Assembly: GCA_018266075.1 (NCBI GenBank) | Contig: JAFEBB010000012.1 | Location: 1-64,000 of the forward strand | Origin: Deltaproteobacteria bacterium | GTDB lineage: Bacteria; Myxococcota; Myxococcia; Myxococcales; SZAS-1 | Reading direction: 5' to 3' | Length of the DNA stretch: 64,000 nucleotides | In this document: positions 1-64,000 of the stretch, piece after piece | Layout of the letters: each line of letters begins with the position of its first letter | Position numbering within the stretch: the stretch's first letter is position 1 | Program-made: the position numbers and the translations under genes | Notes under the pieces: model-generated | What the model saw: the letters and a program-made list of their open reading frames with translations, nothing else | Told to the model about the DNA's origin: nothing | Databases searched by the model: none

Positions 1-3000
1 TGGTGCTGCAGACGCTCGGCGCCGAGCCGGTGCAGGTGTAGCCCGTCTCCACCGTGCAGGTGCTGGAGCAGCCGTCGCCGTTGGTGGTGTTGTGGTCGTC
101 GCACTGCTCGGTGCCGGCCTTGATGCCGTCGCCGCAGGTGGTGCTGCAGGTGCTCGGCGCGCCGGAGCAGGTGAAGCCGGTCTCGGTCTGGCAGGTGCTG
201 GAGCAGCCGTCACCGTTGGTGGTGTTGTGGTCGTCGCACTGCTCGGTGCCCTCGATGATGCCGTCGCCGCACTTCTGGCAGACGCTGGGCGAGCCGTTGC
301 AGGTCCAGCCCGACTCGATGGTGCAGGTGGCGCTGCAGCCGTCGCCCGGGGTGGTGTCGCCGTCGTCGCACTGCTCGCTGCCCGCGATGATGCCGTCGCC
401 GCAGACCGGGGCGCAGGTGCTCGGCGAGCCGGAGCAGGAGTAGCCGGTCTCGATCTGGCAGCTGCTGGAGCAGCCGTCGCCGCTCACGGTGTTGTGGTCG
501 TCGCAGGTCTCGCCGGCCTCGATGATGCCGTTGCCGCAGGTGCTGGAGGTGCACTTGTGGGTGGAGAGGTTGCAGGAGAGCGAGGGCAGGCAGTCCACGT
601 TGCTGGCGCAACCCACGCCGCTGCCGCAGTCGTACGCCAGGCCACCGATCAGGGTGCCGCCGTTGTTGACCGTGATGTGGCTGGCCGGCGAGGTGGACTT
701 GCCGATGGTGGTGTTGCCGAACGCGCCCGGCGTGTTGTTGGTCACCGTCACCGTGGAGCCGCTCGCCGACGCGGTCATGCCCAGCGAGGTGGCGCCGTTG
801 ATGGCCGCCGCGGTCTTGGTGGCCACGGTGCTGGAGCTGTCGCCGGCGCCGCTCGAGGCGATCTGGATGGCCACGTTGGGCGAGGTCACCGTGCCGCCGC
901 TGCCGCCGTTGGTGATGGTGAACTCGAAGGTCACCGAGGTGCCCAGGCCGTTGTTCAGCGTGAACGTCTCGTGGTTGCTGAGCGAGCTCTGCTTCACCAC
1001 GCCGAAGCTGCCCGAGGCCTTGGTCGGGTTCTGGACCGCGCCGCAGCTGCTGCTGCAGCTGCCGCAGCCGGTGTTGTTGAAGTCGTCGCAGGCCTCGCTG
1101 CCCGCCTTGGTGCCGTCGCCGCAGATGGTGCTGCACGAGGAGGGCGAGCCGGAGCAGGTGTAGCCCGACTCGATCTGACAGGTGCTGGAGCAGCCGTCGC
1201 CGTTGGCGGTGTTGTGGTCGTCGCACTGCTCACTGCCGACCTTGATGCCGTCGCCGCAGACGGCGGAGCAGGTGCTGGGCGCCGAGCCGGTGCAGGTGTA
1301 GCCGGACTCCACGGTGCAGGTGGCGCTGCAGCCGTCGCCGCTGACGTTGTTGCCGTCGTCGCACTGCTCGGTGCCGGCCTTGATGCCGTCGCCGCAGGAG
1401 CCGGCGTGGCAGCTGCCCGGGCCCGAGCCGTTGCAGGTCCAGCCCGTCTGCACGGTGCAGGTGCTGGTGCAGCCGTTGCCGGTGCCGTTCAGGCCGGGGC
1501 CGGTGCCCAGGTCGCACTGCTCGGTGCCGGCCTTGATGCCGTCGCCGCAGGAGGCGGCGCCGCACACGCTGGGCGCCGTGCCGGTGCACACCCAGCCGTT
1601 GTCCACGACGCAGCCGGTGCAGCCGTCGTTGGCGGTGGCGTTGCCGTCGTCGCAGGCCTCGCTGCCGGCCTTGATGCCGTCGCCGCAGGAGGCCGCGCTG
1701 CACACGCTGGGGTTGGTGCCCGTGCAGGTCCAGCCCGACTGGACGCCGCAGGTGCTCGAGCAGCCGTGGTTGGTGCCGTTGCCGCTCACGCCCGAGCCCT
1801 CGTCGCACTGCTCGCCGCCCGCGACCTTCCCGTCGCCGCAGGTGGTGTGGCAGAAGCTGGGCGAGCCCGAGCAGGTGTAGCCGAAGTCGACGCTGCAGCT
1901 GGTGCAGCCGTCGTTGGCGGTGGCGTTGCCGTCGTCGCAGTTCTCGTGGTTCGAGCCCGTGGAGTCCACGAAGCCGTCGCCGCAGACGTTGGTCTTGCAG
2001 GAGGGCAGGCAGTCACCGCTGGCGCTGTTGCTGCCCCCGTTGTCGCACTGCTCGCCCGAGGGCACGTTCCAGATGCCGTCGCCGCAGCGGGGGATGGTGC
2101 AGTTCAGGTTGCAGGTGGCGGTGTTGCCCGCGTCGGGGCCGCCGGTGTCGCACTCCTCGCCGGCCTGGCTGTTCACGTAGTAGTCGCCGCAGTGGCTGAA
2201 CTGGCAGAAGCGGGTGCAGCCCGAGCTGTCCACCGCGCCGGTGTTGTCGCACTGCTCGCCGGCCTGCGGGTTCACGTAGCCGTCGCCGCAGCGGGCGAGG
2301 GTGCAGTCCTTGTTGCAGGTGGCGGAGTCGCCGTTGATGTCCTGGACCTGGCCGCCCGGGTCGCACTGCTCGCCGTCGAAGGTGTCGACCACGCCGTCGC
2401 CGCAGGCAGCAGACTGGCAGGTGGCCGAGCAGGTGTCGCCCGGGGTGCCGTTGAGCGGGCCGTGGTCGCAGTTCTCGCCGGCCGCGGGGTTCACGATGCC
2501 GTCGCCGCAGCTGGAGATGGTGCAGAAGGTGGTGCAGCCGGAGGTGGGCAGGGTGCCGCCCGGATCGCACTGCTCGGTGCCGCCGTCGGGGAACACCGCG
2601 TGCAGCGTGTTCAGGATGCCGTCGCCGCAGGTGGCGGTGGTGCAGTTCGGGTTGCAGGTGGGGAGCTCGCCGGCGTCGCCGGGGTCGCACTGCTCGGCGC
2701 CGCCGTCGGGGTAGGCGTCGACGTGGCCGTTGCCGCAGCCCTCGAGCTTGCAGGTCGAGGAGCAGCCGTCGCCGTCGATGGTGTTGCCGTCATCGCACTG
2801 CTCGCCGTCGGCGGGGTTGAGGATGCCGTCGCCGCAGGAGGTGAAGGTGCAGAACTGGGTGCAGCCGGGGTGGGTGGGGCCGTTGCTCGCCGTGGGCAGC
2901 ACGCCGCCCGGGTCGCACTGCTCGGTGCCGCCGTCGGGGAAGACCGGGTCGAGCACGTTGAGGAAGCCGTCGCCGCAGCGCGCGGTGGTGCAGTCGGAGT

Positions 3001-4156
3001 TGCAGGTGGGCGTCTCGCCGGCGTCGCCGGGGTCGCACTGCTCACCGCCGCCGTCGGGGTAGCGGTCGAGCACGCCGTTGCCGCAGCCTTCCTTCTTGCA
3101 GTCGCGGCTGCAGCCGTCGCCGTCGATGTTGTTGCCGTCGTCGCACTGCTCGCCCGCGGAGGCATTGCGGATGCCGTCGCCACAGCTGGAGAGGGTGCAG
3201 TCGGCGTTGCACTGCGGGGTCTCCGGGGCCGGGCCCGGGTCGCACTGCTCGAAGGCCGTGCCGCCGTCGGTCTCCACGATGTGCGACGGGTTCACGATGC
3301 CGTCGCCGCAGGTGGCGAAGGTGCAGTTCGAGTTGCACTGGTCGGTGGGGAGCACCGAGCCGCCGTCGAGGGGCGGGTCGCACTGCTCGCCGCCGCCGTC
3401 GCCGTAGGTGTCGAGCTTGCCGTTGCCGCAACCTTCGATGTGGCAGTTGCTGTCGCAGCCGTCGCCGCTCACGGTGTTGCCGTCGTCGCAGGTCTCGCCG
3501 CGGTCCTGCTCGACGATGCCGTCGCCGCAGATCTCGACCTGGCAGGTGGTGGAGCAGTGGCCGTCCTGGCCGTTGCCGGTCTTGGTGGCGGGGTTGCCCG
3601 GGCCGTCATCGCAAGGCTCCTGGCCGCCGTCGGCGTACTTGTCCTGGATACCGTTGCCGCAGTTCTCGAACTTGCAGGTGGAGGAGCAGCCGTCGCCGTT
3701 GTTGAGGTTGCCGTCGTCGCAGTCCTCGCCGGGATCGATGGTGCCGTTGCCGCACTTCTCGATCTTGCAGGAGGCGGAGCAGCCGTCGCCGGGCTGGGTG
3801 TTGCCGTCGTCGCACTGCTCTTGCTTGGCGGTGTCCACGATGCCGTTGCCGCAGGTCTCGTCGCTCTTGCAGTCGCTGGAGCAGCCGTCGCCGGAGACGA
3901 TGTTGCCGTCGTCGCAGACCTCACCGGGGTCGATGACGCCGTTGCCGCAGGCCGCGCCGTTGGCGGAGGCCTCGATGCACACGTCCGCGTTCTTCGCGCA
4001 GATCTTGCCCTCGGGGCACACCAGGCCGGAGGGACAGGACACGCTGGTGGGCTTCACACAGCCGGCGGTCTGCGCCGCGGCCAGGATGCCCAGGGCGAGG
4101 CCGAGGAGGCCCGCGGGCAGGGTGCGGCGCAGGGTGGTGGCGTATGGTCGGTTCAT
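1..4156 (-). CDS. Giant DUF4215 Cys-rich repeat lipoprotein (C-terminus outside window)
   Basis: The reading frame is open from an ATG at 4156 to the window edge, giving at least 1385 residues; the stop lies outside. The N-terminus has an Arg pair, a hydrophobic stretch and a Cys after TAG (about residue 33), so an exported, probably lipidated, protein is likely although the lipobox is weak. The rest is tandem myxobacterial DUF4215-type repeats of 35-50 residues with cores such as CGDGI, EQCDD and GDGCSSTC; I count about 29. Such repeats are known from myxobacterial surface proteins, and the many Cys pairs suggest disulfides outside the cytoplasm. Residues about 1035-1173 (bases 640-1055) are a Ser/Thr/Gly/Asn-rich segment without Cys that interrupts the repeats. 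The gene lies 76 nt downstream of the PEGA protein gene on the same strand and may share its transcript. Ligand and exact role are unknown. Confidence 0.88.
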
Positions 4157-4232
4157 CGGTCTGCCTCTCGACTATCGGGCGGCGGCGAGAGCGCGCACCG
4201 GCCCGCGAAAGAAGGTGAAAAGGTGCAGCGAG

Positions 4233-5231
4233 CTAGAAGCGCGCGGCCATGGCCACGCCGGCCTGGCCTGGGGCGACATAGGGTGCCATGCCGACTTCGA
4301 CGTGCTCCGCACCCGGGTCCATGTGGAAGGGCTGCAACCGGTTCATGTAGACGAGCACAGCGCCGGTGACGATGGCCGCCCCGCCCACGCCGTAGGCGCC
4401 GAAGGCCGCCGACTGGAGGGTGTTGCCGGTGTTCTTCTTGTTCGCGGTGCTCGAGGGGGGCACGCAGCCGCCGCAGGCCTGGATGTCGGAGTCGAAGCTC
4501 TTGAAGCTCTGCGCCGCCTGGAAGTGCATGGCCCCGCCCAGGCCGGCCACCGCCACGCCCGCGCCCACCACGGCCCAGGGCACGTACACGTTCCACTTGC
4601 GCTTGTACTGGGTGAGGTCGTCCTCGGTGAAGAGCTTGAGGTCGTAGTTCACCGACTCGCCCGGCGGCAGCGGCTTGGAGATCTGGTTGGGGAGGAAGCC
4701 CTCCTTGCTGGCCACGATGGTGTGCGGGCCGGCGCGCACCCAGCCGTCGTAGTGGCCGGGGGCGGTGAAGAGGTCCTTGCCGTCCATCACCACCTTGGCG
4801 CCCGACTCGTTGCAGGCGAGCGTCACGTGGGTGAGCTGTTTCTCGACGAGCGACTTGTACCGCTTGGCCTGGGCCAGCTTGTCCTCGTCGAGCGGGGCGG
4901 CGCCGTACTTCATGGCCTGGTCGAGGTGCTCGTGCACATCCACGGGCTGGTCGAGGTTCAGCAGCGCCAGCACCAGGTTGTAGTGGATGGCGGGGTGGTC
5001 CCAGTGCTTGAGGGCCTCGCGGTACTCGTTGGCCGCCTCGAGGAAGTAGCTGTTCTTGAGGTCGCCGTTGCCCTTGGAGAAGAGCGCGAGGGCCTCGTGC
5101 TGCTCCTCGCTGGAGACGCCCTGGGCCCAGGGGCGCTCACCGCCGCCGAGGTCGTTCTTTTCGGCGGCACGTGCGGGCGAGGCGAGGGTGAGGAGGGCCA
5201 GGCCGGCCAAGAGCGGAGCGGTCTTCGTCAT
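4233..5231 (-). CDS. PEGA-domain membrane-anchored or secreted protein
   Basis: I chose the third in-frame Met (ATG at 5231): an AAGGAC Shine-Dalgarno sits about 9 nt upstream, and it places a clean signal peptide (hydrophobic core then SPARA-A) at the N-terminus. The product is 332 residues. A TPR-like helical region (YREALKHWDHPAIHYNLVLA) is followed by a PEGA domain (AKVVMDGKDLFTAPGHY to VASKEGF), then one transmembrane helix (VYVPWAVVGAGVAVAGLGGA) and a tail with a CGGC pair. PEGA domains are common in extracytoplasmic or kinase-linked myxobacterial proteins. The gene starts 22 nt after the kinase-STAND stop codon, so the two are probably co-transcribed and may act together; that link is inference. 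Confidence 0.85.
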   Translation of the reverse strand: MTKTAPLLAGLALLTLASPARAAEKNDLGGGERPWAQGVSSEEQHEALALFSKGNGDLKNSYFLEAANEYREALKHWDHPAIHYNLVLALLNLDQPVDVHEHLDQAMKYGAAPLDEDKLAQAKRYKSLVEKQLTHVTLACNESGAKVVMDGKDLFTAPGHYDGWVRAGPHTIVASKEGFLPNQISKPLPPGESVNYDLKLFTEDDLTQYKRKWNVYVPWAVVGAGVAVAGLGGAMHFQAAQSFKSFDSDIQACGGCVPPSSTANKKNTGNTLQSAAFGAYGVGGAAIVTGAVLVYMNRLQPFHMDPGAEHVEVGMAPYVAPGQAGVAMAARF

Positions 5232-5253
5232 CGCGCAGGTCCTTGTCATGGTG

Positions 5254-8502
<3,249 letters not shown>

Positions 8503-8670
8503 CTGCCTGGGCTCCCGGGTCGTCTATCCTTCACACTGCGCGACCAGTCCCCGACGCGACCTCGGCGACGGAGAGCGGCTCCAACCTGCGTGGAGTTTTG
8601 CACTTTCTCAGACAGGCAGGCTGGAGCACAAGGGTACGCCAGGATTGCCTTTCTGTGAATGTCGCACACT

Positions 8671-8709
8671 GAAAACGAAGGCCCCGGACGCGTGTTACGC
8701 GCCGGGGCC
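8671..8709 (-). terminator. Intrinsic terminator after the 8731..10092 lipoprotein gene
   Basis: GGCCCCGG (8680-8687) pairs perfectly with CCGGGGCC (8702-8709). It is extended by CGCG/CGCG across one bulged base, with a TGTTA loop. Read on the minus strand the stem is followed by a T-rich stretch (TTCGTTTTC), the usual form of a Rho-independent terminator. It lies 21 nt past the stop codon of the lipoprotein gene. Confidence 0.8.
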
Positions 8710-8730
8710 CGATCTGCAGTGGGGCTGAGG

Positions 8731-10092
8731 CTACTGGTAGGTGATGTAGACGGCCGCGTAGGCGGCTTCGAGCGAGTAGCCCTCGGCCTGGCCGATGACG
8801 CGGCTGTCGTAGAGCTCGATCTTGTAGCTGTGGCCGAGCGTGTAGCCGCCGGTGCAGCCGGCCTGGTTCAAGCCGGTGGACGTCGGCGTGGTCGCGGGCT
8901 TGATGTCGCAGAGCGGCGCGGTCGTTCCCGAAGCGAGGTCGGTGACCTTCACCTCGGTGTTCGCGGGGTCGATGCCCTGCGCGTCCACCCACGAGACCTG
9001 CACGTGGAGGCCGTTGCTCGCCACGCTGTAGTTGCCAGGCGCGGGGCCGGTGATGGTGGGCGTGGTGGTGAGCGGGTGCACGTCGATCTGCCGGTGCAGC
9101 ACCGCGCTGCCGCTGAGGCCGAGCACGGTCGAGCCCTGGGCGCTGAACTGGTAGGTGCCGTCCTGCGCCACGGCCCAGCCCGCGACGTTGTTCACATCGA
9201 TCGCGTGGATGTAGTCGTGGTTGGTGGTGTCGAGGCCGAGCGAGTAGGGCGTGCCGTCGGGCAGGGTGACCGTGGCCAGGTTGATGTCCTCCACCGGCTG
9301 GCCGGTGATGGGATCCGTACCGCTGAGGATCGTTCCGCCGAGCAGCGGGAAAGCGCCGCCGTCGAAGCCAGCGTCATCGGGCAGGAACGAGGTGTTGATC
9401 GTGAGCGAGATGGCGCCGGCCTGCATCTCGGAGAGGTCCGCGTCGATCGAGCTCGTGCCCACCAGCGTGCCCGGGAATGCGCCCAGGATGCCCTGTGCCA
9501 CGTAGCCCGCTGCGAGTCCGCCGTCGGGGCCAAGAGGGAAGGGCGCGCCGCCGTCATTGAGCGCGGTCGCACCAGGAGCGTACACGCCCACCACGTAGTA
9601 CGAGCCGCCGTCGGGTACGGTGATGGCGTAGTTGCCGAGCGGATCCGACTCCACGAACGCGAGCGGCGCGACGTTGGCGCCCGGAGTCTGGTCGAAGACC
9701 GCGACCCACGCGGGATGCGTCAGCGCCGAGGTGTTCCAGGTGAGCGTGCCGCTCAGGCTCGGTTGCGCGACGCCGGTCGTGCCGCTGGATCCGCTGCTCC
9801 CGGTGCTGCCGGAGCCCGAGCCCGAGCCGGAGGTGCTGGTCGAGGTCGAGGAGCCCGAAGAGCCGGTCGACGACGCGCTCGAGGCCGTGGATCCAGACGT
9901 GCTGCCCGAAGAGCTCGAGGCGGTGCTCCCGCTCGACGCGCCGGTGGACGCTGTTGTGGTGGTGCTGCCCGAGCCGGCGTTGGTGCCGGCGGTGGTGCTT
10001 CCGGAGTTGCTACCTGGCTTGGTACCGGAGCCGCCGCAGCCAACGAGCGCTGCCAGCGCACCGGCGAGAACGGCGGAGTGCAGGCGAGACAT
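8731..10092 (-). CDS. Secreted lipoprotein with Ser/Thr/Gly linker
   Basis: The start at 10092 is set by a GGAGGT Shine-Dalgarno just upstream and by the signal peptide that follows: a hydrophobic core and an LVGC lipobox. The 453-residue product then has about 80 residues of almost pure Ser/Thr/Gly. A beta-rich region follows that resembles a carboxypeptidase-regulatory-like fold (SGTLTW, PLGNYAITVPDGGSYYVVG), and then a second beta-rich region (ITGPAPGNYSV onward). No catalytic motif is visible. The linker probably holds the folded part away from the outer membrane. Similar linkers occur in the lipoproteins at 10764, 18564 and 20247. It is transcribed alone and ends at a clear terminator. 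Function unknown. Confidence 0.8.
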   Translation of the reverse strand: MSRLHSAVLAGALAALVGCGGSGTKPGSNSGSTTAGTNAGSGSTTTTASTGASSGSTASSSSGSTSGSTASSASSTGSSGSSTSTSTSGSGSGSGSTGSSGSSGTTGVAQPSLSGTLTWNTSALTHPAWVAVFDQTPGANVAPLAFVESDPLGNYAITVPDGGSYYVVGVYAPGATALNDGGAPFPLGPDGGLAAGYVAQGILGAFPGTLVGTSSIDADLSEMQAGAISLTINTSFLPDDAGFDGGAFPLLGGTILSGTDPITGQPVEDINLATVTLPDGTPYSLGLDTTNHDYIHAIDVNNVAGWAVAQDGTYQFSAQGSTVLGLSGSAVLHRQIDVHPLTTTPTITGPAPGNYSVASNGLHVQVSWVDAQGIDPANTEVKVTDLASGTTAPLCDIKPATTPTSTGLNQAGCTGGYTLGHSYKIELYDSRVIGQAEGYSLEAAYAAVYITYQ

Positions 10093-10256
10093 GGGGTGAA
10101 CCTCCGAGCAAATCGGCCCTGGACCCAGGATTGGACACCGCGCTCGGTCGAAACAGAAAAAATTGGCCAACACGCGGGAAGCACGCGGCGATCACGCTGG
10201 ACGCGCGCGCGCGGCGGAGCCCAGGATGCGCCGCGCATTCGCGCCTCGAGGGAGCC

Positions 10257-10778
10257 ATGGCCAAGGCGAAGATCACCCCGTTCCTGTGGTTCGACGATCA
10301 GGCCGAGCAGGCCATGCGCTTCTACGTCTCGATCTTTCCGAACTCGAAGATCCACACCGTCAACCGCTACGGCGACGCGGGCCCGGGCAAGAAGGGCAGC
10401 GTGATGACCGTGGCTGCGCGCGTAGCGGGCCAGGAGCTCGTCGCGCTCAACGGCGGGCCGCACTACGAGCTGAGTCCGGCGTTCTCGCTCTTCGTGAGCT
10501 GCAAGAACCAGCGCGAGGTGGACACGCTCTGGCGCAAGCTGCTCAGCGGCGGTGGTCGCGAGAGCATGTGCGGCTGGCTCACCGATCGCTTCGGGCTCTC
10601 GTGGCAGATCGTGCCCGACGTCCTCATGGAGCTGCTCGGCGACAACGATCGCGCGCGGGCCAATCGCGCGATGCAGGCCATGCTCGGGATGCGCAAGCTC
10701 GACATCCAGGCGCTGCGCGATGCGGCCGATGGCAAGATCGCGGCGAAGAAGCCGCGCGCCCGCTCACGGCGAAATTGA
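10257..10778 (+). CDS. VOC-superfamily (PhnB-like) protein
   Basis: This 173-residue protein begins with a PhnB-type pattern (ITPFLWFDDQAEQAMRFYV, then FPNSKI). It continues with the glyoxalase-fold landmarks FSLFVSC, DTLWRKLL and the SWQIVP strand. Family members are small metal-binding vicinal-oxygen-chelate proteins. Many are annotated as 3-demethylubiquinone methyltransferase-like, but their substrates are generally unknown. The start at 10257 follows a GAGG ribosome binding site and gives the usual family length. The last 15 nt overlap the 3' end of the convergent lipoprotein gene. Confidence 0.88.
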   Translation: MAKAKITPFLWFDDQAEQAMRFYVSIFPNSKIHTVNRYGDAGPGKKGSVMTVAARVAGQELVALNGGPHYELSPAFSLFVSCKNQREVDTLWRKLLSGGGRESMCGWLTDRFGLSWQIVPDVLMELLGDNDRARANRAMQAMLGMRKLDIQALRDAADGKIAAKKPRARSRRN

Positions 10779-11879
10779 GATCGTCTGGCACACCCACTGC
10801 GCGAAGCCCGCGCAGCAGCCGAGCTGGGTTCCCATCATGCTGCCGTCGGTGGGAACCGCGTCGCCGGTGGGGTTGCCCTGGTTGTTCTGGCGGATGACGA
10901 AGGCGGGGTTGAGCGGGCTGTCGCCGCCGCCCCACATCACGTCCACGAAGAAGGCCAGCCCGCCGACCTCCGTCGCCACGGGGCCGCAGGTCATCGGGCC
11001 GCCGTCGGGGTAGGGGCCGTCGCCGCTGTCGATGACCATGTCCACCAGACCTGCGTCCGCGCGGCCGCCGCGGTAGGTGGCGATGCTCAGGTCCGCGAAC
11101 TGGCGCGCGTGCGACGGCTCGAGGGAGATGGAGATGATGCCCGCATCGGCACCTGCCGGGCCGCCGATGATTCCCCACCAGATCGCCGTCTGGACGCCGC
11201 CCGTGCCGCCATCCGGATAGCCGAACGGGCCGAGCTTCTGGGCCGTGAACTGGAGCGCGTCGACGGAGATGTTCACGTCGCCCGCGGTCTGGTCGCCGTC
11301 GTACTCCACGACCACCAGATCGCCACCTTGCGAGGGCTCCCCGAGCTGCAGGTTCGGCTTGGTCGGACTCGACGAGAAGGCGGCGCCCACGCTCTCCACG
11401 TACGACCAGCTCGGGCCGCCCGCGCCTGTCGTGCCCGTGGTGCTGCTGGTGCTGCTGCTCGACGAGCTCGAGCTCGTGGTGGTGGACGCCGCGCTGCTGC
11501 TGCTGGAGCTCGCGGTGGTGGAGCTGCTGCTCGTGGAAGACGTGCCGGTCGTCGAGGCCGCGCTGTTGCTGCCCGATGACGTGCTCGTGCTCGAGCTGCT
11601 CGAGGCCGATGACGTCCCGCTCGAGGCCGATGACACCGATCCTGTGGTGCCGCCGCTGGAGCTGCCGCTCGCCGAGGCGCCGCTGGCGCTGGCTCCCGGA
11701 AGGGGCGGGCAGCGCGACGGATCTTGTTGAGGTGTGACGCAGTACGAGAGGCGGCACTGCTGCTCGACGGAGCAGTCCTCGTCGCGCGTGCACGCGTGGC
11801 ACACCAGCGTGGGCGAGCTGCTGCAGGCGCTCAGGACCGCCAGCGCGAAGAGGAGCAAGCCTTTGCAGGGCAGCTGCAC
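10764..11879 (-). CDS. Secreted lipoprotein with Ser/Thr linker and beta-rich C-terminal domain
   Basis: This 371-residue protein starts at a GTG (11879), the only start that keeps the whole signal peptide (KGLLLFALAVLSAC, lipobox LSAC). A short Cys-rich patch (CHACTRDEDC, QQCRLSYC) is followed by about 90 residues of Ser/Thr/Gly linker. The C-terminal half, about 215 residues, is a beta-rich domain beginning SWSYVES and ending near a CC pair and QWVCQT; I do not recognise it. It reads out 13 nt after the gene at 11892, so the two probably form an operon with 12388..12972. Its 3' end overlaps the VOC gene by 15 nt on the other strand. Confidence 0.75.
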   Translation of the reverse strand: MQLPCKGLLLFALAVLSACSSSPTLVCHACTRDEDCSVEQQCRLSYCVTPQQDPSRCPPLPGASASGASASGSSSGGTTGSVSSASSGTSSASSSSSTSTSSGSNSAASTTGTSSTSSSSTTASSSSSSAASTTTSSSSSSSSTSSTTGTTGAGGPSWSYVESVGAAFSSSPTKPNLQLGEPSQGGDLVVVEYDGDQTAGDVNISVDALQFTAQKLGPFGYPDGGTGGVQTAIWWGIIGGPAGADAGIISISLEPSHARQFADLSIATYRGGRADAGLVDMVIDSGDGPYPDGGPMTCGPVATEVGGLAFFVDVMWGGGDSPLNPAFVIRQNNQGNPTGDAVPTDGSMMGTQLGCCAGFAQWVCQTISISP

Positions 11880-11891
11880 GCGCCAACGGTA

Positions 11892-12404
11892 TCACGGCTT
11901 CGTCGGACGTCCCGCGCGCTCCACCGCAGGCACCAGATCGTCGGCGGGCAGCGACGCCGCGCGGATGGCCACCTGGCACACCGTGACGCCCGGCTCGGCC
12001 TGGGACCGCAGCACCACGAATCGACCGCCGGCGCGCTCCATGAACGCGCGGTCGTAGGCCATCATCCGGTGACACGCCTCGACGTCACCCGATCCACGCA
12101 GAGGACATCGCGTGTGGATCTCGCCGTACGCCGTGGTGGCGTCCACCGACACGATGGGCACCTGCTTCTTCGCGGGAAACGCGCGCTGCCAGGTGGCGCC
12201 CAGGCGCTCCGGGCTCGCGGCGTCGCCGCGGTTGATGCCGCGAAGCCTGGCGGCGAGCGCACCGAACGCACGAATCGTCGCGGTCGCCCGCTGCTGCCAG
12301 GGCGGTCCGGCCTTCGCGAGCGCGGCGGTGAGCTCCAGCGTCGCGGCGGTGCCGCGCTTGATGAGCCAGGTGCGAAGCGATCGCGGCCTACGTCCAGCGG
12401 GCAC
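11892..12404 (-). CDS. Hypothetical protein coupled to the TIGR02265-family gene
   Basis: The 170-residue reading frame starts at a GTG (12404) inside the end of the upstream gene, overlapping it by 17 nt, which suggests translational coupling. There is no signal peptide. The C-terminal half carries a pattern with spaced Cys and acidic residues (GEIHTRCPL, DVEACHRMMAYDRAF, VTVCQVAIR). This loosely resembles L-2-amino-thiazoline-4-carboxylate hydrolase-like proteins, but the match is too weak to name it. Codon use matches the neighbours. Confidence 0.65.
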   Translation of the reverse strand: MPAGRRPRSLRTWLIKRGTAATLELTAALAKAGPPWQQRATATIRAFGALAARLRGINRGDAASPERLGATWQRAFPAKKQVPIVSVDATTAYGEIHTRCPLRGSGDVEACHRMMAYDRAFMERAGGRFVVLRSQAEPGVTVCQVAIRAASLPADDLVPAVERAGRPTKP

Positions 12405-12972
12405 GGTAGGTCCCCATCTGCCGCGCCGGATCGACGCTCAGCAGCTCCACGTCCGGCTTCGCCCCGACGGCCAGCAGCGCGCCCTCCACCACGCCGACGC
12501 GGTACTGGTGCATCACCGTCTCCTTGCCCGCCCAGTGGGCCAGGAACGCGGGGTCGATGCGCGACTCGATCTGCACCTCGTTCGGCGCGATCACGTGAAC
12601 GTCCACCTGCGCGAAGTTTCCCCCCGAGCGCAGGTTGCGCCCAAGCCGCTCCATGAACCGCCGCGTGCCGATGATGCGGCCCAGGGCCAGGGTGGAGCGG
12701 CCGATGAGCGTTTGCGCGTAGCCCTCGATGAACTCGCGGCCCAGGCGACGCCATGCGGCCGCCTCAGGCACGCCCGGGTAGAGCTCGCTGGAGAGCCGGC
12801 GCACCAGGAACTCCCAGAGCTCGAGCGGGTAGGCAGGCTTGAGGTCATCGAAGTCGAGGCCGCGCGCGCGGAGCTCGCTGATGAGCCCCGCGCTCATCTG
12901 GTTGCGGAAGCGCCGCGCCACGCCCTCGAACGTGGCCGAGAAGACGGCAGCCTGGAGGTTTACGTCGGACAT
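12388..12972 (-). CDS. TIGR02265-type (DUF2378) Myxococcus paralogous family protein
   Basis: The 194-residue product shows the family signature YPGVPEAAAWRRLGREFIEG followed by YAQTLIGRSTLALG, and the total length is typical. This family is expanded in Myxococcus and relatives and is rarely seen elsewhere, so it is a good lineage marker; its function is unknown. I placed the start at ATG 12972, which removes 29 residues of low plausibility from the longer frame. The gene overlaps the downstream hypothetical gene and probably heads a three-gene transcript. Confidence 0.85.
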   Translation of the reverse strand: MSDVNLQAAVFSATFEGVARRFRNQMSAGLISELRARGLDFDDLKPAYPLELWEFLVRRLSSELYPGVPEAAAWRRLGREFIEGYAQTLIGRSTLALGRIIGTRRFMERLGRNLRSGGNFAQVDVHVIAPNEVQIESRIDPAFLAHWAGKETVMHQYRVGVVEGALLAVGAKPDVELLSVDPARQMGTYRARWT

Positions 12973-13075
12973 CGTCGGCGAACATAGCAGCGGCAAATCC
13001 TGCAAGCCGTGAATAGACGCCACAGGTGAGCAGCGCCGTAGATTGGACGCGCCGTTCACGGCCAGGGGGCCACGG

Positions 13076-13210
13076 GTGCAGCGCCGCGGCTACACGCTCG
13101 TCGAGCTGATGGTGGTGGTGGCCATCGTGTCGATCCTGGTGGCGCTCGCGGTGGGCGGGCTGGAGCCGACCGTGATGCGGCTGCGCGTCGCCCAGGAGAC
13201 GGTCTTCTAG
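13076..13210 (+). pseudogene. Truncated type IV prepilin / pseudopilin N-terminus
   Basis: A 44-codon frame starts at GTG 13076, about 7 nt after AGGGGG, and ends at TAG 13208-13210. It begins with a textbook prepilin cleavage and methylation motif (RRG-YTLVELM, Glu at +5) and the hydrophobic helix VVVAIVSILVALAV, then stops 16 residues later. Intact pilins and type II secretion pseudopilins need a further 80-150 residues of globular domain, so this is a fragment. The remainder is replaced by the 3' end of the convergent radical SAM gene; both stop codons share the CTAG at 13207-13210. Confidence 0.75.
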
Positions 13211-14466
13211 TCGTCGACTACCGGGAGCTTGATGGACTTCGGCCAGCGCTTCTTCTTGAGCATTTGAAGCACGGCCGGTCGCGGATCAGGCGCGTCGAGC
13301 GGCTCCTCGACAATTTCAAACTTGCCATTGTCAAAGGGCGAGCCCGGCGCCGGCGCCGCGGGCACCAGCCGCTCGCGTTTTCCCAGCCGCGCGCTCTCGC
13401 GCGCTCGAAAATGACAATAGGGATTGTTTCCGGGCCTGCCCAGAATGGCATGCGCGGTAAATGTACAACCGCCGAGGCAGGTCTCCGCGAAGGGGCAGGT
13501 TCTACAAAAGCCCCAGAGATCGTCGACGGTGCGCTTGCGCGCGAAGGCGAGCTCGGGAGCCTGATTCCAGATTGTCTCGATGGATTTCTCGCGGACGTTT
13601 CCGCCCACATAGTGTGAAGTTTGAAGAGAAGGGCAGCCTTTCACGGCGCCGTCCGATTCGATACCCATGATGAACTTGCCAGCCTGACAACCTTGAAAGT
13701 GATCGGCGAGCTCCGGCCGCGGCGAACGGAGCAGCGCCTCCTCCGGGCCGAAGTAGCCGAGGTTGTTGCCGGGCATGAGCAGGATTCCGTCGGCGTACGC
13801 GCGGCGCTTGAGCGCGGCGATGCGCGGCACGAGCTCGAGCAGATCCCAGGGCTGCAAGAGCATCTCCGGGCGGTCCGCGGCGCGCCCGAGCGGCGACGTG
13901 AGCTGCACCTGCCAGCTCTCGATGCCCAGCGACTTGAGGTGCAGGTAGAGCGCCTCGAGGTCGGGTTCATTCAGCCGATTGAGGTTGGTGTTGGCGGTGA
14001 TGCGCACGCCCTCGGCGCGAAGATTCTCCAGCGCCCGCGTCGCCGCCTCGAAGCTGCCCTTCGTGGCGCGCATCAGGTCGTGGGTAGTTTGCAATCCGTC
14101 GATGCTCACCGAGACACTGAAGAGGCCGGCGTCCTTCATTTGCTTCGCGAGCGCGCGATCGATGCCTCGCCCGCCGGTGGTCATCGTGGGGCGGATGCCG
14201 GCGTCGCGAATGGCGCAAACGATCTCCACGAAGCCGGGATGGAGATAGGCCTCGCCGCCAATGACGACGAGCTCCTGCGTCCCGAGCGCACGCAGCTGCT
14301 TCACCACGTCGAGCGCTTCAGCGGTGGTGAGCTCATTGGGGCGCGCTTCGTCGGCGCGGGAGCCGCAGTGCGTGCAGCGCTGGTCGCAGCGGAGCGTGAG
14401 CTCCCAGACCACGTACGCGGGCCGGAGCCGAGGGTCGTTCACGTCGACGCGTCGCTGAATCGACAT
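13207..14466 (-). CDS. Radical SAM/SPASM-domain protein
   Basis: The 419-residue protein has the radical SAM cluster motif CxxxCxxC at Cys27, Cys31 and Cys34 (LRCDQRCTHC). A Gly-rich SAM-binding region follows (VVIGGEAYLHP), then a C-terminal SPASM-type Cys set (GCQAG, GCPSL, FCRTCPF, CLGGC, NPYC) that would bind auxiliary iron-sulfur clusters. The family includes peptide maturases, heme-related enzymes and anaerobic sulfatase activators. No obvious precursor peptide or partner enzyme lies next to it, so the substrate is open. The 3' third (about 13260-13620) is visibly richer in A and T than its surroundings, which may mean horizontal transfer. The start has a GGAAGAGG ribosome binding site. 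Confidence 0.9.
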   Translation of the reverse strand: MSIQRRVDVNDPRLRPAYVVWELTLRCDQRCTHCGSRADEARPNELTTAEALDVVKQLRALGTQELVVIGGEAYLHPGFVEIVCAIRDAGIRPTMTTGGRGIDRALAKQMKDAGLFSVSVSIDGLQTTHDLMRATKGSFEAATRALENLRAEGVRITANTNLNRLNEPDLEALYLHLKSLGIESWQVQLTSPLGRAADRPEMLLQPWDLLELVPRIAALKRRAYADGILLMPGNNLGYFGPEEALLRSPRPELADHFQGCQAGKFIMGIESDGAVKGCPSLQTSHYVGGNVREKSIETIWNQAPELAFARKRTVDDLWGFCRTCPFAETCLGGCTFTAHAILGRPGNNPYCHFRARESARLGKRERLVPAAPAPGSPFDNGKFEIVEEPLDAPDPRPAVLQMLKKKRWPKSIKLPVVDD

Positions 14467-14615
14467 GGCCTCTTCCCAAAGATGGAGGCCAACGTATCCC
14501 GGGCCCGCCGTTGGCGAGAAGCGGCCCGCTCGTCCGCTCGGACACGCGGCGGCCGAGGGGCGCGCGCACGTCGCGATTAACTTCAGAGCGACCGTGCGTT
14601 CCGGCGGAGGCGTTC

Positions 14616-15305
14616 ATGGCCGAGCAACCTGCTGCGTTCTCCACGTCTGAGGCGTTCCGATTCGGCTGGGAGAAGACGAAGACGAACCTCAAGCCGCTCC
14701 TGATCATCGGCGCCATCGGCGCCTTCCTGGCCGTGCTGCACCAATCGCTGGTTGGAAGCGGTCGCGAGACGGGCTTGCGGATGTTGATGGGGCTGCTCGT
14801 GCAGATCGTGCAGGCCTGCGTCGGGCTGGCCTACGTGCGCTCGGCGCTCCGGTTGTACGACGCGAAGTCCATCGACCTGTCGAAGCCGGCCGAGGTGTTC
14901 TTCGAGGACTTCTTTCCCTACTTGCTGACGTCGATCCTCTATTCGCTCGTGGTCGCGGCGGGCCTGGTCTTGTTGATTGTCCCCGGAGTGATCTGGGGCC
15001 TGATGTTCATGTTCGCGACCTACCTGGTCGTCGACAAGAAGCTCGACCCCATTTCGGCGTTCGTCGAGAGCAAGCGGCTCACGAAGGGCATCAAGGGCCA
15101 GCTCCTGGGGTTCGCGCTGCTGGCGATTGGCATCAACCTCCTCGGCGCCCTCGCGCTGGGTGTGGGCTTGCTCTTCACCATCCCGATCACGGTCATCGCG
15201 GGGGCCTACGTGCTCCGCCGGCTGCAGGAGCGCGCCGGGGCGCGCGCGCCCGAGTCGCACGAGCCGCCGATCCTCACGCCGCGGCCGCCGGTGGAACAGC
15301 CGTAA
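14616..15305 (+). CDS. Multi-pass membrane protein (DUF975/YciC-like)
   Basis: The 229-residue protein starts at ATG 14616 after a GGCGGAGG ribosome binding site. It opens with a polar N-terminus (FSTSEAFRFGWEKTKTN), followed by about five transmembrane segments (LLIIGAIGAFLAV, IVQACVGLAYV, LVVAAGLVLLIVPGVIWGLM, LLGFALLAIGINLLGAL, LLFTIPITVIAGAYV). A cytoplasmic loop DPISAFVESKRLTKG is typical of DUF975-like integral membrane proteins. The tail is short and Pro-rich. Function unknown; it is transcribed divergently from the radical SAM gene. Confidence 0.82.
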   Translation: MAEQPAAFSTSEAFRFGWEKTKTNLKPLLIIGAIGAFLAVLHQSLVGSGRETGLRMLMGLLVQIVQACVGLAYVRSALRLYDAKSIDLSKPAEVFFEDFFPYLLTSILYSLVVAAGLVLLIVPGVIWGLMFMFATYLVVDKKLDPISAFVESKRLTKGIKGQLLGFALLAIGINLLGALALGVGLLFTIPITVIAGAYVLRRLQERAGARAPESHEPPILTPRPPVEQP

Positions 15306-15348
15306 CCCAAAGTCCCGCAATCGAGCGCGACGGAGTGGCTGATTCGGA

Positions 15349-15539
15349 TTGAAACGCTTCGATCCATTCGCTGAACGCGACGTTTGGCGAATGAAACGTG
15401 GCAATTCAAAGCCCGAAAATGGCTTTCGAACTTTGAAACGTCATGTTTGGCGATTGAAAAATGGCTCGGCAGAGCTCAAGAGCCATTTTCTCAGGTTGAA
15501 ACGTCGCGTCGGAGCGCTCGCGAGCGACGTCTCAATCTT

Positions 15540-15543
<4 letters not shown>
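15349..15543 (+). repeat. 63-bp tandem repeat with an open 64-codon frame, downstream of ffh
   Basis: Two 63-bp units (15382-15444 and 15445-15507) and part of a third lie between the convergent membrane gene and ffh. I estimate about 65% identity, best at both ends (GTTTGGCGA at the start, TTGAAACGTC at the end). The block is clearly less GC-rich than the rest of the window. It contains an open frame of 64 codons whose product repeats VWR(M/L)K..G and LKR every 21 residues and ends in TAG, sharing CTAG with the ffh stop codon. Basic and Trp-containing repeats could be a small nucleic-acid-binding protein, or the frame may be an accident of a 63-bp repeat. Confidence 0.5.
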
Positions 15544-17168
<1,625 letters not shown>

Positions 17169-17260
17169 GCTCGGACGCTCTCGGAAAACGCGCCCAAACG
17201 GGCGCGGAACGGCGGTTTATACCGGCGGGTCCCCCGGGCGGCAATTGCTCTTCGACCCGA

Positions 17261-17378
17261 CCGTGGCTCGTGGTCCGTGGCTCGTGGTTCGTTCTGAGAC
17301 ACGCGCGCCGTCGGCGCACGAGCGCCCAACCGTGTGCCCGCTTCGAACGAGCCACGAACCGCGAGCCACGAGCCACGA
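17261..17378. repeat. Large imperfect inverted repeat upstream of ffh
   Basis: The left arm (17262-17294) and right arm (17345-17377) are complementary over about 33 nt with 5 mismatches. Each arm contains direct repeats of CGTGGCTCGTGG-type sequence. The loop of about 50 nt is unremarkable. It fills most of the 313-nt space between the AraC regulator stop codon and the ffh start, both on the minus strand. It could act as a terminator-like structure, a regulator site or a REP-type dispersed element. Confidence 0.7.
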
Positions 17379-17481
17379 TTTGTTGAGCTGCCCGCCGCCG
17401 CTTCTTTGGGCGTCTCATCCCCGACGTCTCGACGGCCACGTGCTGAAGCGGGTGGAGGCCGGGCCCTGACCGCGTCGCGCT

Positions 17482-18510
17482 TCAACCCGTCCTGCGAGCG
17501 CCCAGCGCGGCCTCGCGGAACTCCGCGGGCGTCTGCTTCGTCCACCGCTTGAAGGCCCGGTGGAACGCGCTCGCCTCGGAGAAGCCCAGCAGGAAGGCCA
17601 CCTCGGCCAGCGGCAGGTCGGGATTCGCCAGGTAGCTCTGCGCGAGCTTCGAGCGGGTCTCGTCGAGCAGATCTCGGAAGGTGGTGCCCTCGGTCTCGAG
17701 CTTGCGCCGCAGCGTGCGCGCGCTGGTGGCCAGCCGCTTGGCGGTCGACTGCAGATTCGGGACTCCCGAGCGCAGCTCCTCGGCCAGCAGCCGTCGCAGC
17801 TGATCCAGGAGCGAGTCCGGCTCCGCTCGCGCCTCGAGCGCCTTGCTGGCCAGGCCGCCCAGGAACATCCCGAGCTGCGGATCCGGCCGGGGCATGGCCA
17901 TCTGCAGCGCCTCGCGAGGGAGCATCATCGCGTTCCGCGCAGCGCCGAACTTCACCTTGCAGCCGAAGAACGCCTCGTGCGCCTGGGTGTCGGAGGGCGC
18001 GGGGTGCCGGAACCACACCTCCGTGGGCGAAACGGGCCCGGGCGCCACGGCGCGCACCGCCTGCAGCACCTCCGCGAGCGCGCCCTCGGTCCCGATGCGC
18101 AAACCCGGCCGGTCGGGGAGTGGGCGGGTGTACTCGGCGCTGAACCAGCCGTCGGCGTGGAGTCGCAGCTCGGGCTCGGCGGTCCAGAGGCGGGAGTAGC
18201 GCGAGACCTGCTCCAGCGCGGCGCCGATGGTCGGACAGCTCAGGGAGACGAAGCCCAGCAGGCCATAGTCCGTTGGCGCATAGCGCTGGGCCGCCAGCAG
18301 GGCGAGGTCGGGGCGCGGCAGGCGTCGCCACAGCCCTTCCCAGAGGTCGTAGAGCGTGCGCAGTGGGACACGCGACTCGGGATCCGCGTGGTCGGCCAGG
18401 TTGAAGCGCGCCTCGGCGAGGATGGCGGCCGGGTCGACGCCGAGGCTTCCCAGCGTCTCCACCAGCTTGCGGATGGCACCGATGGAGATGTCCGGCTCGA
18501 CCGTGCCCAT
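17482..18510 (-). CDS. AraC-family transcriptional regulator (OruR/Arabinose_bd type)
   Basis: The 342-residue protein has an N-terminal domain of the Arabinose_bd (PF12625) type (ISIGAIRKLVETLGSLGVDP, then YGLLGFVSLSCPTIGAAL). The C-terminal AraC DNA-binding domain has two helix-turn-helix units (VPNLQSTAKRLATSARTLRRKL and PLAEVAFLLGFSEASAFHRAF, ending FKRWTKQTPAEFR). Members of this subfamily often regulate amino acid or lipid catabolism near their own gene. No obvious target is adjacent; the downstream gene is ffh. Confidence 0.93.
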   Translation of the reverse strand: MGTVEPDISIGAIRKLVETLGSLGVDPAAILAEARFNLADHADPESRVPLRTLYDLWEGLWRRLPRPDLALLAAQRYAPTDYGLLGFVSLSCPTIGAALEQVSRYSRLWTAEPELRLHADGWFSAEYTRPLPDRPGLRIGTEGALAEVLQAVRAVAPGPVSPTEVWFRHPAPSDTQAHEAFFGCKVKFGAARNAMMLPREALQMAMPRPDPQLGMFLGGLASKALEARAEPDSLLDQLRRLLAEELRSGVPNLQSTAKRLATSARTLRRKLETEGTTFRDLLDETRSKLAQSYLANPDLPLAEVAFLLGFSEASAFHRAFKRWTKQTPAEFREAALGARRTG

Positions 18511-18563
18511 GGCTCGCCGTCGAGCCTACGCCGAAATCCGGCGCCACGACGGCGCGGTCGAGC

Positions 18564-20117
18564 TCACGGGTAGTCGAAGGTCGCGTAGGCCGACCACGGT
18601 CCGGCCACGCCACCGACCGTGGCCTGCACGCGCCAGCGGTACTGCGCATGGATCTGAGGATAGAAGGTCACCGACGGGCTCGACGGCGTGTAGCCGTAGT
18701 ACGTGAGCCAAGCGCCTCCCGACTGGTACTCGATGGCGAAGGTGTACTTGGTCGCGCCCGTGACCGGCGAGCAGGAGAGGGTCACGTTCGGGGTGGTGAC
18801 GGTCTTGTCGCCGTCGGGTGCGAGGCCGGTGGGGCCGCCGGTCGCGCCGGTGGTGCCGCTGGAGCCCGTGCTGCCCGTGGTCGTACCGGTGCTCCCGGTC
18901 GAGGTCGAGCTGGTCGAGCCCGTGCTGCCGCTGCCCGAGGTCGAGCTGGTCAAGCCGGAGCCGCCGCCGGAGGTCGAGCCCGTGGTGCTGGTGGAGGTCG
19001 TCCCCGAGGTGCCGGTGGTGCTGGAGCTCGCGCCGCCGCTCGAGACGGCCGGCGCGCCCGCGCCGTAGCCGAACGCCGAGTACCCCGACCACGCGCCCCA
19101 GCCGTAGGCGTCCTGGGCGCGCGCGCGGAAGCGGTAGACCCGGTTGTTGTACGTCGGCGTCACCTTCACGAACGGCTTCGACGCGGTCCAGGTGTAGTAG
19201 CTCGCGAAGCCGCCGCCGCTCGCGTACTCCAGGTCGAACTGGTAGCTCGTCGCGCTGGGCACGGTGTCGACCATCATCTTGGTGTAGCCGAGCAGCTCCA
19301 CCATGCCGCTGGTGGGGAAGAGGTCGCTGGGCGCAGCGGGCGCGGTGGTGGGCGCGGGGGGCGGCGTGCGGTCCACCACCACCTGCGGCTGGGCGCTCAC
19401 CTGCAGGACGTCGCCGTCGGCGCCGCCGATGCCGCAGATGCCCACGCTGGTGAACTGCTTGCCCACCGGCGCGGTCCAGCCTCCGAACTTCTCCGTGCTC
19501 CAGTCGCCGAGCGAGGTCTTGCCGTTGTAGAGCGCGTACCAGAGCGGCAGGTTGGAGAACTGGGTGGTGTTGTTCACGTACGACTTCCACCAGCCCGGTC
19601 CGGTGTAGATGCCGCAATCGCCCTCGGCCTGGCAGGCGTCCACGGCTTGCTGCAGGAGGGGGATGAGCTGGTTGGCGCCGAGGCTGCCGGGGAGGGCCTC
19701 CACGTCGAGCCACATGCGGCCCACGGGGTAGCCGCGCACCATCTGGAACGCGTTCTTCACCTGCGTGGCCATGTCCTGGTCCCAGTAGAGGTACACGTAC
19801 GCGTCCACGGTCATGCCGCGCGCGCCCGCCATCTGCAGCTGCTGGGTGGTCGTCTCCTGGAGCTGGGTGCCGATGACCATGTGCCGCACGCCCGAGCTCC
19901 AGAAGCAGTCCATCTCGTACTCGCTGATGGGGCCTTCCCAGAACGAGACGTCGAGGGCGTACTCGGCGCCGTGCGCAGGATCGCCGGTGAAGAGGTCCGA
20001 GCTGGCGGGCGCGTCCGGCTTGGGCGTCTCCACCTGGGCTTCGCCCGCGCCACATCCGGCGAAGGGAAGGGCGAGGACGGACGCAAGCGAGACGAGAAGA
20101 GCGACGCGGCGGGGCAT
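18564..20117 (-). CDS. GH25-like lipoprotein with Ser/Thr/Gly linker and two FN3-like repeats
   Basis: The start at ATG 20117 follows an AGGAGG site. The 517-residue product opens with a signal peptide and an FAGC cysteine. Residues about 45-240 look like a glycoside hydrolase family 25 (lysozyme) barrel, with first strand YALDVSFWEG and a WLDVEALPG strand carrying the family's Asp-x-Glu catalytic pair. A fibronectin-III-like domain (YTKMMVDTVPSATSYQF to GYGAGAP), a long Ser/Thr/Gly linker and a second related domain (ATKYTFAIEYQSGG to YATFDYP) follow. Cell-wall cleavage outside the cell is the likely activity, for predation or remodelling; that use is inference. A 21-bp repeat array lies upstream. 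Confidence 0.82.
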   Translation of the reverse strand: MPRRVALLVSLASVLALPFAGCGAGEAQVETPKPDAPASSDLFTGDPAHGAEYALDVSFWEGPISEYEMDCFWSSGVRHMVIGTQLQETTTQQLQMAGARGMTVDAYVYLYWDQDMATQVKNAFQMVRGYPVGRMWLDVEALPGSLGANQLIPLLQQAVDACQAEGDCGIYTGPGWWKSYVNNTTQFSNLPLWYALYNGKTSLGDWSTEKFGGWTAPVGKQFTSVGICGIGGADGDVLQVSAQPQVVVDRTPPPAPTTAPAAPSDLFPTSGMVELLGYTKMMVDTVPSATSYQFDLEYASGGGFASYYTWTASKPFVKVTPTYNNRVYRFRARAQDAYGWGAWSGYSAFGYGAGAPAVSSGGASSSTTGTSGTTSTSTTGSTSGGGSGLTSSTSGSGSTGSTSSTSTGSTGTTTGSTGSSGTTGATGGPTGLAPDGDKTVTTPNVTLSCSPVTGATKYTFAIEYQSGGAWLTYYGYTPSSPSVTFYPQIHAQYRWRVQATVGGVAGPWSAYATFDYP

Positions 20118-20167
20118 GGGCGCCTCCTGGGAGCCGCGTGAGTTATCGAAGCCGGGCAAGGAACGTC

Positions 20168-20230
20168 GTTGACCCGAGCGGCCAATGCGTTGACCTCAGG
20201 GGCCAACGCGTTGACCGATGGGCGCCCGAG
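20168..20230. repeat. Three 21-bp direct repeats (GTTGACC) upstream of the GH25-like gene
   Basis: GTTGACC occurs at 20168, 20189 and 20210, exactly 21 bp (two helical turns) apart. The first two units continue with nearly identical GGCCAA(T/C)GC segments. The array lies 51-113 nt upstream of the GH25-like start codon. It could be an operator array, with the motif also resembling a -35 box, or a simple tandem duplication. Confidence 0.6.
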
Positions 20231-20246
20231 GCTTCCGACTCGAACG

Positions 20247-21551
20247 CTAGAGGCACATCGGGCAGCCCAGCGGGCAGCCCACGTTGGCGTCGGCGCACTG
20301 GTAGGAGCTCACGCCCGAATTGACGAGGCAGCAGATGCTCCCTGCGCCACAGCACTGGTCGCCGCAGCAGGTGGCGGGCTGGCCGTTGCCGCCGTCGACG
20401 CCGAGGCAGGCGCTGTTGAGGAAGCAGCCGGCGGTCTGGCACTGACCCGCCTCGCAGGCCTGGCCCGAGCCGCACGCGTTGCCGCAGGTGTTGCAGTTCT
20501 GGGTGTCGCTGGAGAGGTCCACGCAGCGATCGCCGCAGCAGGTGAAGGGCGCGGCGCACGTCGAAGGATCGCAGCCTGTGGGCGCGCCCGCGTCGACCGG
20601 ACACGACGGGCAGAAGCAGTACGGCGCGCAGGAGTGCGGGTTCGAGACCGTGGTGCAGCCCTCCGAGCAGAGGTACGGCATGGGCGGGCACTCGAGAATC
20701 TGGCAGGTGCCGCCCTGGCACGCGAAGGAGTCCGGGCAGTCGGTGTCCACGTTGCAGGGCAGGTTGCAGTTGCCGTTGGCGTCGCACTGAGCCTGGGCCA
20801 CGCAGCTGCCGCCGTTGCTCAGCGCGCCCTGCTCGAGGCCGAGCCCCGGGCACGCGGTCTCGTTGAAGATGCAGTCCGTGCCGCTGGGGCAGGGCTGGCC
20901 CACGTCGCAAGCCGCGCCCGCGTCGAGGCCGGGGCAGGCCGCGCAGAGGCAGTCGAGCTCGCAGGAGTGCGGCTTGGAGTAGAGGTTGCAGCCCTCCGGG
21001 CAGTACGGCACCTCGAAGGCGCAGGCGAAGCCCTGGCAGATGCCGGAGACGCACGCCGAGGAGAGGTCGCAGTCGTCGTCGCTGGAGCAGGGCTTGTCCA
21101 CGCACGGGCCGCCGCAGTCCGCCACCGGGTGGCAGGTGCCGCCGTTGCTCACGTCGACGTACGCGCCGGCGCAGAGGCTGAGCGAGAGCTCGCAGACCTC
21201 GTTCGCGGGACAGCCGCTGCTCTGGCTGCAGCTTCCGCCGGTGGTGCCCGAGGTGCCGCTGGTCGAGGTCGCAGCGGTGGTCGCCGTGGTGGTGCCGGTC
21301 GATGTCGAAGTCGCCGAGATGCCGCTCGTGGTGGTGCCGGTCGCCGTCGCGGTGCCGTTCGTGGAGGTCGCGCCGTTGGTCGAGGCCGCGCCGGTGGTCC
21401 CGGTCGTGCCGCCGGTGGCGCCGTTGGTGGTGGTGCCCGCGCCGTTCGCGGCGGAGGTGCCCTGCGTGGTGCTGCTCGTGTCGGCGCTGTGCGGCGCGGA
21501 GAAGCAGCCGCTGCCGAGCACCGCGAGCGCAACGAGGATCTGGACGCGCAT
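20247..21551 (-). CDS. Cys-rich secreted lipoprotein with internal duplication
   Basis: ATG 21551 gives a 434-residue protein with a signal peptide (VQILVALAVLGSGC). A linker of about 80 Ser/Thr/Ala/Gly residues follows, then roughly 300 Cys-dense residues. A module of about 100 residues occurs twice: VPYCPEGCNLYSKPHSC with CLCAACPGLDAG, and MPYLCSEGCTTVSNPHSC with CFCPSCPVDAG. The end has CC-rich motifs (TCCGDRC, TCCGDQCCGAGSICC) like those of other myxobacterial surface proteins. Many disulfides outside the cytoplasm are likely. No enzyme motif is seen and the function is unknown. Confidence 0.8.
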   Translation of the reverse strand: MRVQILVALAVLGSGCFSAPHSADTSSTTQGTSAANGAGTTTNGATGGTTGTTGAASTNGATSTNGTATATGTTTSGISATSTSTGTTTATTAATSTSGTSGTTGGSCSQSSGCPANEVCELSLSLCAGAYVDVSNGGTCHPVADCGGPCVDKPCSSDDDCDLSSACVSGICQGFACAFEVPYCPEGCNLYSKPHSCELDCLCAACPGLDAGAACDVGQPCPSGTDCIFNETACPGLGLEQGALSNGGSCVAQAQCDANGNCNLPCNVDTDCPDSFACQGGTCQILECPPMPYLCSEGCTTVSNPHSCAPYCFCPSCPVDAGAPTGCDPSTCAAPFTCCGDRCVDLSSDTQNCNTCGNACGSGQACEAGQCQTAGCFLNSACLGVDGGNGQPATCCGDQCCGAGSICCLVNSGVSSYQCADANVGCPLGCPMCL

Positions 21552-21703
21552 GGAAGCTCCGGGAAGACGCGCTCGCAAAAGCAAGCCGCGCGCCACGCGG
21601 GACGTCCAGTGAGTCTGGCACCTTGGCCAAGCCAGCGGGAAGGCACCGCGTTGGGGCTCAGGACTTCGCGGCAGATTCTCGCGGAACGGTGCATCATTCC
21701 CGC

Positions 21704-22213
21704 GTGCGATTCGCTTCCACGATCTTGCTCAGCGCGGCGCTGCTCTTCGGCTGCACGCGCGAGCCTGCGCCGCCGCCAGCCGCGAGCGCACAAGCTGCGC
21801 CGACGCCACCCGTACCGACGCAGCCCGAAGGTCACTTGCGGCTCATCCCCGCGCCGGACTACCCGAACGCGGCGATGGTGATCGCCGACCAGCTGGCGCA
21901 GTCGGAGAGCGCGCACCGGCGGCTGCTGGTCTACGTGGGCGCGCCGTGGTGCGAGCCGTGCCAGCACTTCCACAAGGCCGCCGAGGCCGGCGAGCTCGAC
22001 GCCGTCTTCCCGGATCTCGACCTGCTCGTCTTCGACTCCGAGCGGGACAACGTTCGCCTCTTCCAGGCCGGCTACGTGTCCAAGTACATCCCGCTCTTCG
22101 TGGTCCCCAACCCGGACGGGCGCTCGTCGGGCAAGCACATCGAGGGCGGCATCAAGGGCGACGGCGCGGTGAAGCAGCTCACCCCGCGGCTGAAGGAGCT
22201 GCTCGGCAATTAA
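21704..22213 (+). CDS. Thioredoxin-fold lipoprotein
   Basis: I start it at GTG 21704, which yields a compact signal peptide (FASTILLSAALLFGC). The 169-residue product has a short Ala/Pro linker and then a thioredoxin-like domain with the active site WCEPC, followed by the cis-Pro loop YIPLFVVPNPDG. It would sit in the periplasm attached to a membrane. The CxxC pair suggests thiol reduction or isomerisation; the Glu-Pro dipeptide does not identify a class. Its TAA overlaps a perfect palindrome with the convergent gene. Confidence 0.82.
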   Translation: MRFASTILLSAALLFGCTREPAPPPAASAQAAPTPPVPTQPEGHLRLIPAPDYPNAAMVIADQLAQSESAHRRLLVYVGAPWCEPCQHFHKAAEAGELDAVFPDLDLLVFDSERDNVRLFQAGYVSKYIPLFVVPNPDGRSSGKHIEGGIKGDGAVKQLTPRLKELLGN

Positions 22214-22224
22214 CCAGCTGGTTA
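22211..22224. other. 14-bp perfect palindrome carrying both convergent stop codons
   Basis: TAACCAGCTGGTTA is its own reverse complement. Its first three bases are the stop codon of the thioredoxin-like gene, and its last three are the stop codon of the opposite lipoprotein gene. With a zero-length loop it is unlikely to be a good terminator. Confidence 0.7.
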
Positions 22225-22920
22225 CTTCGGCGCGGGCGCGCCCTCGGGGAGCGGGAAGTCGTAGAAGAGCTTCTCGTGCGGATCCCTGCCGTGCAGCTCG
22301 TCGAAGAGCATCACCCGCTTGATGGCGTCGTCGTAGGTGCCGGTGAAGAACTTCGAGTCCACGAACTCGCTCCACACCACGCGGCCCTTGGGCACGTCGT
22401 AGAGCGCGACCACCGCGCGAATGTCGAACTGGCTGATGTTGTCGCCCCCGGCGCCGTTGTCCTCGCCCATGTCCATCTTGAGGTGCCAGCGCATCCGCGC
22501 GATGCCGCCCACGAGCACCTGGTCCACGCCGGCGCTCTTGGCGGTGCTGGCGGCGAACTGGGCCACCTCGGGCGGGAGGCTCTGGAGCGCGTCGCCGCTG
22601 CAGAGCGCCTTGCCGAGCGCCGTGTTGTGGCTCGCCTTGGCATCGAGCTGCGAGGCGTCCACGAGCAGCGGCGCCACCGTGTAGCCGCGCGTGCGCAGGC
22701 GATCGACGGTGTCCTTGGTGAGCGAGACGATGAGGTCGTCCTTGCGCGCCCGCTTGTCGATGTCGTCGGGGCAGTACTTGTAGGTGAGCATCACCGGCAG
22801 GACCACCAGCTTCTTCACCCGGTAGTTCTGGTCGGCTTCGGCGAGGCGGCGGTCCTTGGCGAGGGCAGCACAGCCGGAGCCGAGGACGAGGAGGAGCAGC
22901 GCAGAGAGGGTTCGGTTCAC
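22222..22920 (-). CDS. Hypothetical lipoprotein
   Basis: The 232-residue product begins at GTG 22920 with a signal peptide and Cys (SALLLLVLGSGCAAL). The mature part has alternating strands and helices (KKLVVLPVMLTYKYC, DQVLVGGIARMRWHLKMD, DIRAVVALYDVPKGRVVW). This overall pattern is reminiscent of TolB-N or LpoB-like assembly lipoproteins, but I cannot assign it. It is 57 nt downstream of the peptidase gene stop on the same strand. Confidence 0.7.
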   Translation of the reverse strand: MNRTLSALLLLVLGSGCAALAKDRRLAEADQNYRVKKLVVLPVMLTYKYCPDDIDKRARKDDLIVSLTKDTVDRLRTRGYTVAPLLVDASQLDAKASHNTALGKALCSGDALQSLPPEVAQFAASTAKSAGVDQVLVGGIARMRWHLKMDMGEDNGAGGDNISQFDIRAVVALYDVPKGRVVWSEFVDSKFFTGTYDDAIKRVMLFDELHGRDPHEKLFYDFPLPEGAPAPK

Positions 22921-22977
22921 GCGCCAATTCTCGCGGGGAACCGCCGACCCGTCGAGGCCCACGAAGGGGCGCCGGTC

Positions 22978-25269
22978 TCAGGGCTCGGGGAGGACGGCCC
23001 AGCCCTGGCTGCGCTCGAAGGCGCAGCGCGCCCGCCAGTCGCGCAGCTTGGCCAGCGCGGCCGGCGTGGCCCGGAGCAGCGCCTTCTCGTCGTCGGCGAT
23101 GGCTTCGCACTGGTGGGCGAGGGCGTGGTCTTTGGCGCGGAGCTGCAGCGCCTCGTCGTGCGTCGCGGGCAGGCTCGCGAGCGCCTCGGGCGCGGCCAGG
23201 TACTGGAGCGCGTGCACGGTGAGCTGCGCGTCGGTGAGCCGGCGCCCGAGCAGGTAGCGCGCGGGGGCGAAGGTGGGGGCGTCGTCGGCGAGCTCGCGCA
23301 GGCCGAGCAGCGCGTCTTCGCGATTGGGGTGGGCGAAGTAGCGCAGCACGCCGGCCACGGTGCCCGGCGCATCGAACGACGCGAGGTGGATCTCCGCGGC
23401 GCGCTGGCTGGCGGCGTCGGGCTGAAGGGTGAGGACGTCGCGGAACTCCGTGCGCGCGGCGTCGACGCTCCCCGCCTCCGCCTCGAGCCCGCCCAGCATC
23501 TGCCGCGCCTGCGCCTGCTGTGCGGGACCTGCGGCGTGGCTCGCGAGCAGCGCCTGCAGGGTCTTCCGCTCGCCCGCGAGATCGCCCACCTCGTGCTGGC
23601 GCTCGGCGAGCCCCCGCAAGACCTCCACGTCATCCGGCGCGATGGCCAGGAGCCGCTCGGTGAGCGCGGCGGCGCGCTGAGGCTCCGCGGCAGGAACCTC
23701 GCCGAGCTCCTCGCGGAGTCGGGCTTCCTCGCGGGCACACGCGCGGGCAAAGATCGAGGGCGCAGCGAAGCGCTGGGCCGCCACCGCGCGGGCGTGCGCG
23801 TCGAGAGGGACCTGGTCGTTGGCTTGCTCCCACTCGGTCACGAGCGCGTCGAGGTCCTTGCCAAACGCCCCGCGAAAATCGCCGTGCGCGTAGAGCTTGC
23901 CGACCTTCTCGTTTCCGTATGTGTCCGCGAGGTAGCGCAGGAATGCGCCCGCGAGCGTGTACGCGCGCGCCGGCGCCGCGGCGAAGAAGCCGGTCGGCCC
24001 GAGCAGCTGGCGCAGGTCCGGAGCGAGCTTGAGCTCGCGCATCGCGTGGGCCCACTCGGCCAGCGTGAGCTCGTCGGCGTGATCGTCGGCGGCCGTGGCC
24101 AGCCCTTCGATGATGCCCGGGTTCGGCAAGAGGCCGCCCCAGGTGGTCACCTGGAACGGCCCGGACCCGAGCTTGGCGGCCATCACGTGCGCGAGCTCGT
24201 GCTTGGCCACGGGATCCGGAAAGCCCGCGAGCTGCACGTGGAACTGGTTGAGCCAGGGCTTGGCGAAGTCGGTCTCGGCGGCGCCTACCCAGCGCTGCTT
24301 CTCCTCGGGCGAGCGGTAGAAGAATGCGTCGACGGTCGCTTGTGCGGGTACGCCCAGGAAGGCGGTGTCCTGCGCGTACTTGAACTCGAGGTCGCGGCTG
24401 AGCTGGTCGATCTCGCGGGCGCTGCGCTCGCGCGGGTAGTGGATGCGGAAGTGCTGGGTGGTGCGAACGCCGCCGAGCATGGCGTCGAGATCCGCCGTCG
24501 TCGTCTCAAGGCCGAGCTCACCCGCGAAGATGCGCAGCGCGAGGATGCACGCGAGAAGGCCCGCCGCCGCGAGCCGCGCCGCGCCCACCGGCTGGCCCAG
24601 CCGCACATGGGCGGCCTGGTAGCCCGCGCTCGCGATGCAGAGCGCCACGCCACCGACGAGCACCGCCTCGAGCCGCGCGAAGAGCAGGGCGTTCGTGATG
24701 TGCAGCGACTCGTCGTAGAGCGGCCCCGGAAACCAGCCCGCGAAGAGGTTGAACGCGTAGATCTGCGGCCCGGCCACCACCGGCCACGCGGTCGCAACCG
24801 CCGAAGCGAGCACCAGCATCAGGTACAGCGCGAGGAAGCCGCGTCCGGTCCAGGTGTTCAGCGCGCAGAGCAGTCCCACCGATGCAGCCAGGAATGCTGC
24901 AGTCGGCACGATGAGCGCGATGAAGGGAAAGCCCGCGAGCGGGTTGCACGGCGTCGTCACGAGCGACGCGATCAACGCGACCACGATCGGCGCGAGCGGC
25001 AGCACGAACGTCAGCAGCAGCGACGCCTTCGCGACCTCCGCAAACTCCGGCTGAAGCTTCGCGTCTCGCGCCGAAGCGACGACCGCGCGCGCGGGCAGCC
25101 CGCCGAGGAACGCCAGCCCAAGCCCGAGCACCGTCGCCAGCTCCCAGCCCGGCTGGCGAAGGATGGGCGCGGCCGTGAGCACGCACGCGAGCGCGAAGAC
25201 CGCCGCCGCGAAGAGGAACGCGGGTTTCCGCGCCGCCGCGCGCGCCAGTGCAAGCATCGGTGAAGCCAT
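22978..25269 (-). CDS. Membrane-anchored zinc metallopeptidase (peptidase MA-like) with TPR-like tail
   Basis: The 763-residue protein has about seven transmembrane segments in the first 250 residues. An extracytoplasmic peptidase domain follows: HELAH zinc motif with His357, Glu358 and His361 (KHELAHVMAAKLG), and a downstream Glu in GIIEGLATAADDH, the gluzincin arrangement. The last 300 residues are Ala/Leu/Arg-rich helical repeats that look like TPRs (LRGLAERQHEVGDLAGERKTL, LGGLEAEAGSVDAARTEF). Proteins of this build are found in myxobacteria as membrane peptidases of unknown substrate. The start codon is ATG 25269. Confidence 0.85.
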   Translation of the reverse strand: MASPMLALARAAARKPAFLFAAAVFALACVLTAAPILRQPGWELATVLGLGLAFLGGLPARAVVASARDAKLQPEFAEVAKASLLLTFVLPLAPIVVALIASLVTTPCNPLAGFPFIALIVPTAAFLAASVGLLCALNTWTGRGFLALYLMLVLASAVATAWPVVAGPQIYAFNLFAGWFPGPLYDESLHITNALLFARLEAVLVGGVALCIASAGYQAAHVRLGQPVGAARLAAAGLLACILALRIFAGELGLETTTADLDAMLGGVRTTQHFRIHYPRERSAREIDQLSRDLEFKYAQDTAFLGVPAQATVDAFFYRSPEEKQRWVGAAETDFAKPWLNQFHVQLAGFPDPVAKHELAHVMAAKLGSGPFQVTTWGGLLPNPGIIEGLATAADDHADELTLAEWAHAMRELKLAPDLRQLLGPTGFFAAAPARAYTLAGAFLRYLADTYGNEKVGKLYAHGDFRGAFGKDLDALVTEWEQANDQVPLDAHARAVAAQRFAAPSIFARACAREEARLREELGEVPAAEPQRAAALTERLLAIAPDDVEVLRGLAERQHEVGDLAGERKTLQALLASHAAGPAQQAQARQMLGGLEAEAGSVDAARTEFRDVLTLQPDAASQRAAEIHLASFDAPGTVAGVLRYFAHPNREDALLGLRELADDAPTFAPARYLLGRRLTDAQLTVHALQYLAAPEALASLPATHDEALQLRAKDHALAHQCEAIADDEKALLRATPAALAKLRDWRARCAFERSQGWAVLPEP

Positions 25270-25396
25270 GGGCCTCTTCTATCCAAGCCGAGGCGGATCG
25301 TCGTGCGGGTTCGGGCGGGAATTCAGGCGCTTTGCCTGAATGGTTTGGGCGCCCGCGCGGGACGGATATAGTCGCCTTCACGACGTGGGAGGCCCC

Positions 25397-25789
<393 letters not shown>

Positions 25790-25820
25790 GAAAACCGGAA
25801 TCGCTGCCGTCGTCGTGTTA

Positions 25821-25845
25821 TCCCTCCGGGCGTTCACCGGAGGGA
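25821..25845 (+). promoter_or_regulatory. Hairpin that buries the Shine-Dalgarno of the 25851 gene
   Basis: TCCCTCCGG (25821-25829) and CCGGAGGGA (25837-25845) form a perfect 9-bp stem with a 7-nt loop. The right arm contains the GGAGG ribosome binding site of the gene whose ATG begins 5 nt later. In RNA this would block initiation until opened, as in thermometers or attenuators. It could also serve as a terminator for the PilZ gene, though only a short T tract follows. Confidence 0.75.
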
Positions 25846-25850
25846 TTTGC

Positions 25851-26486
25851 ATGAAGCGCGCGCTCGCGAGCATCGCCCTGGCCACGGGCCTGTTGGTTTC
25901 GGCCACCTCTTTCGCCCAGGCCACGGACAGCACCACCGGCGGCCTGGCCCCGGCCCCGACGGAGTCCGCTCCGTCGAGCGGCGGCGGCAACCGGCACCTC
26001 GGCGCCAGGATGACGCTCAGCCTCGCGAACGACATGCAGGGCTCGCTGGGCTACCTCAACGTCCACGGCAACAGCGGCTTCGAGCTCAGCCTGGGCCCGG
26101 CGCTCGACTTCTTCCCGGTGGAGCACCTGTCCGCGGGCGCGGTGATCCGGTTCAACGTGGTGAGCTTCAACAGCAACACCAACGTGTTCTTCGGCATCGA
26201 GCCGCGCGTCGGCTACGCGTTCCAGGTGGCGCCGAACATCACCCTCTGGCCGCGCGGCGGCCTGGAGATCGACTCGTCGTCGTCGACGCTCTTCACCACG
26301 CTCGGCGGCAGCACCGGCGGCGGCGTGATCTTCGGCTTCGACGCCGACATGCCCATCCTCTTCGGCCTCGGCGAGCGCTTCTACATCGGCTTCGGGCCGG
26401 CGATTCACACCGAGTTCACCGGCGACATCAAGTCGAACTTCGTGGGCTTCCAGTTCTACCTGGGCGGCTGGGTCGGGCCGTTCTAA
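25851..26486 (+). CDS. Secreted beta-barrel-like outer membrane protein
   Basis: The 211-residue protein starts at ATG 25851 and has a signal peptide cleaved after SFAQA. The mature part is rich in Gly, Phe, Tyr and alternating hydrophobic strands (ARMTLSLANDM, GFELSLGPALDFF, FYIGFGPAIHTEF). It ends in Phe (GGWVGPF), as outer-membrane beta-barrels usually do. A ligand cannot be inferred. Translation may be controlled by the hairpin over its ribosome binding site. Confidence 0.75.
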   Translation: MKRALASIALATGLLVSATSFAQATDSTTGGLAPAPTESAPSSGGGNRHLGARMTLSLANDMQGSLGYLNVHGNSGFELSLGPALDFFPVEHLSAGAVIRFNVVSFNSNTNVFFGIEPRVGYAFQVAPNITLWPRGGLEIDSSSSTLFTTLGGSTGGGVIFGFDADMPILFGLGERFYIGFGPAIHTEFTGDIKSNFVGFQFYLGGWVGPF

Positions 26487-26495
26487 ACATTTCGG

Positions 26496-27311
26496 TTAAG
26501 CGAGCGCGCGCAGACCCTCGAGCGCGCCCAGCGTGAGCCCGATGTGCCCGGGCGGCACCTCGGGCTCGCGCGGGTTCAGCCGCACCAGCAGCGCGTCCTT
26601 CCGCCGCGCCAGGCGGTCGGAGAAGTGGCGCACGGTGGGCACCGCGCTTCCAGCGCCGCACTCGACGACGAGCAGGGGCGCGTCGCCGAGGCCGTCGAGC
26701 CAGCGCCCGAGGTTCTCCTGCTGCGCTTCGGCGCGGGCGGCGTCCCACTCGCCGTCGCCGAACATGAGGATGTTGGGTCGAGCGAGCGCGCCGCACTTGG
26801 CGCACGACGGCAGCGGCTCGCGCGCGCGCATGGTGCCCTCGTCGACCTCCACGCGAAACGGATCTGCCGGGAAGATGCCGAAGCAGCCGCGCGTGCATTG
26901 AAGGAAGTCGATGGCGCCGTGCGCTTCCAGGATGCGCTCGGAATCGAAGCCCGCGCGCTGGAACTGACCGTCGACGTTGCTCGTGAACACGAACGCGCCG
27001 TGCTTCATGGCCGAGCCCCAACGCGACAGCAGTCCGAAGCCCGCGTGCGGAACGGTGCGGCGGTAGAGCTCCAGGCGGTGGCCGTAGAAGCCCCAGGCGA
27101 ACGCCGGGTCGCGGCGGAACCAGGCCGGGTTGGCCAGCTCGACGAACGAGAGACCCAGCTTCGCGTACGGTGGGTAGGCGCGCCAAAACCCCGCGTCGCC
27201 CCTGAAGTCGGGCAGCCCGGAGTCGACGCCCATTCCCGCGCCTGCGCAGACCATCAGCCCGCCGGCCCTCTCGCGGAACGCGCGGATGCGCTGCAGCTCG
27301 GCGTCGAACAT
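26496..27311 (-). CDS. Sir2-family NAD-dependent protein deacylase
   Basis: ATG 27311, preceded by a GGAG site, gives 271 residues. Sirtuin motifs are present: GAGMGVDSGLPDFRG for NAD binding, TSNVDGQFQRAG, the catalytic His in EAHGAIDF, four zinc Cys (QCTRGC and CAKCG) and PNILMFGDGEW. Sirtuins remove acyl groups from lysine using NAD, yielding O-acyl-ADP-ribose. GxxGxPDFRG has the usual Ile replaced by Leu, and the GDGEW loop differs from common class III enzymes, so acyl preference is uncertain. It is monocistronic. Confidence 0.93.
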   Translation of the reverse strand: MFDAELQRIRAFRERAGGLMVCAGAGMGVDSGLPDFRGDAGFWRAYPPYAKLGLSFVELANPAWFRRDPAFAWGFYGHRLELYRRTVPHAGFGLLSRWGSAMKHGAFVFTSNVDGQFQRAGFDSERILEAHGAIDFLQCTRGCFGIFPADPFRVEVDEGTMRAREPLPSCAKCGALARPNILMFGDGEWDAARAEAQQENLGRWLDGLGDAPLLVVECGAGSAVPTVRHFSDRLARRKDALLVRLNPREPEVPPGHIGLTLGALEGLRALA

Positions 27312-27516
27312 GGCTCCACGTTCTCCGAGCGACGGAGCGAGCGCAAGGCCGCGAGAATCGATGTGTCGAGATATGTCGCGAGGCCGACGTCGCCGCTTCG
27401 ACGCGCGCGTGTCACACGGCCGATCCCAAGGATTCGCGCGGCCGTGATCTCGCGGCCATCGGCGCGTCACATGGGCTCGCCATGCTTGCCGGGGAAGGGG
27501 AAGGAGGTTGTTCGCC

Positions 27517-28707
27517 ATGCCCACGGGACTCACGGTGCTTCTGGTTCTGGCCGCGATGTCGCTGGCGCTCTTCGCGCTCAGCCACGCCTCGCTGCATCTC
27601 AAGCTGCGGACGCGCCGCGCGCGCCCCGGGCCCACGCCGCCCATCTCCGTGCTCAAGCCGCTCAAGGGCGTGGACGAGGACCTCTACGAGAACCTGGCCT
27701 CGCTCGCCCGGCAGGACTACCCGTGCTTCGAGCTGGTGCTCGGCGCGGAAGATCCCTGCGACCCGGCGCTCGAGGTCGCCCGGCAGCTGCGCAGCGACTT
27801 CCCGCTGCTGCCCATCCAGATCGTCGCGGGCGCGCAGGACTTCGGTATGAACCCAAAGGTTACAAACCTCGTTTCCCTCGGCGCGCGGGCGAAGCACGCG
27901 CACTGGCTGGTGAGCGACTCCAACGTGCGCGTGGGCCCGCGCTACCTGCGCGAGCTGGCCAGCGAGCTCGCGGATCCCGCGGTCGGTCTCGTCCACAGCC
28001 TCATCGCCGGCACCTGCGACAGCACCCTCGGCGCGCGCTGCGAGAACCTGCACCTCAACAGCTTCATCGCGCCGGGCGTCGCTGGCGCTGAGCGCGTCGC
28101 AGGGATTCCCACCGTCATCGGCAAGTCGATGCTCTTCCGCCGCGCGGATCTCGAGGCGCTGGGCGGCTTCGCGCGCGTGCGCGACGTGCTCGCCGAGGAC
28201 TACGTGCTCGGCCGCGCCTTCGAGGCCGACGGCTGGACGGTGGCGCTCTCGCCGCACCCGGTGCAGGCGGTGAACGCGCGCTGGTCGCTCTCGCGCTTCG
28301 TGGAGCGGCACCTGCGCTGGGGCCAGATGCGCTGGCAGATCAGCCCCGCGACCTTTCTCGCCGAGCCGCTGCTCAATCCGACCGCGTGGCTGCTCGCGAC
28401 GATCGTCAGTTCCGTCGCCCACGCGCGCACGCTGCCGCTCGCGGCGGCGATGCTGGGCTTCGCCATCGAGCTGAGTCTGGTCGACGCCGCCATGCGCGCG
28501 CTGCAGGGCAGGGCGCTCGGCATCCGCGGCGCGGCGGCGCTGGTGCTCAAGGACCTGCTCGTGCTGGGGCTGTGGCCATTGGCGATGGTGAAGCGAACGA
28601 TTTGCTGGCGCGGCAACAGCGCGCGCATCGGCAGCGGCAGCGTGCTGCGTCCAGTGCACGCACCGCTGACACCGCGCGCGCCCGAGCCCGCCGAGGAGGC
28701 CGCATGA
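27517..28707 (+). CDS. Family 21 glycosyltransferase (ceramide glucosyltransferase / HpnI-like)
   Basis: AAGGAGG followed by 9 nt selects ATG 27517 and 396 residues. There is an N-terminal transmembrane helix. The GT21 motifs follow: PPISVLKPLKGVDEDLYENL, D1 in LVLGAEDP, D2 in VSDSNVRVG, D3 in LAEDYVLGR and RxxRW in ERHLRWGQMRW. Two or three C-terminal helices come last. This family transfers sugars to ceramide or, as HpnI, to hopanoids; myxobacteria make both sphingolipids and unusual sterol/hopanoid lipids. The gene overlaps the PAP2 gene by ATGA, pointing to a shared lipid pathway. Confidence 0.9.
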   Translation: MPTGLTVLLVLAAMSLALFALSHASLHLKLRTRRARPGPTPPISVLKPLKGVDEDLYENLASLARQDYPCFELVLGAEDPCDPALEVARQLRSDFPLLPIQIVAGAQDFGMNPKVTNLVSLGARAKHAHWLVSDSNVRVGPRYLRELASELADPAVGLVHSLIAGTCDSTLGARCENLHLNSFIAPGVAGAERVAGIPTVIGKSMLFRRADLEALGGFARVRDVLAEDYVLGRAFEADGWTVALSPHPVQAVNARWSLSRFVERHLRWGQMRWQISPATFLAEPLLNPTAWLLATIVSSVAHARTLPLAAAMLGFAIELSLVDAAMRALQGRALGIRGAAALVLKDLLVLGLWPLAMVKRTICWRGNSARIGSGSVLRPVHAPLTPRAPEPAEEAA

Positions 28708-29240
28708 GCGCAACGATCGCTGTCCGCAGCACCTGGCAGCGCCTGCTCGCGCTGGACGAGAGCGCGTTCCTTCGCTTCCGCGCGCTGGAGCGGCCGCACC
28801 TCACGCCCTTGATGCGAACGTTCACCAAGCTCGGTGATCCTTCGGGCTGGCTGCTCCAGGGATTGGTGCTCGCGCTCGTTCCGGGTGCCGCCTCGTTGGC
28901 GTTGCGGCTCGGGCTTGCGGCAGGACTCGCGACGGCCGTGGTTCAAGTGCTCAAGCGGAGCTGCCGACGTCCGCGGCCGAGCCGCGGCATCGCGGGGTTC
29001 TCGGCGCTCGCGCAGGATCCGGATGCGTTCTCGTTTCCCTCGGGACACTCCGCGGTGGCCTTTGCAGTCGCGGTCGCGCTGGTGATGACCGCTTCTCCGC
29101 TGGGCGGATTCGAGTTGGCGCTCGCGTCGTGCGTCGCGGTGTCGCGTGTCTATCTCGGCGCGCACTACCCGCTCGACGTGACGCTCGGCGCGGCGCTAGG
29201 TGGACTCTGTGGCGCGGGCGTGGCGCTCGCGCTGGGTTAA
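28704..29240 (+). CDS. PAP2-family membrane phosphatase
   Basis: The 178-residue protein has the three phosphatase signatures: K-x6-RP at Lys84-Pro92, PSGH at 112-115, and SR-x5-H-x3-D at 147-158. Several transmembrane segments are present. PAP2 enzymes dephosphorylate lipid phosphates such as undecaprenyl pyrophosphate or phosphatidic acid. Its ATG overlaps the TGA of the glycosyltransferase gene, so it probably acts on a lipid product or carrier of that enzyme. Confidence 0.92.
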   Translation: MSATIAVRSTWQRLLALDESAFLRFRALERPHLTPLMRTFTKLGDPSGWLLQGLVLALVPGAASLALRLGLAAGLATAVVQVLKRSCRRPRPSRGIAGFSALAQDPDAFSFPSGHSAVAFAVAVALVMTASPLGGFELALASCVAVSRVYLGAHYPLDVTLGAALGGLCGAGVALALG

Positions 29241-29253
29241 GGGGGACGTGGCC

Positions 29254-29568
29254 ATGTTCGAGACTTCACCGATTCTTCTTCTGGGCGAGAGCCCGGCATG
29301 TGCGGGCGCTTCGCGGGCGCTCGTGGCGCAAGGCTTTCCCGTGGTCCGCGCGGAGGACGTCGAAGGCGCGAGCGAGCTCGCGCCGGCGCTCGTCATCGCC
29401 GACGCCGACGCGGCCCGCGAGGCCACGCGCTGGCAGGGCGCGCCGCTGATCCTGCTCGCGCAGATCGATCACGGCACGCTGCCCGCGGTGCCCTGTGCGG
29501 AGCTGCTCTCGCTGCCGCTTCGCAACGAGCTGCTGGTGGGCGCGGTGAAGCGCCTGCTCGCGGCTTAG
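29254..29568 (+). CDS. Small receiver-like protein without the usual phospho-acceptor pattern
   Basis: ATG 29254 gives 104 residues whose strand-helix rhythm resembles a response regulator receiver (SPILLLGESPACAGASRALVAQ, PALVIADADAAREA, PLILLAQID, LPLRNELLVGAVKRLL). The acidic cluster of the first strand is missing and no clear Thr/Lys switch is present, so it may be a degenerate receiver. It starts 13 nt after the PAP2 gene and its TAG overlaps the opposing TAA. Confidence is low on function, moderate on being a gene. Confidence 0.55.
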   Translation: MFETSPILLLGESPACAGASRALVAQGFPVVRAEDVEGASELAPALVIADADAAREATRWQGAPLILLAQIDHGTLPAVPCAELLSLPLRNELLVGAVKRLLAA

Positions 29569-30617
29569 GGGAAGCTCAGGAACGCGAGGTTGTGCTCCGA
29601 CGTCGCGGGGATCCACTTCGCGTCGATCGGCTTGCCCGAGAGGATGTCGAGCACCCAGCCGCGGAACGAGGTGCTCTCGCGCGTGGGCGGGCCGTTGGCG
29701 GCGTAGGTGCCGGCCTCGGCCTTGAGCAGCTCCACGTTGTGCAGGTCGGCGCCGGTGGTCACCATCTTGAACGGCTGCAGCTCGCGCACGAGCTGGCCGT
29801 TCTCCACCCAGAAGCGCACGCGGTGCACCGTGAGCGGATCGGTGCGCACGTACCAGCTTCCGGAGAAGTGGTTCCCGCCGTCGGCGGCCGGCGGCGCGGC
29901 GGTGCTGGCCTTTGCGGCGGGCGACCACGCGGTGAGCTCGATGCTCTCGCGCTCGTCCTTGCCCACGTAGTGGTAGCTGCGCGCGAGGCCGTCGAGCCAG
30001 TAGAGGCAATCGGCCGGCTCGACCACACAAACGTGCTGCGGGTTCGGCGGCGCGACCACGTGGTCGGTGCAGGTGAACGTCTTCGCATTCACCGTGAGCT
30101 GCGAGGGCCGCGCGGCGTCGCTCGGCAAGAGCCAGGGCATCGTGGCCGCGGTCGCGCTCGCGCCGGTGTGCAGCTCGAGCAGGAACTTCGCGGGCAGGCC
30201 GCTGGGCAGGTTGCTCACGCCGTCGAAGGCGACCTCGGCCCAGGCCTTGTCGTTGCTGCGCGCGACCACGTGGAGATCGAACGAGCCGGCGGCGGTCTTG
30301 GTCTCGCCCACGATGTTCCCGCCCTGGCGGATGGCCTTGCCGCCCGACATCGGCTCGCGGGTGAGCGAATACGTCACGCGCTCGCCCTCGCGGATGTCGG
30401 CCCAGCTGCAGGCGTGCGGCGCATCGGCAGCGGCCGTCGGAGCTGGCGCGGGTGCAGCGACTGGAGCAGGTGCCGGAGCGGGCGCAGGTTCAGCCTTCGG
30501 TGCGACAGCCTCGGGCGGCGCGACGGGTGCGGGCGGCGGCACGGCCGGCTTGTCCTCACAGCCGAGTGCAGCAACCAGCGCAGCGACAGCGGCGCAGCTT
30601 TGCAAGATCGTTCGCAT
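29565..30617 (-). CDS. Secreted protein with Ala/Pro-rich linker, unknown function
   Basis: The 350-residue product starts at ATG 30617 with a GGGGGGAA ribosome binding site. It has a signal peptide ending at Cys (VAALVAALGC), though the lipobox is atypical. A Pro/Ala linker of about 45 residues follows. The rest is beta-rich (YSLTREPMSGGKAIRQGG, VNAKTFTCTDHVVAPP, SGSWYVRTDPLTVHRVRFW); a Cys trio may form disulfides. It resembles other myxobacterial secreted lipoproteins with no known domain. Its ATG overlaps the TGA of the CPBP protease gene. Confidence 0.75.
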   Translation of the reverse strand: MRTILQSCAAVAALVAALGCEDKPAVPPPAPVAPPEAVAPKAEPAPAPAPAPVAAPAPAPTAAADAPHACSWADIREGERVTYSLTREPMSGGKAIRQGGNIVGETKTAAGSFDLHVVARSNDKAWAEVAFDGVSNLPSGLPAKFLLELHTGASATAATMPWLLPSDAARPSQLTVNAKTFTCTDHVVAPPNPQHVCVVEPADCLYWLDGLARSYHYVGKDERESIELTAWSPAAKASTAAPPAADGGNHFSGSWYVRTDPLTVHRVRFWVENGQLVRELQPFKMVTTGADLHNVELLKAEAGTYAANGPPTRESTSFRGWVLDILSGKPIDAKWIPATSEHNLAFLSFP

Positions 30618-31540
30618 CAGGTTCCCCCCATTTGTGGATCCGGTTGGTTGAAGAGACGCAGCATCCACGCGGGCGTCCGGATCTGCTTGCGGCGCACCGC
30701 GAGCACCACCATGAGAACGCCCAGCGCGGTGCACGGGATCACGGCGGCGAGCCCGGCCTCCGGCCCGAAGACGCCGCCCGTCCAGGTCACCGGCCCGTCG
30801 ATGTGCGGCGAAAGCCAGTGCGGCCCCTGCGTGCCCGAGACGGCCTCGCCGAAGACGGGGCCTTCGAAGTAGTTCCACGCCCAGTGAATCCCGATGGGCA
30901 GCCAGAGCGAGCGCGTGAGCGCAAATGCAGCGCCGAGCAGCACGCCTGCCTCGATGGCGATGAACAGCCCCGAGATCCAGCTCGCGCCCGGGTTCTTCCA
31001 ATGCCCATAGCCGAAGATGAACGAGGTGATGGCCAGCGCGGCCCAGCTGCCCAGGAGGCGCTCGAGCTGTCGGAAGAGGATGCCGCGCACCAGCACCTCC
31101 TCGAACACGGCCACCAGTCCAAAGAGAAGGAATGCGCCGAGCATGTCACTCGGCCTCGCACCGACCACGCCTCCTGCGAGCACGTACGCGCCCGTGGCCG
31201 CGAGCATGGCGACGACGAGCGTCTGCAGGCCCGCACCCGTCGCAAAGCCAACCCCCATGGGACGGAGCGCGGGCGTGGCCCAGCCAACCGCGGACGGCTT
31301 CCCTTTTTCGAGGAGCCAGCCCGCGAGGATCTGCCCGGCCACGGCGCCCGCCGCGAGCGCGAGCTCCACGGGCAAGACCTTCCACGGCGCGATCTCGCTC
31401 TTCGACGGATGCAGCAGGATCACCACGGGCGCGGCGATGGCGCCGGTGACCGTGCACGCCACGAAGATGCAGGTGAGCGGGAAGCTCGCGATGCGGCGTC
31501 CGAGCGAGGGCTTGTCGGGCGTGGTCGTCGTGGGCTGCAT
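30617..31540 (-). CDS. CPBP-family intramembrane metalloprotease
   Basis: The 307-residue membrane protein has six or more transmembrane segments. The CPBP (Abi) signature residues are EExxxR at Glu147, Glu148 and Arg152 (VFEEVLVRG), His180 in FGYGH, and HxxxN at His219 and Asn223 (GIHWAWNY). The family includes Rce1-like prenyl-protein proteases and bacteriocin-immunity proteins. The substrate is unknown; its partner by coupling is the secreted protein encoded just downstream. Confidence 0.93.
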   Translation of the reverse strand: MQPTTTTPDKPSLGRRIASFPLTCIFVACTVTGAIAAPVVILLHPSKSEIAPWKVLPVELALAAGAVAGQILAGWLLEKGKPSAVGWATPALRPMGVGFATGAGLQTLVVAMLAATGAYVLAGGVVGARPSDMLGAFLLFGLVAVFEEVLVRGILFRQLERLLGSWAALAITSFIFGYGHWKNPGASWISGLFIAIEAGVLLGAAFALTRSLWLPIGIHWAWNYFEGPVFGEAVSGTQGPHWLSPHIDGPVTWTGGVFGPEAGLAAVIPCTALGVLMVVLAVRRKQIRTPAWMLRLFNQPDPQMGGT

Positions 31541-31593
31541 GCGCGCTGCGAGCGTACGACGACGCTGCCCACGGCGTCTGCGACAATGGCGGG

Positions 31594-32565
31594 GTGAGCG
31601 AGCTCCTCGTCGACGAAGCCCCGTGGCATCTGCGGCTGCGCCAGCGCGTGGGTGGCGTGGCCATCCACGGCGGCATTCGATTGGCCGAGCGCCTCGGCCG
31701 GCTGCACCCGCGCGCGAACCCCGCGCACCACGGCGTCGAGCGCATCGAGAACGTCCCCTATCTGCCCGGCGGAAATCCGCGCCACGCGGTCGACATCTAT
31801 CGACCTCTGCGCGGTGAGAAGCTGCCCGTGGTCCTCTACTTCCACGGCGGCGCGTTCTCGATCCTCTCGAGGGACACGCACTGGGTGATGGGCCTGGCCT
31901 TCGCGCGGCAGGGCTACCTCACCGTGCTTGCGGGCTATCGGCTCGCGCCCGAGGCGCCGTTTCCTGCCGCGCACGCCGACGCGTGTGCCGCCTGGCAATG
32001 GACCCTCGATCACGTCGCGCAGCTCGGCGGCGATCCCACGCGCATCGCCATCGCCGGGGAATCGGCGGGAGCGAACCTTGCGCTCTCTCTCGCGGTGAGC
32101 ACGAGCTTCCGTCGCCCAGAGCCGTACGCCCGCGCGGCCTTCGAGCGCGGCGTCTCACCGAGAGCGGTGATGCCCGCGTGCGGCATCCTGCAAGTGAGCG
32201 GCGCCGAGCGCTATCGCGGTCGCGTGCCGGGCTGGCAGTTCCGGCAGATCGACGGCGTGGGCCGTGCGTACCTGCGCGGCGTCTCGCGAAGCGAGGGCTG
32301 CGCGCTCGCGGATCCGCTGTGCATCGTCGAGAGCGACCTTCAGCCCGAGCGAGCGCTGCCGCCGACCTTCGCGCCGGTGGGCTCGCGCGACCCGCTGCTG
32401 GATGACACCATTCGGTTACAAAGCGCGCTGCGGCGTCGGGGTGTGCCCGTGGAGGCGCCGGTGTTTCCGGGCGAGGGCCACGCGTTCCATGCGCTCGTCT
32501 TCCTCGAGAACGCGAAGCGCTGCTGGCGGCAGCAGTACGACTTCCTCGCGCGGCACGTTCGCTGA
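31594..32565 (+). CDS. Alpha/beta hydrolase (hormone-sensitive-lipase-like esterase)
   Basis: The 323-residue enzyme begins at GTG 31594. It has the HGG oxyanion motif (LYFHGGAFSIL), nucleophile GESAG (AGESAGANLALSLA), an Asp in RDPLLDDT and a His in GEGHAFH. These are the HSL/GDSAG-family catalytic residues. It would hydrolyse short esters; the natural substrate is unknown. No signal peptide is seen. Its TGA touches the stop codon of the convergent TldE-like gene. Confidence 0.92.
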   Translation: MSELLVDEAPWHLRLRQRVGGVAIHGGIRLAERLGRLHPRANPAHHGVERIENVPYLPGGNPRHAVDIYRPLRGEKLPVVLYFHGGAFSILSRDTHWVMGLAFARQGYLTVLAGYRLAPEAPFPAAHADACAAWQWTLDHVAQLGGDPTRIAIAGESAGANLALSLAVSTSFRRPEPYARAAFERGVSPRAVMPACGILQVSGAERYRGRVPGWQFRQIDGVGRAYLRGVSRSEGCALADPLCIVESDLQPERALPPTFAPVGSRDPLLDDTIRLQSALRRRGVPVEAPVFPGEGHAFHALVFLENAKRCWRQQYDFLARHVR

Positions 32566-34212
32566 CTACTTCTCGCTGACGACCGGTCGGGCGATGAGCG
32601 GCGGCTTCTCGAACTCGCGCGACGGCTTGCGCAGCTCGAGGTGCTTCACCAGCACCGCCGGCGCCACCACGGACACGGGCTGGCCCATGGCCTGGGTGTT
32701 GAGCAGCGTCGGCTCCTTGCCCACGGCCACGATGTCCTTCAGCGACTGGAATGAGAATGGCTTGAACGTCGCGCCGCGGATGAGCTCTTCGCGGCCATCG
32801 GGATAGACGCGATAGGCCACCACCGGCGGTGGCAGCGACACGTTGCCCGATTCTCCGCCCATGTCGTAGCCGCGCTCGCCAGCCTCGTAGAGCTCGTCCA
32901 CGAGGATGCCGTAGTCCTGGTCATCCTCCTTGGCGAGCTGCACCAGCTGCTTCTTGAGCGCGTCGCGCGACTTGCCCTCGCTGGCCTCGACGAAGAGGTT
33001 GCTCGCGGTGGCCGTGGACCCGCGCGCGTGCCCGTTGCTCTGCGCGACCTTGAGCGTCGGTGCGCGGCTCATGAAGTACGTCTGCAAGACGCCCTTGCTC
33101 ACCAGCGTGAGGGGCACGGGCTTCACGCCCTGGTCGTCGACGGGATACCAGCCGAGGAGCGGCTTGCCCTTCCACGTCTTCTGCGTGGGATCGTCGCGGA
33201 GGGTGAGCATCGGCGAGGTGATGTGCTTGTTGAGCCGATCCGTGAGCCGCCCTTCGTGCGGCACGCCGACGATGGGGTGCGCGCCCGAGAGCGGCAGGGC
33301 GATGCCGCGCAGGAAGAACGTGTCGGCGGCGCGGCCGGTGAAGAGCACCGGCCCGCTGTAGTCCTCCGCGAGCGTCGGCGCCTTCGCGAGCGCCTGGAGC
33401 CGCGTGAGCGCCTCCTTCGTGGCCTGGAGGAGCGCCGCGTCCTTGGGCAGGTCGGACTCGCTGCGGCCCACGGCGATCACGCTCACCTCGAGCTCCATGC
33501 CGTCGGCGGCCTGCATGGACGCGCCCACGTCGAAGCGCACCTGGGTGTCGCCGAAGCGGTCCTGCACCGGGTCGGTGCTGGCGAAGCAGGCATTGATCGC
33601 CCGCGCGCTGAACGCGGCCCAGCCGCTCTGGACGCCGGGCGCATCGCGGAACACGGCGGACGCGGCCTTCACCGCTTTGGTCCAGCGCTCCTCGTCGACG
33701 CTGACCTTCACGCGCGGCAGGAGCACCGACGTCACCGGCGCGGCCGAGAAGTCGGCGGGGCGATCGGCGCTGGCGTGCGTCTCGAGGTAGGCGCGCTTGC
33801 GGGCCAGCGCCTCGATGGCGCCCTTGTAGCTGGTGTCGAGCTTGAGCCAGAGCGCCTGGCGGAGCGCGTCGTAGTCGGGCTCGTCGGGCGCGCCGCCCGG
33901 GCGGCCGTACATGTCGGAGAACATGCCGTCGCCGAAGCTGGAGCTGTCGAGATCGGGGGCGCCCACGCGCGTGTCCACGTGGACCTGGGTCTCTTGCGGA
34001 TGGCCGCGGTGGGTGACGGCGCCGAACGAGGCGCTCACCGAGAAGCCGCTGATGTCGGTCACCGAGCCGGACGCGTAGTAGGGCGCGCCGACGGTGTCCA
34101 TCTTCAAGGTCTTCGCGCGGCCAAGCTCATCGACGAGCGCGCGCAGGACAGGATCGTCGGTCGTCGGTGCGGCCGGAGCAGCGAGGAGGGTGAGGGCGAG
34201 GAGCGCGTGCAT
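32566..34212 (-). CDS. TldE/PmbA-like partner lacking the zinc motif, exported
   Basis: ATG 34212 follows GGAGG at the right distance; the GTG two codons upstream is too close to it. The 548-residue protein has a signal peptide (LLALTLLAAPAAP) and aligns by eye along its length with the next gene product. At the position of the TldD zinc motif it reads FFLRGIAL instead of FFHEIFGH, so it lacks HExxxH. In the known TldD-TldE protease only TldD carries the metal site. That suggests this is the TldE-like, noncatalytic half. Both halves being exported is unusual. Confidence 0.85.
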   Translation of the reverse strand: MHALLALTLLAAPAAPTTDDPVLRALVDELGRAKTLKMDTVGAPYYASGSVTDISGFSVSASFGAVTHRGHPQETQVHVDTRVGAPDLDSSSFGDGMFSDMYGRPGGAPDEPDYDALRQALWLKLDTSYKGAIEALARKRAYLETHASADRPADFSAAPVTSVLLPRVKVSVDEERWTKAVKAASAVFRDAPGVQSGWAAFSARAINACFASTDPVQDRFGDTQVRFDVGASMQAADGMELEVSVIAVGRSESDLPKDAALLQATKEALTRLQALAKAPTLAEDYSGPVLFTGRAADTFFLRGIALPLSGAHPIVGVPHEGRLTDRLNKHITSPMLTLRDDPTQKTWKGKPLLGWYPVDDQGVKPVPLTLVSKGVLQTYFMSRAPTLKVAQSNGHARGSTATASNLFVEASEGKSRDALKKQLVQLAKEDDQDYGILVDELYEAGERGYDMGGESGNVSLPPPVVAYRVYPDGREELIRGATFKPFSFQSLKDIVAVGKEPTLLNTQAMGQPVSVVAPAVLVKHLELRKPSREFEKPPLIARPVVSEK

Positions 34213-34214
34213 GA

Positions 34215-36002
34215 TCACTTTCCTCCCGGGTGCGCGGCGGCGGGCGTGACAGCCGTGGCCGGCGTCGTCGACGCAGCCACGCCTTCGTCCCAGGGCGCGT
34301 TCGGGTGGAGCGGCGGCGGCAGGATCGGGAGCCGCTCGTGGTTGGGCGTCTGGCGCTCGACCTCGATCTCGCCGAGCAACAAGCTGGGCGCGACCGCAGC
34401 CACGGGCACGAAGCCCGACTCCGCGCCGCAGTAGCCGTTGAAGACCGCGTCGTCGTCGCCGGTGGCGAGGATCTTCTCGAACGACTCGAGCGGCGTGCCG
34501 ATCAGGTTCACGCCGCGGACCAGCTCGTCGGGCCGACCATCGGGATACACGCGCCGCACGATGAGCGGCAGCACCTTGAACGCCTGGGGCGTCATCTCCG
34601 CGCGCGTCTGGGTGAAGCCGCCGGAGATGTCGTCGAAGATGAGGCCGTACGGCTTCTTCTGCTTCTTCACCTCGTCGATGAGCTGCTTGCGGAGCTCGGC
34701 GAACGGCACCTTCTTCGTCGATGTAACAATGAGGTTACCTTGCCGCGCGACCGTCGCCAGCCCCGGCATGGCGCGGCCGTGTCCGTTCGAATGCGGGAAG
34801 CCGGCGATGGGCGAGCGGCCCATGAGGAAGCCCTTGAGCACGCCGTTCTCCACGAGCGGCGCGGCCTGCGCGGGCACGCCGTCGTCGTCGTAGAGGTAGT
34901 GGCCGTTGAGCAGCGTCTCGCCGAAGCGCGTGCGCGTGGGATCGTCCACCACGCTCAGGAACGCGGGCAGCACCGGCTGGCCAACCTTGTGCGTGAAGGT
35001 GTGGCCCTCGTCGGCGTCCTTCTGTCGGTGGCCCTCGACGCGATGGCCGAAGATCTCGTGGAAGAAGACGGCCGCGGCGCGATTGGTGACGATCGCCGGT
35101 CCCGAGTACGGGTCGACGACGGGCGCCACCCGCAGCGCCTCCAGCTTGCTCACCAGATCCTTGATCGACGCCTCCAGCTCCTTGTCGCTCGGGAGCTGAG
35201 CGGCGGTCACCGCCTCGAAGTCCTTGTAGAGGTCGAGCTCCATGCCGTCGGCGGCCTTGGTGCTGGCGCTGATCATCAAGCGCGCGAACGACTGCGGCTC
35301 GCGGATGCGCGCACCCGCGGTGTCCACGAAGTAGTTGTTCCAGCCGTAGCCCGAGAGCGACACCTGCGAGTGCAGGATGCTGGGGTGATCCTTGAAGAGC
35401 GCGGAGAGCTTCTTGAGCCGCGCGGCCCAAGCCTTGCGATCGAGCGTCTGCGGCTTGCGCGGCTCGAGGTGGACCTGCGGCGGCTCGGTGTCGAAGTCGT
35501 CGGCCTCGTCGGCCTCGGCGACCTTCACCGTCTTGTTGGCGCGCACGCGGATGAGCTGCTTCACCGCCGATTGGTACGCGTGATCGGTGGCCTGCCACAT
35601 GGCGAGCCGCAACGCCGCCGCGTCGTCATCGATGGGGAGCTGGGTGGCGCGCCGATAGCCGCCGAAGTCGTAGCCGCCGCGCAGCTTGTGGGTGTTGTCG
35701 AGCTGCGGCGAGCCCACGCGCGTCGACACATCCAGCACGCGCATGCGCCCGCTCAGCGGATCGTCCGCGTCGACCGCGGAGCTCATGGCCCCGAAGCTCG
35801 CGCTCAGCTCGTACGAGGCGCCGTCCCGAACGCGGTACGAGAGGTAGTAGAGCGGCGCGTCCGGAGCCTTGGAGAGCGTGTCCGAGGCGCGCTTGGCCTC
35901 CGCGGCCAGGCTGTCCATGAGCGGATCGGGCGGCTCGGCCGCAACCGCGGTGATAGGGAGCAGCCCAACGACGGCGAGCAGGATTCCAGACCGGAAGCGC
36001 AT
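34215..36002 (-). CDS. TldD-like zinc metalloprotease, exported
   Basis: ATG 36002 gives 595 residues with a signal peptide (GILLAVVGLLPITAVAA). TldD motifs include FFHEIFGH with His315, Glu316 and His320 as the HExxxH zinc site, followed by RVEGHRQKDADEGHTF, FLSVVDDPT and SNGHGR. The C-terminal domain has GGFTQTRAEMTPQAFKV. TldD/TldE proteases cleave leaders from modified peptides or degrade unfolded polypeptides, normally in the cytosol. Here a signal peptide is clear. It ends 2 nt before the TldE-like start codon, so the two are translated together. Confidence 0.9.
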   Translation of the reverse strand: MRFRSGILLAVVGLLPITAVAAEPPDPLMDSLAAEAKRASDTLSKAPDAPLYYLSYRVRDGASYELSASFGAMSSAVDADDPLSGRMRVLDVSTRVGSPQLDNTHKLRGGYDFGGYRRATQLPIDDDAAALRLAMWQATDHAYQSAVKQLIRVRANKTVKVAEADEADDFDTEPPQVHLEPRKPQTLDRKAWAARLKKLSALFKDHPSILHSQVSLSGYGWNNYFVDTAGARIREPQSFARLMISASTKAADGMELDLYKDFEAVTAAQLPSDKELEASIKDLVSKLEALRVAPVVDPYSGPAIVTNRAAAVFFHEIFGHRVEGHRQKDADEGHTFTHKVGQPVLPAFLSVVDDPTRTRFGETLLNGHYLYDDDGVPAQAAPLVENGVLKGFLMGRSPIAGFPHSNGHGRAMPGLATVARQGNLIVTSTKKVPFAELRKQLIDEVKKQKKPYGLIFDDISGGFTQTRAEMTPQAFKVLPLIVRRVYPDGRPDELVRGVNLIGTPLESFEKILATGDDDAVFNGYCGAESGFVPVAAVAPSLLLGEIEVERQTPNHERLPILPPPLHPNAPWDEGVAASTTPATAVTPAAAHPGGK

Positions 36003-36052
36003 GGCGCCGCAGTCTAGAACAAACGAGGAATTCCTGAAGTCGTTGTTTCGAA

Positions 36053-36736
36053 TCAGCGCGCGAGGTCGCGGCTGCGCGGATGGCGGATGTCGGTGCCGCG
36101 CACCATGTAGACGACCATCTCGCCCACGTTGACCACGTGGTCGCCGAGGCGCTCGAGGTGCTTGGCCACGAACATGAGGCTGGTGGCGCGGCGGATGTTC
36201 TTCGAGTCCTCCATCATCAGCGCCAGCAGCTCGTTGAAGACCTTGAGGAAGAGCGCATCGAGGAGGTCGTCGCTCTTGCAGACCTCCTCGGCCTTGGACA
36301 CGTCGCCTTCGACGAATGCGTCGAGCGCGAGCTTGAGCTGACCCTGGGCGAGGTCGGCGAGCTTCTGGATGTCGAGGTAGGGCTGGAGCTGCGGCGCCTG
36401 GTTCAGGTCCATGGCGCGCTCGGCGATGTTCACCGCCAGGTCGCCCATGCGCTCCAGGTCCACGACGATCTTCAGGGCGGTGGTGATGAACCGCAGGTCG
36501 CTCGCGGCGGGCTGGCGCAGGGCGAGCAGCCGGCGACACATGTCGTCGATCTCCACCTCGAGCCGGTTGATGTCGCGGTCCTGGACGGGCACGTTCTCGG
36601 CGAGCTCGCTGTCGCGCTCGGTGAGCGAGCGCACGCTCGCTGCGATGGCGGCCTCCACCTTGCCGCCCATGGTGAGCAGGCGATCGCGGAGCTCCTGCAG
36701 CTCGGCTTCGTAGGTCTTGTCGGTATGGGTGGCCAT
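36053..36736 (-). CDS. phoU: Phosphate transport accessory regulator PhoU
   Basis: The 227-residue helical protein shows PhoU repeats: ALRQPAASDLRFITTALKIVVDLERMGD and the similar MMEDSKNIRRATSLMFVAKHLERLGDHVVNVGE, each with metal-binding Glu/Asp positions. PhoU restrains PhoR signalling through the Pst transporter when phosphate is plentiful. It is the last gene of the Pst operon, 11 nt after pstB. Confidence 0.96.
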   Translation of the reverse strand: MATHTDKTYEAELQELRDRLLTMGGKVEAAIAASVRSLTERDSELAENVPVQDRDINRLEVEIDDMCRRLLALRQPAASDLRFITTALKIVVDLERMGDLAVNIAERAMDLNQAPQLQPYLDIQKLADLAQGQLKLALDAFVEGDVSKAEEVCKSDDLLDALFLKVFNELLALMMEDSKNIRRATSLMFVAKHLERLGDHVVNVGEMVVYMVRGTDIRHPRSRDLAR

Positions 36737-36747
36737 GGCGATCCCGA

Positions 36748-37512
36748 TCAACCGAACTTGCCGGTGACGTAATCCTCGGTTCGTGCCTTGCTGGGCTTGG
36801 TGAAGATGGTCTCGGTCTTGTCGTGCTCCACCAGCTCGCCCATGTAGAAGAACGCGGTGTGGTCCGAGACGCGCGCGGCCTGCTGCATGTTGTGCGTGAC
36901 GATCACGATCGTATAGCGCGCCTTCAGCTCGTGGATGAGCTGCTCGACCTTGGCGGTGGCAATGGGATCGAGCGCGCTGGCGGGCTCGTCCATGAGCAGC
37001 ACCTCGGGCTCGATGGCGAGCGCGCGCGCGATGCACAGGCGCTGCTGCTGGCCGCCGGAGAGCGAGAGCGCCGAGGCGTGCAGGCGGTCCTTCACTTCGT
37101 CCCAGAGCGCGGCCTGCTTGAGGCTCTTCTCCACCACCTCGGCGTGGTTGCCCTTCACCTTGTTGAGCTTCAGGCCCGCGGCCACGTTGTCGAAGATGGA
37201 CATCGTGGGGAACGGGTTGGGCCGCTGGAACACCATGCCCACGCGGCGGCGGAGGAGAACCGGGTCGACGTCGCCGGAGTTGATGTCCTGCCCGTCGAGG
37301 AGGATCTGGCCCTCGCTGTGCGCGCCGGGCCCGAGCTCGTGCATGCGGTTCAAGCAGCGCAGGAAGGTGCTCTTGCCGCAGCCCGAGGGGCCGATCACCG
37401 CGAGCACCGTGTTCGAGGGCACGGAGATGTTCACGTCGCGGATGATCACCTTGTCGCCGAAGCCGGCGTTGAGGTGGGCGACGTTCAGCTTCACTTCGTT
37501 GGGGGTGCTCAT
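36748..37512 (-). CDS. pstB: Phosphate ABC transporter ATP-binding protein PstB
   Basis: The 254-residue protein starts at ATG 37512 (GAAGGGC site), overlapping the pstA stop codon. It has Walker [14 protein letters not shown]-loop [11 protein letters not shown], signature LSGGQQQRL and Walker [14 protein letters not shown]. The FQRPNPFP loop is specific for PstB. It energises phosphate uptake by PstA/PstC. Confidence 0.98.
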
Positions 37513-38354
37513 CGTGCGCCCTTCAGGCGGCTGCGGGTCAGCGCCCGCGCCGTCAGGTTCAGCCCCCCGACGATCAAGAGCAGCACCAGCGCGGCCGACC
37601 ACGCCTTCTGGTGCCAGTCGTCGTACGGGCTGATGGCGTAGTTGAAGATCTGGACCGTCAGGGATGCCGTCGGCTGATCCGGCCGGAGGTTCCAGTACTG
37701 GTTGTTGAGCGCGGTGAAGAGCAGCGGCGCCGTCTCACCCGTGGCGCGCGCGATGGCGAGCAGCGCCGCGGTGGCCACGCCGCCCAGCGCCGTGCGCAGC
37801 ACCACGCGCAGGCTCGTCTTCCATTCGGGCACGCCGAGCCCCAGCGCAGCCTCGCGAATCGATCGCGGCACGAGCCGCACCAGCTCTTCGGTGCCGCGCG
37901 CGAGCGTGGGGATCATGAGGATGGCCAGCGCGACCGCGCCGGCGATGGCCGAGAAGCGCTTCATGGGCACGACCACGAGCCCGTAGGCCACGATGCCCAC
38001 CACGATCGACGGCACGCCGCTGAGCACTTCAGCGGTGAACCGCACCGCGCTGCCCAGCGCCGAGTCGCCCTTCTCGGCGAGGAACACGCCCGCGCCCACG
38101 CCGAGCGGCAAGCCGATCACGCATGCGAGCGCGACGATCTGCAGCGTGCCCACCACGGCGTTGCCCACGCCGCCGCCGGGCTCGCCCACGGGAGTGGGCA
38201 GGGCGGTGAAGAAGGTGAAGCTCAATCCAGCCACGCCGTGCGAGACCACCAGCCAGAGCACCGAGCCGAGCGGCAACAGCGCAGCCACGGCAGCCAGCCC
38301 GCAGAGCACCATCATGATGAGGTTCACGGCCTTGCGGCCCGCGTAGCCGTTCAT
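37509..38354 (-). CDS. pstA: Phosphate ABC transporter permease PstA
   Basis: The 281-residue permease has six transmembrane segments and the PstA landmarks [26 protein letters not shown], and the coupling helix [14 protein letters not shown]. Its ATG overlaps the pstC stop codon and its stop overlaps the pstB ATG, typical of tight pst operons. Confidence 0.97.
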
Positions 38355-39331
38355 CCATGGGCTCCCGCGGTGTGCTTGGAGCGCCGCACCAGCCCGCGCG
38401 CGGCGGCGTTCATGAGGAAGGTGATCGCGAAGAGCACCAGGGCCAGCGCAGCGAGCGCGGCGGTGTGCGAGGCATCGGTGGCCTCGGCGAACTCGTTGGC
38501 GATGACCGACGGCAGCGAGTAGCCCGGCGCGAACAGCGACGCGTGGATCTCCGGGTTGTTGCCGATGACCATGGTGACGGCCATGGTCTCGCCGAGCGCG
38601 CGGCCGAGGCCGAGCAGCACCGCGCCGAGGATGCCGGCCTTGGAGTAGGGCAGCACGCTCCAGCGCACCATCTCCCAGCGCGTGGCCCCCAGCGCCAGCG
38701 AGGCCTCGCGCAGCGGCAGCGGAACGGTCTTCACCACCTCCGTGGTCACCGCGCAGATGGTGGGCAGGATCATGATCGCCAGGATCACGCCGGCGGAGAG
38801 GTAGCCCAGCCCGAGCGGCGCGCCTTGAAACAGCGCGCCCACGACGGGAATCGGCCCGAACACCTTCTGCAGGAAGGGCTCCACGTGCTCACGCAGCAGC
38901 GGCGCGAGCGTGAACAAGCCCCAGAGGCCGTAGACCACGCTGGGAATTCCCGCGAGCAGCTCCACGCCGAACGCGACCACCGGCCGCAGCTGCTTGGGCG
39001 CGAGCTCGGTGAGGAACACCGAGAGCCCGAGCCCCACGGGGACCGCGAGCAGCAGCGCGAGCATGCTCGTGACCAGCGTGCCGTACACGAAGGGCAGGGC
39101 GCCGAACGCGCCGCTCACCGGATCCCAGTCGGTGGACTTGAGGAACTGCCAGGGCGAGGTGCTCGTCCACAGCGGCTGCGACGCGTGCAGCAGGATGTAG
39201 ATGATCACCGCGGCCAGCACGAGCACCGCCAGGCCGAGGCCCAGCAGGAGCCCGTTCCACGCGCGATCGCCGCGGTTGACGCCGGCCTGGTGCCGGGTCG
39301 CGCGCGGCGTCGCGGTGGCTTCGAGCGCCAT
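38351..39331 (-). CDS. pstC: Phosphate ABC transporter permease PstC
   Basis: ATG 39331 (one nt after the pstS stop) gives 326 residues; a TTG six codons upstream is less likely. PstC features are YGTLVTSMLALLLAVPVGL, SVVYGLWGLFTLAPLL, and coupling helix REASLALGATRWEM. It forms the membrane channel with PstA. Confidence 0.96.
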   Translation of the reverse strand: MALEATATPRATRHQAGVNRGDRAWNGLLLGLGLAVLVLAAVIIYILLHASQPLWTSTSPWQFLKSTDWDPVSGAFGALPFVYGTLVTSMLALLLAVPVGLGLSVFLTELAPKQLRPVVAFGVELLAGIPSVVYGLWGLFTLAPLLREHVEPFLQKVFGPIPVVGALFQGAPLGLGYLSAGVILAIMILPTICAVTTEVVKTVPLPLREASLALGATRWEMVRWSVLPYSKAGILGAVLLGLGRALGETMAVTMVIGNNPEIHASLFAPGYSLPSVIANEFAEATDASHTAALAALALVLFAITFLMNAAARGLVRRSKHTAGAHG

Positions 39332-39332
39332 C

Positions 39333-40364
39333 TCAGGGGTTGGAGGCAAGCGCGGGCTTTCCCTGGACGGTGATCGTCTTCAAGGCCGCCTCCACCTTCT
39401 TCACCACTGGCTCCGGGAGCGGGGCGTAGTCGAGCGCCGGCGCCACCTTCTGGCCGTCGTGGATCGCCCACCAGAGGAACTTCACGATCGCCGGACCCTT
39501 GGTCGCGTCGGTCTGGTCCTTGTACACCAGGATCCAGGTGAAGCCCGAGATGGGGTAGCTCGCCTTGCCCGCCGGGTTGGTGATGGAGACGCGGAAGTCG
39601 TTGGGCATCTGCACGCCCGCGCCCGCCGCCGAGGTCGACTCGATGGAAGGCTTCACGAACGCGCCCTCCTGGTTCTGGATCGCCGCCATGGCGAGCTTGT
39701 TCTGGTTGGCATAGGCGAGCTCCACATAGCCAATGCCGCCCGGCGCCTGCTTCACCAGCCCGGTCACGCCCTCGTTGCCCTTTCCGCCCAGGCCCACGGG
39801 CCACTTCACGCTCTTGCCCGCGCCCACCTTCGCCTTCCACTCGGGCGAGACCTTGGCCAGGTAGTCGGTGAAGATGGCGGTGGTGCCCGAGCCGTCGGAG
39901 CGGTGGGCCACGGCGATGGCCATGTCCGGCAGCTTCACGCCGGCGTTCTCCGCAGCGATGGCCGGGTCATTCCACTTGGTGATCGTTCCCAGGAAGATCC
40001 CGCCCAGCGTCTTGGGCGAGAGGTTCAGCGCGGTCACGCCGGGCACGTTGAACGCCACCACCACCGCGCCCAGGGTCACCGGCAGCTGCACGATGGGCGC
40101 GCCAGCCTTGGCGAGCTCCGCGTCCGTCATGGGCGCGTCGGAGGCGCCGAAGTCGACCGTCTTCTCGGTGATCTGCTTCACGCCACCGCCCGAGCCGATG
40201 GACTGGTAGTTGAACTTCTCGGCGGGGTGGAGCTTGTTGTAGTCGCTGAACCACTTCGACGCGATCGGGTAGACGAACGTCGAGCCGGCGCCGGTGATGA
40301 GCGTGTCGGCGAAGGCGGGCGCGGCGAACATCAAGAGCGCTGCAGCGATGAGCTTGGTCTTCAT
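39333..40364 (-). CDS. pstS: Phosphate-binding periplasmic protein PstS
   Basis: The 343-residue protein has a signal peptide (LLMFAAPAFA) followed by the phosphate-site strands TGAGSTFVYPI, GSGGGVKQI, FGASDAPMTD and the RSDGSGTT loop. These match PstS, the high-affinity phosphate receptor. It is encoded directly downstream of a porin gene. Confidence 0.97.
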   Translation of the reverse strand: MKTKLIAAALLMFAAPAFADTLITGAGSTFVYPIASKWFSDYNKLHPAEKFNYQSIGSGGGVKQITEKTVDFGASDAPMTDAELAKAGAPIVQLPVTLGAVVVAFNVPGVTALNLSPKTLGGIFLGTITKWNDPAIAAENAGVKLPDMAIAVAHRSDGSGTTAIFTDYLAKVSPEWKAKVGAGKSVKWPVGLGGKGNEGVTGLVKQAPGGIGYVELAYANQNKLAMAAIQNQEGAFVKPSIESTSAAGAGVQMPNDFRVSITNPAGKASYPISGFTWILVYKDQTDATKGPAIVKFLWWAIHDGQKVAPALDYAPLPEPVVKKVEAALKTITVQGKPALASNP

Positions 40365-40388
40365 GGTGTACCTCGGGCTGCGGGTGAA

Positions 40389-41912
40389 TCAGATCGCCAG
40401 CGCGGCGCGGAAGGTAAACTCGTACGCCGTGCCAGAGAAGGGTGCCAACGGGGTGTTCTTGAACGTGGTCGCACCGGGCGCCTGGTACGCGCTACCCGAG
40501 AACACGTCGTAGAGGAAGTTGGTCGTGAGCCGGATGTGCTTGGTGTACCAGTAGTTCAGTCCGACGCCGTAGATGCTGACGTCGTAGTGGCCGGCGAGCG
40601 GGTCCTTGTTGTTCGGATCGTTGTCGGCCAGGTAGTCGAAGTTCATGTGGTCCCAGTTCACCACCAGCTGCAGGGCATCTGCGGTCTTGGCCGGCTTCAG
40701 GTCGCCGTACATGCGCGGCGGGACCTGCATGCCCGCGAGGCCGTTGATGAGCTTGTCGCCCCAGAAGAAGTAGCTGGCGCGCAGGTACACGCCGTTGCCA
40801 TCGAGGGCGCTGGTGCGCACGTAGGTCGGCTTCGACGCGTTGGTGTAGTCGAGCTCGCGCAGGCCTTCGTCGTTGTGCACGAACTCGCCCTTGAACACCG
40901 CCGGGCCCACGGGGGCGTTGATCTCGAAGGCGTACTCGGTGCGCTGGCCGTAGTCACCCGCCTGGATGCTGCCGTACACGGGGTTGAAGAAGGTGAGGCC
41001 GGCCGTGTCCTTCATGGCGCTGCGGGTGATCTGGTTGGTGAAGGTGGCGGTGTAGGCCGCGGTGCTGGCGTAGTACGGGTTCTCCGGCGACTCGTTGCGG
41101 AAGCCGTTGTAGTAGCTGCCGCCCACCCAGACGTTCTTGAGCAGGTCGTTGCCCATGGCACCCATGGGGGCGATCCAGCCGCGGCCCTCGAAGAGGAAGT
41201 GGTTGGAGGTGTGCTTGAAGTTCTGCAGGCCCTCGCCGTTGAACAGGCCCGCGCTCCAGTAGGCCCACTTGCCGTTGGGCTGGCCCCAGACCATGCCGCC
41301 CACCTCCTTGTTCTCGGGGTAGGCGAACGCAGCGATCACCCGGCTGCGCTCCTGCATGTCGGTCCACTTGTCGCTGGTGCGGTTCTCCATCGTGAAGGGA
41401 CCGTCGAACTGGCCGAGCTGCACGTTGGCGTAGTTCGTGTAGTTCGCATTCACGTAGATGTCGGTGGCGATGGGGTTGGTGCTGTTCGTGAACTCCGCGC
41501 CGAGCTGGTAGTCCCAGTGCTTCATGATGTTGCCGAAGGCCTCGATGCGGGCCCGCTTGGGCAGGAAGGTGTCGAAGGGCACCTTGTCGTGGCCCGCGGC
41601 TTGGTAGGCGTAGAAGTCGTACTGGAAGCGGCCCGAGGGGATGAAGACGAAGTTGTCGTCGTCGCTGCGGAGGAAGAGCGCGCCGTTGCCGTAGCCGGCG
41701 TTCAGGTGCGCGGCGGGGATGTTCACGGCCGGCTGGGCCGGTGCAGCCTGAGGAGCCGGCGCGGGCGCGGCCGGCGGGACCTCCGTCGTCGTCGCGGGAG
41801 CAGGCGCGGGCGCGGGCGCGGGGGTGGCGGCAGCGTCCGGCGCCTGGGCGAAGGCGGTGGCGCTGGTCTGGATCAGGACGGCGGTGGCGGCTGCGATCAG
41901 GCTGCGGTGCAA
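40389..41912 (-). CDS. OprP/OprO-like phosphate-selective porin
   Basis: A GGAGG site 7 nt before it selects a TTG start at 41912 and 507 residues. A signal peptide cleaved near AFAQA leads into an Ala/Pro-rich stretch, then an outer-membrane barrel with porin O/P features (GRFQYDFYAYQ, DYQLGAEFTN, VQLGQFDGPFTMEN, FRAALAI end). The protein should carry phosphate or polyphosphate across the outer membrane. Position between phoR and pstS, and the Pho-box-like repeats upstream, support phosphate control. Confidence 0.9.
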   Translation of the reverse strand: MHRSLIAAATAVLIQTSATAFAQAPDAAATPAPAPAPAPATTTEVPPAAPAPAPQAAPAQPAVNIPAAHLNAGYGNGALFLRSDDDNFVFIPSGRFQYDFYAYQAAGHDKVPFDTFLPKRARIEAFGNIMKHWDYQLGAEFTNSTNPIATDIYVNANYTNYANVQLGQFDGPFTMENRTSDKWTDMQERSRVIAAFAYPENKEVGGMVWGQPNGKWAYWSAGLFNGEGLQNFKHTSNHFLFEGRGWIAPMGAMGNDLLKNVWVGGSYYNGFRNESPENPYYASTAAYTATFTNQITRSAMKDTAGLTFFNPVYGSIQAGDYGQRTEYAFEINAPVGPAVFKGEFVHNDEGLRELDYTNASKPTYVRTSALDGNGVYLRASYFFWGDKLINGLAGMQVPPRMYGDLKPAKTADALQLVVNWDHMNFDYLADNDPNNKDPLAGHYDVSIYGVGLNYWYTKHIRLTTNFLYDVFSGSAYQAPGATTFKNTPLAPFSGTAYEFTFRAALAI

Positions 41913-41963
41913 GGTGTGCCTCCGGGAATCGCCGCGCTCGGGGGAGTGTCACGCGGCGGGCAG

Positions 41964-42018
41964 ATAAGTAGGAGGCCTTCGTGACGCCGTAATGCGTCAC
42001 ACGTGACATTTGTGTGAC
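41964..42018 (-). promoter_or_regulatory. Pho-box-like repeats and promoter before the porin-pst operon
   Basis: GTCAC (minus strand) recurs at 42018, 42007 and 41985, with a degenerate unit between; the spacings are 11 and 22 bp, the 11-bp phase of PhoB repeats. About 10 bp past the last copy lies TACTTATCT (41970-41962), a plausible -10 box. The core differs slightly from the E. coli CTGTCAT. Confidence 0.65.
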
Positions 42019-42031
42019 GCAGGCCGGAAGA

Positions 42032-43024
42032 TCACGCCGCGGCAGGCAAGCGCACCCAGAACCGGCTGCCGGTGCGATCCGAATCGACGCCCACTTCGCC
42101 GCCCATGGCCTGCATCAGGTGCTTCACGATGGAGAGGCCCAGGCCGGTGCCGCCGGCGTCGCGCGCGCGGCCGGAGTCCACCCGGTAGAAGCGCTCGAAG
42201 AGCCGGCCCAGGTGGTGGCGGTCGATGCCCGGGCCGGTGTCGGTGATGCTCAGCGTGACCCAGTTGCCGTCGCGGACACCCTCGAGCGTCACCGCGCCCT
42301 GCGCGGGCGTGTACTTCACCGCGTTGTCGAGCAGGTTCACCAAGACCTGCTCGAGCGCGCGCCGATCGCCCAACACGCGCAGGTCGGGCGCGATCAGGTT
42401 TCGCATCTGCAGCTTCTTGTCCTCGGCGCGCTGGCGGAGCAGGTCGAACGTGCCCGCGGCGAGCGCGCTCACCTCGAGCGGGGTGAGCTGCACCTGCCAC
42501 TCGCCGCTCTCGATGCGCGAGAGGTCGAGCAGCTCCTGGGTGAGCCGCGAGAGCCGGTCGGCGTGGCGGGAGATCATCTCCACGAAGCCGAGCGCGGCGT
42601 CGGGATCGTCCACGGCGCCGTTGAGCAGCGTCTCGGCGGCGCCGCAGATGGCGGTCACCGGCGTGCGAAGCTCGTGGCTGGCGTTGGCCACGAAGTCGCG
42701 GCGCGCGCGCTCCATGCGCTTGGCCTCGGTGATGTCGCGCGCGGTGAGGAGCGCGCCCGAGGGCATGGGCGAGAAGAAGAGCAGCAGCGTCCGCCGCGCC
42801 ACGGGGAGCGTCACCTCCAAGCGGCGCTGCTGGCCCGCGAGCGCGGCGACCACGGCGTGCCCGGCGTCGGCGTCGCGGGTCAGCTCGAGGACCGTGCGTC
42901 CCGCCGCGCTGCCGAAGAGATCGCGAAAGCCGCGGTTGCAGCTGCCGATCTTGCCGTCGGTGCCTAGGACGGCGGTGGCGTCGGGGAGCGCCTCCAGGAG
43001 CTGGGCGACGTCGGACGGGCCCAT
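42032..43024 (-). CDS. phoR: Phosphate-response histidine kinase PhoR (no transmembrane helix)
   Basis: The 330-residue protein has a PAS-like domain (LPDATAVLGTDGKIG, FSPMPSGALLTARDITE). The kinase core follows, with phospho-acceptor His117 in NASHELRTPV, N box VNLLDNAVKY, and G boxes TDTGPGIDRHHLG and GGTGLGLSIVKH. It starts 1 nt after phoB, which names its partner. E. coli PhoR has an N-terminal membrane anchor; none is visible here, so sensing may go through PhoU/Pst in the cytosol. Confidence 0.9.
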   Translation of the reverse strand: MGPSDVAQLLEALPDATAVLGTDGKIGSCNRGFRDLFGSAAGRTVLELTRDADAGHAVVAALAGQQRRLEVTLPVARRTLLLFFSPMPSGALLTARDITEAKRMERARRDFVANASHELRTPVTAICGAAETLLNGAVDDPDAALGFVEMISRHADRLSRLTQELLDLSRIESGEWQVQLTPLEVSALAAGTFDLLRQRAEDKKLQMRNLIAPDLRVLGDRRALEQVLVNLLDNAVKYTPAQGAVTLEGVRDGNWVTLSITDTGPGIDRHHLGRLFERFYRVDSGRARDAGGTGLGLSIVKHLMQAMGGEVGVDSDRTGSRFWVRLPAAA

Positions 43025-43025
43025 C

Positions 43026-43718
43026 TCACTCGCCCGTCGGCGACTTCATGCGGTAGCCCACCCCGCGCACGGTCTCGATGAGATCGCGCGCCACGCCCAG
43101 CTTCTCGCGCAGGCGCTTCACGTGGGTGTCCACGGTGCGCGTCTCGATCTCCGCGGTGATGCCCCACACGTCGGAGAGGAGCTGCTCGCGCGACTGCACC
43201 CGGCCCAGGCGCGCCATGAGCATCTGCAAGAGCTTGAACTCCAGCGCGGTGAGGATCACTTCCTGACCCTCGACGAACGCGCGGTGCGCGCCCACGTCGA
43301 TCTTCACCGGGCCGACTTCCGTGTTTCCGGTCGTCGGCTCGTCGGCGGGGCCGCCGCGGCGGAGCACGGCCTTCACGCGCAGCACCAGCTCGCGGACGCT
43401 GAAGGGCTTGGTGACGTAGTCGTCCGCGCCGAGCTCGAAGCCGACCACCCGATCGACCTCCTCGCTCTTGGCGGTGAGCATCAAAATTGGCACCGACTTG
43501 AGGCTCGCGTCGCGGCGGAGCTGGCGGCAGACCTCGGTCCCCGAGATGTCAGGGAGCATGATGTCCAGCAGCACCAGGTCGGGCTTGCGTGCGCGCGCCA
43601 GGGCGAGCGCGGTCTCGCCGGTGGAGGTGGTGACGGTCTCGTAGCCGGCCTGCTTGAGGTTGTAGTCCAGCAGGCGGACCAGGTCGGGCTCGTCGTCGAC
43701 AATGAGGATTCGAGGCAC
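43026..43718 (-). CDS. phoB: Phosphate-regulon response regulator PhoB
   Basis: The 230-residue protein has a receiver domain with acidic residues VDDEPDL, phospho-acceptor Asp52 in LLDIMLPD and a switch Lys in LTAKSEE. An OmpR-type winged helix follows (LTALEFKLLQMLMARLG, RTVDTHVKRLREKLG). Overall it reads as PhoB. With phoR, porin, pstSCAB and phoU it forms a single co-directional block, so the identity is well supported by context. Confidence 0.95.
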   Translation of the reverse strand: MPRILIVDDEPDLVRLLDYNLKQAGYETVTTSTGETALALARARKPDLVLLDIMLPDISGTEVCRQLRRDASLKSVPILMLTAKSEEVDRVVGFELGADDYVTKPFSVRELVLRVKAVLRRGGPADEPTTGNTEVGPVKIDVGAHRAFVEGQEVILTALEFKLLQMLMARLGRVQSREQLLSDVWGITAEIETRTVDTHVKRLREKLGVARDLIETVRGVGYRMKSPTGE

Positions 43719-43763
43719 GGTTCAGTATCTGTCGCAGCCCCATGGAGGCCGCGTGGCGCGTGG

Positions 43764-43826
43764 GTGACGGCCCGGTGAATTCGTCACATGGCGATGGTGT
43801 GACAAAGGCTCCGCGTCACGTGTGAC
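43764..43826 (-). promoter_or_regulatory. Second cluster of GTCAC repeats upstream of phoB
   Basis: On the minus strand GTCAC occurs at 43826, 43803 and 43768, with TTCAC at 43779. Two spacings fit 11 or 22-23 bp, others are off phase. The cluster lies 46-108 nt before the phoB start, suggesting PhoB autoregulation. The rest of the gap 43719-44025 shows no gene. Confidence 0.45.
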
Positions 43827-44025
43827 GACTGTCGACGAGGAGATAACACGCACCCCATGGGCCAGCCAGCCTGGCTGCGCGCCCTCGGGAATGCGAGCTC
43901 CCGCGCGCCTTCCAGGTTCATCCGTGCGGCGCCGCCGCAGCAGTCCCCGAGTGCCGCTCGACGGCTCCCAGGATCGCCCGCAGGCGTCGCCTGGGCGCGC
44001 TCAGAGGCCGGTTGGAGCGCCACCG

Positions 44026-44238
44026 TCAGGTCCTGAAGCTCGGCTCCCGGTCGGCTGGTGCGCCGAGAACACGGAGCAGCGAAGCCAGCGGGCAGAACCG
44101 TGTGAAGCTGCTCTGCAGCAGGTTCGCGCCCACGAAGGCGGTGAACCAGAGGAAGCGCGGATCGACGAAGCGCGCGAGGGCGAGGCTGGTGAGGATGAAC
44201 AGGCCCGCAAAAGCGCGGACCCAGCGTTCGATGGTCAT
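44026..44238 (-). CDS. DUF2892 small membrane protein (copy 1)
   Basis: The 70-residue protein has two membrane-embedded stretches (FAGLFILTSLALARFV and LWFTAFVGANLLQSSFT) and the conserved Cys-Pro of the DUF2892 family (TRFCPLASLLRVLG). This domain is the C-terminal part of YgaP rhodanese. Its ATG overlaps the stop of the RND gene, so it is translated with the efflux pump. Function of the domain is not established; links to thiosulfate or sulfide handling are inference. Confidence 0.85.
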   Translation of the reverse strand: MTIERWVRAFAGLFILTSLALARFVDPRFLWFTAFVGANLLQSSFTRFCPLASLLRVLGAPADREPSFRT

Positions 44239-47200
44239 GCGTGCAGCTCCTGAAGCCCGGGCATCTCGGCCGCGGGGGTTGGGGTTACGGGCGGCGTCTC
44301 GCGCGCGAGCTGGGCCGCCCGGCCGCGGCGCGCGACCACGAAGTAGAGGACGGGCACGGCGATCCGCGAGAGCAGCGTCGCGGCCACCTCGCCAGCCATG
44401 AGGCTGATGGCGAGCCCCTGGAAGATGGGGTCGGCGAGCATCACCGCGCTGCCCACCAGGACCGCGGCGGCGGTGAGCAGCATCGGCCGGAAGCGCACCA
44501 CGCCCGCCTCCTCCACCGCCTTGGCGAGCGGGAGCCCCTCGCGCACCTTCAGCTCGATGAAGTCCACGAGGATGATGCTGTTGCGGACGATGATCCCCGC
44601 GCCGGCGATGAAGCCGATCATGCTCGTGGCCGTGAAGAACGCGCCGAGGAGCATGTGCGCGGGCAGGATGCCGATGAGGCTCAGCGGGATGGGCACGAGG
44701 ATCACCCAGGGCACCGAGAAGCTCTCGAACCAGCCCACCACCATCACGAAGATCAGGACCAGCACGGCGGCGAACGCGAGCCCCAGGTCGCGGAAGACCT
44801 CCAGGGTCACGTGCCACTCGCCGTCCCACTTGAGGCTGCGGTGCTCGGTGTCCAGGGGGTGGGAGAGGCCGTAGCGCTCGATGTGCTCGCCCGTGGCGTG
44901 CTCGAGGTCGTCGAGCTTGGCGTTGAGCGCGGAGAGCGCGTACACCGGGCTCTCGATCTGCTTGGCCAGGTCGCCAAAGACGTAGCTCACCGGCATGAGG
45001 TTCTTGTGGAAGATGGGCCGGTCCTCACGGCCCGACTCCACGCGCACCAGCTCGCCGAGCGGCACCGGACCGCGCGCGCCGGGGACCTCGAGCGCGAGCA
45101 GGTTGCGCGTGTCGCTGCGCTGACCCACCGGCAGCTGCATCACCACCGGCACCTGGGTGGAGCCGCCCTCGACGTGGAACGCGCCGAGCGCCTGGCCCTG
45201 ACCCGCGAGCGACAGCACCTGCGCCACCGATGCCGGGGCCACGCCATGGAGCGCGGCCTTCTCCCGGTCCACCACCAGCCGGTCGCGCGGCGCGGTCTCG
45301 TTCAGCGAGGAGTCGATGTCCACCAGGCCCGGCGTGGTCTGAAAGAGCTCGCGCACCTTGCCCGCGAGCGCGTCGCGTGACGTGGCGTCGGGGCCGTAGA
45401 CCTCGGCGACCATCGTGTCCAGCACCGGCGGCCCGGGCGGGATCTCCACCAGCTTCATGCGCGCGTGCAGCGGCCCGGTGATCTGCTCCAGCTCCGGCCG
45501 CAGCCGGGTGACGATGGCGTGGCTCTGCGCCTTGCGCTCGCCCTTGGGCACCAGGTTCACTTGCAGGTCCACCTGCTCGGGAGCGCTGCGCAGGAAGCTG
45601 TGGCGCACCAGGCCCACGAAGGTGAAGGGCGCGGCGTCGCCGGAGTAGACCTCCACGTCGTGTACCTCGGGCTCTTGCAGCAGGCGCCGCGCGAGCCTCT
45701 GGCCCGCGGCGAGCGCGTCCTGCTGCGGCGTGCCCGGGGGCAGGTCGAGCTGCACCTGGAACTCCGACTTGTTGTCGAAGGGCAGCATCTTCACCTTCAC
45801 GTGCCCCGTGGCCACCAGGCTCGCCGCGCCCACGAAGAGCGCCACCACCGCGCCCAGGAAGCCCCAGCGCGCAGGCGCCGAGGCGAGCAGGTGCCGCATC
45901 AGCCAGCGGTAGGCGCGCGTGGGCTTCCCCTCGCGCGCGGGCTCCTCGTGGTGCTCCGGCTTGGCGTGCTTCTGCCGTCGGCCGAAGAGCTTGAGCGACG
46001 CCCAGGGGCTCACCACGAAGGCGATGACCAGCGAGAAGAGCATGGCCAGGCTCGCGCCCACGGGGATGGGCCGCATGTACGGGCCCATCAGCCCGCGCAC
46101 GAACGCCATGGGCAGGATCGCGGCGATCACCGCGAACGTCGCCAGGATGGTGGGGTTGCCCACCTCGTCCACCGCGTCGATGACCGTGCGCACCAGGCCC
46201 TTCTTGCGATCCGGGAGGTGCAGGTGGCGGTGGATGTTCTCCATCACCACGATGGCGTCGTCCACGAGGATGCCGATGGAGAAGATGAGCGCGAAGAGCG
46301 TGACCCGGTTGAGCGTGTAGCCGAGCAGGTAGCTGAGCAGCAGCGTCAGCGCGAGGGTCACGGGCACGGTGATGCCCACCACCACCGCCGAGCGCCAGCC
46401 CATCGCCACCAGGATGAGGGCGATCACCGAGACGGTGGCGATGAGCAGGTGCTCGATGAGCTCCGTCGACTTCTCGCCGGCGGTCTCGCCGTAGTTGCGG
46501 GTCACGCTCACGCCCACGCTGCGCGGGACGATCGTTCCGTGGAGCGTCTCCAGCTTCTTGTCCACCTGCCCTGCGAGCGCGGTGGCGTTGGCGCCAATGC
46601 GCTTGGCCACGGAGATGGTCACGGCGGGCTCGAAGCCCTGGCCCTGCTTGGACGCGAAGAGCGCGATGGCCGGCTCCGGCTCGGGGCCATCACGCACCGT
46701 GGCCACGTCGGAGAGGTAGACCGGGTGGCCGTTGGGGCTCGCCACCACCAGGCGCTCGAGCTCCGAGGCGCTGCGCACCAAAGCGTCGGCCTCGAGGGTG
46801 GTGCGCTGGTCGTGCGCCACGGCTGCGCCCGCAGGGAGGTCCGCGTCGGCTGCCTGCAGCGCCTGGCGGAGCTGGGCGAAGGTCACGCCCGCCGAGCGCA
46901 GCTTGTCCGGGTCGGGCTCCACGCGGACCTGACGACGCGCGCCGCCCACCACGTGCACCTGCGCCGTGTCGGGCACCTCGGCGAGCTGCCGGGCCACGGT
47001 CTCGCCCAGCTGACGCAGCACGCCCGGCGGCTGGTCGCCGTGCAGGGTGAGGGTCATGAAGGGCACGTCGTCGACGGAGAGCACGCGCACCGTGGGCGGC
47101 TGCGCTGCGCTGGGCAGCAGCTCCGGGTGGGCCGCGAGCTCCTGCCGCACCTTCACCACGCTCGGCTCGAGGGGCTGGTTCACCTTGAAGCGGACGGTGA

Positions 47201-47510
47201 TGAGCGCCTGGCCCGCCTCGCTGGTGCTGTAGACGTACTCCACGCCGGGGATGCCCCAGAGCTGCCGCTCGAGCGGGGTGGTGACCTGGCTCTCCACCTC
47301 GCGCGCGCTCGCGCCGGGAAGTGGGACGGCCACGTCCACCATGGGCACGACGATCTGCGGCTCCTCTTCGCGGGGCGTGAGCTGGACTGCGACCACGCCC
47401 AGCAGCACCGCCCCGAGGACGAAGAGCACCGTGAGCCGGCTCTCGATGAAGAGCCGCGCCAGCCGGCCGGCGAGGCCGAGCTTGGGTTCTGCGGAAGGGC
47501 TAGCTGCCAT
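44235..47510 (-). CDS. RND-family efflux transporter
   Basis: The 1091-residue protein has twelve predicted helices in two repeats. The N-terminal helix is ESRLTVLFVLGAVLLGVVAV. The proton-relay Asp pair sits in GILVDDAIVVMENIHR; the second repeat has FIAGAGIIVRNSIILVDF. Large periplasmic loops lie between helices 1-2 and 7-8. It resembles AcrB/HAE1-like pumps in sequence style, but the substrate cannot be named. It overlaps the membrane-fusion gene at its 5' end. Confidence 0.94.
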   Translation of the reverse strand: MAASPSAEPKLGLAGRLARLFIESRLTVLFVLGAVLLGVVAVQLTPREEEPQIVVPMVDVAVPLPGASAREVESQVTTPLERQLWGIPGVEYVYSTSEAGQALITVRFKVNQPLEPSVVKVRQELAAHPELLPSAAQPPTVRVLSVDDVPFMTLTLHGDQPPGVLRQLGETVARQLAEVPDTAQVHVVGGARRQVRVEPDPDKLRSAGVTFAQLRQALQAADADLPAGAAVAHDQRTTLEADALVRSASELERLVVASPNGHPVYLSDVATVRDGPEPEPAIALFASKQGQGFEPAVTISVAKRIGANATALAGQVDKKLETLHGTIVPRSVGVSVTRNYGETAGEKSTELIEHLLIATVSVIALILVAMGWRSAVVVGITVPVTLALTLLLSYLLGYTLNRVTLFALIFSIGILVDDAIVVMENIHRHLHLPDRKKGLVRTVIDAVDEVGNPTILATFAVIAAILPMAFVRGLMGPYMRPIPVGASLAMLFSLVIAFVVSPWASLKLFGRRQKHAKPEHHEEPAREGKPTRAYRWLMRHLLASAPARWGFLGAVVALFVGAASLVATGHVKVKMLPFDNKSEFQVQLDLPPGTPQQDALAAGQRLARRLLQEPEVHDVEVYSGDAAPFTFVGLVRHSFLRSAPEQVDLQVNLVPKGERKAQSHAIVTRLRPELEQITGPLHARMKLVEIPPGPPVLDTMVAEVYGPDATSRDALAGKVRELFQTTPGLVDIDSSLNETAPRDRLVVDREKAALHGVAPASVAQVLSLAGQGQALGAFHVEGGSTQVPVVMQLPVGQRSDTRNLLALEVPGARGPVPLGELVRVESGREDRPIFHKNLMPVSYVFGDLAKQIESPVYALSALNAKLDDLEHATGEHIERYGLSHPLDTEHRSLKWDGEWHVTLEVFRDLGLAFAAVLVLIFVMVVGWFESFSVPWVILVPIPLSLIGILPAHMLLGAFFTATSMIGFIAGAGIIVRNSIILVDFIELKVREGLPLAKAVEEAGVVRFRPMLLTAAAVLVGSAVMLADPIFQGLAISLMAGEVAATLLSRIAVPVLYFVVARRGRAAQLARETPPVTPTPAAEMPGLQELHA

Positions 47511-48537
47511 GGCTCACCTCGATGGGCTGGCCGTCCTTCAGCGCGCCCGGTTCGTCGACGATCTGCTCGCTCGAGCCGAGGCCCGCGAGGACAGGCACCT
47601 GGCCGCCGGACACATCGCCGAGCAACAGCCAGCGCAGCTCGGCCACCCCGTTGGCGGCCACGAAGACGCCGCGCAGGTCGCCGCGCTGCACCAGCGCCGA
47701 CCGTGGCACCCACACCCCGCTCCCGCCGGAGGAGCCCGGCAAGGCGAGGCGCGCGAAGGTGCCTGCGCGGAGGTTCGGTGGGGCCTGGGTCACGCGCGCG
47801 CGGGTCTCCACGCGGTGCGCGACGGGATCCGCAGACGGCGCGATGTTGGTGACCTCGGCCTGGCCACGGACGCCGTCCACATCGAAGGCGAGCGACTGCC
47901 CGCGGGCGACGTGCGCCACCTCGTCGGCGGAGAGGGTGGCCACCAGCTCCAGGCCAGCGCCCTCGAGCTCGAGGAGCGGCGCGCCCGGGGTGACCAGGTC
48001 GCCCTCGTTGACATGCTTGGCCTGGATGCGTCCCGCAAAGGGTGCCCGCAGCTCGGTGTAGCCGAGCGCTTCGCGCGCGGTCCCGAGCGCCGCCTCGGCT
48101 TGAGCGCGCTGGGCGCGGGCCTGGTCGAGCGCGACCTGCGTCACCGCGCCCTCGCCCTTGAGGAAGAGCATGCGCTTCTCCTGGGCGGACGCGGTGTCGA
48201 AGCCGGTCTCGGCAGCCCGGAGCTGGGCGCGGACGTCGTCATCGGCGAGGCGAGCCAGCACGGCACCTGCCTGGACCGCATCGCCTTCGTGCACGTTGAC
48301 CTTGGTCACCCGCGCCGCGACGCGGCTGGAGATCGTCGCGCGCTCGCTCGCCTGGATCGTGGCCGGGACGCGTGACACATCCGCTGCGAGCCGGGGGGCG
48401 ACGAGGCGCACGTGGGTGCGCTCGATCGGGCGCGGCTCGGCGGCGCGCGCGGCAGGTCGGTTCAGGGCCCAGGCAGAGCCGAGGAGCCCCGCGAGCGCGA
48501 GGAAGACGGAGGGTCGCTTGAACGGCGTGGCGGGCAT
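47500..48537 (-). CDS. RND membrane-fusion (periplasmic adaptor) protein
   Basis: The 345-residue protein begins with a hydrophobic export signal (SVFLALAGLLGSAWAL). Lipoyl-like halves follow (ATISSRVAARVTKVNVHEGDAV and YTELRAPFAGRIQAKHVNEGDLV), then a hairpin and beta-barrel domains. It links the pump to an outer-membrane channel; none is encoded here. It heads a three-gene operon with the pump and a DUF2892 protein. Confidence 0.93.
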   Translation of the reverse strand: MPATPFKRPSVFLALAGLLGSAWALNRPAARAAEPRPIERTHVRLVAPRLAADVSRVPATIQASERATISSRVAARVTKVNVHEGDAVQAGAVLARLADDDVRAQLRAAETGFDTASAQEKRMLFLKGEGAVTQVALDQARAQRAQAEAALGTAREALGYTELRAPFAGRIQAKHVNEGDLVTPGAPLLELEGAGLELVATLSADEVAHVARGQSLAFDVDGVRGQAEVTNIAPSADPVAHRVETRARVTQAPPNLRAGTFARLALPGSSGGSGVWVPRSALVQRGDLRGVFVAANGVAELRWLLLGDVSGGQVPVLAGLGSSEQIVDEPGALKDGQPIEVSHGS

Positions 48538-48750
48538 TTCGGGCTCCAGATCTCAACAGGCGCACATGACGCCTTCAGGACCGTTGGAGCCGCCCGCGAT
48601 GGGTTTCGATTCGCCGAGCGGGCTTCGTCCGACCTACCCGACCAGGCGGCCCGCCGAGGGGGCGAGCGCGTCGCGTCCGAACTTGCCGCAAAGCGGTCAA
48701 CCAAGCTCAAGCCGAACACGGGCGATTCCCGCCCGCCGGGGACAATGCCC

Positions 48751-48966
48751 TCAGGCGCCTGGCGACGGCCTGGGCCCGCCCAGGTTGCAGGTGCTGAAGC
48801 CGAAGAGGCGGTAGAGCGGGCAGAAGCCGAACAGGCCTGTCGCCAGAGGCACCAGGCCCACGAGGCCCCACCAGCTCTTCGGGCCGACGACGATGAGGGC
48901 GAGCAGCACCATGCCCAGCACCACACGCGCGACGCGGTCCCAGGTGGCTTCGTTGATGGACTCCAT
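48751..48966 (-). CDS. DUF2892 small membrane protein (copy 2)
   Basis: The 71-residue protein shows the family layout: INEATWDRVARVVLGMV, a membrane pair, and a C-terminal GFCPLYRLFGFSTCN with the conserved Cys-Pro. It is a distinct copy from 44026..44238, and precedes the RND operon on the same strand with a 213-nt gap. The upstream ribosome binding site is AAAGGAGG. Confidence 0.85.
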   Translation of the reverse strand: MESINEATWDRVARVVLGMVLLALIVVGPKSWWGLVGLVPLATGLFGFCPLYRLFGFSTCNLGGPRPSPGA

Positions 48967-49094
48967 GACGTCCTCCTTTGGGGTTCTCGAGGGGTTGCTC
49001 AGCATCGAGCGTGCCCAGCCGGCGTTCAGGCGCTTGGCCACCCTGCGGCGGCAGCGGCTGCGCGCCGAGGGGCCTTGGGCGCAGGCCGTGCGCC

Positions 49095-49262
49095 TCAGCC
49101 GAACGGCCACCGCTTCTTCGCCGGCTCGCCGGCAGAGGGGGCGGCCTCGTTGCAGGTGCAGCGCTTCTCCTTCGGGACACCGGCGAGCGCTTGTTCGATG
49201 TGGCGGCCGCAGCCGGCCCAGGTGGGCTTGCCGCAGGTGCGGCAGGTGACGCGAGAGCACAT
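49095..49262 (-). CDS. Small Cys-rich protein with CGKPTWAGCG motif (copy 1)
   Basis: The 55-residue frame reads CRTCGKPTWAGCGRHIEQAL and ends with a KRCTCNE segment, followed by a short tail. Two CxxC-like pairs suggest zinc binding or redox activity. A paralogue with almost the same core lies at 55020..55181. Similar small proteins exist in actinobacteria; their role is unknown. An AAAGGAGG ribosome binding site precedes ATG 49262, supporting a real gene. Confidence 0.82.
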   Translation of the reverse strand: MCSRVTCRTCGKPTWAGCGRHIEQALAGVPKEKRCTCNEAAPSAGEPAKKRWPFG

Positions 49263-49370
49263 GGGAACGACCTCCTTTGGCCCGTGAGAGCCGGCGGCGC
49301 GGAAATCGGTTCGCGGCGTGCGAATCGTTTCTTGCAGAAGTGGCTCCCACGAGCAGGAACGGAGGCACAC

Positions 49371-49808
49371 ATGGCCAGCACTTCGGAGCTCATCGTGACC
49401 CTGCCAGGCGGGCGGCGGGTCGACGCCCAACTGGGCGGACACGTCATCCACACCGATCAGCCGCTCGACAACGGCGGCCAGGACACCGCGCCCTCGCCAT
49501 TCGAGCTCTTCTTGGCGGCGATGGGCACCTGCGCGGGGATCTTCGTGCAGGGCTTCTGCGCCAGCCGCGGTCTGGCCACCGAGGGCATCCAAATCGTCGA
49601 GCGGCCCCACTACGACGCGCACGGCGTGCTCACCGACGTGGAGCTGGAGCTCAAGCTCCCTGCGGGCTTCCCCGTGAAGTACCGTGAGCCGCTGGTGCGG
49701 GTGATCGAGCAGTGCTCGGTGAAGCGGGCCATCCAGAACCACCCGAGCTTCACGGTGAAGACCACCGTCGCCGGCGGCGGGGCGTCCGAGGCGGCACGGC
49801 CCGCTTGA
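49371..49808 (+). CDS. OsmC-family (YhfA-like) thiol peroxidase-like protein
   Basis: The 145-residue protein starts at ATG 49371 after GGAGG. It has the two conserved cysteines of the OsmC fold (GTCAGIFVQGF and EQCSVKRAI) and the PSPFELFLAAMG helix. OsmC/Ohr proteins reduce organic peroxides or handle persulfides using this Cys pair. It is divergent from the small CxxC gene and lies 30 nt upstream of the sigma factor gene. Confidence 0.9.
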   Translation: MASTSELIVTLPGGRRVDAQLGGHVIHTDQPLDNGGQDTAPSPFELFLAAMGTCAGIFVQGFCASRGLATEGIQIVERPHYDAHGVLTDVELELKLPAGFPVKYREPLVRVIEQCSVKRAIQNHPSFTVKTTVAGGGASEAARPA

Positions 49809-49838
49809 TCGCGGCCGAATCCGCCTTACAGGTTCCCC

Positions 49839-50654
49839 ATGGCCGAGCGCGACGATGAGCTCCTGGAGAAGGCCCGACACGGCGACGGCGCCGCGTTGGA
49901 TGCGCTGCTCGCGCGCCACGAGCGGCAGATCTTCCGCTTCGGGCTGCGCATGTGCGGCTCCGAGGAGGACGCGCGCGAGGTGCTCCAGGAGACCCTGATG
50001 GCCGCGTTCAAGAACCTGCCTGGCTTTCGCGGAGAGGCGGATCTGTCGACGTGGCTGTACCAGCTGGCGCGGAGCTTCTGCATCAAGTCGCGGCGCAAGC
50101 GCGTGGGCGAGCCTGCCACGCACGAGGCGCTCGAGGGCGATGCCATGAGCGCGCTCGCCAGCGAGGCGCCATCGCCCGATGCGCAGGCACACGCCCGCGA
50201 GCTCGGCGACGTTCTCCAGGCCGCCATCCGCGCCCTGCCGGACGACTACCGCGAGATCGTGATCCTCAAGGACGTGGAAGGCCTCTCGGCCGACGAGGCC
50301 GCGAAGGTGCTCGACGAGGACGTGGCCGCGGTGAAGAGCCGCCTCCACCGCGCGCGCATGCAGCTCCGCCACAACCTCGCCACGCTTCTCGGTTCGGCCG
50401 AGGCGGCGGGCGTCGAGCCGTGTCCGGAGCTCGCGGAGCAGCTCTCGCGCTATGTGGCGCACGAGATCGATCAGGCGGCGTGCGTGGCGCTGGAGAAGCA
50501 CCTCGCGACCTGCGATCGCTGTGCTGGCGCGTGCGAGTCCTTGCAGCGCACGGTCTCGCTGTGTCGACAGATTCCCGGCGACGCCGTCCCCGCGCCGGTG
50601 CGGAGCGCGGTGCGGCAGGCGCTCGTCTCGATGATGGGTCAAGCCGGAGCTTGA
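49839..50654 (+). CDS. ECF sigma factor with fused zinc-finger (zf-HC2) domain
   Basis: Residues 1-90 hold sigma region 2 (DALLARHERQIFRFGLRMCG, EVLQETLMAAFKNLPGFRGE, STWLYQLARSFC). Residues 128-180 hold region 4 (ALPDDYREIVILKDVEGLSADEA, SRLHRARMQLRH). The remaining 90 residues have a zf-HC2/ZAS-type signature, His221-x3-Cys225-x2-Cys228 preceded by Cys195, like the anti-sigma domain that normally sits in a separate protein. The fusion suggests a self-contained redox or zinc switch. It is followed after 11 nt by a thioredoxin gene. Confidence 0.9.
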   Translation: MAERDDELLEKARHGDGAALDALLARHERQIFRFGLRMCGSEEDAREVLQETLMAAFKNLPGFRGEADLSTWLYQLARSFCIKSRRKRVGEPATHEALEGDAMSALASEAPSPDAQAHARELGDVLQAAIRALPDDYREIVILKDVEGLSADEAAKVLDEDVAAVKSRLHRARMQLRHNLATLLGSAEAAGVEPCPELAEQLSRYVAHEIDQAACVALEKHLATCDRCAGACESLQRTVSLCRQIPGDAVPAPVRSAVRQALVSMMGQAGA

Positions 50655-50665
50655 AGGAGCGCGTC

Positions 50666-51118
50666 ATGCAGATCTTCCGTTGCTCGAGTTGTGGCCAGCT
50701 CAACCGCATCGCCGCGGCGCGCGAAGGTTCGCCCGTGTGTGGCGCGTGCAAGAAGACGCTCGACCTTTCGGGCGCGCCGCAGGAGGTCGATGCCGCTTCG
50801 ATGCGTGACGCCATCGCTCGCGCACCGGTGCCGGTGCTCGTCGATTTCTGGGCGCCGTGGTGTGGGCCGTGTCGGCGGGCTGCGCCCATGCTCGATGCGC
50901 TCGCGCGCGAGCGCGCCGGTCAGGTGCTGGTGCTCAAGGTGAACAGTGACGACCACCCGGACGCGGCCGCGCCGCTGGGCATCCAGGGCATTCCCACGTT
51001 CGTGATGTTCCGCGGCGGACGCGAGGCCGCGCGGCAGGTGGGCCTGCCACCGCCTGATGGATTTGCGCGGTGGATCGATTCACAACTCGAGTCGGCGCGC
51101 GTCGCCGCCAGCCCCTGA
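50666..51118 (+). CDS. trxC: Thioredoxin-2-like protein with N-terminal zinc ribbon
   Basis: The 150-residue protein has an N-terminal Cys4 zinc ribbon (CSSCGQLN at 6-9, CGAC at 25-28), as in E. coli Trx2. A thioredoxin domain with active site WCGPC (Cys66, Cys69), GIQGIPTF cis-Pro loop and full length follows. It would reduce protein disulfides under oxidative stress. AAGGAG lies just upstream and the gene overlaps nothing; it looks co-transcribed with the sigma factor gene. Confidence 0.92.
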   Translation: MQIFRCSSCGQLNRIAAAREGSPVCGACKKTLDLSGAPQEVDAASMRDAIARAPVPVLVDFWAPWCGPCRRAAPMLDALARERAGQVLVLKVNSDDHPDAAAPLGIQGIPTFVMFRGGREAARQVGLPPPDGFARWIDSQLESARVAASP

Positions 51119-51127
51119 GAGGGACCC

Positions 51128-51532
51128 ATGTCCAAGCACGACGTGCCATACGGCTACACCCGCGAGCTCCCCGGCGCGACCTTCGAGCAGGCGGTGCAGC
51201 GCACCACCGACGCGCTCAAGGCGGAGGGCTTCGGTGTGCTCACCTCCATCGACGTCCAGGAGACGCTCAAGAAGAAGCTCAACGCCGACTTCCGCAAGTT
51301 CGTGATCCTCGGCGCCTGCAATCCAGTGCTGGCGCAGCGCGCGCTCGCCGCCGAGCTGGGCGTGGGTTTGCTGCTGCCGTGCAACGTGACCGTGTTCGAG
51401 GGCGACGGCGGCGACGTGGTGGTGCAGGTGGTGAAGCCCGCCGCCATGTTCCAGGTCGTCCAGAAGCCGGAGCTGGAGCCCGTGGCGCGCGAGGCCGACG
51501 AGCGGCTGCGGCGCGCGATCGAGAAGCTCTGA
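51128..51532 (+). CDS. DUF302 family protein
   Basis: The 134-residue protein has the DUF302 signature (GATFEQAVQRTTDALKAEGFGVLTSID, then FVILGACNPVLAQRALAAE and LLLPCNVTVFE). It begins 9 nt after trxC, so it belongs to the same transcript. DUF302 proteins are found near rhodanese and other thiol genes in several lineages; the biochemical role is unknown. Confidence 0.93.
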   Translation: MSKHDVPYGYTRELPGATFEQAVQRTTDALKAEGFGVLTSIDVQETLKKKLNADFRKFVILGACNPVLAQRALAAELGVGLLLPCNVTVFEGDGGDVVVQVVKPAAMFQVVQKPELEPVAREADERLRRAIEKL

Positions 51533-51540
51533 GCCGAGCG

Positions 51541-51993
51541 TCACTTGCCCCGGAAGGCGAGGACGGGGACGCGCGCGTGGCGAACCACCGTCTCCGCCAC
51601 CGAGCCCATCACCAGGCGCTGGATGCCCGTGCGCCCGTGCGTGCCGACCACGATGAGGTCGACGCCGTTCTGCTCGGCGTAGGTGCAGAGGGTCTCCGTG
51701 GGTGGGCCGTCGAGGGTCACGAAGGTGGCGTTCGCGCCGGCGGCCTTGAGCCGCGCCAGCTCGGCCGCGCCCGCCTCCTGGGCTGCCTTGCGGACCGCGT
51801 CCTGGAAGGTCTTGCCCTCGTGGAGGTGGGCGAGGTTGCCGTCGTAGTCCACGTAGTCCACGAGCGGCGTCACGTGCACGAGAACCAGGCCTGCTCCGAG
51901 CGATCGGGCGAGGTCGACGGCGGCGTCGGCGGCGCGGCGCGAAGGCTCGCTGAAGTCCGTCGCCACAAGGATGCGCTTCACGATGAACGGCAT
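51541..51993 (-). CDS. Universal stress protein (UspA family)
   Basis: The 150-residue protein has the Usp fold: RILVATDFSEPSRRAADAAVDLA at the start and the ATP-binding motif VVGTHGRTGIQRLVMGSVAE near the end (G-x2-G-x9-GS). ATP binding is likely. It is convergent with the DUF302 gene, with 8 nt between stop codons. Confidence 0.95.
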   Translation of the reverse strand: MPFIVKRILVATDFSEPSRRAADAAVDLARSLGAGLVLVHVTPLVDYVDYDGNLAHLHEGKTFQDAVRKAAQEAGAAELARLKAAGANATFVTLDGPPTETLCTYAEQNGVDLIVVGTHGRTGIQRLVMGSVAETVVRHARVPVLAFRGK

Positions 51994-52014
51994 GTCGGCT
52001 CCGAGGTGCGTTCC

Positions 52015-52989
52015 TCAGCGTACCGCATGGCGGGGGTGAGCCGGGCGGCTCCGGCTGCCATGGCCGGTGCCGCCCCGGTTGCCGCGGAGGCAGCTCCCGT
52101 CGTCGCAGCTGCCGGTGTCGCCGGTGCTCCCGTCGGTCGAGCCGTCGGTTCCGGTGTCGCCCGAGGTGGTGCTCCCGTCGGTGCCGCCGATGTCGCCCGA
52201 TCCGCCGATGTCGCCCGAGCCGTCCGTGCAGCTCGGATCGGTGCACCCGGTGTCGCCGCCGGAGGTGCCGCTGGACCCGTCGTCGTAGCAGGCGCCGCCA
52301 CTGCAGTACGCGCCGGCCCCGCAGTCCGCGTCGGAGCTGCACCCGTAGGGGTCGCTGGCGTAGCAGGCGCCCCCGCTGCAGTACTCACCGGGTCCGCAGT
52401 CGAAGTCGGAGCCGCAGCCCGACGCGCCGTCGGACACGCACGCGCCCTGGTCGCAGAACGAGCCATCGCCACAGTCGGCGTCGGAGCTGCACTCGAAGCC
52501 GCAGGAGAAGTCGCAGATGCCGCCGATACAGGCCGCGCCCACGCCGCAGTCCAGATCGGAGCCGCAGGCGGGCTCGCCGCCGCTGCAGTCCGGGAGCGGC
52601 GCCGAGGAGGTGCAGGCGCCCGCCACACAAGCCAGGCCCGGGAGGCAGGTGCTCGTCGAGGTGCAGGGCGCGCCCTGCCCGTGCGGGACGATGCAGGTGG
52701 CGGTGTTCGAGAGGCAGCTGAGCCCGGCGGCGCAGGCCTGGCTTCTTCCGCACGGCGTCCCCGCGTTGCCCGGCACGGCGCAGGCGCCCTGGTCCGAGCA
52801 CAGCAGGCCGACCGCGCAGTCGCTGTCGCCGCAGCAGACGCCGCCCAGGCCCTGGCTGCCGTGCGGCTGGGAGGCGACACCGGATGGGCCCGAGCCCTCA
52901 TCGAAGCGTCGCCGGCGGGGAGAGGTGCATGCCACCCCGCCCCAGACGGCGATGGCGACCAACGCGTGAACCCGAGTCGGCCCGACCAT
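52015..52989 (-). CDS. Cys-rich secreted lipoprotein
   Basis: ATG 52989 gives 324 residues with a signal peptide and Cys (IAVWGGVAC). The body is tandem short Cys repeats of about 25-35 residues (CGSDLDCGVGAACIGG, CSSDADCGDGSFC, CGSDFDCGPGEYCSGG, CSSDADCGAGAYCSGG) with similar repeats before. A Ser/Gly/Asp/Thr stretch and a basic Arg/His tail follow. It is a myxobacterial surface-repeat type, different from DUF4215. Function unknown. It lies 21 nt before the Usp gene on the same strand. Confidence 0.82.
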   Translation of the reverse strand: MVGPTRVHALVAIAVWGGVACTSPRRRRFDEGSGPSGVASQPHGSQGLGGVCCGDSDCAVGLLCSDQGACAVPGNAGTPCGRSQACAAGLSCLSNTATCIVPHGQGAPCTSTSTCLPGLACVAGACTSSAPLPDCSGGEPACGSDLDCGVGAACIGGICDFSCGFECSSDADCGDGSFCDQGACVSDGASGCGSDFDCGPGEYCSGGACYASDPYGCSSDADCGAGAYCSGGACYDDGSSGTSGGDTGCTDPSCTDGSGDIGGSGDIGGTDGSTTSGDTGTDGSTDGSTGDTGSCDDGSCLRGNRGGTGHGSRSRPAHPRHAVR

Positions 52990-53103
52990 GGCTCGCCCCT
53001 TGCGTTCCGAGCGTTCAGACGAGCGAGCGGTGCAGGTATTCACCCGCGGGCATGGCGCAAGAAATCCGCATGCAGTGCGGCAGGTTGCGCGTGGCGCCGC
53101 CGG

Positions 53104-53913
53104 TCAGCGGTACAGCTCGGCGGCGAGCCGATCGCGGAACTCGTTGGCCAGCTCGGACCGCGGCCCCACCACGTCGAAGAGCTCCAGCATCGCCTTGCGC
53201 GCGCGCTCGCCTTCCTCGTTGCGGCGGTGCTGCGCCACCTGCCCCAACAAGAGCTCCAGCGCCTCGCGGTGCTTGCCGGTCGCACCGAGGGTGAACGCGT
53301 GCCCGAGCGCGTCGCCGCCTGGGCCGGCCTGCGTCGCCCGGATCTGGAGTCGCAGCGCGGCGAGCTCACGGGCCAGCTTGGCTTCAGCTTCTGGATCGAG
53401 CCGGTCGAGCAGCGCCACCGCCGCCGCCGCGTCGCCGTGCTGAAGCTCGAGCCTGGCCAGCGCCAGCAGCGTGGGGCCATGCTTGGGGAACTTCTCCAGC
53501 ACGGAGCGGAGCGCGTCCCGGACCTGGTCGGGGGCCTGGTCGAGTGCAATCTGGCTGAGCGCCACATCCGCGGGGTTCGGGCCCAGCTTCTCGAGGAACC
53601 CGCGCACTGCGGGCTCGGGCTGCGCGCCCACGAACTCCGCGATCACCTCGCCGCGATGAAAGGCCTTCACCGCCGGGATGCCCTGGATGCCGAGCTGCGA
53701 GGCGATCCTGGGGTTCTCGTCGACGTTCACCTTGGCGAGCAGCCACGCGCCGCCGCTCTCGGCGGCAAGCCGCTCCAGCACGGGCCCGAGCGCGCGGCAA
53801 GGGCCGCACCAGGGCGCCCAGAAGTCGACCACCACCGGGCGGCTCGAGCTCTCCGCCAGCACCTCGCCGCTGAAGGTGTCGTCGGTGACGTCGCGAAGGT
53901 GGGCAGTGCTCAT
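53104..53913 (-). CDS. Thioredoxin-TPR protein (CnoX/YbbN-like)
   Basis: ATG 53913 with GGAGG 9 nt upstream gives 269 residues. An N-terminal thioredoxin domain has WCGPC at 35-39 and GIQGIPAVKAF. The C-terminal 150 residues are TPR-like helices (ALSQIALDQAPDQVRDAL, ALARLELQHGDAAAAVALL, RELAALRLQIRATQAGP). CnoX protects unfolded proteins from overoxidation and hands them to GroEL. E. coli CnoX lacks a Cys pair, whereas this has a full CxxC, so it may also reduce disulfides. Confidence 0.92.
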   Translation of the reverse strand: MSTAHLRDVTDDTFSGEVLAESSSRPVVVDFWAPWCGPCRALGPVLERLAAESGGAWLLAKVNVDENPRIASQLGIQGIPAVKAFHRGEVIAEFVGAQPEPAVRGFLEKLGPNPADVALSQIALDQAPDQVRDALRSVLEKFPKHGPTLLALARLELQHGDAAAAVALLDRLDPEAEAKLARELAALRLQIRATQAGPGGDALGHAFTLGATGKHREALELLLGQVAQHRRNEEGERARKAMLELFDVVGPRSELANEFRDRLAAELYR

Positions 53914-53973
53914 CTCGAAGGCCTCCACGGGGTGAGAGCCACCGGGACATCCGACGATTCGTCGGACGCGACT

Positions 53974-54951
53974 CTATGCCGGCGGCCCGATGAGGTGCAT
54001 GGCGATCGCTGCGGCGGAGAGCGAGGCCACGGCCAACCAGAGCAGCAGCCCCTGCACGAGCGGCCGCACGCCCACCGACCTGAGCGCGGCGGGCGAGAGG
54101 TTCACGCCGATGACGAAGAGGGTGAGCACCATCAGCCGGCGCGCGAGCGAGGCCACCACGTCTCCCGCGGGGCGAAGGGCGGGCACCCACGTCACCAGCG
54201 CCGCTGCCAGGAGGAAGCCGAGGATGAACCAGGGGCGCGTGGCGCGTCCGGTCGCGCGGGCCTCGCCCGAGCGCGCGGTCCACGCCGCCAGGCCCACCGT
54301 GAGGGGGATGATCCAAAGTGCCCGGGCGAGCTTCACCGTGGTCGCCAGCTCCAGGGCGCGCGGGCCATATCCCATGGCCGCGCCCACCACCGAGCTCGTG
54401 TCGTGAATGGCCAGCGCGGCCCAGAGCCCGAACTGCGACTCCGAGAGCCCGAGCCCGTGGCCAATGCCGGGAAAGAGCAGGAGCGCGGCGGCGTTGAGCA
54501 GAAAGACCGTGCCCAGGGCCACCGACGCCTCGCGCTCCTCGGCCCGCACCACCGGCACCGCCGCGGCGATGGCGCTTCCGCCGCAGATCGCGGTGCCGAT
54601 GCTGATGAGCAATCCGGTCTTGCCCTGCACGCCGAGCAGGCGCGCCAGGAGCAGCCCCAGGGCCAGGGCCGCGGCGATGCTGATCGCCGTGGCGCCCAGG
54701 CCCTGAAGGCCGGCCCGCGCCACCGCGCGGAGGTCCATGCCTGCACCCAGGCCCACCACGCTCAGGGCGAGCATGCGGTGGGGCAGCTTGCGGGTGACGG
54801 CCGCGTGGGGGTTGCCGACGAGCAGGGCCAGCGCGCAGCCGCCCACGAGGGCCAAGCCACCCGAGGCGCCCGGCAGCAAGCAGAGCAGGGCCCCGAGCGG
54901 CACCAGCCACCGGCCCAGTGCTTCGCGTCCTGGAGAAGAGACCGCAACCAT
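53974..54951 (-). CDS. YeiH-family putative sulfate/sulfonate-linked permease
   Basis: The 325-residue membrane protein shows the YeiH/PF03601 pattern: LPHRMLALSVVGLGAGMDL, GTAICGGSAIAAAVPVV, AALAIHDTSSVVGAAMGYG and LATTVKLARALWIIP. It has about ten transmembrane helices. Members are called putative sulfate exporters; the transported solute has not been firmly shown. I used ATG 54951. It lies 60 nt downstream of the CnoX-like gene start on the same strand, reading toward it. Confidence 0.9.
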   Translation of the reverse strand: MVAVSSPGREALGRWLVPLGALLCLLPGASGGLALVGGCALALLVGNPHAAVTRKLPHRMLALSVVGLGAGMDLRAVARAGLQGLGATAISIAAALALGLLLARLLGVQGKTGLLISIGTAICGGSAIAAAVPVVRAEEREASVALGTVFLLNAAALLLFPGIGHGLGLSESQFGLWAALAIHDTSSVVGAAMGYGPRALELATTVKLARALWIIPLTVGLAAWTARSGEARATGRATRPWFILGFLLAAALVTWVPALRPAGDVVASLARRLMVLTLFVIGVNLSPAALRSVGVRPLVQGLLLWLAVASLSAAAIAMHLIGPPA

Positions 54952-55019
54952 CTTCGTGTTGGCCACTCCCGTCGTCAGGCACGGGCGGGCCGCTTTCATG
55001 CAGCCGGGAGGCGCCGGCG

Positions 55020-55181
55020 TCAACGCCCGCGGGGAGAGGGAGGGGGCGAGGTCGCGCCCTGAGCCTGGCGACACCTGCACCGCTCCGCAGGCGGCACGCG
55101 GGCGAGCGCCTGCTCGATGTGGGCGCCACAGCCGGCCCACGTCGGCTTGCCACAGCTGGGACAACGGACTTGTGCGCACAT
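55020..55181 (-). CDS. Small Cys-rich protein with CGKPTWAGCG motif (copy 2)
   Basis: The 53-residue frame reads CPSCGKPTWAGCGAHIEQAL, then VPPAERCRCRQ and a basic tail. It matches copy 1 (49095..49262) along the core, differing at a few positions. It lies upstream of the YeiH-like gene on the same strand, with a 68-nt gap, and 65 nt after the stop of the next gene. Two copies in one stress island suggest both are used. Confidence 0.82.
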   Translation of the reverse strand: MCAQVRCPSCGKPTWAGCGAHIEQALARVPPAERCRCRQAQGATSPPPSPRGR

Positions 55182-55246
55182 CGGCGGCTCTCCTGGAGCG
55201 GACCTTCGTGAGAGCCAGCCGCGTGGAATTCGATTCGCGGGCCGCG

Positions 55247-55696
55247 CTACTGCCCACGGCGGCGCCAGGCGGACCAGAGCGGCGTCCCATCGGGCTCGCG
55301 GAGCTTGAGCACGTCGTCGCCGCGCTGCACCTCCGTGGCGATGACTGAGGGCGTCTTGTCGATGGTGACCTTGGAGCCCGTCACCCGGATGGTCTCGTTG
55401 GCCTTGAGTTGAAGCTCCTGGTTCTCGATGAACCAGCTCGGCCCGAGGTGCACGTCGAAGTTGCCTTCGGCGGTCTTGAGCGTCACGTGGGTCCCGGTCA
55501 TGTTCATCCCGCGGTGGGGGACCTTCCGGACCTCGGTGATCGTGCCCTCGAGGGTGGTCACCGTCTTGGGGTCGAAGTACTGCATGTACATGGCGCCGGG
55601 ACCGCGACCGCCTCGACCACCACCAGGGGGCCCCATCTGTGCGGCCGCCGAGAGCGGGAGCAGGGCGAGAAGGGCAATGGACCAGGTACGCAGCAT
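55247..55696 (-). CDS. Small exported OB-fold-like protein
   Basis: ATG 55696 with GGAGG upstream gives 149 residues and a signal peptide cleaved near SAAAQ. A Gly-rich turn precedes a beta-rich domain (VTTLEGTITEVRKV, GTHVTLKTAEGNFDVHLGPSWF, LKANETIRVTGSKV). This resembles the periplasmic bacterial OB-fold type; the ligand is unknown. The end is strongly basic. Confidence 0.8.
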   Translation of the reverse strand: MLRTWSIALLALLPLSAAAQMGPPGGGRGGRGPGAMYMQYFDPKTVTTLEGTITEVRKVPHRGMNMTGTHVTLKTAEGNFDVHLGPSWFIENQELQLKANETIRVTGSKVTIDKTPSVIATEVQRGDDVLKLREPDGTPLWSAWRRRGQ

Positions 55697-55942
55697 GGCG
55701 TCCTCCAGGAAGATGGATTGGACCTCGGCCACCCGAAGAGCATCCGCTGTGCCAGCCTGCGGACCTGTCGGACAGCCGCGAGGTCGCTGGTGCCACGCGC
55801 TGCCGGCGCGCACGGCATGCGCGGTCCGGGTCGCACCACGCAACGTTCACGTCCAGAGGGCGTGCGGCCTGGCGAATCGAAATCGCACGGACCTGGCTCT
55901 GACCTGGCATTGCTGCAGCGGCATTCGTGTTAGCGGGGAGTC

Positions 55943-56290
55943 ATGAACGAGAACTGGATCTTCTACGCGGTCGTGGTGGGCATCTTCGTGGCCTTCACGG
56001 TCTTCAAGCGCCTCGGCCAGATCGGCGGCGAGCGCGCGCATGCGCTCGTGCAGTCGGGCGCCAAGCTGGTGGACGTGCGGACGCCCAGCGAGTTCCAGGC
56101 CGGGCACATCCCCGGCGCGGTGAACGTGCCGCTGCAGGAGCTCGGCTCCCGCGCGGGTTCGCTCGGGGAGAAGACGCGCCCCGTCGTGCTCTACTGCGCC
56201 AGCGGCGCGCGCAGCGCCATGGCGCGCTCGAGGCTCAAGGGCCTGGGCTTCACCCAGGTCTTCAACCTCGGCGCGATGAGCCGCTGGTAG
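55943..56290 (+). CDS. Membrane-anchored rhodanese-domain sulfurtransferase
   Basis: The 115-residue protein has one N-terminal transmembrane helix (FYAVVVGIFVAFTVF). A single rhodanese domain follows: VDVRTPSEFQAGHIPGAVNVP and catalytic Cys85 with loop CASGARS (Arg90). It would transfer sulfane sulfur from a persulfide to an acceptor at the membrane. It is co-located with two DUF2892 proteins; in YgaP both domains are one protein. Confidence 0.93.
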   Translation: MNENWIFYAVVVGIFVAFTVFKRLGQIGGERAHALVQSGAKLVDVRTPSEFQAGHIPGAVNVPLQELGSRAGSLGEKTRPVVLYCASGARSAMARSRLKGLGFTQVFNLGAMSRW

Positions 56291-56319
56291 CGACCTGCCG
56301 TTGGACAGACGCGGTGTGA

Positions 56320-56344
56320 AACGACGAGGTTCACTCGCGTCGTT
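56320..56344. terminator. Hairpin between rhodanese and diiron genes
   Basis: AACGACGAG (56320-56328) pairs with CTCG-c-GTCGTT (56334-56344) with one bulge and a GTTCA loop. It lies between two convergent genes and could stop transcripts from either side, but no run of T follows on either strand. Confidence 0.5.
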
Positions 56345-56351
56345 CTGACGC

Positions 56352-57497
56352 TCACATGAAGTTGCGCGTGTGCAGCGACGAGAGCGCGGCCGCGTCGTCG
56401 CTCGTGAAGCCGAGCCGCTGCAGGCGCTGACGCCGTCCAGCGTCCATGTCTGCGACGAGCGAGACCACGGCCGCGTGACCTTGTCGCAGCGCCTGCGGCT
56501 CCCACGATCCCGCCGCGAGCAGCACGAGCGCGTCGAAGACCTCGGCGTTGAGCCCGGCGGTGTTCGCGAGCGCGGCGTGTCGCCGCTCGACCGCAGCCGC
56601 GAGCTTCTCTCGCAGCGACGGCTCCTGCTCGAGGTGCTGCCCCAGATGCGCGAGGCCGAACGCCACATGCCGCGCTTCGTCCTGCCCCGCGAGCCTCGCC
56701 ACCGCGCGCGTGCACGCATCCGGCGCGTGATCGCGGATGAACGCGAGCAGCGAGAGAAAGCTCCCTTCACCGAGCACCGAGAGCAGAAAGCTGGCGATGG
56801 CGAAGTCCGGCTCGTCGAAGAGCGTGGCGAGCGACGCCTGGCCGCCCACCGTCGAGAGCCCGAGCTCGTTGCGCCGCAGCCGCGCCCGCCTCGTGAAGAC
56901 CTCGATGTGCCGCGCTTCGTCGGCGGCCTGGATGGCGAGCAGCTGCATCACCTCGCGAAAGTGCGGATGCAGCTTCGAGAGGAATCGGGTGGGCACGAGC
57001 AGCGCCGCCGTCTCGTTCTCGATGAGGTAGGTCATCACCTGCACGACCGCGTCTTCGACCTCGGGCGGATGCGTGACCGGCGCGTCCCACGGAATGGCGG
57101 TCTGGGGATCCCACTGCGCGGCGGCGGCTTGCGCGTAGAGCCGCGCGGCGTCGTCGGCCCAGAGCTCACGCTTGTTCACGAGCGCGAGGTCGAGCACGGG
57201 CACGCCGGCTTCCACGAGCGCGCCACGCGCGGCGAGTCCCCACGTCTTCGGCGCGCGCTCGGACGGCGCGTCGATTTGGCCTGCGCGCTCGGCGCCGACG
57301 CGACGATCGTGCGGCCCTCGCGTGACGACGTTTCCTGCGCACGCGTGCCCCTTCGCGCGGCACCAGGCGGGCAAGTCGACGGCGAGCGTCGGCGCGGTTC
57401 CGACCACGCGAACCTCGGCCGCGCTCGCGAGCGCCCGCGCGACGAGCAGGTGCCCGCCCTCGTCGAAGCCGAGGTCGCCGAGGTCCACGGTGGTCAT
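56352..57497 (-). CDS. Ferritin-like diiron protein, possible oxygenase
   Basis: The 381-residue protein starts at ATG 57497, overlapping the PhnD-like stop codon. It has the two helix pairs of a diiron site: ENETAALLV with ADEARHIEVF, and EGSFLSLLA with QDEARHVAFG, giving two ExxH motifs. These are the ligand patterns of ferritin-like oxidases such as AurF-type or R2-like enzymes. The first 110 residues are an unrecognised Ala/Arg-rich domain (VDLPAWCRAKG, ALVEAGVPVLDLALVN). Confidence 0.82.
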   Translation of the reverse strand: MTTVDLGDLGFDEGGHLLVARALASAAEVRVVGTAPTLAVDLPAWCRAKGHACAGNVVTRGPHDRRVGAERAGQIDAPSERAPKTWGLAARGALVEAGVPVLDLALVNKRELWADDAARLYAQAAAAQWDPQTAIPWDAPVTHPPEVEDAVVQVMTYLIENETAALLVPTRFLSKLHPHFREVMQLLAIQAADEARHIEVFTRRARLRRNELGLSTVGGQASLATLFDEPDFAIASFLLSVLGEGSFLSLLAFIRDHAPDACTRAVARLAGQDEARHVAFGLAHLGQHLEQEPSLREKLAAAVERRHAALANTAGLNAEVFDALVLLAAGSWEPQALRQGHAAVVSLVADMDAGRRQRLQRLGFTSDDAAALSSLHTRNFM

Positions 57498-58327
57498 CGC
57501 ACGGCCAGCCAAGGGTCGAGCGTGTGGAACCGCTCCACGGCACGCTCGAGCAACGCGTAGCCCTTGGTGCGACCGGGCAGCCAGGCCTTGAGCCCTTCGA
57601 GATCGAGCAGCGGCCTGACCTGAGGGTCGTCGTACGACATGCCGAGCAGGAGCTCGCGGAAGCGCTGGGTCTCGGGCGGACCGCCGTCGAGCACGGTCAT
57701 GTTGCAGTGATCGTAGAGCCCGGTCTGGTGAAGCACGCGCGTCGCATTTGGCGCGAGCAGCCCTTCGCGCGCGAACGCGAGCCGGTTGCCGTCGATGAGG
57801 CACGCCGCGTCGACCTTGCCCGCGAGCAGCGCCTTCACCGCGTCGCGCTCGCCGCCGATGTGATCGCCGTGCTTGCCGAGCAGCACGTCATGGCGCTGTA
57901 CCTCGACGTCGCGACCTGGCTCGACTCCCGCGTCGGAGAGCGCCAGCAGCGGGATGAGCGTGGCCTGGGGCGAGTCCGCCGCGCCGACGCCGATTCGCTT
58001 TCCGCGCAAGTCGGCGATCGATTTCACCGGCGAGTCTGCGCGCACGAGGATGACGCTCGTGAGGTCGCGATCGGTGTCGCGCATGGCGATGGCCTGCGCG
58101 GTGCGGCCGTGCTTCTTCGCGAGCCGCTCGACTTGAATCCACGCGAGCGGGGAGTTCCACGCCACGTGCACGTCGCCGCGGAGGTGCGCGTCCACCTGGC
58201 GCTCGTAGCTCGTGTAGAGCACGTAGTCGAAGCTCAGGCCGCGCTCGGCGAACCAGGCGCGAAAGCCGTCCCAGATGGTGACCACTTTGGCGTCGTAGGC
58301 GACGGCTCCAAGGATGAAGTCGCTCAT
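57494..58327 (-). CDS. PhnD/NMT1-like binding-protein domain, no signal peptide
   Basis: The 277-residue protein follows the phosphonate/ABC binding protein fold: DFILGAVAYDAKVVTIWDGF, HVAWNSPLAWIQVER, SIADLRGKRIGVG, QATLIPLLAL and AACLIDGNRLAF. Relatives are periplasmic, but here the start is MSDFILG with no signal sequence, so it may act in the cytosol. Its gene overlaps the diiron gene by ATGA and follows the flavoprotein gene after 7 nt. Ligand unknown. Confidence 0.8.
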   Translation of the reverse strand: MSDFILGAVAYDAKVVTIWDGFRAWFAERGLSFDYVLYTSYERQVDAHLRGDVHVAWNSPLAWIQVERLAKKHGRTAQAIAMRDTDRDLTSVILVRADSPVKSIADLRGKRIGVGAADSPQATLIPLLALSDAGVEPGRDVEVQRHDVLLGKHGDHIGGERDAVKALLAGKVDAACLIDGNRLAFAREGLLAPNATRVLHQTGLYDHCNMTVLDGGPPETQRFRELLLGMSYDDPQVRPLLDLEGLKAWLPGRTKGYALLERAVERFHTLDPWLAVR

Positions 58328-58334
58328 GGCTGCC

Positions 58335-59453
58335 TCAGAAGAGCGGCAATCCGCAGACGGCCTTCCCGATGAAGTCGTACAGCACGTCGGTGGTCGGACC
58401 CATCACCAGCGCCGCGCGTGCGTCGCGGAAGATGCGCTCCACGCCGGCGCCGTCCTTCCGGAACGCCGCGCCGCCGCCCACGCGCATGGCCAGGTCCGTC
58501 ACCTCGGCGGAGGCCTCACCCGCCGCGGCCTTGCTCTCCAGCACGCGCAGCATGGTGTCCGGACGGCTCGACGCGATCGCCGCGAGCGCGTCGGCGTTGA
58601 GCGCCTTGGTCTGGTCGGTCTTGATGCGCATGCGCGCGATGAAGGCGCGCGCGGTCGGCAGGTCGGCGATGGAGCTGCCCGCGTGTTGGAACGACGTGCC
58701 CGACGCGTGCTTCGCCGTCCGCTGCACCGCCGCTTCCATCAAGCCCGCGGACACGTTCGCGGAAAGCACGTTGAACCAGGGCAGCACCACGCCCATCATG
58801 ATCCCGAAGCCTGCGCCGTCGCCGCCGAGGCGATTCGCGGCGGGGATCTTCGCGGCCTCCGCGGTCACCGGCGCCGAGTCGTTGCCGTTGAGGCCGATGC
58901 CGCTGAACGTCCCGTCGACACGAAGGCCCGCGGTGTTGCGCGGCACGAACCAGAGCGTGGAGAGCTCGCTGCCCGCGGTGGGCTTGCTCGACCACACGTA
59001 GCTGTCGGCGTGGTGCGCCGAGGTGACGAAGCTCTTCTTGGCGGAGACTTTCACGTCGCTGCCGTCGACGGTCGCCGTGCCCAGCGCGGCCCAGAAGTGG
59101 CTGCGCGAGCCGGCCTCGGAGAAGGCGAGGGTGGTGAGGTGCTTGCCCGCGGCGATGGCCTGGCGCGTGTCGAGCGAGCCGTGCGCCTCGATGACCGCGG
59201 TGCCGCAGTAGTGCATGCAGAGGACCATGGCCGTGGAGCCGCACTCGCGCGCGAGCCGCTCGACGACGACGGTGGCCTCCGCCAGGCCCTTGCCCTGACC
59301 GCCGACGTCCTTGCTGCTCACCAGGCCGAGGAGGCCGGCGGCGCGGAGCGCGTCGATAGACCGGGTGGGAAACTCGCCGCGATCGACCTCGGCGGCGTGG
59401 CTGGCGACGACGGCGGCGACAGACTCGAGCTGCTTCTCGAACTCGTTCGACAT
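58335..59453 (-). CDS. Acyl-CoA dehydrogenase-like flavoprotein
   Basis: ATG 59453 gives 372 residues; a GGAG site is inside a hairpin upstream. The sequence has ACAD features: RAAGLLGLVSSKDVGGQGKG, TAMVLCMHYCG, LAFSEAGSRSHFW, SAKKSFVTSAHHADSYVWSS, and AMRVGGGAAFRKDGAGVERIFRDARAA. The subgroup includes DszC/SfnC-type FMN monooxygenases for sulfur or nitrogen substrates as well as dehydrogenases. The order in the operon is flavoprotein, binding protein, diiron protein. Confidence 0.85.
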   Translation of the reverse strand: MSNEFEKQLESVAAVVASHAAEVDRGEFPTRSIDALRAAGLLGLVSSKDVGGQGKGLAEATVVVERLARECGSTAMVLCMHYCGTAVIEAHGSLDTRQAIAAGKHLTTLAFSEAGSRSHFWAALGTATVDGSDVKVSAKKSFVTSAHHADSYVWSSKPTAGSELSTLWFVPRNTAGLRVDGTFSGIGLNGNDSAPVTAEAAKIPAANRLGGDGAGFGIMMGVVLPWFNVLSANVSAGLMEAAVQRTAKHASGTSFQHAGSSIADLPTARAFIARMRIKTDQTKALNADALAAIASSRPDTMLRVLESKAAAGEASAEVTDLAMRVGGGAAFRKDGAGVERIFRDARAALVMGPTTDVLYDFIGKAVCGLPLF

Positions 59454-59458
59454 GTGCA

Positions 59459-59537
59459 CTCCAGATGCGGCGCGTGGCCGCAGCCTGGAGGCGCCGCGGT
59501 CACCCGTCGCAGGGAAGGGCTCCGGTCACGCCGGAGC
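59459..59537 (-). promoter_or_regulatory. Structured leader that hides the ribosome binding site of the flavoprotein operon
   Basis: The stem CTCCAG (59459-59464) / CTGGAG (59485-59490) with inner GCGGC/GCCGC contains the GGAG site of the ATG at 59453. A second stem, GCTCCGG (59519-59525) / CCGGAGC (59531-59537), with a 5-nt loop lies upstream. A 16-codon ATG-to-TGA frame runs from about 59607 to 59557 on the same strand. This looks like a riboswitch or attenuator leader; I do not match it to a known class. Confidence 0.55.
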
Positions 59538-59655
59538 ACAGGGGGACTCAGCGGAATCGCATGCGTGGGAAGTTAGCTGGAACCCGGTCGGCGCGCATCG
59601 AGATGTTTCTGGTCGCCGGTGAGAGGGCGCATCTCTCGAGGCCCACCTCCGGGCA

Positions 59656-61092
59656 TCACGCGGGAGGGTGCTGCTCGAGCTTCCGAAGGGCTCGAGTTGA
59701 GCCGAGGTGGGCAGAGGGCTCGTGTCGGCGTCCATTCGCGACCCGAAGCTTGATGCGCAGCGTCGTTCCCGAGTTGATCTGCGAGTCGATGGTCAACGCC
59801 CCGCCGTAGGCGTCGACGATGCGCTTGACGATGGCCAGGCCCAGTCCCGTCCCGACCTCGGTGCGCGTGCGCTCCGCTCTGTAGAACGGCTCGAAGGCAT
59901 GCCGGGCGTCCTCCGCCGACATTCCCAAGCCGTTGTCTGACACGCGCAGCTCATACACGTCGTCCAGGATTTGCCCCTGGATCTGGATTTCGGGCGCGAC
60001 ATCACGGCGCCGGTACTTCAACGCGTTCTCGACGATGTTCCACAACGCCTGGCGTAGAAGCCCAGCGGCACAGACCACCTCAGCCGACTCCACGGAGGCG
60101 GACAGCGTGCCCCCCTCGCTCGAGAGCTGCGGGGACAGCTCATCTCGCACGAGCGCGACCACCGCGGACGGATCACACACGGCGTCGTGAAGCTCCGAGC
60201 CGATGCGAGAGAGCATCAACAGATCCTGGATGAGGATCTCCATCCGGGTGACGCCCCGCTGAAGCAGAGCGGTCGTCCCGAGCTCCTGAGGCGCGCGCTC
60301 CGCCAACCTTCCGGCCGCGAGGTTGACCACGGTCAGCGGCCCCCGGAGATCGTGTGCCACCCGCCCGGAGAAGGAGTCCAGCTCGCGATTCCTCTCTTCG
60401 AGCGCATGGGCCAGCTGGAGCAGCTCTGCTTCGCGGCCTCGAATGAAGCGGCTCAGCACCACGGCGAGCACGACGCCGACCGCCAGACCGGTGGCCGTCA
60501 GGCCGACCATGAGCCAGAGGGCGTGCCGTTGCTTCGTCGCGGTCTCGGCGACCTCGCGCTGGGCCGCGGCTTGGTTGATGCCCACCAGCTGATCAATCTC
60601 ATCGTCGATGTGCTCGAAATCGTCCTGCAAGGCCTGCATCTGGGCCCGCGCCTCTTCGGGATGGTTGTGCCTGGAGAGCTCGAGCGCGTGTCGGAGCGGG
60701 GCGCGGAGTGCCTGCGCCTCGTGCTGCACCCGCGTCCAGGTCTCGTGCTCGCCGGGGAAGGTGGCGATGGGCTCGTAGGCGAGCGCCGCCACGTCGAAGT
60801 CCGCGTTCACGTCGGCGAGCTTCTGCTCGATGCGGCGGATCTCGTCGGGGTTCTTCTCGGCGATGCGGGCGTCGATGAGCAAGCGCTCCTGATCGATGTC
60901 CGCATCGAGCCGGGAGACCATCTCGATGCTCACCAGGGCGTCCTCCACGATGACCCGGCTCGACCGGAGCGCGGCCCGCATGTCCAGAAGGGCGACCACG
61001 TTCGAAACGAGGAAGGCGATGAGGATGGCAGCCAGGGCGGCACCGAGCAGCCAGCCTCGAGGCTCGTGCGCACGTCCAAGGGTCGCCAACAC
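59656..61092 (-). CDS. Membrane sensor histidine kinase
   Basis: The 478-residue protein has transmembrane helices at about 15-35 and 191-214 flanking a helical, MCP-like sensor (about 40-190). A HAMP-like helix, H box AHDLRGPLT with His247, N box WNIVENALKYRRR and G boxes SDNGLGMSAEDAR and GTGLGLAIVKR follow. It is an orphan: no response regulator is adjacent, so its partner must be elsewhere. Confidence 0.94.
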   Translation of the reverse strand: MLATLGRAHEPRGWLLGAALAAILIAFLVSNVVALLDMRAALRSSRVIVEDALVSIEMVSRLDADIDQERLLIDARIAEKNPDEIRRIEQKLADVNADFDVAALAYEPIATFPGEHETWTRVQHEAQALRAPLRHALELSRHNHPEEARAQMQALQDDFEHIDDEIDQLVGINQAAAQREVAETATKQRHALWLMVGLTATGLAVGVVLAVVLSRFIRGREAELLQLAHALEERNRELDSFSGRVAHDLRGPLTVVNLAAGRLAERAPQELGTTALLQRGVTRMEILIQDLLMLSRIGSELHDAVCDPSAVVALVRDELSPQLSSEGGTLSASVESAEVVCAAGLLRQALWNIVENALKYRRRDVAPEIQIQGQILDDVYELRVSDNGLGMSAEDARHAFEPFYRAERTRTEVGTGLGLAIVKRIVDAYGGALTIDSQINSGTTLRIKLRVANGRRHEPSAHLGSTRALRKLEQHPPA

Positions 61093-61143
61093 GCTCGCCT
61101 TCTCTGCTTCCTGCGGAAAAGTCCCGCAGTCTGACGGTGCGCA

Positions 61144-61422
61144 TCAGGGGTGGCGGCGATCAGTCCAAGATTCCTCGAGTGCAGGCGCGCAGGCGACCGC
61201 TCCGGGCCTTGAAAAGGTGATGCCCAGGACGAAGACCACGAGCCCGCGGAGCACGGCCGCCTCTTCGCGGTCGCCGAGGACGACACAGACGCCGCCGCAG
61301 GCGAGCAGCAGGACGGTCATCGCGTCCTTCGCCAGCTCGACGAGGGCGAGGACCAGGTTGCTGCGGTCCTCGCCGGAGAGAGCTCGAGGCGTCGAGCCGC
61401 CTCCTGCTCGGTGGGCCGCCAT
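61144..61422 (-). CDS. Small membrane protein
   Basis: The 92-residue frame has a polar N-terminus and two hydrophobic stretches (LAKDAMTVLLLACGGVCVVLG and VLRGLVVFVLGITFS). No family is recognised. It overlaps the tail of a decayed frame, so it could also be part of that remnant. Confidence 0.45.
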   Translation of the reverse strand: MAAHRAGGGSTPRALSGEDRSNLVLALVELAKDAMTVLLLACGGVCVVLGDREEAAVLRGLVVFVLGITFSRPGAVACAPALEESWTDRRHP

Positions 61423-61726
61423 CCATTCCGGCCGTCGACTCGACAGGCGTTGCGCCTCGAGCGGGCCTCGCGCCTTCGAAGCACGGGAGCGGCCGAATCG
61501 ATGGCAGCGGTGCGCGCAGGTGCTGCTGCCGCAGCGCGGACTGCCGCCGACCCAGCGAGCCCGCAGCCGAGCGCGGCCGCCAGGGCGAATCTCTCACGAG
61601 AGGCTCCGCCCGCGGGCCTGATGATGCGATGCAGGGGCGTGCCGTTGGCCGCCCGCGTGACGCCTCGTGCATGGGCTGGAGAGGCGGGAGCCCGGGCCGC
61701 TTCCGACGGAAGGTCACCGACTCCCG

Positions 61727-61945
61727 GTCGAAGAACACCCGGTCGCCGGGCCCTGGCGCGTGACCGAACGTCGAGGTGAAGTGTCGAGCCTGATCGTCGA
61801 GGAGCGCCCTCATCGCGACCGTGAGTGGCACCTCGACCTCTCGGATCTTCCCGTCCTCGAGCCGCGTGACCTCGTAGGCGCGCTCCTTCTTCGGGGAGCA
61901 CGCCTTGGCTTCCGACGGGTGCGAGCTGACGTCGCGGTTGCGCAT
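61727..61945 (-). pseudogene. Remnant of a myxobacterial hypothetical gene
   Basis: From ATG 61945 a 73-residue stretch reads well (RAYEVTRLEDGKIREVEVPL, then HFTSTFGHAPGPGDRVFFD). It resembles a short myxobacterial hypothetical family in which a GPGDxVFFD motif leads into a C-terminal helix. Here the following frame continues for 190 residues of Arg/Pro/Ala noise, so the C-terminus is lost. 61423-61726 and 61946-62101 hold nothing else I can support. Confidence 0.4.
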
Positions 61946-62101
61946 CGAGGCTTCTCGTCGAATGCGGATGGAGGAGATCGCCCCAGGGACGACGGGCTCG
62001 CGTCCGCGGTTTCCGCTGGTCCCCCAAAGGGTCTACGGCGCGAACATCCGTCCCGAACGAGCGAATCAGGCCGTCCCAGCGACCGCGCGGCGCCGACGCC
62101 A

Positions 62102-62323
62102 TCACGCTTCGCGGCGGTGGCGCTCCACGGCATCGGAGAGGCGCACGGCGTAGTCTTTCGCGCGGGCACGTCGATCGTTCTGGGCGATCACATCGTCTGA
62201 AACCTGGGGCGGCAAGCGCGCGGTGGTGCAGCTCGCGCACAGCGGCCGACCGCGTGCATCGCACCATTGCCAGGGGACTCCGGATTCTCGAGGAGTGCCA
62301 CACGCGCTGCAGGAATGTCGCAT
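62102..62323 (-). CDS. Small zinc-finger-like protein
   Basis: ATG 62323 gives 73 residues with two CxxC pairs (RHSCSACG and PLCASCTT) spaced for a zinc ribbon, then a charged helix (QNDRRARAKDYAVRLSDAVERHRREA). No Shine-Dalgarno is seen and neighbours are remnants, so confidence is moderate. Confidence 0.5.
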   Translation of the reverse strand: MRHSCSACGTPRESGVPWQWCDARGRPLCASCTTARLPPQVSDDVIAQNDRRARAKDYAVRLSDAVERHRREA

Positions 62324-62848
62324 CGGGTCGGAGGTGGCGGCGCCACGGATTGCGGCGTGGCCACGCTTGGACAACGAACCGATTGGAAATCGGAGGCGCA
62401 CGGCCTTCTCCGTTCTCACCGCATCGGCACGACGCCGCCGTCGCTGCCACTTGGCACGAAGGCTGGGTCAACCGAGGCGCTGGGGCGGGCTGGGCGAACG
62501 TGCTTCAGCGACCCCGGACGAGGGACAGCAGTCCGGCCACGGTCATCACGCCCTCGATGAGCCGCACGAACACACGCTCGGGCAGCCGGTCGACCAGGCG
62601 CCGGCCAGGGTGGAGGCGACCCATGGGCCCGCGGCGACGAGGAGCGCAGCTTCCGGCCCGATGTGGAGGATCGTTGGCATGAGGCGCGGAGGCTTCTCGC
62701 TCCTAAGGGATGACCGTCACGTGGGCGAGCTCTCGCGATGGTGGCGGTGCCGCCCCCGCCCGGTTCATGCGCCGCTGATTTGCTCACCCTGCCGGTTGGC
62801 GCTACTCAACCCAAGCACAGCTTCAAACGGCATCGCCCGGCACTCCCC
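62324..62848. other. Gap with only decayed sequence
   Basis: Apart from the permease remnant at 62505..62680 I see no reading frame here with protein-like composition. The last 150 nt before the GDT1-family gene are likely its promoter, but I can point to no clear box. Confidence 0.5.
62505..62680 (-). pseudogene. Frameshifted C-terminus of a TauE/SafE-like permease
   Basis: Read from ATG 62680 the frame gives PTILHIGPEAALLVAAGPWVAS. In a shifted frame it continues GRRLVDRLPERVFVRLIEG and VMTVAGLLSLVRGR to TGA at 62505. These match the end of TauE/SafE-family exporters, which move sulfite or sulfonate across the inner membrane. The shift falls near 62600. The N-terminal half is missing. Confidence 0.5.
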
Positions 62849-63430
62849 ATGCAGACCTCCGCCGCGTTGTTCTTCACCGTCTTCGGCGTGATCTTCGTCG
62901 CTGAGCTGCCCGACAAGACGGCGCTCGCCGCCCTCATCCTCGCCACCCGCCACCGCGCGCTCCCCGTGTTTCTGGGGGCGGCGCTCGCACTCATCGTCCA
63001 AAGCATCATCGCGGTGATCGCCGGCGCGTTCATGGCGCGCTTGCCCACGCGCGTGGTCCACGTGGGCTCGGGGCTCCTGTTCATTGGGTGCGCGATCCTG
63101 ATGTGGATCCGCAGGCACGAGGAGGAGGAGGTCACCACGAAGGTGGAGGAAGAGGCCGGCTTCTGGAGCGCGCTCTGGACGGTCTTCATCGTGGTCTTCG
63201 TGGCCGAGTTCGGCGACCTCACCCAGATTGGCACGGCAGGCTTCGCGGCCAAGTACAACGCCTGGCTCACGGTCTTCCTGGCCTCGAGCCTCGCGCTGTG
63301 CTCGGTGGCGGGCCTGGCGGTCGTGGTGGGAAACCGTGCGGGCAAGCTCCTCGATCCCACGCTGACCCAACGGGTGGCAGCCGTTGTGTTCGCAGGTGTG
63401 GGCGTGTTGCTCGCGGTCGGAGTCTTCTGA
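62849..63430 (+). CDS. GDT1/UPF0016-family cation (Mn2+/Ca2+) transporter
   Basis: The 193-residue protein has six transmembrane segments in two repeats, each with a family motif: ELPDKT at Glu19-Thr24 and EFGDLT at Glu120-Thr125. The usual motif is E-x-G-D-(K/R)-(T/S); Gly is Pro in the first. Bacterial members such as MneA export Mn2+. A charged loop (RRHEEEEVTTKVEEEAGF) separates the halves. Confidence 0.93.
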   Translation: MQTSAALFFTVFGVIFVAELPDKTALAALILATRHRALPVFLGAALALIVQSIIAVIAGAFMARLPTRVVHVGSGLLFIGCAILMWIRRHEEEEVTTKVEEEAGFWSALWTVFIVVFVAEFGDLTQIGTAGFAAKYNAWLTVFLASSLALCSVAGLAVVVGNRAGKLLDPTLTQRVAAVVFAGVGVLLAVGVF

Positions 63431-63694
63431 GGGGCGCGTCCACGGCCGTCCTTCGTAGGCCGAGCAAGGAACTGTGAACACCCGTTGCCCATCCCGGTCT
63501 TGTCTACGGGTTGGCACCTCTGGATACCGGCCCCATTCCGCCCGGCGCTCGGTCCGCTGACAGGTGGGGGCGAGCTGACCGCTGTTGCGGCACGACTGCG
63601 GAAGGCACGTCGGCTTCGAATCAGGTTGGCGCAACGGGGGAAGGCTTTCGAGTGTCTTGGGTCGGGTGAGAGCGCCGGGGGCGAGGGTGTTGAC

Positions 63695-64000
63695 GTGGCC
63701 AACGCGCCATTCAATCGCGATCTGCTCGCGTCCCTCGCAGAAGCCCACCTCACAGGGCTCGCCCAGGTGCTGGCCGTCGGCTCTCCCGGGGCGAGGCGCG
63801 AGCTGTGGGTGAGGTCGGGCAGTCTTGTCGGCACCCGCTCAGAGTTTGTTGAGGACCGGCTTGGGGACTTGCTGGCCGCACGAGGCAAGCTCGACCCGGA
63901 CCTGGTCGGCTCCATTGGCGCGGTTGCCCGGGCCTCTCACCTCAAGCTCGGTGAGCTCCTCATCCTCGAGGAGCTGATCACGGCCTCCGAGCTCGCCACC
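63695..64000 (+). CDS. PATAN/DUF4388-like protein, C-terminus outside window
   Basis: GTG 63695 opens a frame that runs off the right edge, 102 codons. The pattern ELWVRSGSLVGTRSEFVEDRLGDLLAARGKLDPDLV followed by KLGELLILEELITASELA fits the PATAN/DUF4388 module found in delta-proteobacterial gliding and signalling proteins. GAGG precedes it by about 8 nt. The 264-nt gap before it holds no other gene I can support. Confidence 0.72.
   Translation, partial: MANAPFNRDLLASLAEAHLTGLAQVLAVGSPGARRELWVRSGSLVGTRSEFVEDRLGDLLAARGKLDPDLVGSIGAVARASHLKLGELLILEELITASELAT

Follow-up and report, generated by a model that had tools for sequence, protein, structure and literature searches.

What might an acyl-CoA dehydrogenase (ACAD)-like flavoprotein, a cytosolic receptor-like protein of the PhnD fold and a ferritin-like protein be doing together in one operon? 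The question is raised by a locus in a 64,000-nucleotide stretch of DNA (positions 1 to 64,000 of contig JAFEBB010000012.1, assembly GCA_018266075.1, from a member of the Myxococcota), which we refer to as the window. A previous sequence-only reading of the window knew of no standard pathway with these three components, and we likewise found none. The analysis described below indicates that the trio may be a missing step in bacterial selenium acquisition or handling, a context which that reading had not suspected.

A compact operon with conserved gene order

The trio lies on the minus strand from 59453 to 56352, as do all features given below. The gene for the ACAD-like flavoprotein (58335..59453; 372 amino acids), a homologue of Mycobacterium tuberculosis Rv1679 (FadE16) by its NF049984 and Pfam matches, is separated by a 7-nt gap (58334-58328) from that of the cytosolic PhnD/PtxB-fold receptor-like protein (57494..58327; 277 amino acids), a homologue of Rv1680 recognized from NF049985, Pfam and AF2/Foldseek comparisons. 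The stop codon of the latter overlaps the start of the third gene in an ATGA (57497-57494); this gene (56352..57497; 381 amino acids) encodes a TusA-like domain followed by a diiron ferritin-like protein, as judged from alignment, Pfam TusA, AF2 and Foldseek. The sequence-only reading had described a three-gene operon encoding an ACAD-like protein, a protein of the PhnD fold that lacks a signal peptide, and a ferritin-like protein containing two ExxH pairs. Its coordinates and both junctions were reproduced exactly, and the identities were confirmed. A rhodanese gene is found near the trio in the window, and no RNA element was found near the operon.

To collect relatives, we scanned genomes with the PhnD-like protein alone as query and obtained 80 loci. 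The order ACAD, PhnD-like, ferritin-like was kept in nearly all of them, and because these loci had been found by the middle protein alone, the arrangement is not due to chance; the search for adjacent homologues that had been put forward as a check thus found the trio co-occurring in nearly all relatives. The loci are spread over Myxococcota, Planctomycetota, Acidobacteriota, Actinomycetota, Chloroflexota and Rokubacteria, and occurrence is patchy, with the trio present in 7 of 195 Myxococcota genomes. No other neighbor was conserved across the 80 loci. An apparently conserved "MauG-like" fourth gene (39 genes in 29 loci) was rejected, since almost all of the genes in it are ORFs antisense to the trio. 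We conclude that the trio is one conserved cytosolic module which is widespread and uncharacterized.

A divergent flavoprotein and a cytosolic receptor-like protein

The flavoprotein contains the N, M and C domains of Pfam Acyl-CoA_dh and belongs to the three-domain ACAD fold family, and it matches NF049984 (Rv1679) with E=1.7e-118 and 396 bits, below the 600-bit cut-off. When aligned with butyryl-CoA dehydrogenase (5ol2_C), its VMGPTTDV corresponds to IYEGTSEV, placing Gly codon 352 (58398..58400) where the catalytic Glu would be. The residue at this position of SCAD/MCAD-type enzymes was Ala, Gly or Ser in 91/91 homologues of the flavoprotein, so it is not a standard acyl-CoA dehydrogenase. 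A family-model search found DszC, SfnB and 3-sulfinopropanoyl-CoA desulfinase among its ACAD-like relatives, which favors an alternative in which the trio acts by oxidizing an ordinary organic compound, organosulfur or otherwise, and its tie to SelD (see below) reflects shared lifestyle and gene transfer. The rhodanese gene near the window trio would fit this alternative, but genes for sulfonates or sulfones did not turn up among the annotated neighbors.

The PhnD-like protein starts with MSDFILGAVAYD, in which no signal sequence is apparent by inspection, and the first beta-strand of its AF2 model (pLDDT 96.7) already starts at residue 4. It has the PBP fold (Pfam Phosphonate-bd, 5.4e-33), and the folds closest to the model, as ranked by Foldseek, are PhnD, PtxB, HtxB, AioX and ArrX. 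The signal peptide and the ABC permease and ATPase that go with PhnD and PtxB are missing; as had been noted for the operon, there is no transporter in the unit, and none is common to the loci. The match to NF049985 (Rv1680; E=1.8e-67, 228 bits) also falls short of its cut-off (400 bits), and because this holds for the best NCBIfam matches of both proteins, we place them as a sister group of Rv1679/Rv1680. PtxB and PhnD bind their oxyanions through an STS-H motif (PMC5700983). The STS of this motif aligns to S119-P120-Q121 of the PhnD-like protein, which does not retain STS-H, and among diiron-type homologues the Pro of this site is present in 87/89 and the Gln in 89/89.

A different set of residues is invariant. 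His207-Cys208 (57704..57709) is present in 89/89 diiron-type sequences and in 9/9 sequences of the mycobacterial, radical-SAM type described below, as are H153, D155, E160, E244 and W249; R83, D84, D86 and D118 are further invariant polar residues common to both third-gene types. This sharing of invariant residues across the two types suggests that a single ligand serves both.

A diiron protein with a TusA-like domain

The third protein had no Pfam or NCBIfam match above cut-off. In its AF2 model (pLDDT 95), a beta-alpha-beta-alpha-beta-beta domain at the N terminus precedes a helical bundle. The former (residues 1-60; 57318..57497) is a TusA-like domain by its fold and by Pfam TusA, which matched 15/15 homologues scanned as isolated domains (best 1.3e-7). 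The CPxP active-site Cys is absent from it, and GFDEGGH or a similar motif is found there instead. The domain had gone unmentioned in the sequence-only reading.

The helical bundle carries the two ExxH pairs, E194-H197 (56907..56918) and E274-H277 (56667..56678), and two further candidate ligands, E162 on helix 1 (57012..57014; E160 is also invariant) and E244 on helix 3 (56766..56768). E160, E162, E194, H197, E244, E274 and H277 were invariant in 56 aligned homologues, which bears out the expectation, set beforehand, that the diiron ligands would be conserved. E162 (or E160), E194, H197, E244, E274 and H277 make up a complete predicted carboxylate diiron ligand set. The nearest folds found by Foldseek were R2lox, aldehyde-deformylating oxygenase and VlmB, all of them O2-activating dimetal proteins. 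Family models gave scores below their cut-offs, with 21.8 bits for AurF (cut-off 29.6) and 16-19 bits for the R2lox models (cut-offs 194-315).

These features bear on the substrate class proposed earlier, in which the trio forms a small oxidative route acting on a phosphonate-, sulfonate- or nitro-type compound. The oxidative part of this proposal comes naturally to a flavoprotein paired with an O2-type diiron protein, whereas a phosphonate substrate is at odds with the replacement of STS-H by S-P-Q. The PhnD/PtxB fold and the AurF-like signal in the iron protein speak for such compounds, and the lack of an ABC transporter would fit a binder working in the cytosol. However, STS-H is not conserved, and genes for phosphonates, sulfonates or nitro compounds are missing from the annotated neighbors of the trio, which clusters with selenium genes instead. 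We regard oxidation of a compound of these classes as improbable in the extreme.

Mycobacterial relatives and exchange of the third gene

The first two genes of the trio are homologous to M. tuberculosis Rv1679-Rv1680, which are adjacent and in the same order. In Actinomycetes with a receptor of the mycobacterial kind, the third gene was an Rv1681-family radical SAM gene in 10 genomes (9 of these 10 receptors exceed the Rv1680 cut-off), and in five other Actinomycetes carriers it encoded the diiron protein. A radical SAM gene also takes the place of the diiron gene in two Chloroflexota loci, although in one of these (L086) only a truncated remnant is left. On the tree of receptor sequences, diiron and radical SAM genes must have been exchanged two or more times. 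The diiron protein and the radical SAM proteins of the Rv1681 family resemble each other in their N-terminal domain (hhalign probability 87%).

Some Rv1681-type loci (L121, L125, L129 and in part L135) additionally contain genes for a nucleoside phosphorylase and a sugar epimerase along with two glycosyltransferase-like genes. These lend support to another explanation, in which the product of the trio is a small sulfur- or selenium-containing molecule or cofactor, with the PhnD-fold protein acting as an enzyme, the diiron or radical SAM protein activating a C-H bond, and either selenophosphate or persulfide serving as chalcogen donor; with such a choice of donor, some mycobacteria could run the synthesis on sulfur. 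PBP-fold enzymes do exist, MqnA and MqnD of the futalosine pathway being examples, and the many invariant polar residues of the receptor-like protein resemble an active site more than a simple binding site. Against this, MqnA and MqnD are not among the 50 best fold matches of the receptor, and none of the extra genes accompanies the diiron type. Arsenosugar biosynthesis was considered and rejected: DUF2064 and GT2 neighbors of some radical-SAM loci match TIGR04282 and TIGR04283 below cut-off and are absent from the diiron type.

Co-occurrence with selenium genes

SelD was present in 47 of 49 carrier genomes and SelA in 38 of 40. How much this says depends on the phylum. SelD is encoded by 78% of Myxococcota and 67% of Planctomycetota in any case, so its co-occurrence with the trio is weak evidence there. 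Among 346 sampled Actinomycetes, by comparison, SelD was found in 26% of non-carriers (87/331; 28% of the whole sample) and in all five diiron-type carriers, one of which was the seed. When the sample was pooled with the loci from the genome scan, diiron-type Actinomycetes had SelD in 14 of 15 cases versus the 26% (Fisher p ~2e-7, relatedness ignored); because the genomes are related, the p-values given here for co-occurrence and clustering are optimistic. Radical-SAM-type Actinomycetes had it in 5/10 (p=0.10 against the non-carriers). These carriers without SelD, together with a diiron-type Saccharothrix (L083/G234) that lacks both SelD and SelA, indicate that the chemistry of the module cannot strictly require selenophosphate.

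A link of the trio to selenouridine was rejected, with SelU in only 3/40 genomes, as was a link to selenoneine alone, with SenB over cut-off in 4/40. Most carrier genomes combine the trio with selenocysteine, and in an Amycolatopsis (G219) it accompanies selenoneine alone; the simplest reading of this pattern is that the trio supplies selenium before SelD and does not serve one particular use. The contiguous arrangement trio-selD-senB-senA in G219, where SelA is absent, shows that any SelD-using trait suffices, which would suit an upstream role.

Physical clustering with selenium genes

The trio lies within 13 kb of selD in 5 of 49 genomes, where 0.2 would be expected (p ~2e-6, relatedness ignored), and all of the physical clusters with selenium genes are within Actinomycetota. 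Microtetraspora (L074) has selD-ACAD-PhnD-diiron-selA. The trio sits beside selD, senA and senB in Actinomadura, Amycolatopsis and a Pseudonocardiales MAG, and a Miltoncostaea plasmid carries selB-selA-selD and, ~6 kb away, ACAD-PhnD, the two groups flanking an Rv1681-family radical SAM gene. Another genome (G401) has trio-NifS-FDH-selA-selB-selD, in which the formate dehydrogenase (FDH) reading frame is interrupted where a Sec codon could lie; NifS-like genes were also seen near the trio in two loci (L083 and L115). Two genes taken at first for SenA, in L057 and L072, were shown by family scans to be EgtB and an FGE-sulfatase gene, respectively. The genome of the window itself encodes SelD and SelA, but on other contigs (selD on C92, selA on C33).

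The FDH genes adjoining the trio in G401, and a molybdopterin-type oxidoreductase beside it in G514 (by sequence inspection), raise the prospect that the trio is a maturation factor for a selenocysteine- or molybdenum-containing FDH. However, the trio-selD-senB-senA arrangement of G219 stands without SelA, and no FDH was found in the Microtetraspora, Actinomadura and Pseudonocardiales neighborhoods examined, which makes this role highly improbable. Oxidation of ordinary organosulfur or other organic compounds agrees with the existence of radical-SAM carriers without SelD. It is less easily reconciled with several differing arrangements beside selD, selA, senA or senB, at far more than the chance rate, and we consider it unlikely. 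Synthesis of a small sulfur- or selenium-containing molecule would likewise account for the carriers without SelD, but adjacency to selD alone cannot tell supply from use, and we hold this explanation to be rather unlikely.

A proposed role upstream of SelD

We tentatively favor a selenium-mobilizing C-H oxidation module that binds its ligand through the receptor and supplies SelD, a reading that we judge quite possible while stopping short of calling it probable. The PhnD-fold protein would hold a small ligand in a pocket presumably lined by the invariant His, Cys and acidic residues. A flavoprotein together with a diiron or radical SAM enzyme suggests C-H activation, and the flavoprotein and the TusA-like/diiron (or TusA-like/radical SAM) protein could carry out such an oxidation on the ligand. 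Selenium would be freed oxidatively, most likely from a small organoselenium or mixed sulfur/selenium compound, and would then pass to SelD and on to selenocysteine and/or selenoneine. The chief difficulty for this reading lies in the five radical-SAM-type carriers and the single diiron carrier without SelD, which leave some probability to a biosynthetic role or to one based on sulfur. The broader form of this proposal, a self-contained module for mobilizing organic selenium in which diiron and radical SAM enzymes are interchangeable and which survives in mycobacteria, M. tuberculosis among them, as a relict or as a form that uses sulfur, we put forward with somewhat more reserve.

Discussion

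How bacteria acquire selenium and deliver it to SelD is still open, and the trio would provide a directly testable candidate. A 2022 review states that a high-affinity transport system for selenium has yet to be identified (PMC9312934). Earlier screens (PMC5322559) proposed YedE, YedF, DUF3343 and a LysR regulator for selenium, and not the trio. The trio is also unmentioned in the passages searched of two comparative-genomic selenium surveys and the review (PMC5322559, PMC5029168, PMC9312934). We found no described system with such a composition, and the family names in use are placeholders; its tie to selenium is new here. If the proposed role is correct, it would represent a route of selenium assimilation distinct from sulfate/selenite reduction and from cysteine-desulfurase delivery. 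It would also provide the first functional lead for M. tuberculosis Rv1679-Rv1681, for which no published function was found in the freely accessible literature searched, and it would add an example of a radical SAM enzyme standing in for a diiron enzyme while the partners stay the same.

Comparison with known systems

The receptor-like protein shares the clamshell fold of PtxB, PhnD, AioX and ArrX at ~15-22% identity. These are periplasmic oxyanion binders, whereas it is cytosolic, has lost STS-H, has the invariant His-Cys and acidic residues, and is encoded with neither a transporter nor a sensor in the unit. The iron protein resembles R2lox, aldehyde-deformylating oxygenase, VlmB and AurF in its helical bundle, two ExxH pairs and O2-type ligand set, but only distantly (query TM-score ~0.4-0.5, 14-21% identity), and it differs from all four in the TusA-like domain added at its N terminus and in a C-terminal tail with conserved LHTxNFM. 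With YedF (PMC5322559) it has in common a TusA/SirA-like domain of the TusA fold and an association with selenium genes; it differs in having no CPxP Cys and no DsrE, and in the fusion of the TusA-like domain to a diiron or radical SAM domain.

The M. tuberculosis genes Rv1679-Rv1680-Rv1681 (MoeX; NF049984, NF049985 and NF049973) differ from the window trio in that the third gene encodes a radical SAM and not a diiron protein, and a DoxX-like gene accompanies the mycobacterial-type loci, unlike the window trio. Replacement of an O2-using enzyme by a radical SAM enzyme at a single step has precedents in AcsF/BchE and HemF/HemN. What sets the present case apart from these pairs is that both of the interchangeable third genes carry a similar accessory domain.

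Genes surrounding the operon and partial units

Near the operon, positions 53977-56290 of the window encode a YeiH-type Cons_hypoth698 membrane protein and a thioredoxin-TPR protein, both on the minus strand, and a rhodanese on the plus strand. These genes possibly represent a sulfur-redox neighborhood, which is not conserved at the other loci.

Among relatives of the diiron type, Streptomyces loci L058, L061, L063, and L068 carry the receptor and diiron genes with no adjoining ACAD gene; therefore, the gene for the flavoprotein may lie at another site, or the unit may not require this protein. The ACAD–receptor pair also occurs without an intact third gene beside it. In Ktedonobacterales L076 and L086, the radical SAM gene is gone or cut by stop codons, and both genomes retain SelD and SelA; at the proteobacterial locus L066, no third gene adjoins the pair, and a CoA-transferase family III-like gene comes after it.

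Accessory genes of radical SAM-type units

A DoxX-like gene adjoins practically all radical SAM-type units. Some Rv1681-type units (L121, L125, and L129, which are radical SAM-type, and in part also L135) include genes for nucleoside phosphorylase, sugar epimerase, GT2, and DUF2064 (TIGR04282-like) proteins. On a Mycolicibacterium vanbaalenii plasmid (L136, neighborhood at 6324-17059), the radical SAM-type unit is accompanied by a deiodinase-like protein, an AhpD/CMD protein, CcdA, a DsbF-like protein, and a TrsS-like radical SAM protein, and several of these neighbor proteins have selenoprotein relatives.
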